A stretch of DNA of 43,733 nucleotides from Flavobacteriaceae bacterium (lineage in GTDB: Bacteria; Bacteroidota; Bacteroidia; Flavobacteriales; Flavobacteriaceae): the NCBI GenBank assembly GCA_029252265.1, contig JAQXBT010000035.1:1-43733 (forward strand), given 5' to 3'. The position numbers were made by a program, and so were the translations under genes. The notes below the pieces were generated by a model, which saw only the letters and a program-made list of their open reading frames with translations, had not been told where the DNA came from and ran no database searches. Positions 1 through 43,733 of the stretch are shown here, in pieces. Each line of letters starts with the position of its first letter. Position 1 is the stretch's first letter.

Positions 1-1052
1 CGCGCTATATTATTAGATGTTTCTACAAGGCCTTCAATCTCAGGGCTCATTCTGTAAACACCATTCCATGCAGCATATAGTGCGCGCGTAAGCCCCTGCT
101 GAATACCTAAATCCATAATTAGCTTTGGAGTATCGGTTTTGGTTAAACTAATAAATAAACCTGGCTCAATTATTTTAAATTCTAATTTTATGGATTTAAT
201 CAACTCTCCCAAATCGTGTAAAAACTCAGATTCATGAACACTATCAATCGCAACAAAGGCACGACTCTCCCTAGGAATCGCATTTCTAAGGCTTCCCCCC
301 TCAAAATCAGCTATTCGTAATCCATAGTTTTCAGAACCATCAAAAAGTATTCGGTTCATAATCTTGTTTGCATTACCAAACCCTTTATGAATATCCATTC
401 CTGAATGTCCTCCTTGAAGCCCACTAACTTCAATGGAATATCCCATTTTAATTTCTGGTGTTTCTTCTTCGTTGTAAGTACCCACGGCCGTCACATCAAT
501 ACCTCCGGCACAACCAACGCCAATTTCATCATCATCTTCAGTATCTAGGTTTAACAGAATCGCTCCTTTTAACAATCCCCCTTTTAGTCCCATAGCTCCG
601 GTCATTCCCGTTTCTTCATCGATTGTAAACAAGGCTTCAATGGCAGGATGTGGAATATCGGTACTTTCTAAGATCGCCATAATAGTTGCAACACCTAAAC
701 CGTTATCCGCGCCTAAAGTAGTACCATTTGCTTTGACCCAATCCCCTTCGACAATCATCTCTATTCCTTGAGTTAAAAAATCAAAATTAGTATCACTATT
801 TTTTTGATGCACCATATCTAAATGCGACTGCATCACAATGGCTTTTCGATCTTCCATGCCCGCAGTGGCTGGTTTTTTGATGATGACATTCCCTACCTCA
901 TCTTCAAAAGTTTCAAAATTGAGTGCAGCTCCAAAATCTTTCATAAATGCAATCACACGCTCCTCCTTTTTAGAAGGACGGGGGACGGCATTTAAATCTG
1001 CAAATTTATTCCAAACAGTTTTTGGTTCTAACTGACGTATATCTTGACTCAT
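1..1052 (-). CDS. pepD: Aminoacyl-histidine dipeptidase (PepD, peptidase family M20C), 3' end beyond window
   Basis: Cytosolic zinc dipeptidase of the M20C family, which cleaves Xaa-His and other dipeptides. I translated the minus strand from ATG at 1052; about 350 residues are visible of the roughly 485 usual for the family, so the C-terminal part lies outside the window. Visible metal-site motifs are SHLDMVH (H77, D79), LGADNGLG (D116) and DEETG (E146/E147), all in the usual order and spacing. A -7 box TACCTTTG on the minus strand (1082 to 1075) lies 22 nt before the start, and the gene diverges from the DUF3810 gene. Family assignment is firm; substrate range is inferred from the family. 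Confidence 0.93.
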   Translation of the reverse strand, partial: MSQDIRQLEPKTVWNKFADLNAVPRPSKKEERVIAFMKDFGAALNFETFEDEVGNVIIKKPATAGMEDRKAIVMQSHLDMVHQKNSDTNFDFLTQGIEMIVEGDWVKANGTTLGADNGLGVATIMAILESTDIPHPAIEALFTIDEETGMTGAMGLKGGLLKGAILLNLDTEDDDEIGVGCAGGIDVTAVGTYNEEETPEIKMGYSIEVSGLQGGHSGMDIHKGFGNANKIMNRILFDGSENYGLRIADFEGGSLRNAIPRESRAFVAIDSVHESEFLHDLGELIKSIKLEFKIIEPGLFISLTKTDTPKLIMDLGIQQGLTRALYAAWNGVYRMSPEIEGLVETSNNIA

Positions 1053-1074
1053 AATTGATTTATTTTTAGTTCCA

Positions 1075-1082
1075 CAAAGGTA
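1075..1082 (-). promoter_or_regulatory. Putative -7 promoter box for pepD
   Basis: On the minus strand the sequence is TACCTTTG, an exact match to the Bacteroidota -7 consensus TAnnTTTG. It lies 22 nt upstream of the pepD ATG. I see no convincing TTG at -33. Confidence 0.55.
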
Positions 1083-1115
1083 AGGATTCCTTCCCGATCC
1101 TATAATTAAAATTAT

Positions 1116-1123
1116 TACTTTTG
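1116..1123 (+). promoter_or_regulatory. Putative -7 promoter box for the DUF3810 gene
   Basis: TACTTTTG matches TAnnTTTG and ends only 4 nt before the ATG at 1128, so transcription would begin at or next to the start codon (a leaderless mRNA). The -33 element is weak. Confidence 0.5.
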
Positions 1124-1127
1124 AGTG

Positions 1128-2186
1128 ATGTCTAAAAAACTGAAAATTATTCTTGCTTTGAGCTTAGTACCTCAATACTTTTTTATAAAAGTAGTCAAAC
1201 AGCAACCTGAATTTATGGAGACCTATTATAGCTCAGGGCTTTTTCCCATAATCTCAAAACTATTAAACACCACTTTTAGATGGGTTCCCTTTTCTGTGGG
1301 GGATGTGTTGTATGCCATTTTGATTGTTTATATCATACGCTGGGTAGTTCTCATCCGAAAGCGACTTAGAACACAGCCAAAAGTTTGGGGATTGAATATT
1401 TTAGCCTTTGTGTCCGTTCTCTATTTTATGTTTCATTTGTGTTGGGGATTCAATTATTATCGAGTGCCCTTACATACGACTCTCAACTTAAATCCAGATT
1501 ATACTACGGCTCAATTAAAAATAGTGACCCATCAACTGGTCATAAAAACGAATGCTTTGCATCTTGCGATTACTCAAGACTCTCTGTTAAAAACAACAAC
1601 TCCTTACTCTTTTTCTAAACTGACTGAAATCAGTCACGCAGGCTATTCTGAATTAGAAAAAGTGTATCCGAATTTTAAACACGACGGTAAAAACATTAAA
1701 AAGTCATTATTTAGCACGCCTTTAACTTATATGGGGTTTAGTGGCTACGTGAATCCAATAACACTAGAAGCTCAAGTTAATGCGGTGATGCCTCCCAATG
1801 CGATGCCGACAACCATTGCGCACGAACAGGCGCACCAGTTGGGTTATGCGGCGGAAAATGAAGCTAATTTTATTGGTTTTTTGGCGTGTATCCATAATAA
1901 AAACATCTATTTCAACTATGCAGGTTATAAATTTGCATTGCGCTATTGTTTACGAGAATTACATTTAAGAGATCCCGATACCTACGACTCAGTTTTATGC
2001 ACCATCAACCCTGGTGTTTTAGAAGACTACCGAGAAGCATTTGAGTTCTGGGATTCTTACTACAATCCGTTGGAACCTGTTTTTAAAGGGTTTTATAGTT
2101 ATTTTTTAAAGGCAAACAACCAGGACAAAGGCATTGAGAGCTATAGTTATGTGGTGGCCCTTTTGGTGGATTATTTGCAGGGTTAA
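1128..2186 (+). CDS. DUF3810 family membrane protein, putative zinc metallopeptidase
   Basis: Protein of 352 residues. The N-terminal part has hydrophobic segments around residues 5-25, 35-55 and 60-90, followed by a soluble domain carrying the zinc-protease signature TTIAHEQAHQLG (HExxH) and a downstream ENEANFIG segment in which a Glu can act as the third ligand. This matches the DUF3810 family of Bacteroidota; its substrates are unknown to me. An upstream GTG at 1125 is in frame, but I prefer ATG at 1128 because the -7 box lies directly in front. It is transcribed divergently from pepD. Membrane-bound peptidase activity is inferred from the motif only. Confidence 0.85.
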   Translation: MSKKLKIILALSLVPQYFFIKVVKQQPEFMETYYSSGLFPIISKLLNTTFRWVPFSVGDVLYAILIVYIIRWVVLIRKRLRTQPKVWGLNILAFVSVLYFMFHLCWGFNYYRVPLHTTLNLNPDYTTAQLKIVTHQLVIKTNALHLAITQDSLLKTTTPYSFSKLTEISHAGYSELEKVYPNFKHDGKNIKKSLFSTPLTYMGFSGYVNPITLEAQVNAVMPPNAMPTTIAHEQAHQLGYAAENEANFIGFLACIHNKNIYFNYAGYKFALRYCLRELHLRDPDTYDSVLCTINPGVLEDYREAFEFWDSYYNPLEPVFKGFYSYFLKANNQDKGIESYSYVVALLVDYLQG

Positions 2187-2480
2187 CAGTTGTAAAAGAA
2201 TAAGCTCATCAAGTGTCATTGTTGATATTATAGTCAAAACCAAAACTTATAAATTAAGTATATTTTTGGATGCTCGTGACTTATATATATATTTAAATCG
2301 GATTAAGACCCCAAGTCTAAATCTTCATAAGCAGCTTGACCTAATTTTAAGATATTATTTTACTGTAAGTCGTCTATTGGAAACATTCCGATATGCGCCC
2401 TTTTGAGCCGTTTTCAGGATTTAAACTATTGAATAATAGCATTTAAAACGACATGAAATAAATTAATAATTGAGTTGCCA
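2187..2480. other. Intergenic region without a recognisable gene
   Basis: This 294-base AT-rich stretch separates the DUF3810 gene from the PPOX gene. The only open frame through it overlaps the end of the DUF3810 gene in another frame and has no family features. I see no tRNA, terminator with a U-tract or clear TAnnTTTG box. Confidence 0.5.
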
Positions 2481-3146
2481 ATGGAGTTTAACAAATCAGA
2501 ATTAAATAAAGTAATTCGCGGAGCAAAAAAAGCAAGCTATAAAAAAGATGAGATTTACTCAATTTTAGATTCAACAGAAATTTGCAACATCGCTTTCAAC
2601 TTAAATGGTAAAGCCTGCGTACAACCAATTAACTATGGCAGAAATGGTGATTCATTGTACATCCATGGTTCAATAAAAAACAGAATGACAAATGCCCTAA
2701 TTGAGTCTGGAGAAGTCTCATTAAGTGTCATGATTTTAGATTCAATGAAACTTACTCGATCTGCATTTCACCATTCTGTTAATTATCGTTCTGTTGTTAT
2801 CTTTGGAACAGTGAGAGAATTAACTTCAGATACAGAAAAACTTATAGGCTTAAAAAGTATCATCAATCACTTTGTCTCAAATAGATGGGAATTCTGTAGA
2901 AAACCAAATCAAAAAGAGTTGAATGCAACAAAAGTCATTGAGATTAAAATTGAATCGGCTTCAGCAAAAATTGCAAACACCCCTTTTAAAGATAATAAAT
3001 CGGACTATAATTTAGATTTTTGGGCAGGAGAAATTCCTGTTAAAACCATCTATGAATATCCGATTCCTGACAAAGAATTGAACCAAAAAATCGAAATCCC
3101 TTCGCATGTTATAGATTTTTATAATAAGAAAAAAGATGGAATCTAA
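2481..3146 (+). CDS. Pyridoxamine 5'-phosphate oxidase-like flavin-binding protein
   Basis: Protein of 221 residues resembling the FMN-binding split-barrel family (PPOX/Pyridox_ox_2). The N-terminal half has the family pattern: a short helix region, a strand with CNIAFNLNGKACVQPINYG, then LYIHGSIKNRM, where the IHGS/KNRM region corresponds to the flavin-phosphate contact site, and a strand series including SVVIFGTVRELT. An in-frame TTG at 2475 exists, but ATG at 2481 is preferred. Function could be FMN- or F420-dependent reduction or haem-related; the sequence does not decide. The gene stands alone between unrelated neighbours. Confidence 0.8.
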   Translation: MEFNKSELNKVIRGAKKASYKKDEIYSILDSTEICNIAFNLNGKACVQPINYGRNGDSLYIHGSIKNRMTNALIESGEVSLSVMILDSMKLTRSAFHHSVNYRSVVIFGTVRELTSDTEKLIGLKSIINHFVSNRWEFCRKPNQKELNATKVIEIKIESASAKIANTPFKDNKSDYNLDFWAGEIPVKTIYEYPIPDKELNQKIEIPSHVIDFYNKKKDGI

Positions 3147-3258
3147 TATTTTTAAAATACCTACCCGCTGGGATTCTCATGGGTTGGCAATACTAAAAAT
3201 ACGCAAATATTTTTCTGTCATACGTTAGTATGTATTTCGAAATAAAACTCTAAAAAAT

Positions 3259-3777
3259 ATGGAAAAAAAACTTGAAATAAATAAAATTGAATCGAAAGTA
3301 TTTGAATTATTATCTGCGCAGAAATTTATACTGTTATGTGTGTTTAGCTTTGGATTATACGAATTATGGTGGATTTATAAATCATGGAGTTTTTTTAGAG
3401 ATAAAGATCAACTTGATATTATGCCAGCCGCAAGAGCAATTTTTTCATTTTTTTTTTTAAATAGTCTATTTATACGTGTACAAGATTTTTCAAAATCTAA
3501 AGGGTACACCAAAACCTTTTCATCCACCGGATATTTTATTGGGTTCATTGGGCTTAATATTGCTGGTAATTTCCCTGACCCATATTGGATAATTTCACTT
3601 ATGTCTATGTTTTTATTAATTCCTGCATTAGAATCTTTAAATTATGGAATCAAAAATAGTGGAAACTATAACGTAATTGAAAACGGGAAATACAATAATC
3701 GTCAAATAGGTTTGATAATTGTTGGTTCTATATTTTGGATGTTCACTGTTATAGAGATATTTCTTCAAAATGAATAA
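3259..3777 (+). CDS. Hypothetical integral membrane protein
   Basis: Protein of 172 residues with about four hydrophobic segments: roughly residues 22-41 (including FGLYELWWIYKSW), 59-75, 92-125 and 149-168. The aromatic GLYELWWIYK stretch followed by a charged loop resembles a small family of uncharacterised bacterial membrane proteins, but I cannot name it. There is no signal-peptide cleavage site and there are no catalytic motifs. The start ATG at 3259 is preceded by an A-rich sequence without a Shine-Dalgarno. A run of 11 T residues (3448-3458) lies inside the gene and encodes consecutive Phe. Function unknown. Confidence 0.75.
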   Translation: MEKKLEINKIESKVFELLSAQKFILLCVFSFGLYELWWIYKSWSFFRDKDQLDIMPAARAIFSFFFLNSLFIRVQDFSKSKGYTKTFSSTGYFIGFIGLNIAGNFPDPYWIISLMSMFLLIPALESLNYGIKNSGNYNVIENGKYNNRQIGLIIVGSIFWMFTVIEIFLQNE

Positions 3778-3946
3778 AGGCCTTATCTTCTTCTCAAAAA
3801 CCCATTACATGAGACTTATTGTCCATTAACACCCAACACACACGTAGCTTCTCCTCTTTTTTCTTCATTAAAAACACTTAAATGATTTTATTTTTTTTTC
3901 TGTAAAACATTATAAGTACATTGAAATACTAAATAAATCAAGCATT

Positions 3947-6922
3947 ATGATAAAAAGACTGTTTCTCATTTGTAGTTTTTTTGGAGCGCTCACACTCTAT
4001 GCGCAAGATTATTTTCCAAAAAATGACGGCGTCAAATCTAAAAACACCAATTATACCGCCTTAACGGGGGCAAAGATTTTCATCACCCCTTCGAGAAGTA
4101 TTGAAAATGGAATCCTATTAATAAAAGATGGACACGTTATTAATGTTGGAGTCAATATCAAACTTCCTAAAAATACGGTCATAATAAATGTTGAGGGCCA
4201 CTCCATCTACCCTTCATTTATTGATCTTTATGCTAATTTTGGCGTTACAAAACCAAAACGTCAAAGCAGTACGAGTCGTTCGCCACAATACACTGCCAGT
4301 CGTGAAGGTTTTTATTGGAACGACCACATTCGACCCGAACAAAATGCGATTGATCATTTTAAGTATGACCATAAAGCGGCAAAACCATTAATTGAAGCCG
4401 GTTTTGGGGTGGTCAATACACACTTAAAAGATGGCATCGTTCGTGGAACTGGTGCTTTAGTAGCTTTAGACTCCATAGGCAGTGACTCTCAACGCATCTT
4501 ATCGGATCAATCGGGACAGTATACTTCTTTTTCAAAAAGCGTACGTTCACGACAATCTTACCCGTCCTCTATTATGGGTACGATGGCCTTATTAAGACAG
4601 CTTAATCACGATGCAGATTGGTATGCTAATGGGAATATTCCAACAAAAGACCGTTCTATTGAAGCTTTTAATCGAAATAGAAATCAAGTTCAAATATTTG
4701 AAGCAGGTAGTAGAGCCAATGCCTTACGAGCCGACGCTGTTGGAGATGCTTTTGGAGTCCAGTATGTGATTATAGGTGGCGGCGATGAGTATGAACGCAT
4801 CGATGATATCAAAAACACTCAAGCAACCTTTATTTTGCCTTTAAATTTTCCAAAAGCCTATGATGTTGAAAACACATTTCTAACAAATTCTTTGGAGTTA
4901 GAAGCCATGAAAGAATGGAATCAACGTCCAGGAAATCCCATGATTTTAGATAAAAATGGGGTGTCTTTTGCATTTACAACAAAGGGATTAAAATCGATGA
5001 AAGATTTTAAATTGAATCTTCAAAAAGCAATTGAATATGGTTTAGACAAAATCACAGCCTTAGAAGCTTTGACCACACAACCGGCTCAAATATTGAGAAA
5101 TAAAAAACTAGGGAATTTAAACGTTGGGAGTTATGCTAATTTCCTGGTGACTTCTGGTGAAATTTTTGATGCTAAAACTACCCTCTATGAAAATTGGGTC
5201 AATGGCTCAAGAACTATATTTGAAGATATATCGAAAAAAGACATTCGAGGAGATTACAATTTGACGATAAATAATGAGACTTATAAACTTAAAATCAACG
5301 GGACGTTAAGTGAACATAAAACAGAAATAATATTTGATTCATTAAAGTTAAAAAGCAGTTTGGACTATAAAAATGATTGGGTTCATTTAACATTTTCCAC
5401 GAAAGACACAACACAACAAGACTTTATCCGCGTGAATGCAAAAATTGTTTCGAATGTTGAAAACATCACTGGAACTGCCATTCTAGTAGATGGGTCAACT
5501 CCTACTGTTAAAATGAAGCGTCTAAAAATTTCTAAAAAAGACACAGCATCAAATAAAGAAACGATTTTAAAAATTCCTAAAATAGTCTCGGTTAGTTATC
5601 CGAACGGAGCGTATGGATTCAAAGAACTTCCAAAATCAGAAATGCTCTTATTTAAAAATGCAACGGTATGGACCAATGAGAACGAAGGAATTCTTAAAAA
5701 CACGGATGTCCTTGTTAAAAATGGACGTATTGCAAAAATTGGAATCGACCTTAAAAACTCAAAAGCGACGGTAATCGATGCCACAGGAAAACATTTAACG
5801 GCGGGGATTGTCGATGAGCATTCGCATATTGCGGCGGCCAGTATCAACGAAGCAGGACAAAATTCGTCTGCTGAAGTGAGTATTGAAGATGTTATTGATG
5901 CCGATGATGTTGATATTTACCGAAACCTTGCTGGGGGTGTCACCTCAATTCAGATCCTGCATGGTTCTGCAAATCCGATCGGAGGACGTTCGGCGATCAT
6001 AAAACTTAAATGGGGAAATTCTGCGAAAAATTTAATCTATTCAAACGCTCCAAAATTTATAAAATTCGCATTGGGCGAAAATGTCAAACAGTCCAATTGG
6101 GGAAGTTACAGTCGGTTTCCACAAACACGAATGGGTGTTGAACAACTCTATATTGATTATTTTACAAGAGCAAAAACGTATGATGCTCTAAAGAAAAGTG
6201 GAAAACTTTACCGTAAAGACACTGAAATGGAAGTTCTTTCAGAAATTTTAAACAAAAAGCGTTTTATAAGTTGCCACTCCTATATTCAAAGTGAAATTAA
6301 CATGCTAATGAAAGTGGCTGAGAAATTTGATTTTAAAATCAACACCTTCACCCACATATTGGAAGGCTATAAAGTGGCCGATAAGATGAAAGCGCACGGA
6401 GTGGGTGCTTCGACTTTTAGCGATTGGTGGGCGTATAAATACGAAGTGAATGATGCCATCCCGTATAACGCCTCAATTTTAAATACAATGGGGATTGTAA
6501 CGGCGATTAATAGTGATGATGCTGAAATGTCTCGACGTCTCAACCAAGAAGCAGCCAAAGCCATCAAATACGGAGATACCTCAGAAGAAGATGCTTGGAA
6601 AATGGTGACGCTAAACCCCGCTAAACTTCTCCATATAGACGATCGAGTTGGGAGTATCAAAATCGGTAAAGATGCCGATTTGGTGCTTTGGAGCGATCAT
6701 CCACTATCAATGTATGCAAAAGCTGAAAAAACAATAATTGAAGGCGTTACATATTTTGATATCGCGCGCGATTCTAAACTGAGACAAATGATTCAACAAG
6801 AACGAAACGAACTCATTCTTATGATGTTAAACGAAAAAAATAAAGGCCAAAAAACGCAGCCAATTAAGAAAAAGGACAAACAACTTTTGCATTGTGACTC
6901 CATCGATTTTAATCAACAATAA
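3947..6922 (+). CDS. Exported amidohydrolase-family protein with two amidohydrolase modules, only the second with an intact HxH motif
   Basis: Protein of 991 residues with a signal peptide (first about 20 residues, ending LYAQ). Two metallo-dependent amidohydrolase modules follow, roughly residues 35-430 and 570-960, joined by a beta-rich linker. In the first, the metal motif DxHxH is replaced by D93-L-Y95-A-N97. In the second it is intact as D-E-H625-S-H627, with a later NSDDAEMS segment (D857/D858) and the family's closing pattern GKDADLVLWS. Only the C-terminal module is therefore likely to bind metal. It forms an operon with the next amidohydrolase gene (11-nt gap). Substrate unknown; imidazolonepropionase- or prolidase-like enzymes are the nearest relatives. 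Confidence 0.88.
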   Translation: MIKRLFLICSFFGALTLYAQDYFPKNDGVKSKNTNYTALTGAKIFITPSRSIENGILLIKDGHVINVGVNIKLPKNTVIINVEGHSIYPSFIDLYANFGVTKPKRQSSTSRSPQYTASREGFYWNDHIRPEQNAIDHFKYDHKAAKPLIEAGFGVVNTHLKDGIVRGTGALVALDSIGSDSQRILSDQSGQYTSFSKSVRSRQSYPSSIMGTMALLRQLNHDADWYANGNIPTKDRSIEAFNRNRNQVQIFEAGSRANALRADAVGDAFGVQYVIIGGGDEYERIDDIKNTQATFILPLNFPKAYDVENTFLTNSLELEAMKEWNQRPGNPMILDKNGVSFAFTTKGLKSMKDFKLNLQKAIEYGLDKITALEALTTQPAQILRNKKLGNLNVGSYANFLVTSGEIFDAKTTLYENWVNGSRTIFEDISKKDIRGDYNLTINNETYKLKINGTLSEHKTEIIFDSLKLKSSLDYKNDWVHLTFSTKDTTQQDFIRVNAKIVSNVENITGTAILVDGSTPTVKMKRLKISKKDTASNKETILKIPKIVSVSYPNGAYGFKELPKSEMLLFKNATVWTNENEGILKNTDVLVKNGRIAKIGIDLKNSKATVIDATGKHLTAGIVDEHSHIAAASINEAGQNSSAEVSIEDVIDADDVDIYRNLAGGVTSIQILHGSANPIGGRSAIIKLKWGNSAKNLIYSNAPKFIKFALGENVKQSNWGSYSRFPQTRMGVEQLYIDYFTRAKTYDALKKSGKLYRKDTEMEVLSEILNKKRFISCHSYIQSEINMLMKVAEKFDFKINTFTHILEGYKVADKMKAHGVGASTFSDWWAYKYEVNDAIPYNASILNTMGIVTAINSDDAEMSRRLNQEAAKAIKYGDTSEEDAWKMVTLNPAKLLHIDDRVGSIKIGKDADLVLWSDHPLSMYAKAEKTIIEGVTYFDIARDSKLRQMIQQERNELILMMLNEKNKGQKTQPIKKKDKQLLHCDSIDFNQQ

Positions 6923-6933
6923 ATACAGAACAG

Positions 6934-8232
6934 ATGAAACATATCAAACTAATTACTCTCTCTATTGTTTGTGTATTTATAGGACATGCACAACAAACAC
7001 CTGCCGATAAACAATCCAATCCCATCGCAATTTTGGGCGGAACTGCACACCTAGGAAATGGAACCGTCATTCAAAACAGTTTTATCGCTTTTGAGAATGG
7101 AATCTTACAAACTATTTCTGAACTCACAGGAACAGAAGACACCTCAAAAATGGAGGTGATCGATGCGCAAGGGCAACACATCTACCCTGGGTTTATTGTT
7201 CCAAACTCCACTCTAGGATTGATTGAAATTGATGCTGTGAGAGCCTCTGATGACGATTCAGAAATAGGGACTTGGAATCCTCATATTAGAAGTTTAATTG
7301 CCTATAACGCCGAATCAAAAGTGGTGGAAAGTATGCGTCCAAATGGCGTCCTTCTTGCGCAAATCACACCGAGAGGCGGACGTATTTCAGGAACTTCATC
7401 AATTGTGCAATTAGATGCTTGGAATTGGGAAGATGCGGTTCTTAAAACCGATGATGGCATTCATTTAAATTGGCCCAGTACATTTAGTCGAGCGCGGGCT
7501 TGGTCAGGTGGGGCACTGAACTTAAAAATCAATCCAAAATACAACGGTCAAACCGCTGAAATTGATACCTATTTTAACAATGCTAAAGCCAATTCAAACA
7601 GTACTGAAGCGGAATTAAATCTGCCTTTTAGTGCCATGAAAGGACTTTTTGATCAATCCAAAACGCTGTTCATACATGTGAATGATGAAAAAGGAATTGT
7701 AGATGCGGTAGAATTTTCTAAATCACAAGCCCTCGCTAAAACCGTTATTGTTGGAGGGTATGAAGCGTATAAGCTTGCTACCTATTTAAAAGAAAATAAT
7801 ATTTCGGTTTTACTGCATCGAGTGCACTCTCGTCCTAACAGTGATGACCACGACTATGATTTACCGTACAAAATGGCACATCTTTTAGTCAATGAAGGCG
7901 TCACCGTCGCTTTAGAAACCAGTGGCGATATGGAACGTATGAACTCCAGAAACCTTCCCTTTTATGCTGGAACAACTGTTGCTCATGGCTTAACGAAGGC
8001 GCAAGCGCTCCAATTAATAACATTGAATACGGCTAAAATTCTTGGGATTGACCCTCTATATGGCTCTTTAGAAGTTGGCAAAAGTGCGACTCTATTTATT
8101 AGCAGCGGAGATGCCTTAGACATTCGAACCAATAAGCTGACAAATGCATTTATTGACGGACGTAATATTAGCCTTGAAAGTCACCAAACAAAACTGTGGA
8201 AACGCTATTCTAAAAAATATGAGGGTCACTAA
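6934..8232 (+). CDS. Exported amidohydrolase-family protein lacking the HxH metal motif
   Basis: Protein of 432 residues with a signal peptide (about residues 1-19, ending GHAQ). The amidohydrolase fold is recognisable from the N-terminal strand domain, the IYPGFI segment and the closing GSLEVGKSATLFISSGD. The metal motif normally following PGFI is VPNST (V89 to T93) instead of DxHxH, so a binuclear centre is unlikely. It resembles the N-terminal module of the preceding protein, which is also degenerate. The two genes are 11 nt apart and a terminator follows, so they form a two-gene operon. It may be a non-catalytic partner of the larger protein (inference). Confidence 0.85.
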   Translation: MKHIKLITLSIVCVFIGHAQQTPADKQSNPIAILGGTAHLGNGTVIQNSFIAFENGILQTISELTGTEDTSKMEVIDAQGQHIYPGFIVPNSTLGLIEIDAVRASDDDSEIGTWNPHIRSLIAYNAESKVVESMRPNGVLLAQITPRGGRISGTSSIVQLDAWNWEDAVLKTDDGIHLNWPSTFSRARAWSGGALNLKINPKYNGQTAEIDTYFNNAKANSNSTEAELNLPFSAMKGLFDQSKTLFIHVNDEKGIVDAVEFSKSQALAKTVIVGGYEAYKLATYLKENNISVLLHRVHSRPNSDDHDYDLPYKMAHLLVNEGVTVALETSGDMERMNSRNLPFYAGTTVAHGLTKAQALQLITLNTAKILGIDPLYGSLEVGKSATLFISSGDALDIRTNKLTNAFIDGRNISLESHQTKLWKRYSKKYEGH

Positions 8233-8254
8233 AATTTCTTCTGTGTTATAATTC

Positions 8255-8286
8255 AAAAGTTCAAGTTTCGGCTTGAATTTTTTTTT
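8255..8286 (+). terminator. Rho-independent terminator after the amidohydrolase operon
   Basis: The stem TTCAAGT / GCTTGAA encloses a TTCG loop and is extended by A-T pairs, followed by a run of nine T. Its U-tract overlaps the -33 element of the next gene's promoter. Confidence 0.85.
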
Positions 8287-8316
8287 GCTGTAGCATAAAA
8301 TTAAAGCTTATTTTTG
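8284..8316 (+). promoter_or_regulatory. Putative promoter of the SpoU methyltransferase gene
   Basis: TTTG (8284-8287), a 21-nt spacer and TATTTTTG (8309-8316) form a full match to the flavobacterial promoter pattern. The -7 box ends 4 nt before the ATG at 8321, so the transcript is predicted to be leaderless or nearly so. Confidence 0.7.
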
Positions 8317-8320
8317 TGGC

Positions 8321-9118
8321 ATGGTAAAAACAATAAGCAGTCTTCAAAACCCCTTTATAAAACAACTGGTTCAGCTCAAAGAAAAGTCGAAACTAAGAAG
8401 ACAGACGGGCGTGTTTATTATTGAAGGCAAGCGTGAATTATCTTTAGCCATAAAAAGCAATTATACCATTGAAACGCTTTATTATTTTGCCGATTTATTT
8501 TCGGCTTCTGAGGCCGCCGCCTTAGAACCCTATGGAATCGACGTGATCGAGGTGACCAAAGCCGTGTATGAAAAAATTGCACATCGAGAAACGACCGAAG
8601 GTGTCATTGCTGTGGCAAAAACCAAAGATTTAAGTTTAAAAAATTTGAATATAACAACCAAAACTCCTTTAATTCTCGTAGCGGAAGCGCCCGAAAAACC
8701 AGGGAACATTGGGGCCTTACTCCGAACAGCCGACGCTGCAAATATAGATGCTGTGATCATTGCCAATCCACTGACAGATCTATACAACCCCAATATCATT
8801 CGGTCGAGTGTTGGCGGATTATTTACGGTACCCATTGCCACCGGAACTTCTGAGGAAGTGATTGCGTATTTAAAACAGCATAATATTGCCATCTATTCGG
8901 CCATCCTTCAAGAATCTGTAGACTATGATTCGATCGACTTTAAAAATGCCTCTGCCCTAGTGGTTGGAACGGAATCCACAGGACTGAGTCCAATTTGGCG
9001 CGTTGCATCCACGACTAATATTCAGATTCCTATGGAAGGAAAAATTGATTCTATGAATGTTTCGGTCGCAGCTGGCATCCTGATTTTTGAAGCGAAAAGA
9101 CAACGTAAGTCGCACTAA
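8321..9118 (+). CDS. SpoU/TrmH family RNA 2'-O-ribose methyltransferase
   Basis: Protein of 265 residues. An N-terminal substrate-binding module (about residues 1-95, with NPFIKQLVQLKEKSKLR and FIIEGKREL) precedes a SPOUT methyltransferase domain. SPOUT motifs seen are NIGALLRTADA with the conserved Arg and Asn, a VVGTESTGLS motif 2 and IPMEGKIDSMNVSVAAGILIFEA motif 3, which forms the trefoil knot that binds S-adenosylmethionine. The length fits the TsnR/RlmB-like group. The target is probably 23S rRNA, but the exact nucleotide cannot be read from the sequence. It has its own promoter directly after the upstream terminator. Confidence 0.92.
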   Translation: MVKTISSLQNPFIKQLVQLKEKSKLRRQTGVFIIEGKRELSLAIKSNYTIETLYYFADLFSASEAAALEPYGIDVIEVTKAVYEKIAHRETTEGVIAVAKTKDLSLKNLNITTKTPLILVAEAPEKPGNIGALLRTADAANIDAVIIANPLTDLYNPNIIRSSVGGLFTVPIATGTSEEVIAYLKQHNIAIYSAILQESVDYDSIDFKNASALVVGTESTGLSPIWRVASTTNIQIPMEGKIDSMNVSVAAGILIFEAKRQRKSH

Positions 9119-9172
9119 ATAATGGCTTTAACAACATGTTGAAACAATTTGTGTAAAATCTAGGATTTTGTG

Positions 9173-9203
9173 TTGCGTGTTACAATTCAATGTAGTAAAT
9201 TTA
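9173..9203 (+). promoter_or_regulatory. Candidate promoter of the RelA/SpoT homologue
   Basis: TTG (9173-9175), a 20-nt spacer and TAAATTTA (9196-9203), one mismatch to TAnnTTTG. The box ends 4 nt before the ATG at 9208. Tentative. Confidence 0.35.
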
Positions 9204-9207
9204 ATTT

Positions 9208-11424
9208 ATGACAGCAGACGAAGTAGCCGTAGAAAACGCAGCCATTGCAAAGGAGTATAAAAACCTCCTGAAAATCAGCTACAGAACCCTGTCAACTGCC
9301 GATAAAAAGCTCATTCGAAAAGCGTTTGATGTGGCAGTTGATGCCCATTCTGAACAAAGACGAAAATCGGGTGAAGCCTATATTTTTCATCCCATTGCTG
9401 TCGCAAAAATTGTGGCTTCTAAAATTGGATTGGATGCAACTTCCATTGCAGCGGCCCTTTTACACGATGTTGTTGAAGATTGCCCACGCTATACAATTGA
9501 CGATATTCAACAGTTATTCGGAGAAACCGTCGCACGTATTGTGGACGGTTTGACAAAAATATCCTCTTTAAATAAAGACATGAACGTGTCTATGCAAGCA
9601 GAGAATTTTAGAAAAATGCTGCTCACACTTCATGATGATATTCGAGTGATTATTATCAAAATTGCCGATCGTCTCCATAACATGCAAACGATTCATTCGA
9701 TGCCAGAAGACAAGCAATTAAAAATTGCTTCTGAAACCCTTTATATATACGCCCCGCTGGCCCACAAAATTGGGTTGTATAATATTAAATCGAAATTAGA
9801 AGACTTAGCGTTACAATACACCGAGCCCGAAGTTTATAATGATATTTTACTAAAGTTAGAAGAAAGTAAAGAAGAACAAGACCATTATATTCAAGATATT
9901 AGTCAGGTTTTAACAGAAGCTTTGAACAAAGAAAAAATTTCATATGAAATAAAAGGTCGCCCAAAATCTATTTTTTCAATACGTCGAAAAATAATGAATC
10001 AAGGGGTGTCCTTTGATGAAGTCTATGATAAATTTGCCGTTCGAATCATCTATAAATCGAGCTTGAAAAATGAGAAATTTCTAGCTTGGAAAATCTACTC
10101 CATAGTCACGGATCACTTTCGACCCAACCCCATTCGTTTACGAGATTGGATTTCTGCACCAAAATCAACAGGTTATGAAGCCCTTCACATTACGGTCATG
10201 GGGCCTAAAGGGCGCTGGGTAGAAGTTCAAATTAGAAGTGAACGCATGAATGAGATTGCAGAAAAAGGCTACGCAGCTCACTATAAATATAAAGAAGGTG
10301 AAAAAGAGCAGGATGAAAATTTAGAAAGCTGGATTGGGAAACTTCAAGAAGTGATTGAAAATCCAGAATCCAATGCGGTGGAGTTTGTCGAACAGTTTAA
10401 ACTCAATCTTTATGCAAAAGAAATTTATGTATTTACGCCGAATGGCGATTTAAAATCACTTCCAAAAGATGCCACGCCTTTAGACTTTTCCTTTAGTATT
10501 CACACCGAAATTGGTATGAGAACTAGAGGTGCTAAAGTTAATGGGAAATTAGTCCCTTTAAATCACGTTTTACAAAGTGGCGACCAAGTCGACATCATTA
10601 CTTCTGAAAATGCCAAGCCCACGGCTAACTGGCTGGATTATGTGACCACAACGCGAGCAAAAAGCAAGATAAAATCATCACTTAAGGAAGAAAAGAAAAC
10701 CATCGCAGTGGATGGAAAAGAGATCTTGAGGCGCAAGCTAAAACAGCTTAAAATAACTCTAAACGAACGATCTATTAATGAATTGGTAAATTATTTCAAA
10801 CTCAATACAAGTTTAGATTTATTTTACCGCGTTGGAATTGGCAGTATCGACAATACAATGCTTAAAAGCTTTGCAGCATCGAGGAGCAATGCACTTGTTA
10901 GTTATATAAAAAATAAAATCACGCGTACTAAAAGTGCGACAAAAGAGGCTGTAGATAAGGAAGAAATCACCTCCAAATACGATATGTTGGTGTTTGGAAA
11001 GGAAGAAGAAAAATTAAATTATAAATTATCGTCTTGCTGTAACCCTATCCCTGGCGATACCGTGTTCGGGTTTTTGAGTATAAAAGAGGGGATTAAAATT
11101 CATAAAAAAACCTGCCCAAATGCCGTTAGCATGCAATCCAATTATGCATACAGAATTATGTCGGCAAAATGGATTGACTCCTCACAACAAGTTTTTAGAG
11201 TGCTCATTAAACTTACAGGGATTGATAAATTAGGCTTGGTGAATTCAATTACAAAAGTGGTGTCAGAGAACATGAATGTCAATATTAAAAATATAAATTT
11301 TGAAACCGATGGTGGCATTTTTAATGGTCAAATTTCGGTGGAAGTTAACAACAACAATTCTGTAGAAAAATTAATGGAGCGATTGCAAAAAATAAATGGG
11401 ATCGAAAAGGTGTTTAGAGTCTAA
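9208..11424 (+). CDS. rsh: RelA/SpoT homologue, bifunctional (p)ppGpp synthetase/hydrolase
   Basis: Protein of 738 residues with the full long-RSH architecture. It has an HD hydrolase domain (about 45-200, with H61, HDVVED at 86-91 and KIADRLHNM at 151-159), a synthetase domain (about 245-360, with GRPKSIFSIRRK, FDEVYDKFAVRI and TGYEALH), a TGS domain (about 400-465), a Cys-containing helical/zinc-finger region (SSCCNPIPGD near 604) and a C-terminal ACT domain (about 665-738). Both active sites look intact, so it should make and degrade (p)ppGpp, probably as the single long RSH of the organism (inference). It is followed by fur and purA on the same strand. Linking ppGpp control to purine synthesis is suggestive but not proven by position. 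Confidence 0.95.
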   Translation: MTADEVAVENAAIAKEYKNLLKISYRTLSTADKKLIRKAFDVAVDAHSEQRRKSGEAYIFHPIAVAKIVASKIGLDATSIAAALLHDVVEDCPRYTIDDIQQLFGETVARIVDGLTKISSLNKDMNVSMQAENFRKMLLTLHDDIRVIIIKIADRLHNMQTIHSMPEDKQLKIASETLYIYAPLAHKIGLYNIKSKLEDLALQYTEPEVYNDILLKLEESKEEQDHYIQDISQVLTEALNKEKISYEIKGRPKSIFSIRRKIMNQGVSFDEVYDKFAVRIIYKSSLKNEKFLAWKIYSIVTDHFRPNPIRLRDWISAPKSTGYEALHITVMGPKGRWVEVQIRSERMNEIAEKGYAAHYKYKEGEKEQDENLESWIGKLQEVIENPESNAVEFVEQFKLNLYAKEIYVFTPNGDLKSLPKDATPLDFSFSIHTEIGMRTRGAKVNGKLVPLNHVLQSGDQVDIITSENAKPTANWLDYVTTTRAKSKIKSSLKEEKKTIAVDGKEILRRKLKQLKITLNERSINELVNYFKLNTSLDLFYRVGIGSIDNTMLKSFAASRSNALVSYIKNKITRTKSATKEAVDKEEITSKYDMLVFGKEEEKLNYKLSSCCNPIPGDTVFGFLSIKEGIKIHKKTCPNAVSMQSNYAYRIMSAKWIDSSQQVFRVLIKLTGIDKLGLVNSITKVVSENMNVNIKNINFETDGGIFNGQISVEVNNNNSVEKLMERLQKINGIEKVFRV

Positions 11425-11432
11425 AATTAGTT

Positions 11433-11440
11433 TAAATTTG
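11433..11440 (+). promoter_or_regulatory. Putative -7 promoter box for the Fur-family gene
   Basis: TAAATTTG matches TAnnTTTG exactly and ends 8 nt before the fur ATG at 11449, within the short gap after the RSH stop codon. No clear -33 TTG is seen. Confidence 0.45.
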
Positions 11441-11448
11441 ACGGTTGT

Positions 11449-11910
11449 ATGAGTATAAAATCAAAAAATAAGAATCAAGATATCGTAAAAAATGTATTTA
11501 CGAAATTCCTAGAAGAAAATGGTCATCGCAAAACCCCTGAACGGTTTGCAATTCTTCAAGAAATCTATGATAACGACGACCATTTTGATATAGAATCTCT
11601 TTACATCAAAATGAAAAATAAAAACTATCGAGTTTCCAGAGCAACCTTATATAATACCATCGAGTTATTATTGGACTGTGCATTGGTGCGAAAACATCAG
11701 TTTGGGCAAAATCAAGCCCAATATGAAAAATCGTACTTCGACAAACAACACGATCATGTGATCCTAACTGATACAGGCGAAGTCTTTGAATTTTGCGATC
11801 CTAGGATTCAATCCATACAAAAAACAATTGAAGAGGTTTTTGATATTGATATTCAAAAGCATTCATTATATTTTTACGAAACAAAAAAAAACACTAAAAT
11901 TAACGATTAA
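11449..11910 (+). CDS. Fur family transcriptional regulator lacking the structural-zinc cysteines
   Basis: Protein of 153 residues. An N-terminal winged-helix domain (about 14-85; [15 protein letters not shown] and the recognition helix region [15 protein letters not shown]) is followed by a dimerisation domain with H101-D-H103. In typical Fur and PerR proteins the next motif is CxxCG. Here it reads LTDTG, with L106 and T109 at the Cys positions, and the second Cys pair near the C-terminus is also missing. It therefore lacks the Cys4 structural zinc site, while the regulatory-site His residues remain. It lies between rsh and purA (purA starts 5 nt after its stop), so it may be co-transcribed with purA. 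The ligand (Fe, Zn, Mn or peroxide) cannot be decided. Confidence 0.9.
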
Positions 11911-11915
11911 TTAGC

Positions 11916-13187
11916 ATGGCAGTAGACTTACTACTTGGATTACAATGGGGAGACGAAGGCAAAGGGAAAATTGTAGACGTTTTAACCTCTAACTACAACA
12001 TTATAGCACGATTTCAAGGTGGGCCAAACGCAGGTCACACCCTCGTTTTTAACGGCATGAAACACGTACTTCATACAATTCCTTCTGGCATTTTTCATGA
12101 AGATGCGGTTAATTTAGTAGGAAATGGTGTGGTCATTGATCCCGTTATTTTTAAAAATGAATTAGATAAATTAGCCACTCAAAATGTGGACTATCGGAAG
12201 TCTTTAGTGATTTCTCGAAAAGCACATTTGATATTGCCAACCCACCGCCTATTAGATGCGGCTTCTGAAGCATCGAAAGGAAAAGCGAAAATTGGATCTA
12301 CGCTCAAAGGAATTGGCCCAACATATATGGACAAAACCGGTCGAAATGGCATCCGTGTTGGCGATTTGGAACTGGACAATTGGAAAGAAAAATACCGCGC
12401 ATTAGCAAATAAACACGAATCGATGGTTGCTTTCTATAACGTTGATTTAGAATACGATTTAGAAGAATTAGAAACCGAATTTTTCGAAGCTGTAAAAGTC
12501 TTAAAATCATTAAAATTTATAGATTCCGAGGAATATTTACACCAAGCTCAACGCGATCAAAAATCAATCCTTGCAGAAGGGGCGCAAGGTTCATTGTTAG
12601 ATATTGATTTTGGAACCTATCCTTTTGTAACGTCCTCTAATACAACAGCCGCAGGCGCTTGTACTGGGTTAGGAATTGCACCAAATTCAATCGGTGAGGT
12701 CTTTGGGATTTTTAAAGCCTATACGACCCGCGTGGGATCGGGGCCCTTCCCTACCGAATTGTTTGATGAAGTTGGTGAAACAATGGGACGCGTTGGAAAT
12801 GAGTTTGGCGCCACTACTGGGAGATCTCGCCGTTGTGGATGGTTAGATTTGGTCGCACTTCGATACGCATGTCAAGTGAACGGCGTCACGCAACTTATGA
12901 TGATGAAAGCCGATGTGCTCTCTGGATTTAAAGCTTTAAAAGTCTGTACCGCTTATAACTACAAAGGAGATATTATTCACCATTTCCCATACAATGTGGA
13001 GTCCGAAAATATCACTCCAATCTATACAGACTTTGATGGCTGGGAAGAAGATTTAACCGAAATGGACAATGAATCAACACTTCCAAAATCGTTATTGACG
13101 TATATCGAATTTCTTGAAAAAGAATTAGAAATACCTATTAAAGTAGTATCGGTAGGTCCGGATCGAAAACAAACGATTTTTAGATAA
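11916..13187 (+). CDS. purA: Adenylosuccinate synthetase
   Basis: Cytosolic enzyme that joins IMP and aspartate using GTP in the first dedicated step to AMP. The protein has 423 residues, normal for the family. Visible motifs are the GTP-binding QWGDEGKGK (residues 10-18, catalytic D13), GGPNAGHT with the catalytic His near 41, GIGPTYMDK, TTGRSRRCGWLD, and the C-terminal SVGPDRKQTI. It follows fur by 5 nt and ends at a strong terminator. ATG at 11916 gives the canonical N-terminus. Confidence 0.97.
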   Translation: MAVDLLLGLQWGDEGKGKIVDVLTSNYNIIARFQGGPNAGHTLVFNGMKHVLHTIPSGIFHEDAVNLVGNGVVIDPVIFKNELDKLATQNVDYRKSLVISRKAHLILPTHRLLDAASEASKGKAKIGSTLKGIGPTYMDKTGRNGIRVGDLELDNWKEKYRALANKHESMVAFYNVDLEYDLEELETEFFEAVKVLKSLKFIDSEEYLHQAQRDQKSILAEGAQGSLLDIDFGTYPFVTSSNTTAAGACTGLGIAPNSIGEVFGIFKAYTTRVGSGPFPTELFDEVGETMGRVGNEFGATTGRSRRCGWLDLVALRYACQVNGVTQLMMMKADVLSGFKALKVCTAYNYKGDIIHHFPYNVESENITPIYTDFDGWEEDLTEMDNESTLPKSLLTYIEFLEKELEIPIKVVSVGPDRKQTIFR

Positions 13188-13191
13188 CAAT

Positions 13192-13222
13192 AAAAAATCT
13201 ATCTTCGGATAGATTTTTTTTT
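13192..13222 (+). terminator. Rho-independent terminator after purA
   Basis: AAAAAATCTATC pairs with GATAGATTTTTT around a TTCG tetraloop (13204-13207), followed by a T run. It ends the rsh-fur-purA stretch. Confidence 0.92.
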
Positions 13223-13269
13223 AGGTCTTAAAATAGTCTTAAGTTTTAACCCAAGAACTCAATATTACC

Positions 13270-13277
13270 TACTTTTG
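13270..13277 (+). promoter_or_regulatory. Putative -7 promoter box for the OstA-like gene
   Basis: TACTTTTG matches TAnnTTTG and ends 17 nt before the proposed TTG start at 13295, just after the purA terminator. The -33 region has only TTTA. Confidence 0.5.
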
Positions 13278-13294
13278 CGATAAATACGACTGCA

Positions 13295-15070
13295 TTGAAA
13301 AATAAAGGCTTTTTCTATTTAACATGTCTCCTAATTTTAATAGGGTCAACACTCTATGCACAAGAACGTCGTAAAATAGAAATTGAGTACGCGCCATTCA
13401 TGACTTTTGATGAATCAAATCCTGACGCAACAATTCTTACAAGAGACAATTCAAAACAAGTTCATATTAAGCATGAAGGGGTTGAATTGTGGTGTGATGA
13501 AGCTATTTATTATGGGAAACAAGATTTCATAGAAGCCTACGGAAAAGTACAAGTTAAGCAAGGAGATACCATAAATATGACCTCTAAATATGTTGAATAC
13601 AGTGGAAAAACCCAATTGGCATTTGCGAGCGGGTCTGTGGTTTTGAAGGACCCAACTTCTGTAATATCAACTGATACTCTATACTTTGACCGCGTTAAAC
13701 AACAAGCATTTTATCGAAGTTCTGGAAAAGTGGTCCGTGATACTAGCGGAACCATAACAAGTACGATCGGGCGGTATTATATGAAATCAAAAAAATATCA
13801 ATTTGTAGATAATGTTAAACTTGTAAATCCAGAATATATTATCAGGTCTAACCGTCTTGATTTTTACACCCTTTCGGGTTTTGCTTTTTTATATGGTCCA
13901 ACTACCATCACCAGCGAAACCAGTGTCATTTATTGTGAACGTGGATTTTACAATACCAATAATGATACTGGATATTTTGTCAAAAAATCCAAAATTAACT
14001 ATGACGAACGTGTGGTCGAAGGTGACAGCATGTATTTTGACCGCAATATAGATTTTGCTTCGGCAACCAATAATATTACAATCACAGACACCCTTAACAA
14101 CACCATTGTCAAAGGACATTATGCCGAAGTTTTTAGGGCCCAAGATTCGGTATTTATTACCAAAAGAGCGTTGGCGATTACCTTACAAGAAAATGATTCT
14201 ATTTTTGTACATAGTGATACGTTGATGGTTACAGGCAAACCTGAAAAAAGAATCACGAGAGGCTATTATAATGCGAAAATTTATAAATCTGATTTAAGTG
14301 GCAAAGCCGATTCAATTCATATGAATCAAAGTACTGGATTAACACAACTTATTAATTTAGATCGCAATACCACGAATGATGCCTTTTATAAAGCACAACA
14401 CCCTATTTTATGGAATTTTAAAAACCAAATTACCGGCGATTCCATTCATTTAATTTCAAATCCAAAAACAGAAACATTAGACTCTTTAAAAGTTTTTGAT
14501 AATGCATTTGTAATTAGTAAGGATAGTTTGGGAGATGGCTACAATCAAATGTCAGGCAAAAAATTATTCGGATTGTTTGAGAAGAATACACTATCAACTA
14601 TCGATATTATTAAAAATGCTGAAACTATTTACTACCTCCGTAATGAAGAAGATGAATTGGTAGGAATTGATAAATCTAAATCTGGAGCCATCAAAGTTTG
14701 GATCACTGAAAATACGATTGATGAGATGCGCAAATACAACCAAATAGGTGGCAATACACATCCTGAAAACGAATTTCCTGAGAATGATAAAATTCTTCAA
14801 GGATTTAATTGGCGTGAATCCGAACGTCCTACAAGTATCGATGATTTATTTAAAGACGATCCCCCGCTAGAACTTATAAAAATTAAAGGTCTAGATGCCT
14901 ACAAGCCTCAAGAAGACTTTTTTGATTCAACACTTATGGAACGTGTGAAGAACGCACGTCCAAAGCCAGCTAAAAAATTAGAGGAAACTGAAAATAAAGC
15001 AGCCAGAAAACTACCAAAAAAGAAGTTTAAAAAACCTAATAAATTACTTAAACCAGTTAATAAAAAGTGA
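13295..15070 (+). CDS. OstA-like (LptA-type) exported protein
   Basis: Protein of 591 residues with a signal peptide (about residues 1-22, ending TLYAQ) and long stretches of the repeating beta-strand pattern of the OstA/LptA family (for example IEAYGKVQVKQGDTINMTSKY and VKGHYAEVF). LptA-like proteins bridge lipopolysaccharide transport across the periplasm, and this one is longer than LptA. The C-terminus (about 550-591) is very rich in Lys. The start is TTG at 13295; no ATG lies in frame between the -7 box and the signal peptide. It overlaps the next gene by 4 nt (GTGA). A role in lipopolysaccharide transport is inferred from the domain. Confidence 0.88.
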   Translation: MKNKGFFYLTCLLILIGSTLYAQERRKIEIEYAPFMTFDESNPDATILTRDNSKQVHIKHEGVELWCDEAIYYGKQDFIEAYGKVQVKQGDTINMTSKYVEYSGKTQLAFASGSVVLKDPTSVISTDTLYFDRVKQQAFYRSSGKVVRDTSGTITSTIGRYYMKSKKYQFVDNVKLVNPEYIIRSNRLDFYTLSGFAFLYGPTTITSETSVIYCERGFYNTNNDTGYFVKKSKINYDERVVEGDSMYFDRNIDFASATNNITITDTLNNTIVKGHYAEVFRAQDSVFITKRALAITLQENDSIFVHSDTLMVTGKPEKRITRGYYNAKIYKSDLSGKADSIHMNQSTGLTQLINLDRNTTNDAFYKAQHPILWNFKNQITGDSIHLISNPKTETLDSLKVFDNAFVISKDSLGDGYNQMSGKKLFGLFEKNTLSTIDIIKNAETIYYLRNEEDELVGIDKSKSGAIKVWITENTIDEMRKYNQIGGNTHPENEFPENDKILQGFNWRESERPTSIDDLFKDDPPLELIKIKGLDAYKPQEDFFDSTLMERVKNARPKPAKKLEETENKAARKLPKKKFKKPNKLLKPVNKK

Positions 15071-16245
15071 TTACAAACGATTTCTTTAAACACCAGGCAC
15101 AAACCACCCCGCATCCGTTGGGGATGGAAATTTCTTATGCCGAAGGGTCGTATATCTATGATCAAAATAAAAGACCGTATTTAGATTTCGTTGCTGGAGT
15201 TTCTGCTTGTAGTTTAGGCCATCGTCATCCAAAAGTCATTGATGCTATTAAAAAACAACTCGATTGCTATATGCATGTGATGGTTTATGGCGAATACATC
15301 CAATCTCCCGCGGTCAAACTTACCAAATTATTAGCCGATCATTTACCGCCTAAACTTCAAAAAACATATTTAACAAATTCTGGTACTGAAGCCATTGATG
15401 GCGCTATGAAACTGGCACGTCGCTTTACAGGGCGTTCAGAAATCATTGCTGCTCACAATGCGTACCATGGAAATACGATGGGTGCCTTGAGTATTATGGG
15501 GTATGAAGACCGAAAACAACCTTTTAGACCCCTCATTCCAGACATTCGATTTATCGAGTTCAATGCGCTGGCTGATCTTTCTAAAATTACCACCAAAACT
15601 GCAGCGGTCATTTTGGAAACCATTCAAGGGGGTGCTGGATTTATTGAGCCGATAAATGACTACTTAAAAAAGGTTCAAGAAAAATGTAACGCCGTAGGTG
15701 CCCTGCTGATTTTAGATGAAATTCAGCCTGGTATTGGAAGGACTGGTAAACTTTTTGGTTTTGAAAATTACAACTGCATTCCAGATGTAGTTGTCACAGG
15801 AAAAGGCCTTGGTGGTGGCATGCCTATTGGCGCATTTACAGCCTCTGAAGAAATGATGGATAGTTTATCGGACGAGCCAAAACTAGGCCATATTACTACC
15901 TTTGGTGGCCATCCTGTCATCGCGGCCGCAGCCTTAGCCACCTTAAAGGAAATTACAGCAACAAATTTGATTCAAGAGGCTTTAGAAAAAGAAGCACTTA
16001 TCAAAAGACAGTTGCAACACCCTTTAATTAAGGACATTAGAGGCAAAGGATTAATGCTGGCTATTATGGTGGATTCGTCCGAAATCGCCAACAAAATTGT
16101 TCTACAAGCTAAAGAAGATGGCTTAATCCTATTTTGGTTGCTTTATGAGCCAAAAGCCGTGCGGATTTCACCGCCATTGACCATTTCTAAAGAAGAGATT
16201 GTAAAAGGATGTAAAATCATTCTGAATATTTTAAATTCTATTTAA
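15067..16245 (+). CDS. Class III (PLP-dependent) aminotransferase, acetylornithine/omega-amino-acid type
   Basis: Protein of 392 residues starting at GTG 15067, overlapping the OstA stop codon in the sequence GTGA, which suggests translational coupling. Class III features are LTNSGTEAIDGAMKLAR, AYHGNTMGALS, the LILDEIQPGIGRTGKLF segment with D217, E218 and Q220, and the PLP lysine K246 in VVTGKGLGGGMPIGAF. The fold and cofactor are certain. The substrate is not: acetylornithine, ornithine and other omega-amino donors are all handled by this family, and there are no arginine-pathway genes nearby. It commonly accompanies OstA and TPR genes in flavobacteria, as far as I recall. Confidence 0.9.
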   Translation: MITNDFFKHQAQTTPHPLGMEISYAEGSYIYDQNKRPYLDFVAGVSACSLGHRHPKVIDAIKKQLDCYMHVMVYGEYIQSPAVKLTKLLADHLPPKLQKTYLTNSGTEAIDGAMKLARRFTGRSEIIAAHNAYHGNTMGALSIMGYEDRKQPFRPLIPDIRFIEFNALADLSKITTKTAAVILETIQGGAGFIEPINDYLKKVQEKCNAVGALLILDEIQPGIGRTGKLFGFENYNCIPDVVVTGKGLGGGMPIGAFTASEEMMDSLSDEPKLGHITTFGGHPVIAAAALATLKEITATNLIQEALEKEALIKRQLQHPLIKDIRGKGLMLAIMVDSSEIANKIVLQAKEDGLILFWLLYEPKAVRISPPLTISKEEIVKGCKIILNILNSI

Positions 16246-16293
16246 ACAACACTGTTAATTAATTTGTTGAAAACATTAGTGGAATCTGAGTGA

Positions 16294-16325
16294 TTTGAGC
16301 AGATATACTATTAAATTTAGTATTG
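16294..16325 (+). promoter_or_regulatory. Candidate promoter of the TPR gene
   Basis: TTTG (16294-16297), a 20-nt spacer and TAGTATTG (16318-16325), one mismatch to TAnnTTTG. The ATG at 16340 lies 14 nt downstream. This favours ATG 16340 over the in-frame TTG at 16295. Confidence 0.4.
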
Positions 16326-16339
16326 TAAACAGACCATTC

Positions 16340-17743
16340 ATGGAGTTCAGTCAGTCCGATGACAATCAAGAAGTAACACTCTCAAAATTTGAGTCGATGT
16401 TAAAAACCAACAGCGTTTTTTTCTTTGATTCAAATGAGTTTGAAAATATTATTCATCACTATTTAGAGAGTGGTAAAATTGCACTTGCCAAAAAAGCAAT
16501 TAAGCTTGGACTGAGCCAGCATCCAGCGTCTTTAAACCTGAAATTATTTCAAGTTGAAATTTTAATTTTTGAAAATAAATTAAATGAAGCCGATCGACTC
16601 CTCTCTCCCCTTTTTGAAATAGAACCTAATAATGAGGAACTCTACATTCAAAAAGCAAATATCTATTCCAAAAAAGACCAGCACGAAAAAGCCATAGAAG
16701 TATTTAAAAGTGCCATTAAAATTTCTGATGATTGTGCGGACCTCTACTCCTTAATTGGCATGGAATATTTATTTTTAGATCAATACCAAGAGGCTAAAAA
16801 AAACTTCATCAAATGTATTGAATTGGATGTCGAAGACTATTCGGCCCTCTATAATATTATTTATTGTTTTGATTTTTTAGACGAAACAACCGAAGCAATA
16901 GAATACCTCAATAGTTACTTAGATAAAAATCCGTATTGCGAAGTGGCATGGCATCAACTCGGAAAACAATACGTAGAAACTAAAGAACTTTTAAAGGCCG
17001 TCGCAGCTTATGATTTTGCCATTATTTCCGATGACACATTTATCGGTGCCTACCTAGAAAAAGCCAAAGTATTAGAGAAATTAAATCGCTATGATGAAGC
17101 CATTGAGAATTATAAAATTACAATGGCTATTGAAGAATCGACTGCCTATGCACTTGTGAAAATCGGGTATTGTTACGAACGTCTAAATAACAACGATTTA
17201 GCACTTCAACATTACTATCAAGCCGTGGACGAAGACCCTGCCTTAGACAAAGGATGGATGCGTATAACAAAGTTTTTTGCAGCAAAAAAAGACTACCAAA
17301 AAGCCTTGCTTTATATCAATAAAGCGATTGATATTGATGCTGATAATTCGTCCTACTGGCTATTGTTTTCAACAATGAACGAACGTCTCAATCTTTTTGA
17401 GGAGGCGGAACGCGGATATAAAAAAACACTCGAACTTGGCGATTGCGAATTGAATACATGGTTATCTCGTGGCGATATTTTAATTAAACTTGGCGAATAT
17501 GAAGCTGCTAAATTCAATTTTGTACAAGCCTTAGAATACCATCAAAAAAGCGAAGAATTAGAATTTAGACTTTCGGGCGTCTGTTTGAAACTCAATAATA
17601 TGGATGCTGGCTATGCGCACCTTTTGACTGGATTGCACATAAATTCAGAACACGTTTTTATTTTAGAAGAATTATTTCCAGAAGTCTATCAACGTAAAGC
17701 TGTGCTTCAATTAATTGAGAATTTTAAAAATTCGTCCAAGTAA
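16340..17743 (+). CDS. Tetratricopeptide-repeat protein
   Basis: Protein of 467 residues made almost entirely of TPR units of about 34 residues. Examples are EKAIEVFKSAIKISDDCADLY, the QEAKKNFIKCIELD segment, YDEAIENYKITMAIEE and QKALLYINKAIDIDADN; I count about 10-11 units. No signal peptide or membrane segment is visible, so it is probably a cytosolic protein-protein interaction scaffold. A longer version beginning at TTG 16295 adds 15 residues, but a candidate promoter lies over that region, so the ATG is preferred. It follows the aminotransferase by about 90 nt. The partner is unknown. Confidence 0.88.
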   Translation: MEFSQSDDNQEVTLSKFESMLKTNSVFFFDSNEFENIIHHYLESGKIALAKKAIKLGLSQHPASLNLKLFQVEILIFENKLNEADRLLSPLFEIEPNNEELYIQKANIYSKKDQHEKAIEVFKSAIKISDDCADLYSLIGMEYLFLDQYQEAKKNFIKCIELDVEDYSALYNIIYCFDFLDETTEAIEYLNSYLDKNPYCEVAWHQLGKQYVETKELLKAVAAYDFAIISDDTFIGAYLEKAKVLEKLNRYDEAIENYKITMAIEESTAYALVKIGYCYERLNNNDLALQHYYQAVDEDPALDKGWMRITKFFAAKKDYQKALLYINKAIDIDADNSSYWLLFSTMNERLNLFEEAERGYKKTLELGDCELNTWLSRGDILIKLGEYEAAKFNFVQALEYHQKSEELEFRLSGVCLKLNNMDAGYAHLLTGLHINSEHVFILEELFPEVYQRKAVLQLIENFKNSSK

Positions 17744-17750
17744 ATAGTTG

Positions 17751-17758
17751 TATTTTTG
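17751..17758 (+). promoter_or_regulatory. Putative -7 promoter box for the DUF368-aroE operon
   Basis: TATTTTTG matches TAnnTTTG and lies 65 nt before the first DUF368 ATG, giving a leader of roughly 60 nt. No clear -33 TTG is seen. Confidence 0.45.
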
Positions 17759-17823
17759 CCGTGTTTGAGCGGTAGTTCATCTAACTAAAAGACACCTGTA
17801 GTTCAATTATTTTATAAAAAACC

Positions 17824-18762
17824 ATGAAACGATCCCCACTAGAATATTTAATAATTTCACTAAAAGGAATGGCCATGGGTGCTGCAGATGTGGTTCCAGG
17901 TGTTTCTGGAGGCACCATTGCCTTCATCTCTGGGATTTATGAAGAACTCATTGACTCCCTGAATAATATCAATTTTTCACTTTTAAAATCCTTAAAAACA
18001 GAAGGGTTTAAAAACACTTGGAATCAAGCCAATGGGAATTTTCTGTTAGCACTATTATCAGGCGTGTTTGTGAGTGTTATTTCACTTGTAAAAGGTGTGG
18101 AATGGCTTCTTGAGCACCACCCAGTATTACTTTGGGCGTTCTTTTTTGGGTTGGTTCTTGCAAGTATCATTTATGTCGGAAAACAGATCAAAACCTCGTC
18201 ATGGAATCCAAAATTATTTGTAGCGATGGGACTTGGAGCGGCGGTTGCTTATCTCATTACAACCCTTGACCCATCGGAATCATCGGATGCAAATTTATTT
18301 TTATTTGGTGCTGGTGCCTTGGCTATTTGTGCCATGATATTACCCGGAATTTCAGGCGCTTTTATTTTGGTTATTTTAGGGGCTTACAGCCCAGTATTGG
18401 AAGCTATTAATACGAGAGATTTAAAAACGATCTTTTTTATAGGGGCAGGTGCAGTCGTCGGATTATTATCGTTTTCAAAATTGTTAAAATGGTTGTTTGA
18501 AAAATACCATGAATTAACCTTAGCACTACTCACAGGGTTCATGATTGGATCTTTAAATAAAATTTGGCCATGGAAAGTGGCCTTAACCTATAGAACCAAT
18601 TCTAAAGGGATGCAAGTGCCCTTGAACGAAAAAAGCATCTCTCCTTTTGACTTTGATGGAGATCCACAACTTTTTCAAGCTATCGGACTGATGGTTCTCG
18701 GAATTTTAATTATCCTTACTTTAGAAAAAATTAGTGCCAAAACAAATGTCCTTAAAAAGTAA
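17824..18762 (+). CDS. DUF368 family membrane protein, putative polyprenyl-phosphate transporter (copy 1)
   Basis: Protein of 312 residues with about eight hydrophobic segments. It carries the duplicated DUF368 signature: AADVVPGVSGGTIAFISGIY near residues 19-38 and MILPGISGAFILVILGAYSP near 173-192, an inverted-repeat arrangement typical of transporters. DUF368 proteins (PopT) have been reported as transporters returning undecaprenyl phosphate to the cytoplasmic face of the membrane for cell-envelope synthesis. The next gene is a second member of the same family, overlapping it by 17 nt with the chosen starts. The role here is inferred from the family. Confidence 0.9.
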   Translation: MKRSPLEYLIISLKGMAMGAADVVPGVSGGTIAFISGIYEELIDSLNNINFSLLKSLKTEGFKNTWNQANGNFLLALLSGVFVSVISLVKGVEWLLEHHPVLLWAFFFGLVLASIIYVGKQIKTSSWNPKLFVAMGLGAAVAYLITTLDPSESSDANLFLFGAGALAICAMILPGISGAFILVILGAYSPVLEAINTRDLKTIFFIGAGAVVGLLSFSKLLKWLFEKYHELTLALLTGFMIGSLNKIWPWKVALTYRTNSKGMQVPLNEKSISPFDFDGDPQLFQAIGLMVLGILIILTLEKISAKTNVLKK

Positions 18763-19768
18763 TCAAGATCACATCCATCCATTTTCATTGATCCTAAAAG
18801 GGATTCTAATGGGAGCCGCCAACAAAGTGCCTGGCGTTTCTGGGGGGATTGTTGCTTTTGTAATGGGGTTTTATGAGGAATTTATTAACTCCTTACAGAA
18901 ATTTAACCTGAAAGCGATCAAATTATTTTTTAACGGGCGCTTTAAAAGCTTTTATTGCTATGTAAATGGCCGTTTCTTAACACTCCTTTTTTCAGGGATG
19001 ATCATTAGTTATTTTAGTATTTCAAAACTATTGGACTACCTAATTGAGCGCCATGAACTCTATGTTTGGAGTGTGTTTTTTGGGATGATCGTAGGCTCTA
19101 TTTTATATATTTATAAGGATTTTAAATCTTGGAATTCAAAAACAATTGTATTTGCTTTCGTTGGAATTGCTATGGGAGTAAGTATTAGTTTTTTAAATCC
19201 TGCGACTCAAAATGACCACCTTTGGTTTGTGTTTTTCTGTGGGATGATTAGCGTTACAGGCATGGCATTGCCAGGATTTTCTGGGTCTTTTATATTGATT
19301 TTATTAGGGAATTATGTCTTATTATTAGTGGATTCTGTAAACGTCCTTTTTGATACGTTTGTATACCTGTTTTCTGGAGACTTTAGTTTTATGTCGGACC
19401 CAAACCACATACGCTTATTAAAAGTTTTATTGGTCTTTACACTGGGGTCTATTGTGGGATTAGTGAGCCTATCTCATCTATTAAGTTATATTTTGAAACG
19501 GTACAAAAACAGGACGCTCGCGCTTATCATGGGGTTTATTACTGGCTCTCTGGGAGTTGTTTGGCCATGGAAAGAAACACTTTTTAAACAAAATGAATTC
19601 GGCACTTTATTAATGGACAGTAGTGGCCAACCGATCATTGAAAATTATCAACGCTATATGCCAGAATTTAATTCGCAAACCATGTATGCACTCCTCTTAA
19701 TTATTTTTGGTGCAGCCATTGTATTGGGTTTGGATTGGTATGGTAAAAAAAGAAATAAACATATATGA
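18746..19768 (+). CDS. DUF368 family membrane protein, putative polyprenyl-phosphate transporter (copy 2)
   Basis: Protein of 340 residues from ATG 18746 (an upstream in-frame GTG at 18734 is also possible). It has the same signatures as its neighbour: GAANKVPGVSGGIVAFVMGF near the N-terminus and MALPGFSGSFILILLGNY in the middle. The first motif has N-K where copy 1 has D-V, and similarity between the copies is moderate, so the duplication is old. The start lies inside the end of copy 1 and its stop overlaps aroE by 4 nt (ATGA), which implies translational coupling of all three genes. The pair may work as a heterodimer or have different lipid preferences (inference). Confidence 0.9.
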   Translation: MSLKSNQDHIHPFSLILKGILMGAANKVPGVSGGIVAFVMGFYEEFINSLQKFNLKAIKLFFNGRFKSFYCYVNGRFLTLLFSGMIISYFSISKLLDYLIERHELYVWSVFFGMIVGSILYIYKDFKSWNSKTIVFAFVGIAMGVSISFLNPATQNDHLWFVFFCGMISVTGMALPGFSGSFILILLGNYVLLLVDSVNVLFDTFVYLFSGDFSFMSDPNHIRLLKVLLVFTLGSIVGLVSLSHLLSYILKRYKNRTLALIMGFITGSLGVVWPWKETLFKQNEFGTLLMDSSGQPIIENYQRYMPEFNSQTMYALLLIIFGAAIVLGLDWYGKKRNKHI

Positions 19769-20496
19769 AGACTTTTGGACTTTTAGGAAAAAACATTGAT
19801 TACTCTTTTTCGAGGGGGTATTTCAAAGATAAATTTGAAACCAATAAATTAGACTGTACCTATACTAATTTTGATTTAGAGACGATTAAAGATTTTGAAT
19901 TATTAAAAACGACTTCAAATTTGCTCTCTGGACTTAATGTCACCATTCCATATAAAGAAGCGGTTCTCCCCTATCTAGACGCGATTGATTCTGAAGCATT
20001 AGAAATTGGTGCTGTGAATACCATAAAAATTAAAAATGGTAAATTAACTGGGTATAATACCGATCACTATGGATTTAAAAATAGTTTAAAACCGCATCTA
20101 AAACCGCATCACAAAAAAGCATTAATTCTAGGAACTGGAGGCGCTTCAAAAGCAGTTGCCTTTGCTTTAAAAGCATTAGGAATCAAATTTGATTATGTCT
20201 CTAGATCACAATCAAAAACCGTCACATACACCTATGAGTCGCTTGCAATCAATGGAATAGAAAACTATCAAATCATCATCAATTGCACACCCTTAGGAAC
20301 ATTTCCTGAAATTGATACATGTCCTGCGATCCCTTATGAATCCATAAATAGCAATCATTTACTATTTGATTTAATTTATAATCCTGCTGAAACCTTGTTT
20401 CTAAAAAATGGGAAATCTAAAAATGCAACCATCATAAATGGGCTCAAAATGTTACAGTTACAAGCCGAAAAATCTTGGGAAATTTGGAACTCCTAG
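19765..20496 (+). CDS. aroE: Shikimate dehydrogenase
   Basis: NADPH-dependent enzyme that reduces 3-dehydroshikimate to shikimate in chorismate synthesis. The protein has 243 residues, slightly short for AroE (about 270). Motifs are the N-terminal substrate site GKNIDYSFSRGYF (usual form G-x-P-I-x-H-S-x-S-P, so the His and Pro are replaced), LNVTIPYKEAV with catalytic K64, GYNTDHYGF with the catalytic Asp near 100, the nucleotide loop LGTGGASKAV, and a C-terminal NGLKMLQLQAEKSWEIW. The start overlaps the preceding DUF368 gene (ATGA). Confidence 0.94.
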   Translation: MKTFGLLGKNIDYSFSRGYFKDKFETNKLDCTYTNFDLETIKDFELLKTTSNLLSGLNVTIPYKEAVLPYLDAIDSEALEIGAVNTIKIKNGKLTGYNTDHYGFKNSLKPHLKPHHKKALILGTGGASKAVAFALKALGIKFDYVSRSQSKTVTYTYESLAINGIENYQIIINCTPLGTFPEIDTCPAIPYESINSNHLLFDLIYNPAETLFLKNGKSKNATIINGLKMLQLQAEKSWEIWNS

Positions 20497-20594
20497 TAAA
20501 GAAATCAATTTAAAAGAATTAGATAATTTGTAATTTAGAGGGATAATGTTATATTTATACCTCAAGTACTTGAACCACTAAAACATTGAAAGAT

Positions 20595-22607
20595 ATGTCA
20601 GAGCATGATAACCTGCAAGATGCAGATGGAGATAACCTAAACGCCACTCCCCAAACAACAAATCCACCAGAAGAAGTAATTTCCTCTAGTGAACCACAAA
20701 CTGAAGCACTTAAAACAGAACTCACTTCGAAAGAGCTTACCGCAAATCCAGAAGAAGTGACAGAAAAGGTTACAGCAAATCCAGAAAAAGTATCTAAAGA
20801 AGTTACAGATGATAAAGAAAAAGTGACTGAGGAAGTTACAGAAGATCAAGCTGATGTTGTAGCTGATCAGGAAGTTAGTTCAAAAGAAAAAGACAGCGCT
20901 GTAAATTATGAGGATCTTACATTAGAAGCCTTAATAACTGAGTTTGAATCGCTTTTAAAAACAGAAAACGTTCCTACTGTTCGAAACAGTATCAATGAAG
21001 TTAAAAATAATTTTAATACTAAGTTTAGTATTTTAATTTCAGAAAAAAAAGAAGCTTTTTTAGCCGAAGGTGGAAACACTATTGATTTTGAATTCATCAG
21101 TCCGTTAAAAAAACAATTCAACGAATTATCGAAAAAATTCAGAGAGAAAAACCAGTCTTTTCAAAAAAATAGAACCCAGGAATTGAATCAAAATCTTGAG
21201 ATTCGCTTGCAAATTATTGAAGAAATAAAAGGATTAATTAATGTAGAAGGCGATGTTAACTCGTCTTATAATACGTTTAAAAACTTACAAGAACGCTGGC
21301 GGAATACAGGCCAAATTCCATCGAGTGAAAATAATAACACTTGGAATAACTACCGCCACCATGTTGAAATATTCTATGGGTTTTTACACTTAAACAGAGA
21401 TCTTCGAGACTTAGATTACAAACACAATCTAGATCAAAAACAGAAAATTATCATCAGTACCGAAGCACTTGCTAATGAAACTGATTTAAACAGAGCCTTT
21501 AGAGAACTTCAAGCCCTTCACAAAATTTGGAAAGAAGAATTAGGCCCTGTTGCTAAAGAGTATAAAGATGAGCTTTGGGACCGTTTTAGTGCCGCTACCA
21601 AAGTGATTAATGACAAACGTCAGGACTATTACAGTCAACTTGAAGAAAAATTTGAGGAAAATCTTGAAATCAAAAATGGTATTATTGCCCAAATTAACGC
21701 TATTGCTGAAAAAACAATCGACTCCCATAAAGACTGGCAAGGGAATATTAAAGAGATAGAAACCTTAAGAGATGCTTTTTTTAAAGCTGGAAAAGTGCCC
21801 TCAAAGTTAAATGAGAAAACATGGTCTCGTTTTAAAGATGCCGTTAGAACATTTAATAAAAACAAGAATAACTATTATAAGAAGTTAAAAAAAGATCAAT
21901 CAGAAAACTACCGAAAGAAATTAGAATTGGTAGAAATTGCTGAGCAAAATAAAGATAACGAGGATCAGGAAACGACCTTGGCTTTGATGAAAAACATTCA
22001 AAACAAGTGGAAAACAATCGGTCATATTCCAAGAAAAGACAGCGATAAGTTATGGAAACGTTTTAGAGGCGCTTGTAATACATTTTTTGATCGTTACCAC
22101 GAACAAAAAAACAATGGTTCTGAAGAAGAAGTTGCAGCATTTGAACAAAAAAATACGCTTTTAGAATCCCTTAAATCATTTCAATTAAGTGAAGTTAAAG
22201 ATGAAAATTTAGCCGCGTTAACCGAATTTTCTACTGAGTGGAAAAAATTAGGATCTGTGGTTCAAAGTAAGCGTTTTATTGACAGGAAATTTTTCAAAAC
22301 TCTCGATGGTTTTTATTCTAAAATTGGATTAGACAAAAAGGCTTTGGAAACGTTGAAATACGGTCTTAAATTAGAAACACTATCTCAAGATCCACATTTA
22401 TTTAATAACGAAGTGATTTTTATTAGGAAAAAGATGGATGAGATTAAAAGTGAAATCAATCAACTTGAAAATAATTTACAATTTTTCTCAAATGTTAAAG
22501 ATGACAATCCACTTGTAAAAGAAGTTCACAAAAACATTGAAAAATACAAAGCAGCCTTACAAACTTGGAACGCTAAATATTCTAAAATTAAGAAACTGAT
22601 ACAGTAA
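20595..22607 (+). CDS. DUF349 domain protein with acidic N-terminal repeats
   Basis: Protein of about 670 residues from ATG 20595 (a TTG three codons upstream is also in frame). Residues about 1-110 are low-complexity and acidic, with repeats of the form TANPEEVTEKV / TANPEKVSKEV / TDDKEKVTEEV. The rest is helical and charged, with several DUF349 repeats marked by W-K-x-x-G-x-h-P-x-x-x-x-x-x-x-W-x-x-F patterns (for example the segments with WRNTGQIPSSENNNTWNNY and WKTIGHIPRKDSDKLWKRF). No catalytic motif, signal peptide or membrane segment is visible. Function unknown; RNA- or protein-binding is a guess. It converges with mazG. Confidence 0.85.
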   Translation: MSEHDNLQDADGDNLNATPQTTNPPEEVISSSEPQTEALKTELTSKELTANPEEVTEKVTANPEKVSKEVTDDKEKVTEEVTEDQADVVADQEVSSKEKDSAVNYEDLTLEALITEFESLLKTENVPTVRNSINEVKNNFNTKFSILISEKKEAFLAEGGNTIDFEFISPLKKQFNELSKKFREKNQSFQKNRTQELNQNLEIRLQIIEEIKGLINVEGDVNSSYNTFKNLQERWRNTGQIPSSENNNTWNNYRHHVEIFYGFLHLNRDLRDLDYKHNLDQKQKIIISTEALANETDLNRAFRELQALHKIWKEELGPVAKEYKDELWDRFSAATKVINDKRQDYYSQLEEKFEENLEIKNGIIAQINAIAEKTIDSHKDWQGNIKEIETLRDAFFKAGKVPSKLNEKTWSRFKDAVRTFNKNKNNYYKKLKKDQSENYRKKLELVEIAEQNKDNEDQETTLALMKNIQNKWKTIGHIPRKDSDKLWKRFRGACNTFFDRYHEQKNNGSEEEVAAFEQKNTLLESLKSFQLSEVKDENLAALTEFSTEWKKLGSVVQSKRFIDRKFFKTLDGFYSKIGLDKKALETLKYGLKLETLSQDPHLFNNEVIFIRKKMDEIKSEINQLENNLQFFSNVKDDNPLVKEVHKNIEKYKAALQTWNAKYSKIKKLIQ

Positions 22608-22611
22608 TTTC

Positions 22612-23385
22612 TTATATTTTTTTAGCTTCTTCCCAATATACATCCATCTCTGCAAGCGTCATTTCTGAAAGTGACTTTTGCAGAGTCTTGGCTTTACTTT
22701 CTAAATACTGAAAGCGTTTAATGAATTTTTTATTGGTACGTTCTAGTGCATTTTCTGGGTTAATATCTTGAAAACGTGCATAATTTATTAATGAAAATAA
22801 AACATCTCCAAATTCATCTTCCATCGCCTCGGAGTCGTTGTTTTCGACTTCCACTTTAAACTCGGCTAGCTCCTCCTCTACTTTTTCCCAAACTTGATTT
22901 GGATGCTCCCAATCAAACCCAACACCCGCTACTTTTTCTTGTATTCGACTTGCTTTTACCAATGCTGGTAAACTTTTAGGTACGCCTTGAAGCACGCTTG
23001 TTTTGCCTTCTTTCAACTTTAGATTTTCCCAATTTTGTTTGACTTCAGTTTCATCCTTGACCACTACATCACTATAAATATGTGGATGTCTATGAACAAG
23101 TTTTTCGCAAATACTGTTTATCACATCCGAAATATCAAAATCCTTTGTTTCACTTCCTATTTTAGCATAAAAAACAATATGCAGCAAAAGATCCCCGAGT
23201 TCGTTTTTTACTTCTTGTGAATCTTGATCTAAAATAGCATCACCTAATTCGTAGGTTTCTTCGATAGTCAACGGACGAAGGGATTCCATGGTTTGTTTTT
23301 GATCCCATGGACACTGCTCACGCAGCTCATCCATAATGGTCAACAAACGATCAAACGCTTGTAATTGGTTCGTTCTATTCGTCAT
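22612..23385 (-). CDS. mazG: Nucleoside triphosphate pyrophosphohydrolase MazG
   Basis: Protein of 257 residues hydrolysing (d)NTPs to NMP and pyrophosphate, a house-cleaning enzyme that in E. coli also affects ppGpp-related responses. Two MazG-type helical domains are visible. The N-terminal one has LREQCPWDQKQTMESL, then EETYELGDAI and NELGDLLLHIVFYAKI; the C-terminal one has EEELAEFKVE and EDEFGDVLFSLINYAR. The Glu/Asp metal ligands (EExxE, ExxD) are intact. Its start overlaps the end of the FabK-like gene by 11 nt, placing it last in a minus-strand operon. It converges with the DUF349 gene with only 4 nt between stop codons. Confidence 0.95.
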   Translation of the reverse strand: MTNRTNQLQAFDRLLTIMDELREQCPWDQKQTMESLRPLTIEETYELGDAILDQDSQEVKNELGDLLLHIVFYAKIGSETKDFDISDVINSICEKLVHRHPHIYSDVVVKDETEVKQNWENLKLKEGKTSVLQGVPKSLPALVKASRIQEKVAGVGFDWEHPNQVWEKVEEELAEFKVEVENNDSEAMEDEFGDVLFSLINYARFQDINPENALERTNKKFIKRFQYLESKAKTLQKSLSEMTLAEMDVYWEEAKKI

Positions 23386-24340
23386 TTTGGTTGTTTAAAT
23401 TTAGTGTTGATAAACGTGTTTTACACGCATTGAATTCTGATATAACGGCGTCTACAATGTCGGAAACCGATGAAATTTCATTAATAAGTCCCGCAATTTG
23501 ACCAATTTCTAATTCGCCTTTTTCCAAATCTCCTTCAAACATCCCGCGTTTGGCGCGGCCTTTGCCTAAAAAAGTTTTTAAGTCGTTTTCTGTGGGGGTG
23601 CTTTTGTATAACAATTGAAGGTCTTGATAAAATTTATTTTTCAAAAGACGAACAGGCGTTAATTCTTTGAGAGTTAATTGGGTATCGCCTTCTTTTGCTA
23701 ATAGGACCGCATTTTTAAAAGCGGCATGTGCAGACGATTCTATGCTTGTTACAAAACGGCTACCAATCTGAACGCCATCGGCACCTAAAGCCATGGCTGC
23801 CATCATTCCATTACCGGTTGCGATTCCACCAGCAGCAATTAACGGAATGTTAACTTGAGCACGTACCATTGGTATCAGCGTTAGTGTGGTTGTTTCATCT
23901 CGTCCATTATGACCGCCCGCTTCAAAGCCTTCCGCTACAATCGCATCCACTCCCGCCTGTTGGGCTTTTAAGGCGAATTTTACGCTGCTCACCACATGCA
24001 CGACTGTAATTCCTCGTTCCTTCAACCAAGACGTCCACGTCTTTGGATTTCCTGCGGAAGTAAATACAATAGTGACACCTTCATCGACAATAATTTGCAT
24101 GATCTCCTCAATATTGGGGTAAAGCATCGGAACATTCACACCAAAAGGGTTGTCTGTGGCCTTTTTACACTTTTGAATATGTGTCCTTAAAACATCGGGG
24201 TACATGGACCCAGCACCAATAAGACCAAGAATTCCAGCATTGCTCGATGCCGAGGCTAATTTCCACCCACTGTTCCATACCATACCTGCCTGAATAATCG
24301 GGTATTGGATATTAAAAAGTGTCGTGATGGCGTTTTTCAT
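23375..24340 (-). CDS. FMN-dependent nitronate monooxygenase / FabK-like oxidoreductase
   Basis: Protein of 321 residues with the (beta/alpha)8 barrel signature of the 2-nitropropane dioxygenase/FabK family. It has YPIIQAGMVWNSG at the N-terminus, GVNVPMLYP, FTSAGNP, IVAEGFEAGGHNGRDE containing the His commonly used in catalysis, LIAAGGIATGNGMMAAMALGADGVQIGSRF for FMN phosphate binding, and a helical C-terminus. It could oxidise alkyl nitronates or act as an FMN-type enoyl-ACP reductase; the EAGGH form and general length do not separate the two. It begins directly after the S8 peptidase stop codon (TAG followed by ATG) and overlaps mazG, so the three genes are probably co-transcribed. Confidence 0.88.
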   Translation of the reverse strand: MKNAITTLFNIQYPIIQAGMVWNSGWKLASASSNAGILGLIGAGSMYPDVLRTHIQKCKKATDNPFGVNVPMLYPNIEEIMQIIVDEGVTIVFTSAGNPKTWTSWLKERGITVVHVVSSVKFALKAQQAGVDAIVAEGFEAGGHNGRDETTTLTLIPMVRAQVNIPLIAAGGIATGNGMMAAMALGADGVQIGSRFVTSIESSAHAAFKNAVLLAKEGDTQLTLKELTPVRLLKNKFYQDLQLLYKSTPTENDLKTFLGKGRAKRGMFEGDLEKGELEIGQIAGLINEISSVSDIVDAVISEFNACKTRLSTLNLNNQNDE

Positions 24341-25939
24341 CTATTTTTTTAGGATCTTAAAAGTCTTCGATTTTTGGTTTTCTGTTTGAATTGTTAAAAA
24401 ATAAAGTCCCTTAGAAAGCGCTTCAACATCTATTGGTTGCATATTTTGAACTTGAGTTTTATAAATTAAGTGTCCTAGGAGATTATGAAACGATACAAAT
24501 ACAGCATCCATCGAATGCGGAAATTTTACGCTTAAATTTGATACTACTGGATTGGGAAAAACTACAAAACCATTTTTTTTGAAAGATTGTTCTTTATGTC
24601 CTAATGTTAAAGCGAATTGAAAATTAGGAATCCCATAGCCAATAAAATAATCGGGGTTCATATATTGAGAGGCAGATTCACGGATATAAGCCATCATTTG
24701 AGCATTAGTGGCGTTTGGTAACGCCTGAACTAAAGAAGTAACGCCTCCCGCTAAAATAGGAGAACTGAAAGACGTGCCATTCGCCTGAGCAATTTGATCA
24801 TCTTTTCGAATAATAAAGCTTCCCGATCCACGAGCGGCTACATCGGGTTTATGAGTGAGCTGGAAGGCACTTCCTTGAGAACTAAAAGAAGCATACGTTT
24901 CGTTGCCATCTACAGCAGCAATTGTTAAAACGCCTGCAGCATCCGCAGGTGCAATGATTCCATTCACGCCTGAATTCCCTGCCGAGTTAATTAAAATTAA
25001 GCCTTTTTCGAAAGCAATATTAGCACCTTTAGAACTATAAGCCGTAGTACCATTTAATTGTTGACTTGTATAATTATAACTAGAATTATCGAAATCTTTA
25101 TACCCCAAAGATGTATTGATCACATGTATTCCTAAACTATCTGCACGTTCTACAGCCTCCACCCAATAACTTTCTTCCACTGGATTTTCGGAAGATACAT
25201 CTTCTGTTCTAAAAAGGTAATAGGTGGCATCTGGAGCAGTCCCCACAAATTGATCTTCTACAAATCCGGCCATCGTACTCAATACATTTGTGCCATGTTG
25301 GCTATCCGTTGAGCTATAAATATCCGTGGTTCTATCTACGAAATCATAACCGCCCATCAAATTTCCCGCAGTCCGTAAACGTTCAAATCCAGACATCGTA
25401 TTCACATTGGGGAATCCGGCATCAATAACTGCAACTTTGACTCCTTCTCCTGTGAAATCGGCAACATGTAAAGCCTCGATATTAAGCATTTCTACTTGAT
25501 TTTGAGTGGTTCCATAGGTGAAATCAGTAAAACTAGATTCGACTTCAAATTTATCTTGAACCAATCCCTTTTGCGTATTTAAATTAGATTTTGCAAAAAC
25601 AATTTCTGCCACAAAGTTGTAGGTCATTAAGTTATTGATATCAATTTCTGAACCTCTTAAATGCACCGCATTAAACCATTTTGATTTGGCTAAATAAGTA
25701 ATTCCTGTAGCCGCTTTAATTTGTGTTATATAAGGCTCATGCACAGGAACATCTCTTTCATCAATTGTCACACCATGGTTGGTTTTACGATCAATTGCAG
25801 CTTGCGTTAATATATTAATTGGATTTAAAAGCAATGTACTTGCATTTGGTTTATCCGTGAAATAAATCCATGCATCTTGCTGAGCAAATACAGTAAATTG
25901 CCCGCTTATAAAAATACCTAAAAATAGTAGCGTTCTCAT
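24341..25939 (-). CDS. Secreted subtilisin-like serine peptidase (S8) with type IX secretion sorting domain
   Basis: Protein of 532 residues. A signal peptide (about 1-20, ending VFAQQ) and a propeptide-like region are followed by an S8 catalytic domain: Asp in VAVIDAGFPN (D173), His in SQHGTNVLS (H215), oxyanion Asn in INSAGNSG (N322) and Ser in NGTSFSSPILAGG (S390). The C-terminus (about 458-532: VVFPNPVVSNLSVKF to SKGLYFLTIQTENQKSKTFKILKK, read in parts) is a type A T9SS sorting domain, so the enzyme should cross the outer membrane by the type IX system. It sits 26 nt after mnmA and abuts the FabK-like gene. Substrate unknown. Confidence 0.94.
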   Translation of the reverse strand: MRTLLFLGIFISGQFTVFAQQDAWIYFTDKPNASTLLLNPINILTQAAIDRKTNHGVTIDERDVPVHEPYITQIKAATGITYLAKSKWFNAVHLRGSEIDINNLMTYNFVAEIVFAKSNLNTQKGLVQDKFEVESSFTDFTYGTTQNQVEMLNIEALHVADFTGEGVKVAVIDAGFPNVNTMSGFERLRTAGNLMGGYDFVDRTTDIYSSTDSQHGTNVLSTMAGFVEDQFVGTAPDATYYLFRTEDVSSENPVEESYWVEAVERADSLGIHVINTSLGYKDFDNSSYNYTSQQLNGTTAYSSKGANIAFEKGLILINSAGNSGVNGIIAPADAAGVLTIAAVDGNETYASFSSQGSAFQLTHKPDVAARGSGSFIIRKDDQIAQANGTSFSSPILAGGVTSLVQALPNATNAQMMAYIRESASQYMNPDYFIGYGIPNFQFALTLGHKEQSFKKNGFVVFPNPVVSNLSVKFPHSMDAVFVSFHNLLGHLIYKTQVQNMQPIDVEALSKGLYFLTIQTENQKSKTFKILKK

Positions 25940-25965
25940 ATGTGCGTATGTTTGTTTTTAGCAAG

Positions 25966-27156
25966 CTAAGAAATTACTCCCGAACCAACTAACTCATCCT
26001 CTAAATACCAAGCCACAAATTGACCTTCTGTAATAGCCGATTGAGGCGACTCAAAAGCAACATATAAACCATCGGTTGTGGCATGTAAACAAGCGGTTTC
26101 CAATTGTTGACGGTAGCGAATACGGGCCATCACTTGAAGCGACTGCCCTACTTTGATCGCTAGATCGGGACGTACCCAATGCACTTCGGAGGGGCGTACT
26201 AACAATACAGAACGGTAAAGACCCGGATGGTTTTTTCCTTGGCCTGTGTAAATAATATTATCAATGACATCGGTATCAATTACAAAAAGCGGCTCTACAG
26301 TCCCACCAACAGCCAAACCTTTACGCTGCCCTTTGGTGAAATAATGTGCCCCTTGATGGGTGCCGACTTGTTTACCGTCGGAAGTTAAATATTTAAATTT
26401 TCGGGCTTTGAATACCAACTCCTCATGTTTGGACTCAAACGTTGGGGCAGTGGTTTTATAAGCTTGAAAACTATTCGGAATTTCTATGATTTGCCCTTGT
26501 TTGGGCTGCAATTGTTGTTGTAAAAAATCGGGTAATCGAACTTTCCCAATAAAACAAAGGCCTTGAGAATCCTTTTTATCGGCCGTCACTAAATTTAATT
26601 GGGTCGCAATCGCTCTCACTTCGGGTTTGGATAATTCACCGATAGGAAATAAAGTTTTTGATAATTGCTCTTGTGATAGTTGACACAAAAAATAAGATTG
26701 ATCTTTATTTGTGTCCGCACCAGAAAGCAACTTATAAAGCGTTGGATTCGTGGAGTTTTCAACAGTGCCTTTTCGGCAATAATGACCTGTTGCCACATAA
26801 TCAGCCCCTAATGAAAGAGCGATTTTAAGAAACACATCAAATTTAATTTCTCGGTTGCAAAGAATATCAGGATTTGGCGTACGCCCATTCTTATATTCCT
26901 TAAACATATAATCGACAATCTTTTCTTTGTATTCTTCGCTTAAATCAACCGATTGAAATGGAATGTTTAGTTTTTCAGCAACGAGCATCGCATCATTACT
27001 ATCATCTAACCAAGGACATTCATTAGAAATCGTAACCGAATCATCATGCCAATTTTTCATAAACAAACCAATCACGTTGTAACCCTGTTCTTTTAATAAA
27101 TAGGCTGCAACACTAGAATCTACGCCTCCTGAGAGGCCAACAACAACTGTTTTCAT
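25966..27156 (-). CDS. mnmA: tRNA-specific 2-thiouridylase MnmA
   Basis: Adenylates and thiolates U34 of tRNA-Lys, -Glu and -Gln in the cytosol. The protein has 396 residues. The PP-loop ATP site is [15 protein letters not shown] (residues 7-21); the catalytic cysteines are C100 in [12 protein letters not shown] and C201 in SQGLCFIGK. The tRNA-contact segment GHYCR and the C-terminal beta-barrel region ([18 protein letters not shown]) are present. A candidate -7 box TAGTTTTG on the minus strand lies at 27223 to 27216, giving a leader of about 50 nt. Confidence 0.96.
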
Positions 27157-27534
27157 TTGGTTTTATCTATTGTTTTATACTGATACATGTATTGGCTATT
27201 AATCATTGCTCTGGACAAAACTAATTAGACCAACCAAGTAATTAGTGCAAATTTACAAATAATAATGATGTCGGCATTGATGAATATATATTTCTATTTT
27301 GAAGCCTATAAATCTAGAAAAAAGTAAATTGATCGTTCTATTTTTAGCTTCAATCCAGCGAGCCGTGTATTTGTGTTTTACATTATATGGAACTGTTTTT
27401 TTACAATGGTTAAGGTATTTATACATGGAGATAAATACTATTGTTAAATAAGAAATTAAACTCATTAAGGAATTGAATTAAGTTATATGAACCGAATTAA
27501 AAACCATGATAATGAAATTTGAAAAATAAGCATA
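27157..27534. other. Intergenic region between mnmA and glyA without a convincing gene
   Basis: About 380 bases, AT-rich. Minus-strand -7-like boxes TAGTTTTG (27223 to 27216) and TAAATTTG (27255 to 27248) could drive mnmA. A 70-codon minus-strand open frame (27465 to 27253) has no family features and overlaps the second box, so I do not call it a gene. Confidence 0.5.
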
Positions 27535-27560
27535 GAAAAGCCCGCAAAAGCGGGATTTTC
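27535..27560 (-). terminator. Rho-independent terminator after glyA (possibly bidirectional)
   Basis: The hairpin has stem CCCGC / GCGGG with an AAAA loop (plus strand), extended after one mismatch by GAAAA / TTTTC, and T-rich on both sides. It lies 23 nt past the glyA stop codon. Confidence 0.85.
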
Positions 27561-27582
27561 ATGATAACTAAATTATATTAGT

Positions 27583-28854
27583 TTAAGAAAACAACGGACG
27601 ATGACTCATCATCGCATTTACTTTTTCTGAGATTGCTTCAAGTTTTGCATCATCTTCATGATTATTAAGAACTTCATCAATCAGATCTACAATCATTTCC
27701 ATATCCGATTCTACCAATCCACGCGTGGTAATTGCGGGAGTACCCACTCTAATCCCAGAAGTGACAAATGGACTTTGTGTATCAAAAGGAACCATGTTCT
27801 TATTTACGGTAATATCTGCTTTTACGAGGGCTTTTTCGGCATCTTTTCCAGTGATGTTTTTATTTCTCAAATCAATCAACATCATGTGGTTATCAGTTCC
27901 ACCTGAAATTAAATGATAATCGCGTTTTACAAACGCTTTCGCCATGGCATCCGCATTTTTTTTCACTTGTAAAATATAATGTAAAAATTCATCGGACAGT
28001 GCTTCACCAAAAGCGATTGCTTTTCCAGCGATCACATGCTCTAAAGGTCCCCCTTGATTTCCAGGGAAAATTGCAGAATCCAATAAAGAAGACATCATAC
28101 GAACCTTTCCGGATTTTAAAGTGATACCAAAAGGATTTTCAAAATCTTTTCCCATCATAATCAATCCACCTCTTGGACCTCTTAAAGTCTTGTGCGTGGT
28201 GGTTGTAACAATATGGCAATGTGGTATTGGGTCATTTAAAAGACCCTTGGCAATCATCCCAGAAGGGTGAGAAATATCGGCTAATAAAATCGCACCAACA
28301 CTGTCTGCAATAACTCTAAATCGTTCAAAATCAATATCTCTTGAGTATGCAGAGGCACCTGCAATAATTAGTTTTGGTTGTTCTTTAGTGGCTATTTCTT
28401 GAATTTTATCATAGTTTAAAACGCCTGTTTCTTTTTCAACGCCGTAAAATACGGGATCGTACAAACGACCAGAAAAATTAACGGGTGATCCATGAGTCAG
28501 ATGTCCTCCGTGAGATAAGTCAAATCCTAAAATTTTATCACCGACTTTTAGACAGGCATGAAAGACAGCCGTATTGGCTTGACTACCAGAGTGAGGTTGA
28601 ACATTTGCCCACACCGCTCCAAAGAGTGTTTTGGCGCGATCAATGGCGATTAGTTCTACTTCATCGACCACTTCACAGCCACCATAATAGCGCTTTCCAG
28701 GGTAGCCTTCGGCGTATTTGTTGGTCAATACCGAACCGGTCGCTTCCATGACTTGTTCGCTTGTGAAATTTTCTGAAGCAATCAATTCAAGACCATTGAG
28801 TTGACGGCTTTTTTCAGCTTCAATTAATTCAAAAATTTGTTCGTCGCGTTGCAT
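27583..28854 (-). CDS. glyA: Serine hydroxymethyltransferase
   Basis: PLP enzyme interconverting serine plus tetrahydrofolate and glycine plus methylene-tetrahydrofolate. The protein has 423 residues, normal for bacterial GlyA. Motifs are [60 protein letters not shown] and the PLP lysine K222 in [14 protein letters not shown]. The -7 box TAAATTTG on the minus strand (28890 to 28883) lies 28 nt before the start, and a strong terminator follows the gene. It diverges from the threonine operon. Its product glycine feeds the glycine-cleavage protein GcvT, also encoded in this window. Confidence 0.97.
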
Positions 28855-28882
28855 ATGTTTTGTTTCAATAGGATTTATGCTG

Positions 28883-28890
28883 CAAATTTA
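28883..28890 (-). promoter_or_regulatory. Putative -7 promoter box for glyA
   Basis: The minus strand reads TAAATTTG, an exact match to TAnnTTTG, 28 nt upstream of the glyA ATG. No good -33 element is seen. Confidence 0.5.
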
Positions 28891-29119
28891 ATAATTAAGA
28901 TTAGATTATTTGATATAAAAACTTCATTTTGAATGATTATTTATTAAATAGTAATCAACATTTTAAGCTTATTATTTTTATTAAATAATTGCAATTTCAC
29001 ATGGGATTGATGAAAATTTAGCAAAGCCCCCCTTTTGCTTAATTATTAGAAAAATATACCCCCTAAATTCAATAATATGTAAAATTTAGATATTAATTTT
29101 TTTATACCTGTAAAAGTAA

Positions 29120-29127
29120 TACTTTTG
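29120..29127 (+). promoter_or_regulatory. Candidate distal -7 box for the thr operon
   Basis: TACTTTTG matches TAnnTTTG exactly. It is about 77 nt upstream of the leader-peptide ATG, and the -33 region is only a T run. Confidence 0.4.
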
Positions 29128-29177
29128 AATAGTAAATTATGATATAATGCGATATTCAAAAAATACTACAACTCTTT

Positions 29178-29185
29178 TAACTTTG
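29178..29185 (+). promoter_or_regulatory. Candidate proximal -7 box for the thr operon
   Basis: TAACTTTG matches TAnnTTTG exactly and ends 18 nt before the leader-peptide ATG at 29204, the spacing usual for other genes in this window. The -33 region lacks a clear TTG. Confidence 0.45.
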
Positions 29186-29203
29186 GAATCTATTCAAAGC
29201 AAT

Positions 29204-29263
29204 ATGATTATTGTAACTATTTCAACGATTATTAGCACCCTCATGGGTGCTACGATTATATAA
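29204..29263 (+). CDS. thrL: Candidate threonine operon leader peptide
   Basis: A 19-codon ORF, MIIVTISTIISTLMGATII, ending in TAA. Seven residues are Ile (six ATT, one ATA) and four are Thr (ACT, ACG, ACC, ACG), so 11 of 19 codons read the two amino acids that regulate thr operons in enterobacteria. It begins 18 nt after a TAnnTTTG box and ends 63 nt before thrA. An 8-bp perfect hairpin (29233-29252) lies within its 3' half. E. coli thrL is the known analogue in function and composition, but there is no sequence homology to rely on. Ile is frequent in AT-rich ORFs, so chance is not excluded; the Thr codons and the position are the stronger argument. Confidence 0.7.
   Translation: MIIVTISTIISTLMGATII
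29233..29252 (+). promoter_or_regulatory. Hairpin inside the thr leader ORF
   Basis: TAGCACCC and GGGTGCTA pair over 8 bp around a TCAT loop. It is the only GC-rich structure in the leader. No T run follows, so it is not a classical terminator; it may be an attenuation or pause element. Confidence 0.6.
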
Positions 29264-29277
29264 ATACCGTCCTAGTG

Positions 29278-29299
29278 TATTGTTTTATTCTAAACAATA
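29278..29299 (+). promoter_or_regulatory. AT-rich hairpin between the thr leader ORF and thrA
   Basis: TATTGTTT pairs with AAACAATA over 8 bp around a 6-nt loop, followed by TTTCAATT. It is thermodynamically weak. The 3' arm can also pair with TATTGT in the leader ORF (29209-29214). Confidence 0.35.
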
Positions 29300-29326
29300 T
29301 TTCAATTAAACATAAAAAAAATTACA

Positions 29327-31780
29327 ATGAAAGTTTTAAAATTTGGTGGAACATCTGTAGGTTCCGCAAAAAATATATCCAAGGTCATAAAAATAGTTAG
29401 GGAGGAATCTGCTACTGAAAATATTGCGGTTGTGGTATCTGCTGTGGGAGGCATTACAGACAAATTACTGATTGCTGCTGACAAAGCCATCAACAAAGAT
29501 CATAGCTATAAGCAAGATTTTGAGGCATTACGATTAAAACATATCGAAGTGATTGATGGGTTACTGAGCGGAGAAGTACACGAAATCACGACTGATATTG
29601 TTTTGAATCATTTATCAAAACTTGAGAAATTACTAGACGGTGTGTATTTGATTAACGAATTATCGCCTAAAACAACCGATAAACTTCTCAGTTTTGGAGA
29701 ATTGATCTCTTCCTTAATCATTTATGAGGCGATGAAGTCAAAAGGAATTAATGTTCAACTTAAAAATTCTCAAAACTTAATTGTAACGGATTCAAACTTT
29801 ACCAATGCAGCCGTTAATTTTGAAGAAACAAATGCCAATATCACCACCTATTTTGAAAGTAATAAAAAGATGGTCACCATTTTACCTGGGTTTATTTCCA
29901 AGTCAGAGAGTGATGAAATTACAACCTTAGGGCGTGGTGGATCGGATTATACAGCGGCAATCCTTGCGGCTGCACTGAATGCTAGTGTGCTTCAAATATG
30001 GACTGATGTCAGTGGTATGTTTACAACCAACCCAAAAATGGTAAAAAATGCGAAACCTATAAATAAATTATCCTATTTAGAGGCCATTGAATTATCTCAT
30101 TTTGGGGCGAAGGTATTGTATCCTCCAACGGTTCAGCCCGTTCTTAGAAAAGACATCCCCTTACTTATAAAAAACACATTAGCTCCAAAAGATCCAGGGA
30201 CCTTAATAACTAAAATTGTCGAAAACGGCCACCAATCTCCTATCAAAGGGATAAGTAATATTAATGATGTGTCGTTATTAACGCTTCAAGGAAATGGAAT
30301 GGTTGGGATTCCTGGATTTTCGAAACGGTTGTTTGAAACCTTAGCACATTCAAAAATAAATGTCATCATTATTACGCAAGCCTCTTCCGAACATTCGATC
30401 TGTATTGGAATTGCTGATAAAGATGCACCGTTAGCAAAAGCAGTGATTGATAAAGAGTTTGAAAATGAAATCTCATTATTTAAAATAGACCCATTAGGCA
30501 TTGAATCTCATTTATCAATCGTTGCAGTGATAGGCGACAAAATGAAAAGCCATCAAGGGATAAGCGGGAAAATGTTTAGTACGCTTGGTAAAAATAATGT
30601 CAATATTAGAGCCATTGCTCAAGGGGCTTCGGAACGAAATATCACAGCCGTCATTTCTAAATCGGATGTTAAAAAAGCACTTAATTGTTTGCATGAACAA
30701 TTTTTTGAAGAAGAAACAAAAGAAGTCAATTTATTTATTGCTGGTGTTGGAAATGTTGGGAAATCATTGATTGAGCAAATCAAGCAACAACAAAAATATA
30801 TAAAATCATCCTTAAAAATCAAGTTAAAGGTCATTGCACTTTCAAATTCTAGAACCATGATGTTTGATGAAAATGGATTGGATTTAGAGGACTGGGAATC
30901 CGTATTAAAAAATGGACAACCCACAGAACCAATGGCATTTTTTGAAGCAACTAAGAATCTTAATTTAAGAAATTCTATTTTTATAGATATCACAGCAAAT
31001 GAAGCCATTGCAAATACCTATTCTCATTATCTAAAACAGAGTATTTCAGTCGTAGCGTGTAATAAGATCGCATGTTCGAGTACCGTTGATAATTACAAGG
31101 AATTAAAGCAGCTTTCGCACAAATATAATGTGCCATTTTTGTTTGAAACCAATGTAGGTGCTGGTTTGCCCGTCATCGATACATTAAAACATTTAATTAA
31201 TTCTGGCGATAAAGTTCATACGATCAATGCCGTACTTTCAGGAAGTTTGAATTTTATTTTTAATAATTTTAATAAAAACACCACCTTTCATGATGTGGTA
31301 AAACAAGCACAAGCAGAAGGGTTTACAGAACCAGATCCAAGAATTGATTTGAGTGGGGTCGATGTAGCGCGAAAACTATTAATTTTAGCACGTGAAAGTG
31401 GTGAGATGTTAGAAATGGATGCCATTGAAAATGACCCGTTTCTACCCAAAGAATGTATGGAAGCGGCTTCGGTAGAATTGTTTTATGAAACCTTAAAAAC
31501 GAATGAAGCTGTTTTTCAAAAACTTTTTTCATTGGCAGAATCAAACCAATGTAAATTAAAATATGTCGCAGCGTTTAAAGACGGTAAATCTAAAGTAGGA
31601 TTGCAAGAGATTCCCGCGGGTCACCCGTTTTATAATCTTGAAGGAAAAGATAATATTGTGATGTTTTACACCAATCGTTATTCCGATCAACCCATGATTA
31701 TTAAAGGCGCTGGTGCAGGATCAGAAGTCACCGCATCTGGTTTATTTGCAGATATCATTAGAATTTCAAACACGAACTAA
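29327..31780 (+). CDS. thrA: Bifunctional aspartate kinase / homoserine dehydrogenase I
   Basis: Protein of 817 residues fusing the first and third steps from aspartate to homoserine. The kinase domain begins with KFGGTSVGS (5-13) and has TTLGRGGSDYTAA; an ACT regulatory region follows (about 320-460, with VSLLTLQGNGMVGIPG and NVNIRAIAQGASERNITAVI). The NAD(P) site of homoserine dehydrogenase is FIAGVGNVGKS (near 470), followed by the catalytic region with NAVLSGSLNFIFN and FTEPDPRIDLSGVDVARKLLILAR. The ACT domains usually give feedback inhibition by threonine. It overlaps thrB by one base (TAATG). An Ile/Thr-rich leader ORF lies upstream. Confidence 0.97.
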   Translation: MKVLKFGGTSVGSAKNISKVIKIVREESATENIAVVVSAVGGITDKLLIAADKAINKDHSYKQDFEALRLKHIEVIDGLLSGEVHEITTDIVLNHLSKLEKLLDGVYLINELSPKTTDKLLSFGELISSLIIYEAMKSKGINVQLKNSQNLIVTDSNFTNAAVNFEETNANITTYFESNKKMVTILPGFISKSESDEITTLGRGGSDYTAAILAAALNASVLQIWTDVSGMFTTNPKMVKNAKPINKLSYLEAIELSHFGAKVLYPPTVQPVLRKDIPLLIKNTLAPKDPGTLITKIVENGHQSPIKGISNINDVSLLTLQGNGMVGIPGFSKRLFETLAHSKINVIIITQASSEHSICIGIADKDAPLAKAVIDKEFENEISLFKIDPLGIESHLSIVAVIGDKMKSHQGISGKMFSTLGKNNVNIRAIAQGASERNITAVISKSDVKKALNCLHEQFFEEETKEVNLFIAGVGNVGKSLIEQIKQQQKYIKSSLKIKLKVIALSNSRTMMFDENGLDLEDWESVLKNGQPTEPMAFFEATKNLNLRNSIFIDITANEAIANTYSHYLKQSISVVACNKIACSSTVDNYKELKQLSHKYNVPFLFETNVGAGLPVIDTLKHLINSGDKVHTINAVLSGSLNFIFNNFNKNTTFHDVVKQAQAEGFTEPDPRIDLSGVDVARKLLILARESGEMLEMDAIENDPFLPKECMEAASVELFYETLKTNEAVFQKLFSLAESNQCKLKYVAAFKDGKSKVGLQEIPAGHPFYNLEGKDNIVMFYTNRYSDQPMIIKGAGAGSEVTASGLFADIIRISNTN

Positions 31781-32703
31781 TGAACGAAGTTAAACTATTT
31801 TCTCCCGCAACTGTGGCCAATGTGTCCTGTGGATTTGATGTTTTGGGATTTTGTCTCGATGCAATTGGAGATGAAATGATTGTTCGTAAAACGACAGAGA
31901 AAGGGATTAAAATCACTAAAATTGAAGGCTATGACCTTCCGTTTGAAGTTGAAAAAAATGTCGCAGGTGTTTCGGCACTTGCCATGTATCACGATGCGAA
32001 TCCCGATTGTGGGTTTGAAATCGAAATTTATAAACATATTAAACCAGGAAGTGGCGTAGGTAGCAGTTCTGCAAGTGCTGCTGGAAGTGTGTATGGAATG
32101 AATGTTTTGCTTGGAAATCCTTACTCTGCTCTAGAACTTACGGCCTTTGCTATGAAAGGTGAAGCCGTCGCAAGTCAATGTGAGCACGCCGATAATATTG
32201 CTCCTACCCTGTTTGGTGGGTTTACGTTGGTGAAAAGTTTAGCGCCTTTAGAAGTGCTTCAAATCCCTACACCTGCAGATTTATTTGCAGTGGTGATTCA
32301 TCCTCAGATAGAAATAAAAACAGCCGATGCCCGCAAAATACTGCCAGAAACGATTTCTTTAAAAAATGCAATCACACAGTGGTCTAATGTAGGGAGCTTG
32401 ATTCATGGTTTACATACCAACGATTATGAACTCATAAGTCGTTCTTTAAACGATGTGGTGGTTGAACCTTTTAGAAGTCAATTAATCCCTGGATTTGAGA
32501 GTATCAAAAAAGCGGCTTTAGAAAGTGGCGCTTTGGGAACTGGAATCTCTGGTTCTGGTCCTTCAGTTTTTAATCTGTGTAAAAGTGAAGCAACAGCCCT
32601 TCAAGTTGAACAGACGATTAGAAATACTTACAAAACACAAGAGATTCCGTTTGAAATATATGTTTCAAAAATTAACTTAGACGGCATAAAACAAATAAAC
32701 TAA
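31780..32703 (+). CDS. thrB: Homoserine kinase
   Basis: GHMP-family kinase phosphorylating homoserine with ATP. The protein has 307 residues, normal for ThrB. Visible motifs are the N-terminal FSPATVANVSCGFDVLGF, the ATP-binding KPGSGVGSSSASAAG (near residue 90) and the C-terminal LGTGISGSGPSVF. The ATG overlaps the thrA stop codon (TAATG), and thrC begins 8 nt downstream, so thrABC form one translational unit. No irregularities seen. Confidence 0.97.
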   Translation: MNEVKLFSPATVANVSCGFDVLGFCLDAIGDEMIVRKTTEKGIKITKIEGYDLPFEVEKNVAGVSALAMYHDANPDCGFEIEIYKHIKPGSGVGSSSASAAGSVYGMNVLLGNPYSALELTAFAMKGEAVASQCEHADNIAPTLFGGFTLVKSLAPLEVLQIPTPADLFAVVIHPQIEIKTADARKILPETISLKNAITQWSNVGSLIHGLHTNDYELISRSLNDVVVEPFRSQLIPGFESIKKAALESGALGTGISGSGPSVFNLCKSEATALQVEQTIRNTYKTQEIPFEIYVSKINLDGIKQIN

Positions 32704-32711
32704 TACGAGCA

Positions 32712-34007
32712 ATGAATTATTATAGTTTAAATAAAATCGCAGCAGACACCACATTTGAAAATGCGGTCATCAAAGGGTTGGCACCAGATAGGGGTTTGTA
32801 TTTCCCTGAAAGCATCACCCCTTTAGATCCCTCCTTTTTTGAGAACATCGAAGCTCTTTCTAATGAAGACATCGCCTTTGAAGCGATCCAACAATTTATC
32901 AGTCCAGAAATACCTGAAGCTGTTTTAAAAACCATCGTCTCCGAAACTCTTAGTTTTGATTTTCCGATTGTAAAACTTACGGAGTCCATTTCAACATTAG
33001 AGCTTTTTCATGGTCCAACCATGGCTTTTAAAGATGTTGGGGCTCGATTTATGGCAAGATGTTTAGGGTATTTTAATCAAAATAATTCCAATGAAGTCAC
33101 TGTATTGGTGGCTACGTCTGGAGATACCGGCGGTGCAGTGGCGAATGGCTTTTTGGGCGTTAAAGGGGTAAGAGTGGTAATATTGTACCCAAGAGGAAAA
33201 GTTAGTAATATTCAAGAAAAACAATTAACGACTTTAGGTCAAAACATTACAGCTTTGGAAGTCGATGGGACTTTTGATGATTGTCAGGAGATGGTTAAAA
33301 GAGCATTTATTGATGATGAACTCACTTCAAAAATGCAATTAACATCTGCCAATTCGATCAATGTGGCGCGATGGCTTCCACAATTGTTTTATTTCATGTT
33401 TGCTTACAAACAGTTGAAAAAAAATCATAAAGAAATTGTTTTTTCAGTGCCAAGTGGGAATTTCGGAAATGTATGCGCTGGAATGATTGCACAAAAACTA
33501 GGTTTGCCAATTAAACATTTTATTGCCTCTAACAATGATAATAATGTGGTAACCCGATTCTTAAAATCCAACTCTTACGATCCAAAACCATCAGTACAAA
33601 CGGTTAGTAATGCGATGGATGTAGGAAACCCAAGTAACTTTATTCGTATTCAAGCCATTTATAAAAATGACTTCGAAACCTTAAAATCAAATCTTTCCTC
33701 GTATAGTTTTACAGACGAAGAAACTAAAAAAGCATTGGATGAAATTTATACAACCACAAATTATATTGCAGATCCTCATGGAGCGGTCGGCTATTTGGGA
33801 TGTAAATCGTATTTAAAAACCAATCCAAAAGCCCATTGTGTGTTTTTAGAAACAGCGCATCCAACTAAGTTTTTGGATGTGGTTAAAGAAGTTATCGACG
33901 CCGATATTCCATTACCTTCACAAATACAATCGGTCATTGATAAACAAAAAGTCGCCACTGAAATTAAAGACTATTCAGAATTTAAAGCATTTTTAACGCA
34001 GGTATAA
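32712..34007 (+). CDS. thrC: Threonine synthase
   Basis: PLP enzyme converting O-phosphohomoserine to threonine. The protein has 431 residues, matching the shorter E. coli-type ThrC. Motifs are the N-terminal LAPDRGLYFPES, LFHGPTMAFKDVGARFMA with PLP lysine K107, ATSGDTGGAVANGF, TSANSINVARWLPQ, and VPSGNFGNVCAG for phosphate binding. It is the last gene of thrABC. The next gene, gcvT, starts 55 nt downstream behind its own candidate -7 boxes. Confidence 0.97.
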   Translation: MNYYSLNKIAADTTFENAVIKGLAPDRGLYFPESITPLDPSFFENIEALSNEDIAFEAIQQFISPEIPEAVLKTIVSETLSFDFPIVKLTESISTLELFHGPTMAFKDVGARFMARCLGYFNQNNSNEVTVLVATSGDTGGAVANGFLGVKGVRVVILYPRGKVSNIQEKQLTTLGQNITALEVDGTFDDCQEMVKRAFIDDELTSKMQLTSANSINVARWLPQLFYFMFAYKQLKKNHKEIVFSVPSGNFGNVCAGMIAQKLGLPIKHFIASNNDNNVVTRFLKSNSYDPKPSVQTVSNAMDVGNPSNFIRIQAIYKNDFETLKSNLSSYSFTDEETKKALDEIYTTTNYIADPHGAVGYLGCKSYLKTNPKAHCVFLETAHPTKFLDVVKEVIDADIPLPSQIQSVIDKQKVATEIKDYSEFKAFLTQV

Positions 34008-34021
34008 TCCGTATCGATTCC

Positions 34022-34039
34022 TATTTTTGATTAGATTTG
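34022..34039 (+). promoter_or_regulatory. Two candidate -7 boxes for gcvT
   Basis: TATTTTTG (34022-34029) and TAGATTTG (34032-34039) both match TAnnTTTG in the 55-nt gap between thrC and gcvT (ATG 34063). No convincing -33 TTG accompanies either. They suggest gcvT can be transcribed apart from thrABC. Confidence 0.45.
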
Positions 34040-34062
34040 TAATCCTATAAATTTAATTAATT

Positions 34063-35148
34063 ATGAAAACGATTGCACTCCAGTCTACGCACGAAGCATT
34101 AGGCGCAAAAATGGTTCCATTTGCAGGGTACACTATGCCTGTCCAATACGTGGGCGTAAATGCCGAACATGAAACCGTTAGAAATGGCGTGGGAGTGTTT
34201 GATGTTTCACATATGGGCGAATTCCTTATTGAGGGTCCAAATGCACTAGAGCTTATTCAGTCTGTTTCCTCTAACGATGCTTCTAAATTATCCATCGGAA
34301 AAGCGCAATACAGTTGTTTACCAAATGAAACTGGCGGCATTGTCGATGATTTAATCATCTATAAAATCAAAGAGGACACGTATTTATTGGTGGTAAATGC
34401 CAGTAATATCGAAAAAGACTGGAATTGGATTGTGTCAAAAAACACAATGGGCGCTGAACTAAAAAACATTAGCGAAGCCTATTCATTATTAGCTATTCAA
34501 GGCCCCAAAGCTGTGGAAGCCATGCAATCCTTATCAAGTGTAGATTTAGCTTCCATTGAGTTCTATAATTTTGTGGTAGCTGATTTCGCCGATATTGAAC
34601 ACGTTATCATTTCAGCGACTGGATATACAGGAAGTGGTGGGTTTGAAATTTACTGTAAGAATTCTGAAGTTCAACAAGTTTGGGATAACGTATTTGAAGC
34701 TGGTGCTTCCTTTGGCATAAAGCCGATAGGCTTAGCCGCTCGTGATACCTTACGATTAGAAATGGGGTATTGCTTGTATGGTAATGATATTGATGACCAG
34801 ACCTCACCTATCGAAGCAGGATTGGGTTGGATTACTAAGTTTTCAAAACCATTTACGAATTCTGAAGCACTTAAAATTGAAAAACAAGAAGGTCCAAAAC
34901 GTCGCTTAGTAGGCTTTGAATTAGTAGAACGTGGCATCCCCCGAAAAGATTACAACATAGAAGATACTTCCGGAAATGTTATAGGGATAGTAACTTCGGG
35001 AACCATGGCACCATCTATTGGGAAAGGGATTGGAATGGGCTATGTCTTATCCGATCATGCAGCCGTTGGAACAGAGGTTCGTATTGCAATTCGAAAACAA
35101 AAAATACATGCCAAGGTTGTAAAACTTCCATTTTACAAACACAAATAA
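34063..35148 (+). CDS. gcvT: Aminomethyltransferase, glycine cleavage T protein
   Basis: Transfers the methylene group from the lipoyl H protein to tetrahydrofolate with release of ammonia. The protein has 361 residues, usual for GcvT. Features are the N-terminal [20 protein letters not shown], the folate-site region [37 protein letters not shown], the [17 protein letters not shown] segment and a C-terminal [21 protein letters not shown] domain. No gcvH or gcvP is in the window. It has candidate promoter boxes of its own, and the SDR gene follows after 9 nt. Confidence 0.96.
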
Positions 35149-35157
35149 TAGAAAGGA

Positions 35158-35985
35158 ATGGGTTTATTTAAAAAACACCGTATTCTAATTTTAGGCGTAA
35201 GTGGCTTTTTAGGGGGTGCTATTTATAAAGAACTCTGCTCCTATTATAAAACCTTTGGAACGTATCGAACTAGCAACTCAACACTTGAAAAAAACAAACT
35301 ATTTTATAATTATAATTTTGAAGAAGATGATATATACGAGGTTTTAAATGTAGTGAAACCAACCATTGTAATTTCTGCTTTAAGAGGCGAATTTCCTGCC
35401 CAGATTACAGCGCATAAACATCTTTATGAGTACATTTCAAATCAAAAAAAATGTAAAATCATCTTTTTATCCTCTGCAAATGTATTTGATGCCTACAGTA
35501 AATTTCCAAGTTATGAAAATGACACCACGCTTAGTAACAGTATTTATGGGCATTTTAAAATTCGTCTTGAGCAATTATTTTTAAAACTACCTCGCAAAAA
35601 AGTTGCTATCATCCGTTTACCAATGGTTTTTGGTCCACAATCGCCCCGCATCAATGAACTCCATTTATTACTCAAATTAGAGGAACCTATTGAGTTATTT
35701 CCAAATCTAATCATGAATGTCACTACAGAAAAAAAAGTAACGCAACAATTGCATTATATCATCAACAGAAACAAATTTGGCATTTTTCATTTAGGAAGTA
35801 AAGACTTGGTACATCATGATGATTTCATAAAAGATCTAGTCACAAAAATGGGTGCTCATAATCCGAAGTTTAAACATGTCTATACAACGAATGATGAGCG
35901 GTATTTAGCTGTTTTACCCAAGGAAAACACACTGCCAAAACACCTTCAAATGTACAGCGACGATATCTTTGAAGATATGATTTGA
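35158..35985 (+). CDS. NAD(P)-dependent sugar-nucleotide reductase/epimerase-like protein (SDR, RmlD-like)
   Basis: Protein of 275 residues of the extended short-chain dehydrogenase fold. The dinucleotide loop is ILGVSGFLGGAIYKEL near the N-terminus; IFLSSANVFDA precedes the catalytic pair in SIYGHFKIRLEQ (Tyr and Lys of YxxxK), and LPMVFGP follows. The pattern resembles RmlD (dTDP-4-dehydrorhamnose reductase), but the C-terminus is short and no rhamnose genes lie nearby, so the substrate is open. It starts 9 nt after gcvT and is probably co-transcribed with it. Confidence is high for the fold and low for a specific reaction. Confidence 0.85.
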   Translation: MGLFKKHRILILGVSGFLGGAIYKELCSYYKTFGTYRTSNSTLEKNKLFYNYNFEEDDIYEVLNVVKPTIVISALRGEFPAQITAHKHLYEYISNQKKCKIIFLSSANVFDAYSKFPSYENDTTLSNSIYGHFKIRLEQLFLKLPRKKVAIIRLPMVFGPQSPRINELHLLLKLEEPIELFPNLIMNVTTEKKVTQQLHYIINRNKFGIFHLGSKDLVHHDDFIKDLVTKMGAHNPKFKHVYTTNDERYLAVLPKENTLPKHLQMYSDDIFEDMI

Positions 35986-36004
35986 CGTTTTATGTCTGAT
36001 TAAA

Positions 36005-36035
36005 TTTGTTTTTCATCCTAGCATTTATATTTTTG
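36005..36035 (+). promoter_or_regulatory. Promoter of yebC
   Basis: TTTG (36005-36008), a 19-nt spacer and TATTTTTG (36028-36035) form a complete match to the Bacteroidota promoter consensus. The ATG at 36066 would give a leader of about 25 nt. Confidence 0.75.
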
Positions 36036-36065
36036 TTGAACATTACTTAGAACACACTAGAATTT

Positions 36066-36776
36066 ATGGGAAGAGCTTTTGAATTTCGTAAAGCAAGAAA
36101 AATGAAGCGTTGGTCAGCAATGAGCAAGGCATTTACACGAATTGGAAAAGATATCGTTATGGCCGTCAAAGAAGGGGGGCCTGATCCGGATACTAATTCT
36201 AGATTAAGAGCGGTCATTCAAAACGGAAAGGCCGTGAATATGCCCAAGGACAATATTGAACGTGCTATTAAACGTGCAAGTGATAAGAGTCAAGGGGATT
36301 ATAAAGAAGTCTTGTTTGAAGGTTATGCGCCTCATGGGATTGCAATTTTAGTTGAAACGGCCACTGATAACAATACACGTACCGTTGCTAATGTTAGAAG
36401 TTTTTTTAATAAATGTAATGGGAGTTTAGGAACCTCAGGATCTGTAGTGTTTATGTTTGATCACAGCTGTAATTTCAGAATTAATGCAGACGGATTGGAT
36501 GTTGAGGACATTGAACTTGAATTTATCGATTTTGGAGCTGAAGAAGTCTTTGCTGACGATGATGGGATTTTGATCTATGCACCATTTGAAAGTTTTGGTG
36601 CTATTCAGGCCGAATTAGAATCACGTGAGATTGAAATTCTTTCTTCTGGATTTGAACGGATTCCTCAAGTCACCAAACCATTAGATGAGACACAAGTTGC
36701 TGATGTTGAAAAGTTATTAGAAAAATTAGAAGAAGATGATGATGTACAATTTGTGTATCACACCATGCAAGAGTAA
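36066..36776 (+). CDS. yebC: YebC/PmpR family protein (TACO1 family)
   Basis: Protein of 236 residues, full length for the family. The N-terminus MGRAFEFRKARKMKRWSAMS is a flavobacterial form of the usual GHSKW start; family motifs follow in FTRIGKDIVMAVKEGGPDPDTNSRLR, AKNMPKDNIERAIKRA-type (here AVNMPKDNIERAIKR), YEGYAPHGIAILVE-type and GSLGTSGSVVFMFD. Members have been described as DNA-binding regulators and, more recently, as factors easing translation of proline-rich stretches. It has its own strong promoter. Its stop codon abuts the stop codon of the convergent acyltransferase gene. Confidence 0.93.
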   Translation: MGRAFEFRKARKMKRWSAMSKAFTRIGKDIVMAVKEGGPDPDTNSRLRAVIQNGKAVNMPKDNIERAIKRASDKSQGDYKEVLFEGYAPHGIAILVETATDNNTRTVANVRSFFNKCNGSLGTSGSVVFMFDHSCNFRINADGLDVEDIELEFIDFGAEEVFADDDGILIYAPFESFGAIQAELESREIEILSSGFERIPQVTKPLDETQVADVEKLLEKLEEDDDVQFVYHTMQE

Positions 36777-36789
36777 TTAAGAATACTCT
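36770..36789. repeat. Inverted repeat spanning two convergent stop codons
   Basis: AGAGTA and TACTCT (6 bp) flank an 8-nt loop holding the abutting stop codons of yebC and the acyltransferase gene. No T run follows on either strand, so termination activity is doubtful. Confidence 0.4.
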
Positions 36790-37322
36790 GGAATTTTCCC
36801 CTTGACCCCTTCAAAAAAGGCACGCATAAATTTAAAGTCCGCTTCGATATCACTTGTTGGGTAAAACGGTTCAGAAAAACAATTCACTTTATTTTCAAAA
36901 TCAAAGGACAACATAACCACTGGTACATTTGCAGTTTTGGCAATGTAATAAAATCCAGTCTTCCATGTTGTGACTTTCCCACGCGTCCCTTCAGGAGCTA
37001 AAAGCATACGGAAAACAGTTCTGTTTTCAAACAAACGTGCAATGGCATCAACTTGTTTTTCATTTGAATGCCGTACAATCGGTGCGCCACCTAGCCCTCT
37101 AAAAAACCAACCTGTCAATGGATTAAATAACGCTTTTTTTCCAACAAAATTAGATTCTAAATTTATGGTAGATCTTAGAAGTACACCTACGTAAAAATCG
37201 TGCCAACTGGTGTGAGGTGCTGCGATAATGACCGCTTTAGGAACACTTTTGAAGTCCTTAAAACCCGTTATTTTCCATCCTAATAAACGATGGTATATAA
37301 ACTTTGAAATCGACTGTAACAT
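36777..37322 (-). CDS. Lysophospholipid acyltransferase (PlsC/LPLAT)-like protein
   Basis: Protein of 181 residues from ATG 37322, which overlaps the stop codon of the kdnB-like gene by one base (TAATG). An upstream in-frame ATG at 37400 would lie inside that gene and is rejected. The acyltransferase motifs are HTSWHD (H37, D42; the HX4D catalytic pair) and APEGTRGK (E111 to R114). It is shorter than typical 1-acylglycerol-3-phosphate acyltransferases and lacks a clear membrane anchor. The position at the end of the kdsB-CAT-kdnB operon suggests lipid or lipid A-related acylation, which is an inference. Confidence 0.88.
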   Translation of the reverse strand: MLQSISKFIYHRLLGWKITGFKDFKSVPKAVIIAAPHTSWHDFYVGVLLRSTINLESNFVGKKALFNPLTGWFFRGLGGAPIVRHSNEKQVDAIARLFENRTVFRMLLAPEGTRGKVTTWKTGFYYIAKTANVPVVMLSFDFENKVNCFSEPFYPTSDIEADFKFMRAFFEGVKGKIPEYS

Positions 37323-38407
37323 TACATCTTTGAATATAAATCCTTTAATAAAGATCTTGTGATTTTGGTTTTCCAATCCTTTCCAATAGCATTTTCCCAT
37401 AAAGGTTCTAAGCTCATAGCAACATCAATCATAATGTCAAACTCTTTATCGGTTAGATTTGAACAAATTCCTTTAGGAATGTGAATATCATGCTTTCGTT
37501 TCATTTCTTTAAATAACTTCACCCCTTCTGGGTAAAAGTCTTTTAGATGGTCAAAAACAATGCAATTTCCAATGCCATGCTTGGTCCCTAACAAAAAGGA
37601 CATTCCATAACTCATGGCGTGTGCGACTCCCACTTGAGAGTAGGCAATACTCATACCCCCGTGCCAAGAGGCCATCATCAATTTATCTTGACTTTCTTCA
37701 GTCTCAAGGGATCCTAAAAAGACTTCTTTACAAAGTTCTAATGCAGTCTCTCCATAGGTTCTACTAAAAGAATTTATAAATTCTCCATTTAAAGATTCAA
37801 TACAATGAATGTAGCAATCCATCCCTGTGTAGAACCATTGTTCTTTAGAAACGCCTTCTGTTAACTCTGGATCTAAAATCACTTGATCAAAAGGAGTGAA
37901 ATCACTATTAAGACCTAATTTCATTTTTGGTCCTGTTAAAATGGTTGTTCTTGAGACTTCTGCTCCGGTTCCAGAAATTGTTGGAATCCCAACATGATAA
38001 ATTCCTTTATTTTTAATCAGATCCCACCCTTGATAGGCTTCACTAGAACCACTATTGGTTAACATCAACGCAACTGCTTTGGCTAAATCCAAGAGACTAC
38101 CGCCACCAATTCCAATAATACCAGAAGGTAAAATACTCGAACTTAAAATAATAGATTCTACTAATTCATCTACTTGAGACGTTTTAGGTTCTTCTTCAGT
38201 GGATATATATAGTATGTGATCATTGTAAAGCAATGGAATCTTTGAGATGAAAACTGAATTATTTTCAAACACATCATCGACTAAGTATATAAAGGGTGAT
38301 CGCTCATTCTGACGCATGGGCGCCATAATTTCACCCAATTGAGTGAAACTGCCACGTCCAAAAACAACTTTGGACACCATTGGAAAATTTTTAAAACTCA
38401 TACTCAT
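37322..38407 (-). CDS. kdnB: Iron-containing alcohol dehydrogenase, KdnB-like (3-deoxy-D-manno-octulosonate 8-oxidase)
   Basis: Protein of 361 residues. The NAD(P) site is GIGGGSLLDLAK (99-110), followed by PTISGTGAEVSRT, and the metal ligands of group III dehydrogenases are D197 and H201 (MDCYIHCIESL), H263 (VGVAHAMSYG) and H277 (GTKHGIGN). The FKNFPMVSKVVFGRGSF start and the FDQVILDPEL/WFYTGMDCYIHC stretch resemble, from memory, Shewanella KdnB, which oxidises C8 of Kdo as the first step to 8-amino-3,8-dideoxy-Kdo. The operon includes kdsB, the cytidylyltransferase that in Shewanella accepts the 8-amino sugar. The partner aminotransferase kdnA is not in this window. The family is certain; the KdnB function is probable. 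Confidence 0.82.
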   Translation of the reverse strand: MSMSFKNFPMVSKVVFGRGSFTQLGEIMAPMRQNERSPFIYLVDDVFENNSVFISKIPLLYNDHILYISTEEEPKTSQVDELVESIILSSSILPSGIIGIGGGSLLDLAKAVALMLTNSGSSEAYQGWDLIKNKGIYHVGIPTISGTGAEVSRTTILTGPKMKLGLNSDFTPFDQVILDPELTEGVSKEQWFYTGMDCYIHCIESLNGEFINSFSRTYGETALELCKEVFLGSLETEESQDKLMMASWHGGMSIAYSQVGVAHAMSYGMSFLLGTKHGIGNCIVFDHLKDFYPEGVKLFKEMKRKHDIHIPKGICSNLTDKEFDIMIDVAMSLEPLWENAIGKDWKTKITRSLLKDLYSKM

Positions 38408-38432
38408 ATTTAACTACTATAAATCCATAAAA

Positions 38433-39083
38433 TTATGGACAATTCAAATTTTCTTGAAATATATCTGCAAATTGACCCACATGGTACCCATCTACTAAGG
38501 AATGGCTTACACTAATTGCAACATTCATTAATAATTTACCGCCTTCGTTAAAGGTCTTACTAAATACCAATTTAGGCACGGAATCTTTAGTTCCTGAAAA
38601 AGGTTCTTTCTGTGACGAAAAACGAAACCATGGCAATGCAGAACAATGTATACAATCCAATCCATTGACAGGTGGATAGAGTTCTGAAGATTCATTAATT
38701 CGATTTTTTTCATTTATAAAATTGATATTAAATGCGTCAAACTGATCTGAAAAATTAATAAAACTGAATCCGAAGGTTTTATCATCTCTTAACAGTGTAG
38801 CAGAAGCATTAATGACTTCATATTCAAACACTTCGTTATCAATAATTCTATATTTAAAATTTTCAACCGCATTGATCGCTTTCATACACTCATGGAGGTA
38901 AATGGCGAAAAAACTCACTTTAGTATCCTTTGATTTTTTGTAAGCTTTTGACACATCAAATGGGATCGTTACTGAAAAATAAGGGTCCGCTAAAGAATTA
39001 AAATGATTGAAATGTTGTTTTCGATTCCAACGTTCTAAGTCTATCTTTCTCAATGTTTTATTTATGTCTAATTCTTTCCCCAT
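38433..39083 (-). CDS. Chloramphenicol acetyltransferase-like (CAT/XAT fold) protein
   Basis: Protein of 216 residues, the length of type A chloramphenicol acetyltransferases. The catalytic His motif is intact as HSLVDG (H194 to G199) near the C-terminus. [23 protein letters not shown] and [11 protein letters not shown] match the CAT fold. Its start overlaps kdsB by 16 nt and the kdnB-like gene begins 25 nt after its stop, so it is in the middle of an envelope-sugar operon. A biosynthetic acetyl transfer, for example to an amino sugar, is more plausible from this context than antibiotic resistance, but the acceptor is not shown by the sequence. Confidence 0.87.
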
Positions 39084-39802
39084 AAACCTTTCGCACGTTC
39101 CAAATCTTCAGGAGTATCAATCTCAACGCCTTGAACATCCGTTTCTACCATCTTTATTTTTTTCCCAAACTCTAAATAACGTATACATTCGATTTTTTCA
39201 GAAGCTTCTAACATTTGCATTGGAAGTTTTGTGAAATCTAACAAAGCACTTCTTCTAAAGGCATAAACGCCTTTGTGTTTAAAATACGTTGTTTGTACTG
39301 TTTTGTCTCTGTAATATGGTATTGGGCTTCTTGAAAAATAAAGCGCAAAACCACGTTGATCAACAATCACTTTTACGGTATTTGGATTTTCAATTTCTTC
39401 GGAATCTGTAATATGTACCATTAAAGAGGCTAAATCAATTTCTTTAGCCATATCATCTTTGAAGACGTTCAGTACTTTTTGCAAACTTTCGCGATCTGTG
39501 AAAGGCTCATCTCCTTGGACATTTACTACAATGTCACAGTCAACAGTTTCGACCGCTTCTGCAATCCGATCGCTTCCAGATTCGTGTTGTTTCTGACTCA
39601 TGATGGCATGACCGCCATGAGTTTTAATTTCATTATAAATAATTTCACTGTCTGTAACGACATACACTTCACTAAATAAATTCGTTTGCATGGTCGCCTG
39701 ATAGGTTCTTAGTATCACGCTTTTACCTTCAAGATCTTGCATCAATTTCCCTGGAAATCGAGTGGCACTGTAACGTGCAGGGATCATGGCAATTATTTTC
39801 AT
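39068..39802 (-). CDS. kdsB: CMP-Kdo synthetase (3-deoxy-manno-octulosonate cytidylyltransferase)
   Basis: Activates Kdo (or its 8-amino analogue) with CTP to give the CMP sugar used for lipid A core assembly. The protein has 244 residues, normal for KdsB. Signature motifs are [14 protein letters not shown] at the N-terminus, [28 protein letters not shown] with the metal-binding Asp, [27 protein letters not shown] and [10 protein letters not shown]-like [15 protein letters not shown]. It is the first gene of a four-gene minus-strand operon behind the box TATTTTTG (39833 to 39826). Confidence 0.96.
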
Positions 39803-39825
39803 TTATTTATAAATTAATTCAACAT

Positions 39826-39833
39826 CAAAAATA
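39826..39833 (-). promoter_or_regulatory. Putative -7 promoter box for the kdsB operon
   Basis: The minus strand reads TATTTTTG, an exact match to TAnnTTTG, 23 nt upstream of the kdsB ATG. No clear -33 TTG is seen. Confidence 0.5.
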
Positions 39834-39874
39834 CATATTTTTTGATTAATGAGATGGGAGAAAAAGGATATAAT

Positions 39875-41299
39875 TTAGTGTTCAAAATAATCATCTTGAA
39901 ATCCAATAAGATATAATTTTTCTTTGGCCCGTGTCATCGCTGTATAGAGCCATCGCAAGTAATCGCGGTCAATACCATTTGGTAAATAGGGTTGCTCAAC
40001 AAATACCGTATTCCACTGCCCTCCTTGCGATTTGTGACAGGTGATCGCATATGAAAATTTTACTTGGAGCGAATTTAGATGTTTACTCTTCTTAACTCCT
40101 AAAAATTTTTTATAAGACGAAGGTTCGTCTTCAAAATCTTTTAAAATTTCTTGGTATAATTTATTCGATTCTTCATAAGGTAAAGACGGGGTTTCTAGTT
40201 TAATGGTGTCTAACATTAATACCGTTTCAAATGGGCGCATTTTGGGGTAATCGACCATTCTAATTTTAACTTCTGCAAATCGAAATCCATATAATTCTTT
40301 GATATTAAAAACCTCCAATACTTCTATTATATCGCCATTGGCAATAAATCCTGCTTCACTTGTGGGCTTCAACCAAAAATAATTATTTTTAACAATCATT
40401 AAAAAATCGCCCGCAGTTAATTCATTTTCATTAAATAAAATCCGGGAACGAATTTGTTCATTATAAAGATTCGCACGCTTATTAGAACGTACAATTAGAG
40501 CCGTGTCCTCATTTCCTAGCGTACTGTAGGCGTCGTTTATAGCATCCAAAATTTCGTAACCATCATTTAGCCGGACAATATCTTTAAACCCATTTAGATT
40601 AAATTCAAAAGATTCAAAATATGAATTTGAGATCGCCTCTCTTAACAGCGTTGCATTAAACAAAATCCCAGAATTTTCCCCTTGTCTCACGACTTCATCC
40701 AATTCTAATCGAAGGACTTCTTTATTATAGTTGAGTTCTAAATTAGATTCATTTAAAGCGGGGCTTAAGTCTAATTTAACAGGTGGTAATTGTGCAGTAT
40801 CTCCTATTAATAGTAGTTTACATTGGAATCCCGAATACACATATTGAATCAAATCATCCAATAATGCACCACTCCCAAATAGTTTCGCTTGATTTGAAAT
40901 ATCCGAAATCATGGATGCTTCATCAACAATAAAAAGTGTTTTTTTATGTTTATTTGGAGCGAGCACAAATGACATTTTGCCGTTTTTTTCAGGTCTAGGA
41001 ACGTAAATTTTCTTGTGAATAGTAAATGCTTCTTTTTGGGAATAGTTACTAATCACCTTTGCAGCACGTCCAGTAGGTGCCAACAACACCGCGTCTTTTT
41101 GAGCATGCCATAAGTTTTTTACTAAAACACCAATGATGGTTGTTTTACCAGTCCCCGCATACCCTTTCAAAACAAAGAGTTCATTAGCTTCAGTACTAAA
41201 CACAAAGTTGGAAAGTTGCTGTAAACCAATGTCTTGTTTAAGCGTTGGCGTAAAGGGAAAAGAGGTTTTTAGTAATTTAAAAAAGGCATTAACATTCAT
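39875..41299 (-). CDS. RecD/Pif1-like superfamily 1 DNA helicase
   Basis: Protein of 474 residues. Walker A is GYAGTGKTT (46-54), Walker B is LFIVDEAS (122-129), and motif III is LLIGDTAQLPPV. The C-terminal UvrD_C_2-type module has FSYAITCHKSQGGQWNTVFVEQ and a closing YTAMTRAKEKLYLIG. This is the layout of the short RecD2/Dda-like 5'-3' helicases without RecBC partners; none are nearby. It is often annotated as exodeoxyribonuclease V or AAA ATPase. The ATG is at 41299, 28 nt after a minus-strand -7 box, and a dyad repeat overlaps the start codon. A role in repair or replication is inferred. Confidence 0.92.
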   Translation of the reverse strand: MNVNAFFKLLKTSFPFTPTLKQDIGLQQLSNFVFSTEANELFVLKGYAGTGKTTIIGVLVKNLWHAQKDAVLLAPTGRAAKVISNYSQKEAFTIHKKIYVPRPEKNGKMSFVLAPNKHKKTLFIVDEASMISDISNQAKLFGSGALLDDLIQYVYSGFQCKLLLIGDTAQLPPVKLDLSPALNESNLELNYNKEVLRLELDEVVRQGENSGILFNATLLREAISNSYFESFEFNLNGFKDIVRLNDGYEILDAINDAYSTLGNEDTALIVRSNKRANLYNEQIRSRILFNENELTAGDFLMIVKNNYFWLKPTSEAGFIANGDIIEVLEVFNIKELYGFRFAEVKIRMVDYPKMRPFETVLMLDTIKLETPSLPYEESNKLYQEILKDFEDEPSSYKKFLGVKKSKHLNSLQVKFSYAITCHKSQGGQWNTVFVEQPYLPNGIDRDYLRWLYTAMTRAKEKLYLIGFQDDYFEH

Positions 41300-41309
41300 T
41301 TGTTTGAAT
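41294..41309. promoter_or_regulatory. Dyad site 1, operator-like
   Basis: ATTCA-TTTGTT-TGAAT, inverted 5-bp arms with a 6-nt spacer, overlapping the helicase start codon. It is part of a 23-nt near-repeat of the site 60 nt away (19 of 23 bases identical, 41290-41312 against 41350-41372). Confidence 0.4.
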
Positions 41310-41327
41310 CAAGAATATAAATTTATT

Positions 41328-41335
41328 CAAATATA
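41328..41335 (-). promoter_or_regulatory. Putative -7 promoter box for the helicase gene
   Basis: The minus strand reads TATATTTG, an exact match to TAnnTTTG, 28 nt upstream of the helicase ATG and between the two dyad sites. Confidence 0.5.
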
Positions 41336-41353
41336 GAAATGATTTTTACTAAC

Positions 41354-41369
41354 ATTCACTTTATTGAAT
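41354..41369. promoter_or_regulatory. Dyad site 2, operator-like
   Basis: ATTCA-CTTTAT-TGAAT, the same arms and spacer length as site 1. It lies where the -33 region of the rightward promoter (-7 box at 41382) would be, so a bound protein could block that promoter. Confidence 0.4.
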
Positions 41370-41381
41370 AAAAAAAAATTG

Positions 41382-41389
41382 TAGATTTG
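41382..41389 (+). promoter_or_regulatory. Putative -7 promoter box for the membrane-protein gene
   Basis: TAGATTTG matches TAnnTTTG exactly, 31 nt upstream of the ATG at 41421. A TTG lies at 41364-41366 inside dyad site 2, with a short 15-nt spacer. Confidence 0.5.
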
Positions 41390-41420
41390 TGAAGTCTCTT
41401 ATTAATTTAATATAAACACT

Positions 41421-42155
41421 ATGATAATTTTTGCAGTATTAGTCGCCGTTATACTTTTAACCATCGGAATTGTATGGCTAATTGATAAGTATCTTCCTAA
41501 AAAAACGAAACCGCTTGTTTTGGTTGGCTTGTGGATTATAATAATCTTTTTAGGCTATTTAACATTTATGTCTGTTTACGGCCCTATTCAATTCAATCAA
41601 TTAAAAGAAAAACGATATAAAGTTGCAATTGAAAATCTTAAAGATATTAGAGATGCTCAATTAGCACACCGAACCGTAACTGGGAATTTTCAAGGCGATT
41701 GGAATAAATTGGTTACATTTATTGAAAATGAACAATTTACAATTACACAACGAAGAGATTCAACCGTCATTGACGAAGATTTAACGCGTCGTTATGGAGT
41801 TGATACAACTAAAGATATAGTCATCATCGATACTTTAGGATTTGTTCCCGTAAAAGATTCTTTATTTGGAGCGGATCCTCGTTACAAGACAATGATGAAT
41901 GTTCCTGGAGTTAAAGATGGCCAAAAATTTGAATTAAAATCTGGTCTTTTAGAACAAAATGGTGTTAACATTCCTGTCTTTGAAGCCTCTGTTTCTAAAT
42001 CTGTTATACTGTTTGACCAAGATAAAAACTTGGTAGATGTTGAATCAGAAGTTGTTTCAGTAGAGGGTGTTAATGGTCCTACTCTTAAAGTAGGGTCTAT
42101 GGAAGAAATAAATACAAACGGAAACTGGCCAAAAAATTATTCTCAAGAACAATAA
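41421..42155 (+). CDS. Hypothetical protein with two N-terminal membrane helices
   Basis: Protein of 244 residues. Two hydrophobic helices (about 1-24 and 33-53) are followed by a soluble domain of about 190 residues beginning with a charged helix (FNQLKEKRYKVAIENLKDIRD) and continuing as mixed alpha/beta sequence without cysteines or catalytic motifs that I recognise. I do not recognise the family with certainty. It precedes DUF3822 and rsmD on the same strand, suggesting an operon. The ORF downstream overlaps or closely follows its end. Confidence 0.8.
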   Translation: MIIFAVLVAVILLTIGIVWLIDKYLPKKTKPLVLVGLWIIIIFLGYLTFMSVYGPIQFNQLKEKRYKVAIENLKDIRDAQLAHRTVTGNFQGDWNKLVTFIENEQFTITQRRDSTVIDEDLTRRYGVDTTKDIVIIDTLGFVPVKDSLFGADPRYKTMMNVPGVKDGQKFELKSGLLEQNGVNIPVFEASVSKSVILFDQDKNLVDVESEVVSVEGVNGPTLKVGSMEEINTNGNWPKNYSQEQ

Positions 42156-42177
42156 CATATCAGAGTCTATATATGAA

Positions 42178-42945
42178 TTGTCCATTCAAGTAAACTTGAG
42201 TGGACTTTCTTTTTTTGTTTTAAACTCAACAGATGCTACAATTGAGTATCTTGAATCTGAGAACTTTGACAAAAAACAATCTCCTCAAAATCTATTAGAT
42301 CAACTCACACACAGTTTTAATAGTGTTAAAGAACTTCAAAAAGATTTCTCAAAAGTAACCGTTATACATGACAATGAACTTGCGACCTTAGTTCCTAAGC
42401 CGTTGTTTGATGAATCTAATTTAGTAGATTACTTAAAATTTAATACAAAGATTTTAAAAACCGATTTCATTACCTATGATAATTTGCAAATTGCAGATAT
42501 AAGAGTGGTATATGTACCACTGGTTAATATTAATAATTTTATATTTGATCGTTTTGGAAGTTTTGAATACAAACACAGTGCAACCATTATTATAAACCGT
42601 GTTTTGACGCTTGAAAAAAATTCGAAATCTGCTAAAATATATGCCAATATTGAGTCGTCTCATTTTGAAATTATCTACGTTGTAAACAATCATTTAAAGT
42701 TTTACAATCGTTTTGACTACCAAACAAAAGAAGATTTCATCTATTACTTATTATTTACAGTCGAACAGCTTCAACTCAATCCAGAAGAAATCCTAGTTTT
42801 GCTTATGGGGTCTGTAAATAAAAGTAACGAATTATATCAAATCGCCTATAAGTACATACGACATGTTAGCTTATTACCAAAAGAATCTATGCGTTATAGT
42901 AACGGTGCTAATTCTAATCATTTCACACTCTTAAATAGCTTGTAA
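42178..42945 (+). CDS. DUF3822 family protein
   Basis: Protein of 255 residues from TTG 42178. The N-terminal LSIQVNLSGLSFFVLNS stretch, the middle VRVVYVPLVNINNF-like segment (ADIRVVYVPLVNINNFIFDRF, read in parts) and ESSHFEIIYVVNNHLKFYNRFDY fit the Bacteroidota family DUF3822, which as far as I recall is often beside rsmD. The start is uncertain: the frame is open back to 42112, inside the preceding gene, without ATG or GTG, and residues ESIYELSIQ immediately upstream look like conserved family sequence. Its stop overlaps the rsmD ATG (TAATG). Function unknown. Confidence 0.78.
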   Translation: MSIQVNLSGLSFFVLNSTDATIEYLESENFDKKQSPQNLLDQLTHSFNSVKELQKDFSKVTVIHDNELATLVPKPLFDESNLVDYLKFNTKILKTDFITYDNLQIADIRVVYVPLVNINNFIFDRFGSFEYKHSATIIINRVLTLEKNSKSAKIYANIESSHFEIIYVVNNHLKFYNRFDYQTKEDFIYYLLFTVEQLQLNPEEILVLLMGSVNKSNELYQIAYKYIRHVSLLPKESMRYSNGANSNHFTLLNSL

Positions 42946-43481
42946 TGCGAATCATATCGGGATTATACAAAGCCAGGCGAATTTTGGCACCAAAAAAATT
43001 ACCAGTCAGACCCACAACTGACATGGCAAAAGAGGCGTTATTTAACATTATAAACCATCGGTATCATTTTCATGACATCTCATTTTTAGACCTGTTTTCT
43101 GGAACTGGAAATATTAGTTATGAATTTGCTTCTAGAGGAACAGAATCCATTGTTGCTGTGGATCAAAATTTTCATTGTACAAAGTTTATTTCTCAAACTT
43201 CGGAAGCGTTTGAAATGCCCATTCAAGTGATTAAAGCAGACGTATTTGGGTTTTTAGAAAAAACAAAACAACCACAAACAATTATTTTTGCAGATCCTCC
43301 TTACGAGTTTGATCATGAAAGATTTTTAAAAATTGTGGAGCTTGTCTTTCAAAATGAACTTTTAGAAGCGGATGGTGTCCTTATCATAGAACATTCCAAA
43401 CAAACAGACTTATCTTCGGCACCCCAATTCAGCGAAATGAAAGGCTATGGTGGAAACCGGTTTAGTTTTTTCGAAAACTAA
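42945..43481 (+). CDS. rsmD: 16S rRNA (guanine(966)-N2)-methyltransferase RsmD
   Basis: Protein of 178 residues, usual for RsmD, which methylates G966 of 16S rRNA in the assembled small subunit. The N-terminus MRIISGLYKARRILAPKKLPVRPTTDMAKEALFNI (read in parts) carries the family R-I-I-x-G and R-P-T-x-D-x-x-K-E-A-L-F-N motifs. The SAM motif is LDLFSGTGNIS (48-58), and the catalytic ADPPYEF is at 116-122. It begins at the DUF3822 stop codon (TAATG) and converges on the RNase P RNA gene, whose 3' end lies about 7 nt past its stop. Confidence 0.95.
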   Translation: MRIISGLYKARRILAPKKLPVRPTTDMAKEALFNIINHRYHFHDISFLDLFSGTGNISYEFASRGTESIVAVDQNFHCTKFISQTSEAFEMPIQVIKADVFGFLEKTKQPQTIIFADPPYEFDHERFLKIVELVFQNELLEADGVLIIEHSKQTDLSSAPQFSEMKGYGGNRFSFFEN

Positions 43482-43733
43482 AAAAAAGCAGATCTGTAAG
43501 CCGGATCCTGTATCACACAAAATGTGACCCTTATCATTTATCTACGTTTACTGTTGCCAGTAAACTTTAGCTGCCTACCCTTCAGCATCGCACGTGTCGC
43601 GCTCAAACACTGATATACATGACATTGCACCTTATAGAGTTTACCTGGTTTCACTACAGCTTAACCTGTACATTCTTTCTGTTGCACTTTTCCTAGCCTT
43701 ACGACTGGTGGCCGTTAGCCACTATAATACACT
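43482..43733 (-). ncRNA. rnpB: RNase P RNA (bacterial type A), 3' part; 5' end beyond window
   Basis: Catalytic RNA of RNase P, which trims tRNA 5' leaders. On the minus strand I see the conserved segment GTGCAACAGAAAG (43687 to 43675), AGATAAATGAT of conserved region V (43543 to 43533), which pairs into helix P4, and a 3' end GGCTTACAGATCTGC followed by a U-tract at 43487-43481 that may serve as terminator. About 245 nt of an expected 330-400 are in the window; region I (GGAAAGTCC-type) and the 5' arm of P1 are missing. The gene converges with rsmD. Confidence 0.93.

Follow-up and report, generated by a model that had tools for sequence, protein, structure and literature searches.

Examination of the DNA upstream of the thrABC operon of a flavobacterial genome revealed a leader peptide ORF of 38 codons, rich in Thr and Ile, whose last codons overlap a GC-rich hairpin (hairpin A) that recurs upstream of thrA in most related loci, nearly always without a strong intrinsic terminator. 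Judged from sequence, the existence of the leader peptide is close to certain. The region is regarded, with moderate confidence, as a Thr/Ile-sensing attenuator of thrABC in which a stalled ribosome would cover hairpin A directly, without an antiterminator. The stretch analysed, called here the window, is the 43,733-nt contig JAQXBT010000035.1 (assembly GCA_029252265.1, Flavobacteriaceae bacterium), and all coordinates are those of its forward strand. The features of the locus are collected in Table 1. In a scan of named genomes that kept the best 80 of at least 585 relatives, the window thrA came closest to that of a Formosa sp. Hel1_33_131 MAG (locus L032; 97% identity).

Table 1. Features of the thrABC leader region and operon in the window
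Feature	Position	Strand	Remarks
Promoter -7 box TACTTTTG	29120..29127	+	Fits the relatives' consensus TTTTTTTATTAnnnTAAAAnTAATACTTTTGA, built from 79 boxes
Leader peptide ORF, 38 codons, MRYSKNTTTLLTLESIQSNMIIVTISTIISTLMGATII and stop	29147..29263	+	Contains 29204-29263; same-frame ORF in relatives
Hairpin 1, CTTTGGA-ATCTA-TTCAAAG, possible RNA polymerase pause hairpin	29181..29199	+	Inside the ORF; in the minimum-energy fold
Control-codon stretch T I S T I I S T	29216..29239	+	Thr/Ile peaks over 94 loci; unstructured; ends on the 5' arm of hairpin A
Hairpin A, AGCACCC-TCAT-GGGTGCT	29234..29251	+	GC-rich; overlaps the last leader codons
Single-stranded linker, recurring pyrimidine motif (here CCGTCC)	29252..29276	+	C-rich, G-poor
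Hairpin B, AT-rich, 9 bp, -5.8 kcal/mol	29277..29300	+	4 T in the following 8 nt
thrA, bifunctional aspartokinase/homoserine dehydrogenase	29327..31780	+	Pfam; NCBIfam NF006959, 1031.6 bits
thrB, homoserine kinase	31780..32703	+	TIGR00191, NF002288
thrC, threonine synthase	32712..34007	+	TIGR00260

The comparison covered 145 distinct loci from Flavobacteriaceae and near relatives, in which hairpin A was located by the pattern ACCC..GGG, from which variants would escape. It was found in 28 of 30 same-family genomes, 66 of the 75 loci of a second scan and 31 of 40 later same-family genomes, that is, in 94 of the first 105 loci and 125 of the 145 overall; the loci share ancestry and these counts do not represent independent events. 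The first 105 are what remained of 110 (the best 80 of at least 585 relatives in one scan and the 30 best matches of another) after removal of four duplicates (L033, L066, L042 and L046) and of L069, which has 19 nt upstream, and they lean towards close relatives because only the best-scoring matches were kept. The set of 75 is mostly labelled Flavobacteriaceae or its genera, with a few entries labelled only Bacteroidetes, Flavobacteriales or Cytophagaceae, and the 40 later loci were hand-picked, lower-scoring entries among them, and are not a random sample.

The first-pass annotation had described a 19-codon ORF (29204-29263) as a Thr/Ile leader peptide, and its main observations stand: the ORF translates to MIIVTISTIISTLMGATII followed by a stop, 11 of its 19 codons are Ile (7) or Thr (4), 18 nt separate the end of the proposed promoter box from the ATG at 29204, and 63 nt separate the stop codon from the thrA ATG at 29327. 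The persistence of an Ile/Thr-rich ORF upstream of thrA, offered there as the check, was also found among the relatives. An ATG-initiated ORF in the same frame runs through hairpin A in 93 of the 94 first loci that carry the hairpin, in 29 of the 31 later ones and in 122 of 125 overall. Over the 12 codons preceding hairpin A in the 94 loci, the leader frame contains 34.0% Thr, 17.7% Ile and no stop in 1128 codons, whereas the other two frames contain 2.2% and 0.3% Thr, 3.3% and 3.2% Ile, and 4.8% and 1.3% stops; Thr and Ile together make up 52% in frame and 3.5-5.5% out of frame. The 29 in-frame later loci repeat the pattern (29.9% Thr, 19.8% Ile, no stop in 348 codons). The frame-specific Thr/Ile content, the absence of stops and this repeat indicate that the leader is coding. 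They also led, together with shuffling, to the rejection of a chance ORF: among 3000 dinucleotide-preserving shuffles of the 472-nt region 28855-29326, none yielded an ORF like the 19-codon one (at least 15 codons, at least 11/19 Ile+Thr) and one yielded an ORF like the 38-codon one (at least 30 codons, at least 16/38 Ile+Thr). The leader otherwise drifts in sequence, window and L032 differing at three residues, and the 38-residue peptide matched no family in Pfam or NCBIfam.

The Thr codons are concentrated immediately ahead of hairpin A. When codons are numbered from the ACC codon of the hairpin (codon 0, Thr by the search pattern), the frequency of Thr over the 94 loci runs 0.45, 0.49, 0.57, 0.40, 0.49 and 0.63 from codon -6 to codon -1 and does not exceed 0.26 between codons -24 and -7. 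Ile reaches 0.36 at codon -2 and 0.29 at codon -1, with values mostly of 0.07-0.15 elsewhere and further peaks at -9 (0.28) and -19 (0.24); the control stretch of the window contains as many Ile as Thr codons. The control codons overlap the hairpin, the ACC codon of the window (29237-29239) being placed inside the 5' arm of hairpin A. A ribosome extends about 12-13 nt beyond its A-site codon, so that one stalled at codons -4 to 0 would cover this arm. The codon content, read with the known logic of such leaders, suggests that the leader probably senses Thr and Ile.

When folding energies of 36-nt windows were set against those of shuffles over the 94 loci, structure stood out at three positions. 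Mean z is -1.5 to -1.6 for hairpin 1, halfway along the ORF, -1.4 to -1.5 for hairpin A, where the ORF ends, and as low as -2.07 for hairpin B further downstream. In hairpins 1 and B the two arms co-evolve: they pair more favourably with each other than with arms from other loci (t = -5.3 for hairpin 1 and -5.0 for hairpin B, 90 loci each), and segment pairs outside these hairpins reached t = -2.9 at most in about 210 pairs tried. All 94 loci have the ACCC/GGG stem of hairpin A, having been selected for that motif, and covariation of this inner stem is uninformative because it is nearly invariant. Among the outer positions only -1 displays a modest excess of pairing (54 of 94 loci, 41.4 expected), and 39 of the 94 loci form no pair beyond the A-T pair. 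The window and L032 share a distinctive longer hairpin, AGCACCC/GGGTGCT, with loops TCAT and TTGT and matching changes on both sides, which keeps five pairs when the count starts with the A-T pair and moves outward; in the window it can be extended by one T-A pair to 29233-29252.

Structure in the control codons and in the linker that joins hairpins A and B is at or below the level of shuffles (94 loci), the linker reaching a z of +0.56, and positions +16 to +40 contain 460 C and 194 G over the same loci. Hairpin B lies 41 nt from the start of hairpin A with a standard deviation of 5.2, and its distance to thrA has a standard deviation of 18.6 (67 loci); since it is placed relative to hairpin A and variably relative to thrA, hairpin A, linker and hairpin B appear to form one unit. 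These values for hairpin B come from the 67 loci in which it reaches -2 kcal/mol or better; 17 of the 94 returned no hairpin B at all. RNAalifold applied to two clade alignments recovered hairpin A only, since hairpin B drifts too fast to align, and hairpin B was examined instead by windowed shuffles and cross-locus duplex energies. Pairing of the G-rich 3' arm of hairpin A with the pyrimidine motif of the linker was considered and rejected: native pairs were not more favourable than those formed across loci, and shuffles show more structure than this segment.

A strong terminator, defined as a hairpin of -9.5 kcal/mol or better followed by 5 T in 8 nt between mid-leader and thrA, is absent from 124 of the 125 loci with hairpin A, the window included; the sole exception (L241) is hairpin A itself in an extended form. 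The 8 nt following hairpin A contain 3.87 T on average, at least 5 in 19 of 77 loci and 2 in the window. With a lax cut of -7 kcal/mol 20 of the 94 loci pass, the window not among them. About half of these pass through hairpin A and are mostly Flavobacterium, for which reason hairpin A may be a weak terminator in that genus. All three thr leaders of the family that lack hairpin A (L231, L239 and L243) carry strong terminators, and so the hairpin and the strong terminator look like alternatives.

The mechanism favoured here begins with transcription, which would start just downstream of the box at 29120-29127, and with translation of the 38-codon peptide, whose Thr/Ile codons would bring the ribosome to the 5' arm of hairpin A. 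A shortage of charged tRNA-Thr or tRNA-Ile would stall the ribosome on the control codons, where it would cover this arm; hairpin A would be blocked and RNA polymerase would continue into thrA. When supply is good, the ribosome would run on to the stop codon, close to the base of the hairpin, and then leave; hairpin A would form behind the polymerase and, with the C-rich linker, halt or terminate it before thrA, either alone, by pausing or through Rho. Such an OFF state would need the ribosome to be released with the polymerase still close, because a ribosome at the stop codon also covers hairpin A. The geometry of the codons is the main ground for direct occlusion, joined by the missing antiterminator and the apparent mutual exclusion of hairpin A and terminators. 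Sequence comparison establishes the ORF and its frame, the bias and placement of its codons, the positions of the three hairpins, the unstructured linker and the scarcity of strong terminators; ribosome stalling, hairpin A as the OFF state and the manner of the transcription stop are inferred. Against this reading stand the absence of a terminator-like U-run after hairpin A in most loci, the meagre covariation of its stem, the loci that lack the hairpin and the want of any role for hairpin B.

Rho could also act on its own, by loading on the C-rich, unstructured linker once the ribosome has left, with leader translation gating access, and this is the alternative with an appreciable, if lower, probability. 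Rho-dependent termination can likewise be the last step of the occlusion of hairpin A. The stretch from the leader stop to thrA contains 16.1% C and 7.7% G, with C exceeding G in 88 of 94 loci, and the C/G ratio upstream of the promoter is 1.08 for comparison; the last 60 nt of seven leaderless thrA loci contain 39 C and 48 G. The low structure of the linker and the scarcity of strong intrinsic terminators (124 of 125 loci with hairpin A lack one) are in line with Rho as well. However, the last 40 nt before hisG, downstream of a clear terminator, also contain more C than G (72 to 40, 11 loci), so this skew may be common in such 5' regions, and Rho by itself leaves the near-invariant hairpin A and hairpin B unexplained. 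Mycobacterial cys operons, whose leader peptides likewise come without terminators, have been given a similar explanation: in the available parts of that account (PMC1262725), control codons lie near the stop, no obvious terminator is seen and Rho is suggested. As described there, the cys leaders have no conserved terminator hairpin, in contrast to the conserved hairpin A, and they belong to another phylum and another amino acid.

The first-pass annotation had drawn on E. coli thrABC attenuation to propose control by ribosome stalling. In classical attenuation of the E. coli type a terminator and an antiterminator exclude each other, and hairpin B would here be the terminator. The gene and the control codons fit this reading, thr leaders with strong terminators exist both in the family (the three named above) and outside it (L174, L176 and L207), and in 9 of 67 loci the 8 nt behind hairpin B contain at least 5 T. 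The distribution of terminators described above (none at -9.5 kcal/mol or better in 124 of 125 loci with hairpin A, 20 of 94 passing at -7) argues against it, and hairpin B was dropped as the terminator after scans of the thr loci for T-runs and terminators. An antiterminator was sought as a co-evolving or unusually stable alternative pairing and was not detected, although pairing between invariant stretches could go unseen in the co-evolution test. The RNA that runs from the 3' arm of hairpin A to the 5' arm of hairpin B has less structure than its shuffles (mean z +0.77 over 67 loci), whereas the same test applied to hisG leaders gave values below -1 in 9 of 11. On this evidence a direct transfer of the E. 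coli mechanism finds no support, and classical attenuation of thrABC is regarded as improbable. The thrABC operon of E. coli is controlled by the thrL attenuator. Like thrL, the leader described here is short, rich in Thr and Ile and placed directly before a bifunctional thrA followed by thrB and thrC; unlike thrL, it has no strong U-run terminator and no detectable antiterminator, and its control codons run onto the hairpin at the leader end.

Other amino-acid operons of these genomes present a different picture. A His-rich leader precedes hisG in all 11 genomes with that gene among 12 searched, the window's own genome included, and with it comes a terminator of -14.9 to -19.3 kcal/mol that has 4-8 T in the 8 nt behind it. 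The locus of the latter (L119, G000:C57) encodes the leader MKISLFIHHHHLLTSDQAR upstream of hisG, followed by the terminator GACCCGTTTGAGCAATCAAGCGGGTT and a T-run, and carries within the leader a CAAGCG copy that by eye is able to compete for the 5' arm of the terminator, giving a classical-looking histidine attenuator by its sequence. The hisG leader thus has a strong terminator and, by eye, a copy of its 3' arm competing for the 5' arm, whereas the thr leader has neither. Upstream of ilvD, 6 of 13 loci (L153, L154, L158, L159, L163 and L165) display a short ORF rich in Ile, Leu and Val, such as MMKSFLNIISITSVIVIITV, and then a strong terminator; these are probable branched-chain attenuators, seen in a scan of 450 nt, only L153 being complete within 260 nt.

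The terminators of the hisG leaders led to the idea of the same element at other operons being dropped, and a covariance model of hairpin A and linker speaks likewise: the thr leader was the top match in all 14 genomes and no second site scored better than E = 0.139, with a training sequence contributed by 9 of the 14 and only the 150 best candidates per genome scored. The matches for the window (E 0.106) and for genome G123 (E 0.227) are individually non-significant.

Control of translation has also been weighed, in which translation of the leader would open a structure hiding the thrA start, comparable to the sequestor hairpins of some actinobacterial elements. It would suit the 124 of 125 hairpin-A loci without a strong terminator, and translation of the leader would be expected to melt hairpins 1 and A. 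Against it, the stretch just before thrA in the window is A/T-rich and mostly unpaired in the fold, the distance between hairpin A and thrA varies from 68 to 193 nt (94 loci) and the position of hairpin B is fixed relative to hairpin A and not to thrA; such control is considered quite improbable.

As for the start of the leader, the ATG at 29204, proposed in the first-pass annotation, turned out to be an internal Met, the frame being open from the ATG at 29147. The longer ORF consists of MRYSKNTTTLLTLESIQSN followed by the 19-codon peptide, which is thus its tail, and the promoter boxes make 29147 the most likely start of the leader. The box at 29120-29127 lies 27 nt from the ATG at 29147, and in 46 of 94 box/ATG pairs (86 loci) the first in-frame ATG follows its box at 26-29 nt. 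The box put forward earlier, TAACTTTG, of the TAnnTTTG type, lies at 29178-29185, inside the 38-codon ORF. Its place (within 8 nt, relative to hairpin A) is occupied by a box in only two loci of the 94, those of the window and of the sister genome L032, which makes the longer leader more likely; the conserved box is that at 29120-29127, and a promoter at 29178-29185 is not supported. The second box and its typically spaced ATG (29178-29206) could be an internal start or a coincidence. A 19-codon leader made from 29204 by its own promoter, for which the typical 26-nt spacing and the presence of the box in L032 speak, is very improbable given that rarity, its absence from the congener L003, the lack of the T-rich stretch seen at -23 to -17 in the consensus promoter and the overlap of the box with hairpin 1 within the longer ORF.

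Beyond the family, 40 loci representing other families of the phylum were screened, and 10 passed the criterion for a Thr/Ile-rich ORF. An ACCCC..GGG hairpin closes four of the ten leaders (L168 in f4; L177, L178 and L179 in f21) and three have strong terminators (L174 and L176 in f3; L207 in f14). In two more (L171 and L172, f8) the Thr codons are likewise followed by a hairpin in the same position, but one of inverted sequence, ACGGG-GTRA-CCCGT; it holds the stop codon in its GNRA-type loop and lies 105 and 94 nt before thrA. This supports the view that the structure is what matters. The remaining one (L173, f4) fits neither pattern. Hairpin A is missing from 20 of the 145 loci and 17 of these have no Thr/Ile-rich leader, so leader control of thr seems dispensable in some lineages. 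At L067 thrA stands directly behind ilvA (213-1481; threonine ammonia-lyase, TIGR02079, by profile) and no Thr leader was found; a similar ilvA-like ORF, recognised by eye, precedes thrA at L078, L089, L096, L216, L217 and L230, also with no Thr leader found. It is suggested, more tentatively than the mechanism itself, that most of the family dropped the terminator/antiterminator switch at the thr operon for a hairpin in the last leader codons, covered by the starved ribosome, the terminator-bearing thr leaders representing the alternative state.

Searches against Rfam returned no thr leader. At gathering score the whole window matched only a bacterial class A RNase P RNA at its end (43481-43733, minus strand, cut off by the window end), the region 28855-29500 gave at E up to 10 three sub-threshold, chance-level matches (best E 4.8), none of them a thr leader, and 20 related loci gave no match at gathering score. 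Bacteroid-trp RNA (RF01692), which we take to be a trp leader, matched neither the window nor the 20 relatives. Comparative surveys of attenuation by the Lyubetsky and Gelfand groups may cover Bacteroidota. No paper on a thr leader in this phylum was found among the literature matches listed, in which subscription journals are thinly covered, and the available parts of PMC4833913 and PMC6429828 contain nothing on one.

The closest accounts, each as far as its accessible parts go, are the following. Attenuation by leader peptides has been suggested upstream of amino-acid operons in Flavobacterium psychrophilum, a member of the same family, with 5' elements at pheA and hisG (PMC9723704), and section 19 of that account includes neither thrA nor a hairpin that takes in control codons. 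In Bacteroides thetaiotaomicron, short ORFs resembling leader peptides are mentioned within long 5' UTRs (PMC7366714), and Bacteroid-trp RNA is described as a cis-regulatory motif of Bacteroidetes (PMC2864571). The ilvB leaders of actinobacteria have control codons overlapping a candidate terminator hairpin with poly-U after it (PMC1262725); they share with the thr leader the placement of control codons on a hairpin and differ in phylum and amino acids, and hairpin A is without poly-U. The thr leader, with its hairpin at the leader end and no strong terminator, would accordingly be a variant on known attenuator leaders.

Bacteroidota are major bacteria of sea and soil, and the parts of the literature available give no more than hints of attenuation at their amino-acid operons. 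The analysis adds a short coding gene that gene finders probably overlook. With a hairpin present in 125 of 145 loci, control codons lying on it and no strong terminator, the leader would be a minimal and easily tested switch. If the proposed mechanism is true, it could show attenuation working without a U-run terminator; if the operon is instead under ordinary attenuation by a hidden route, the family still gains a well-supported leader peptide.
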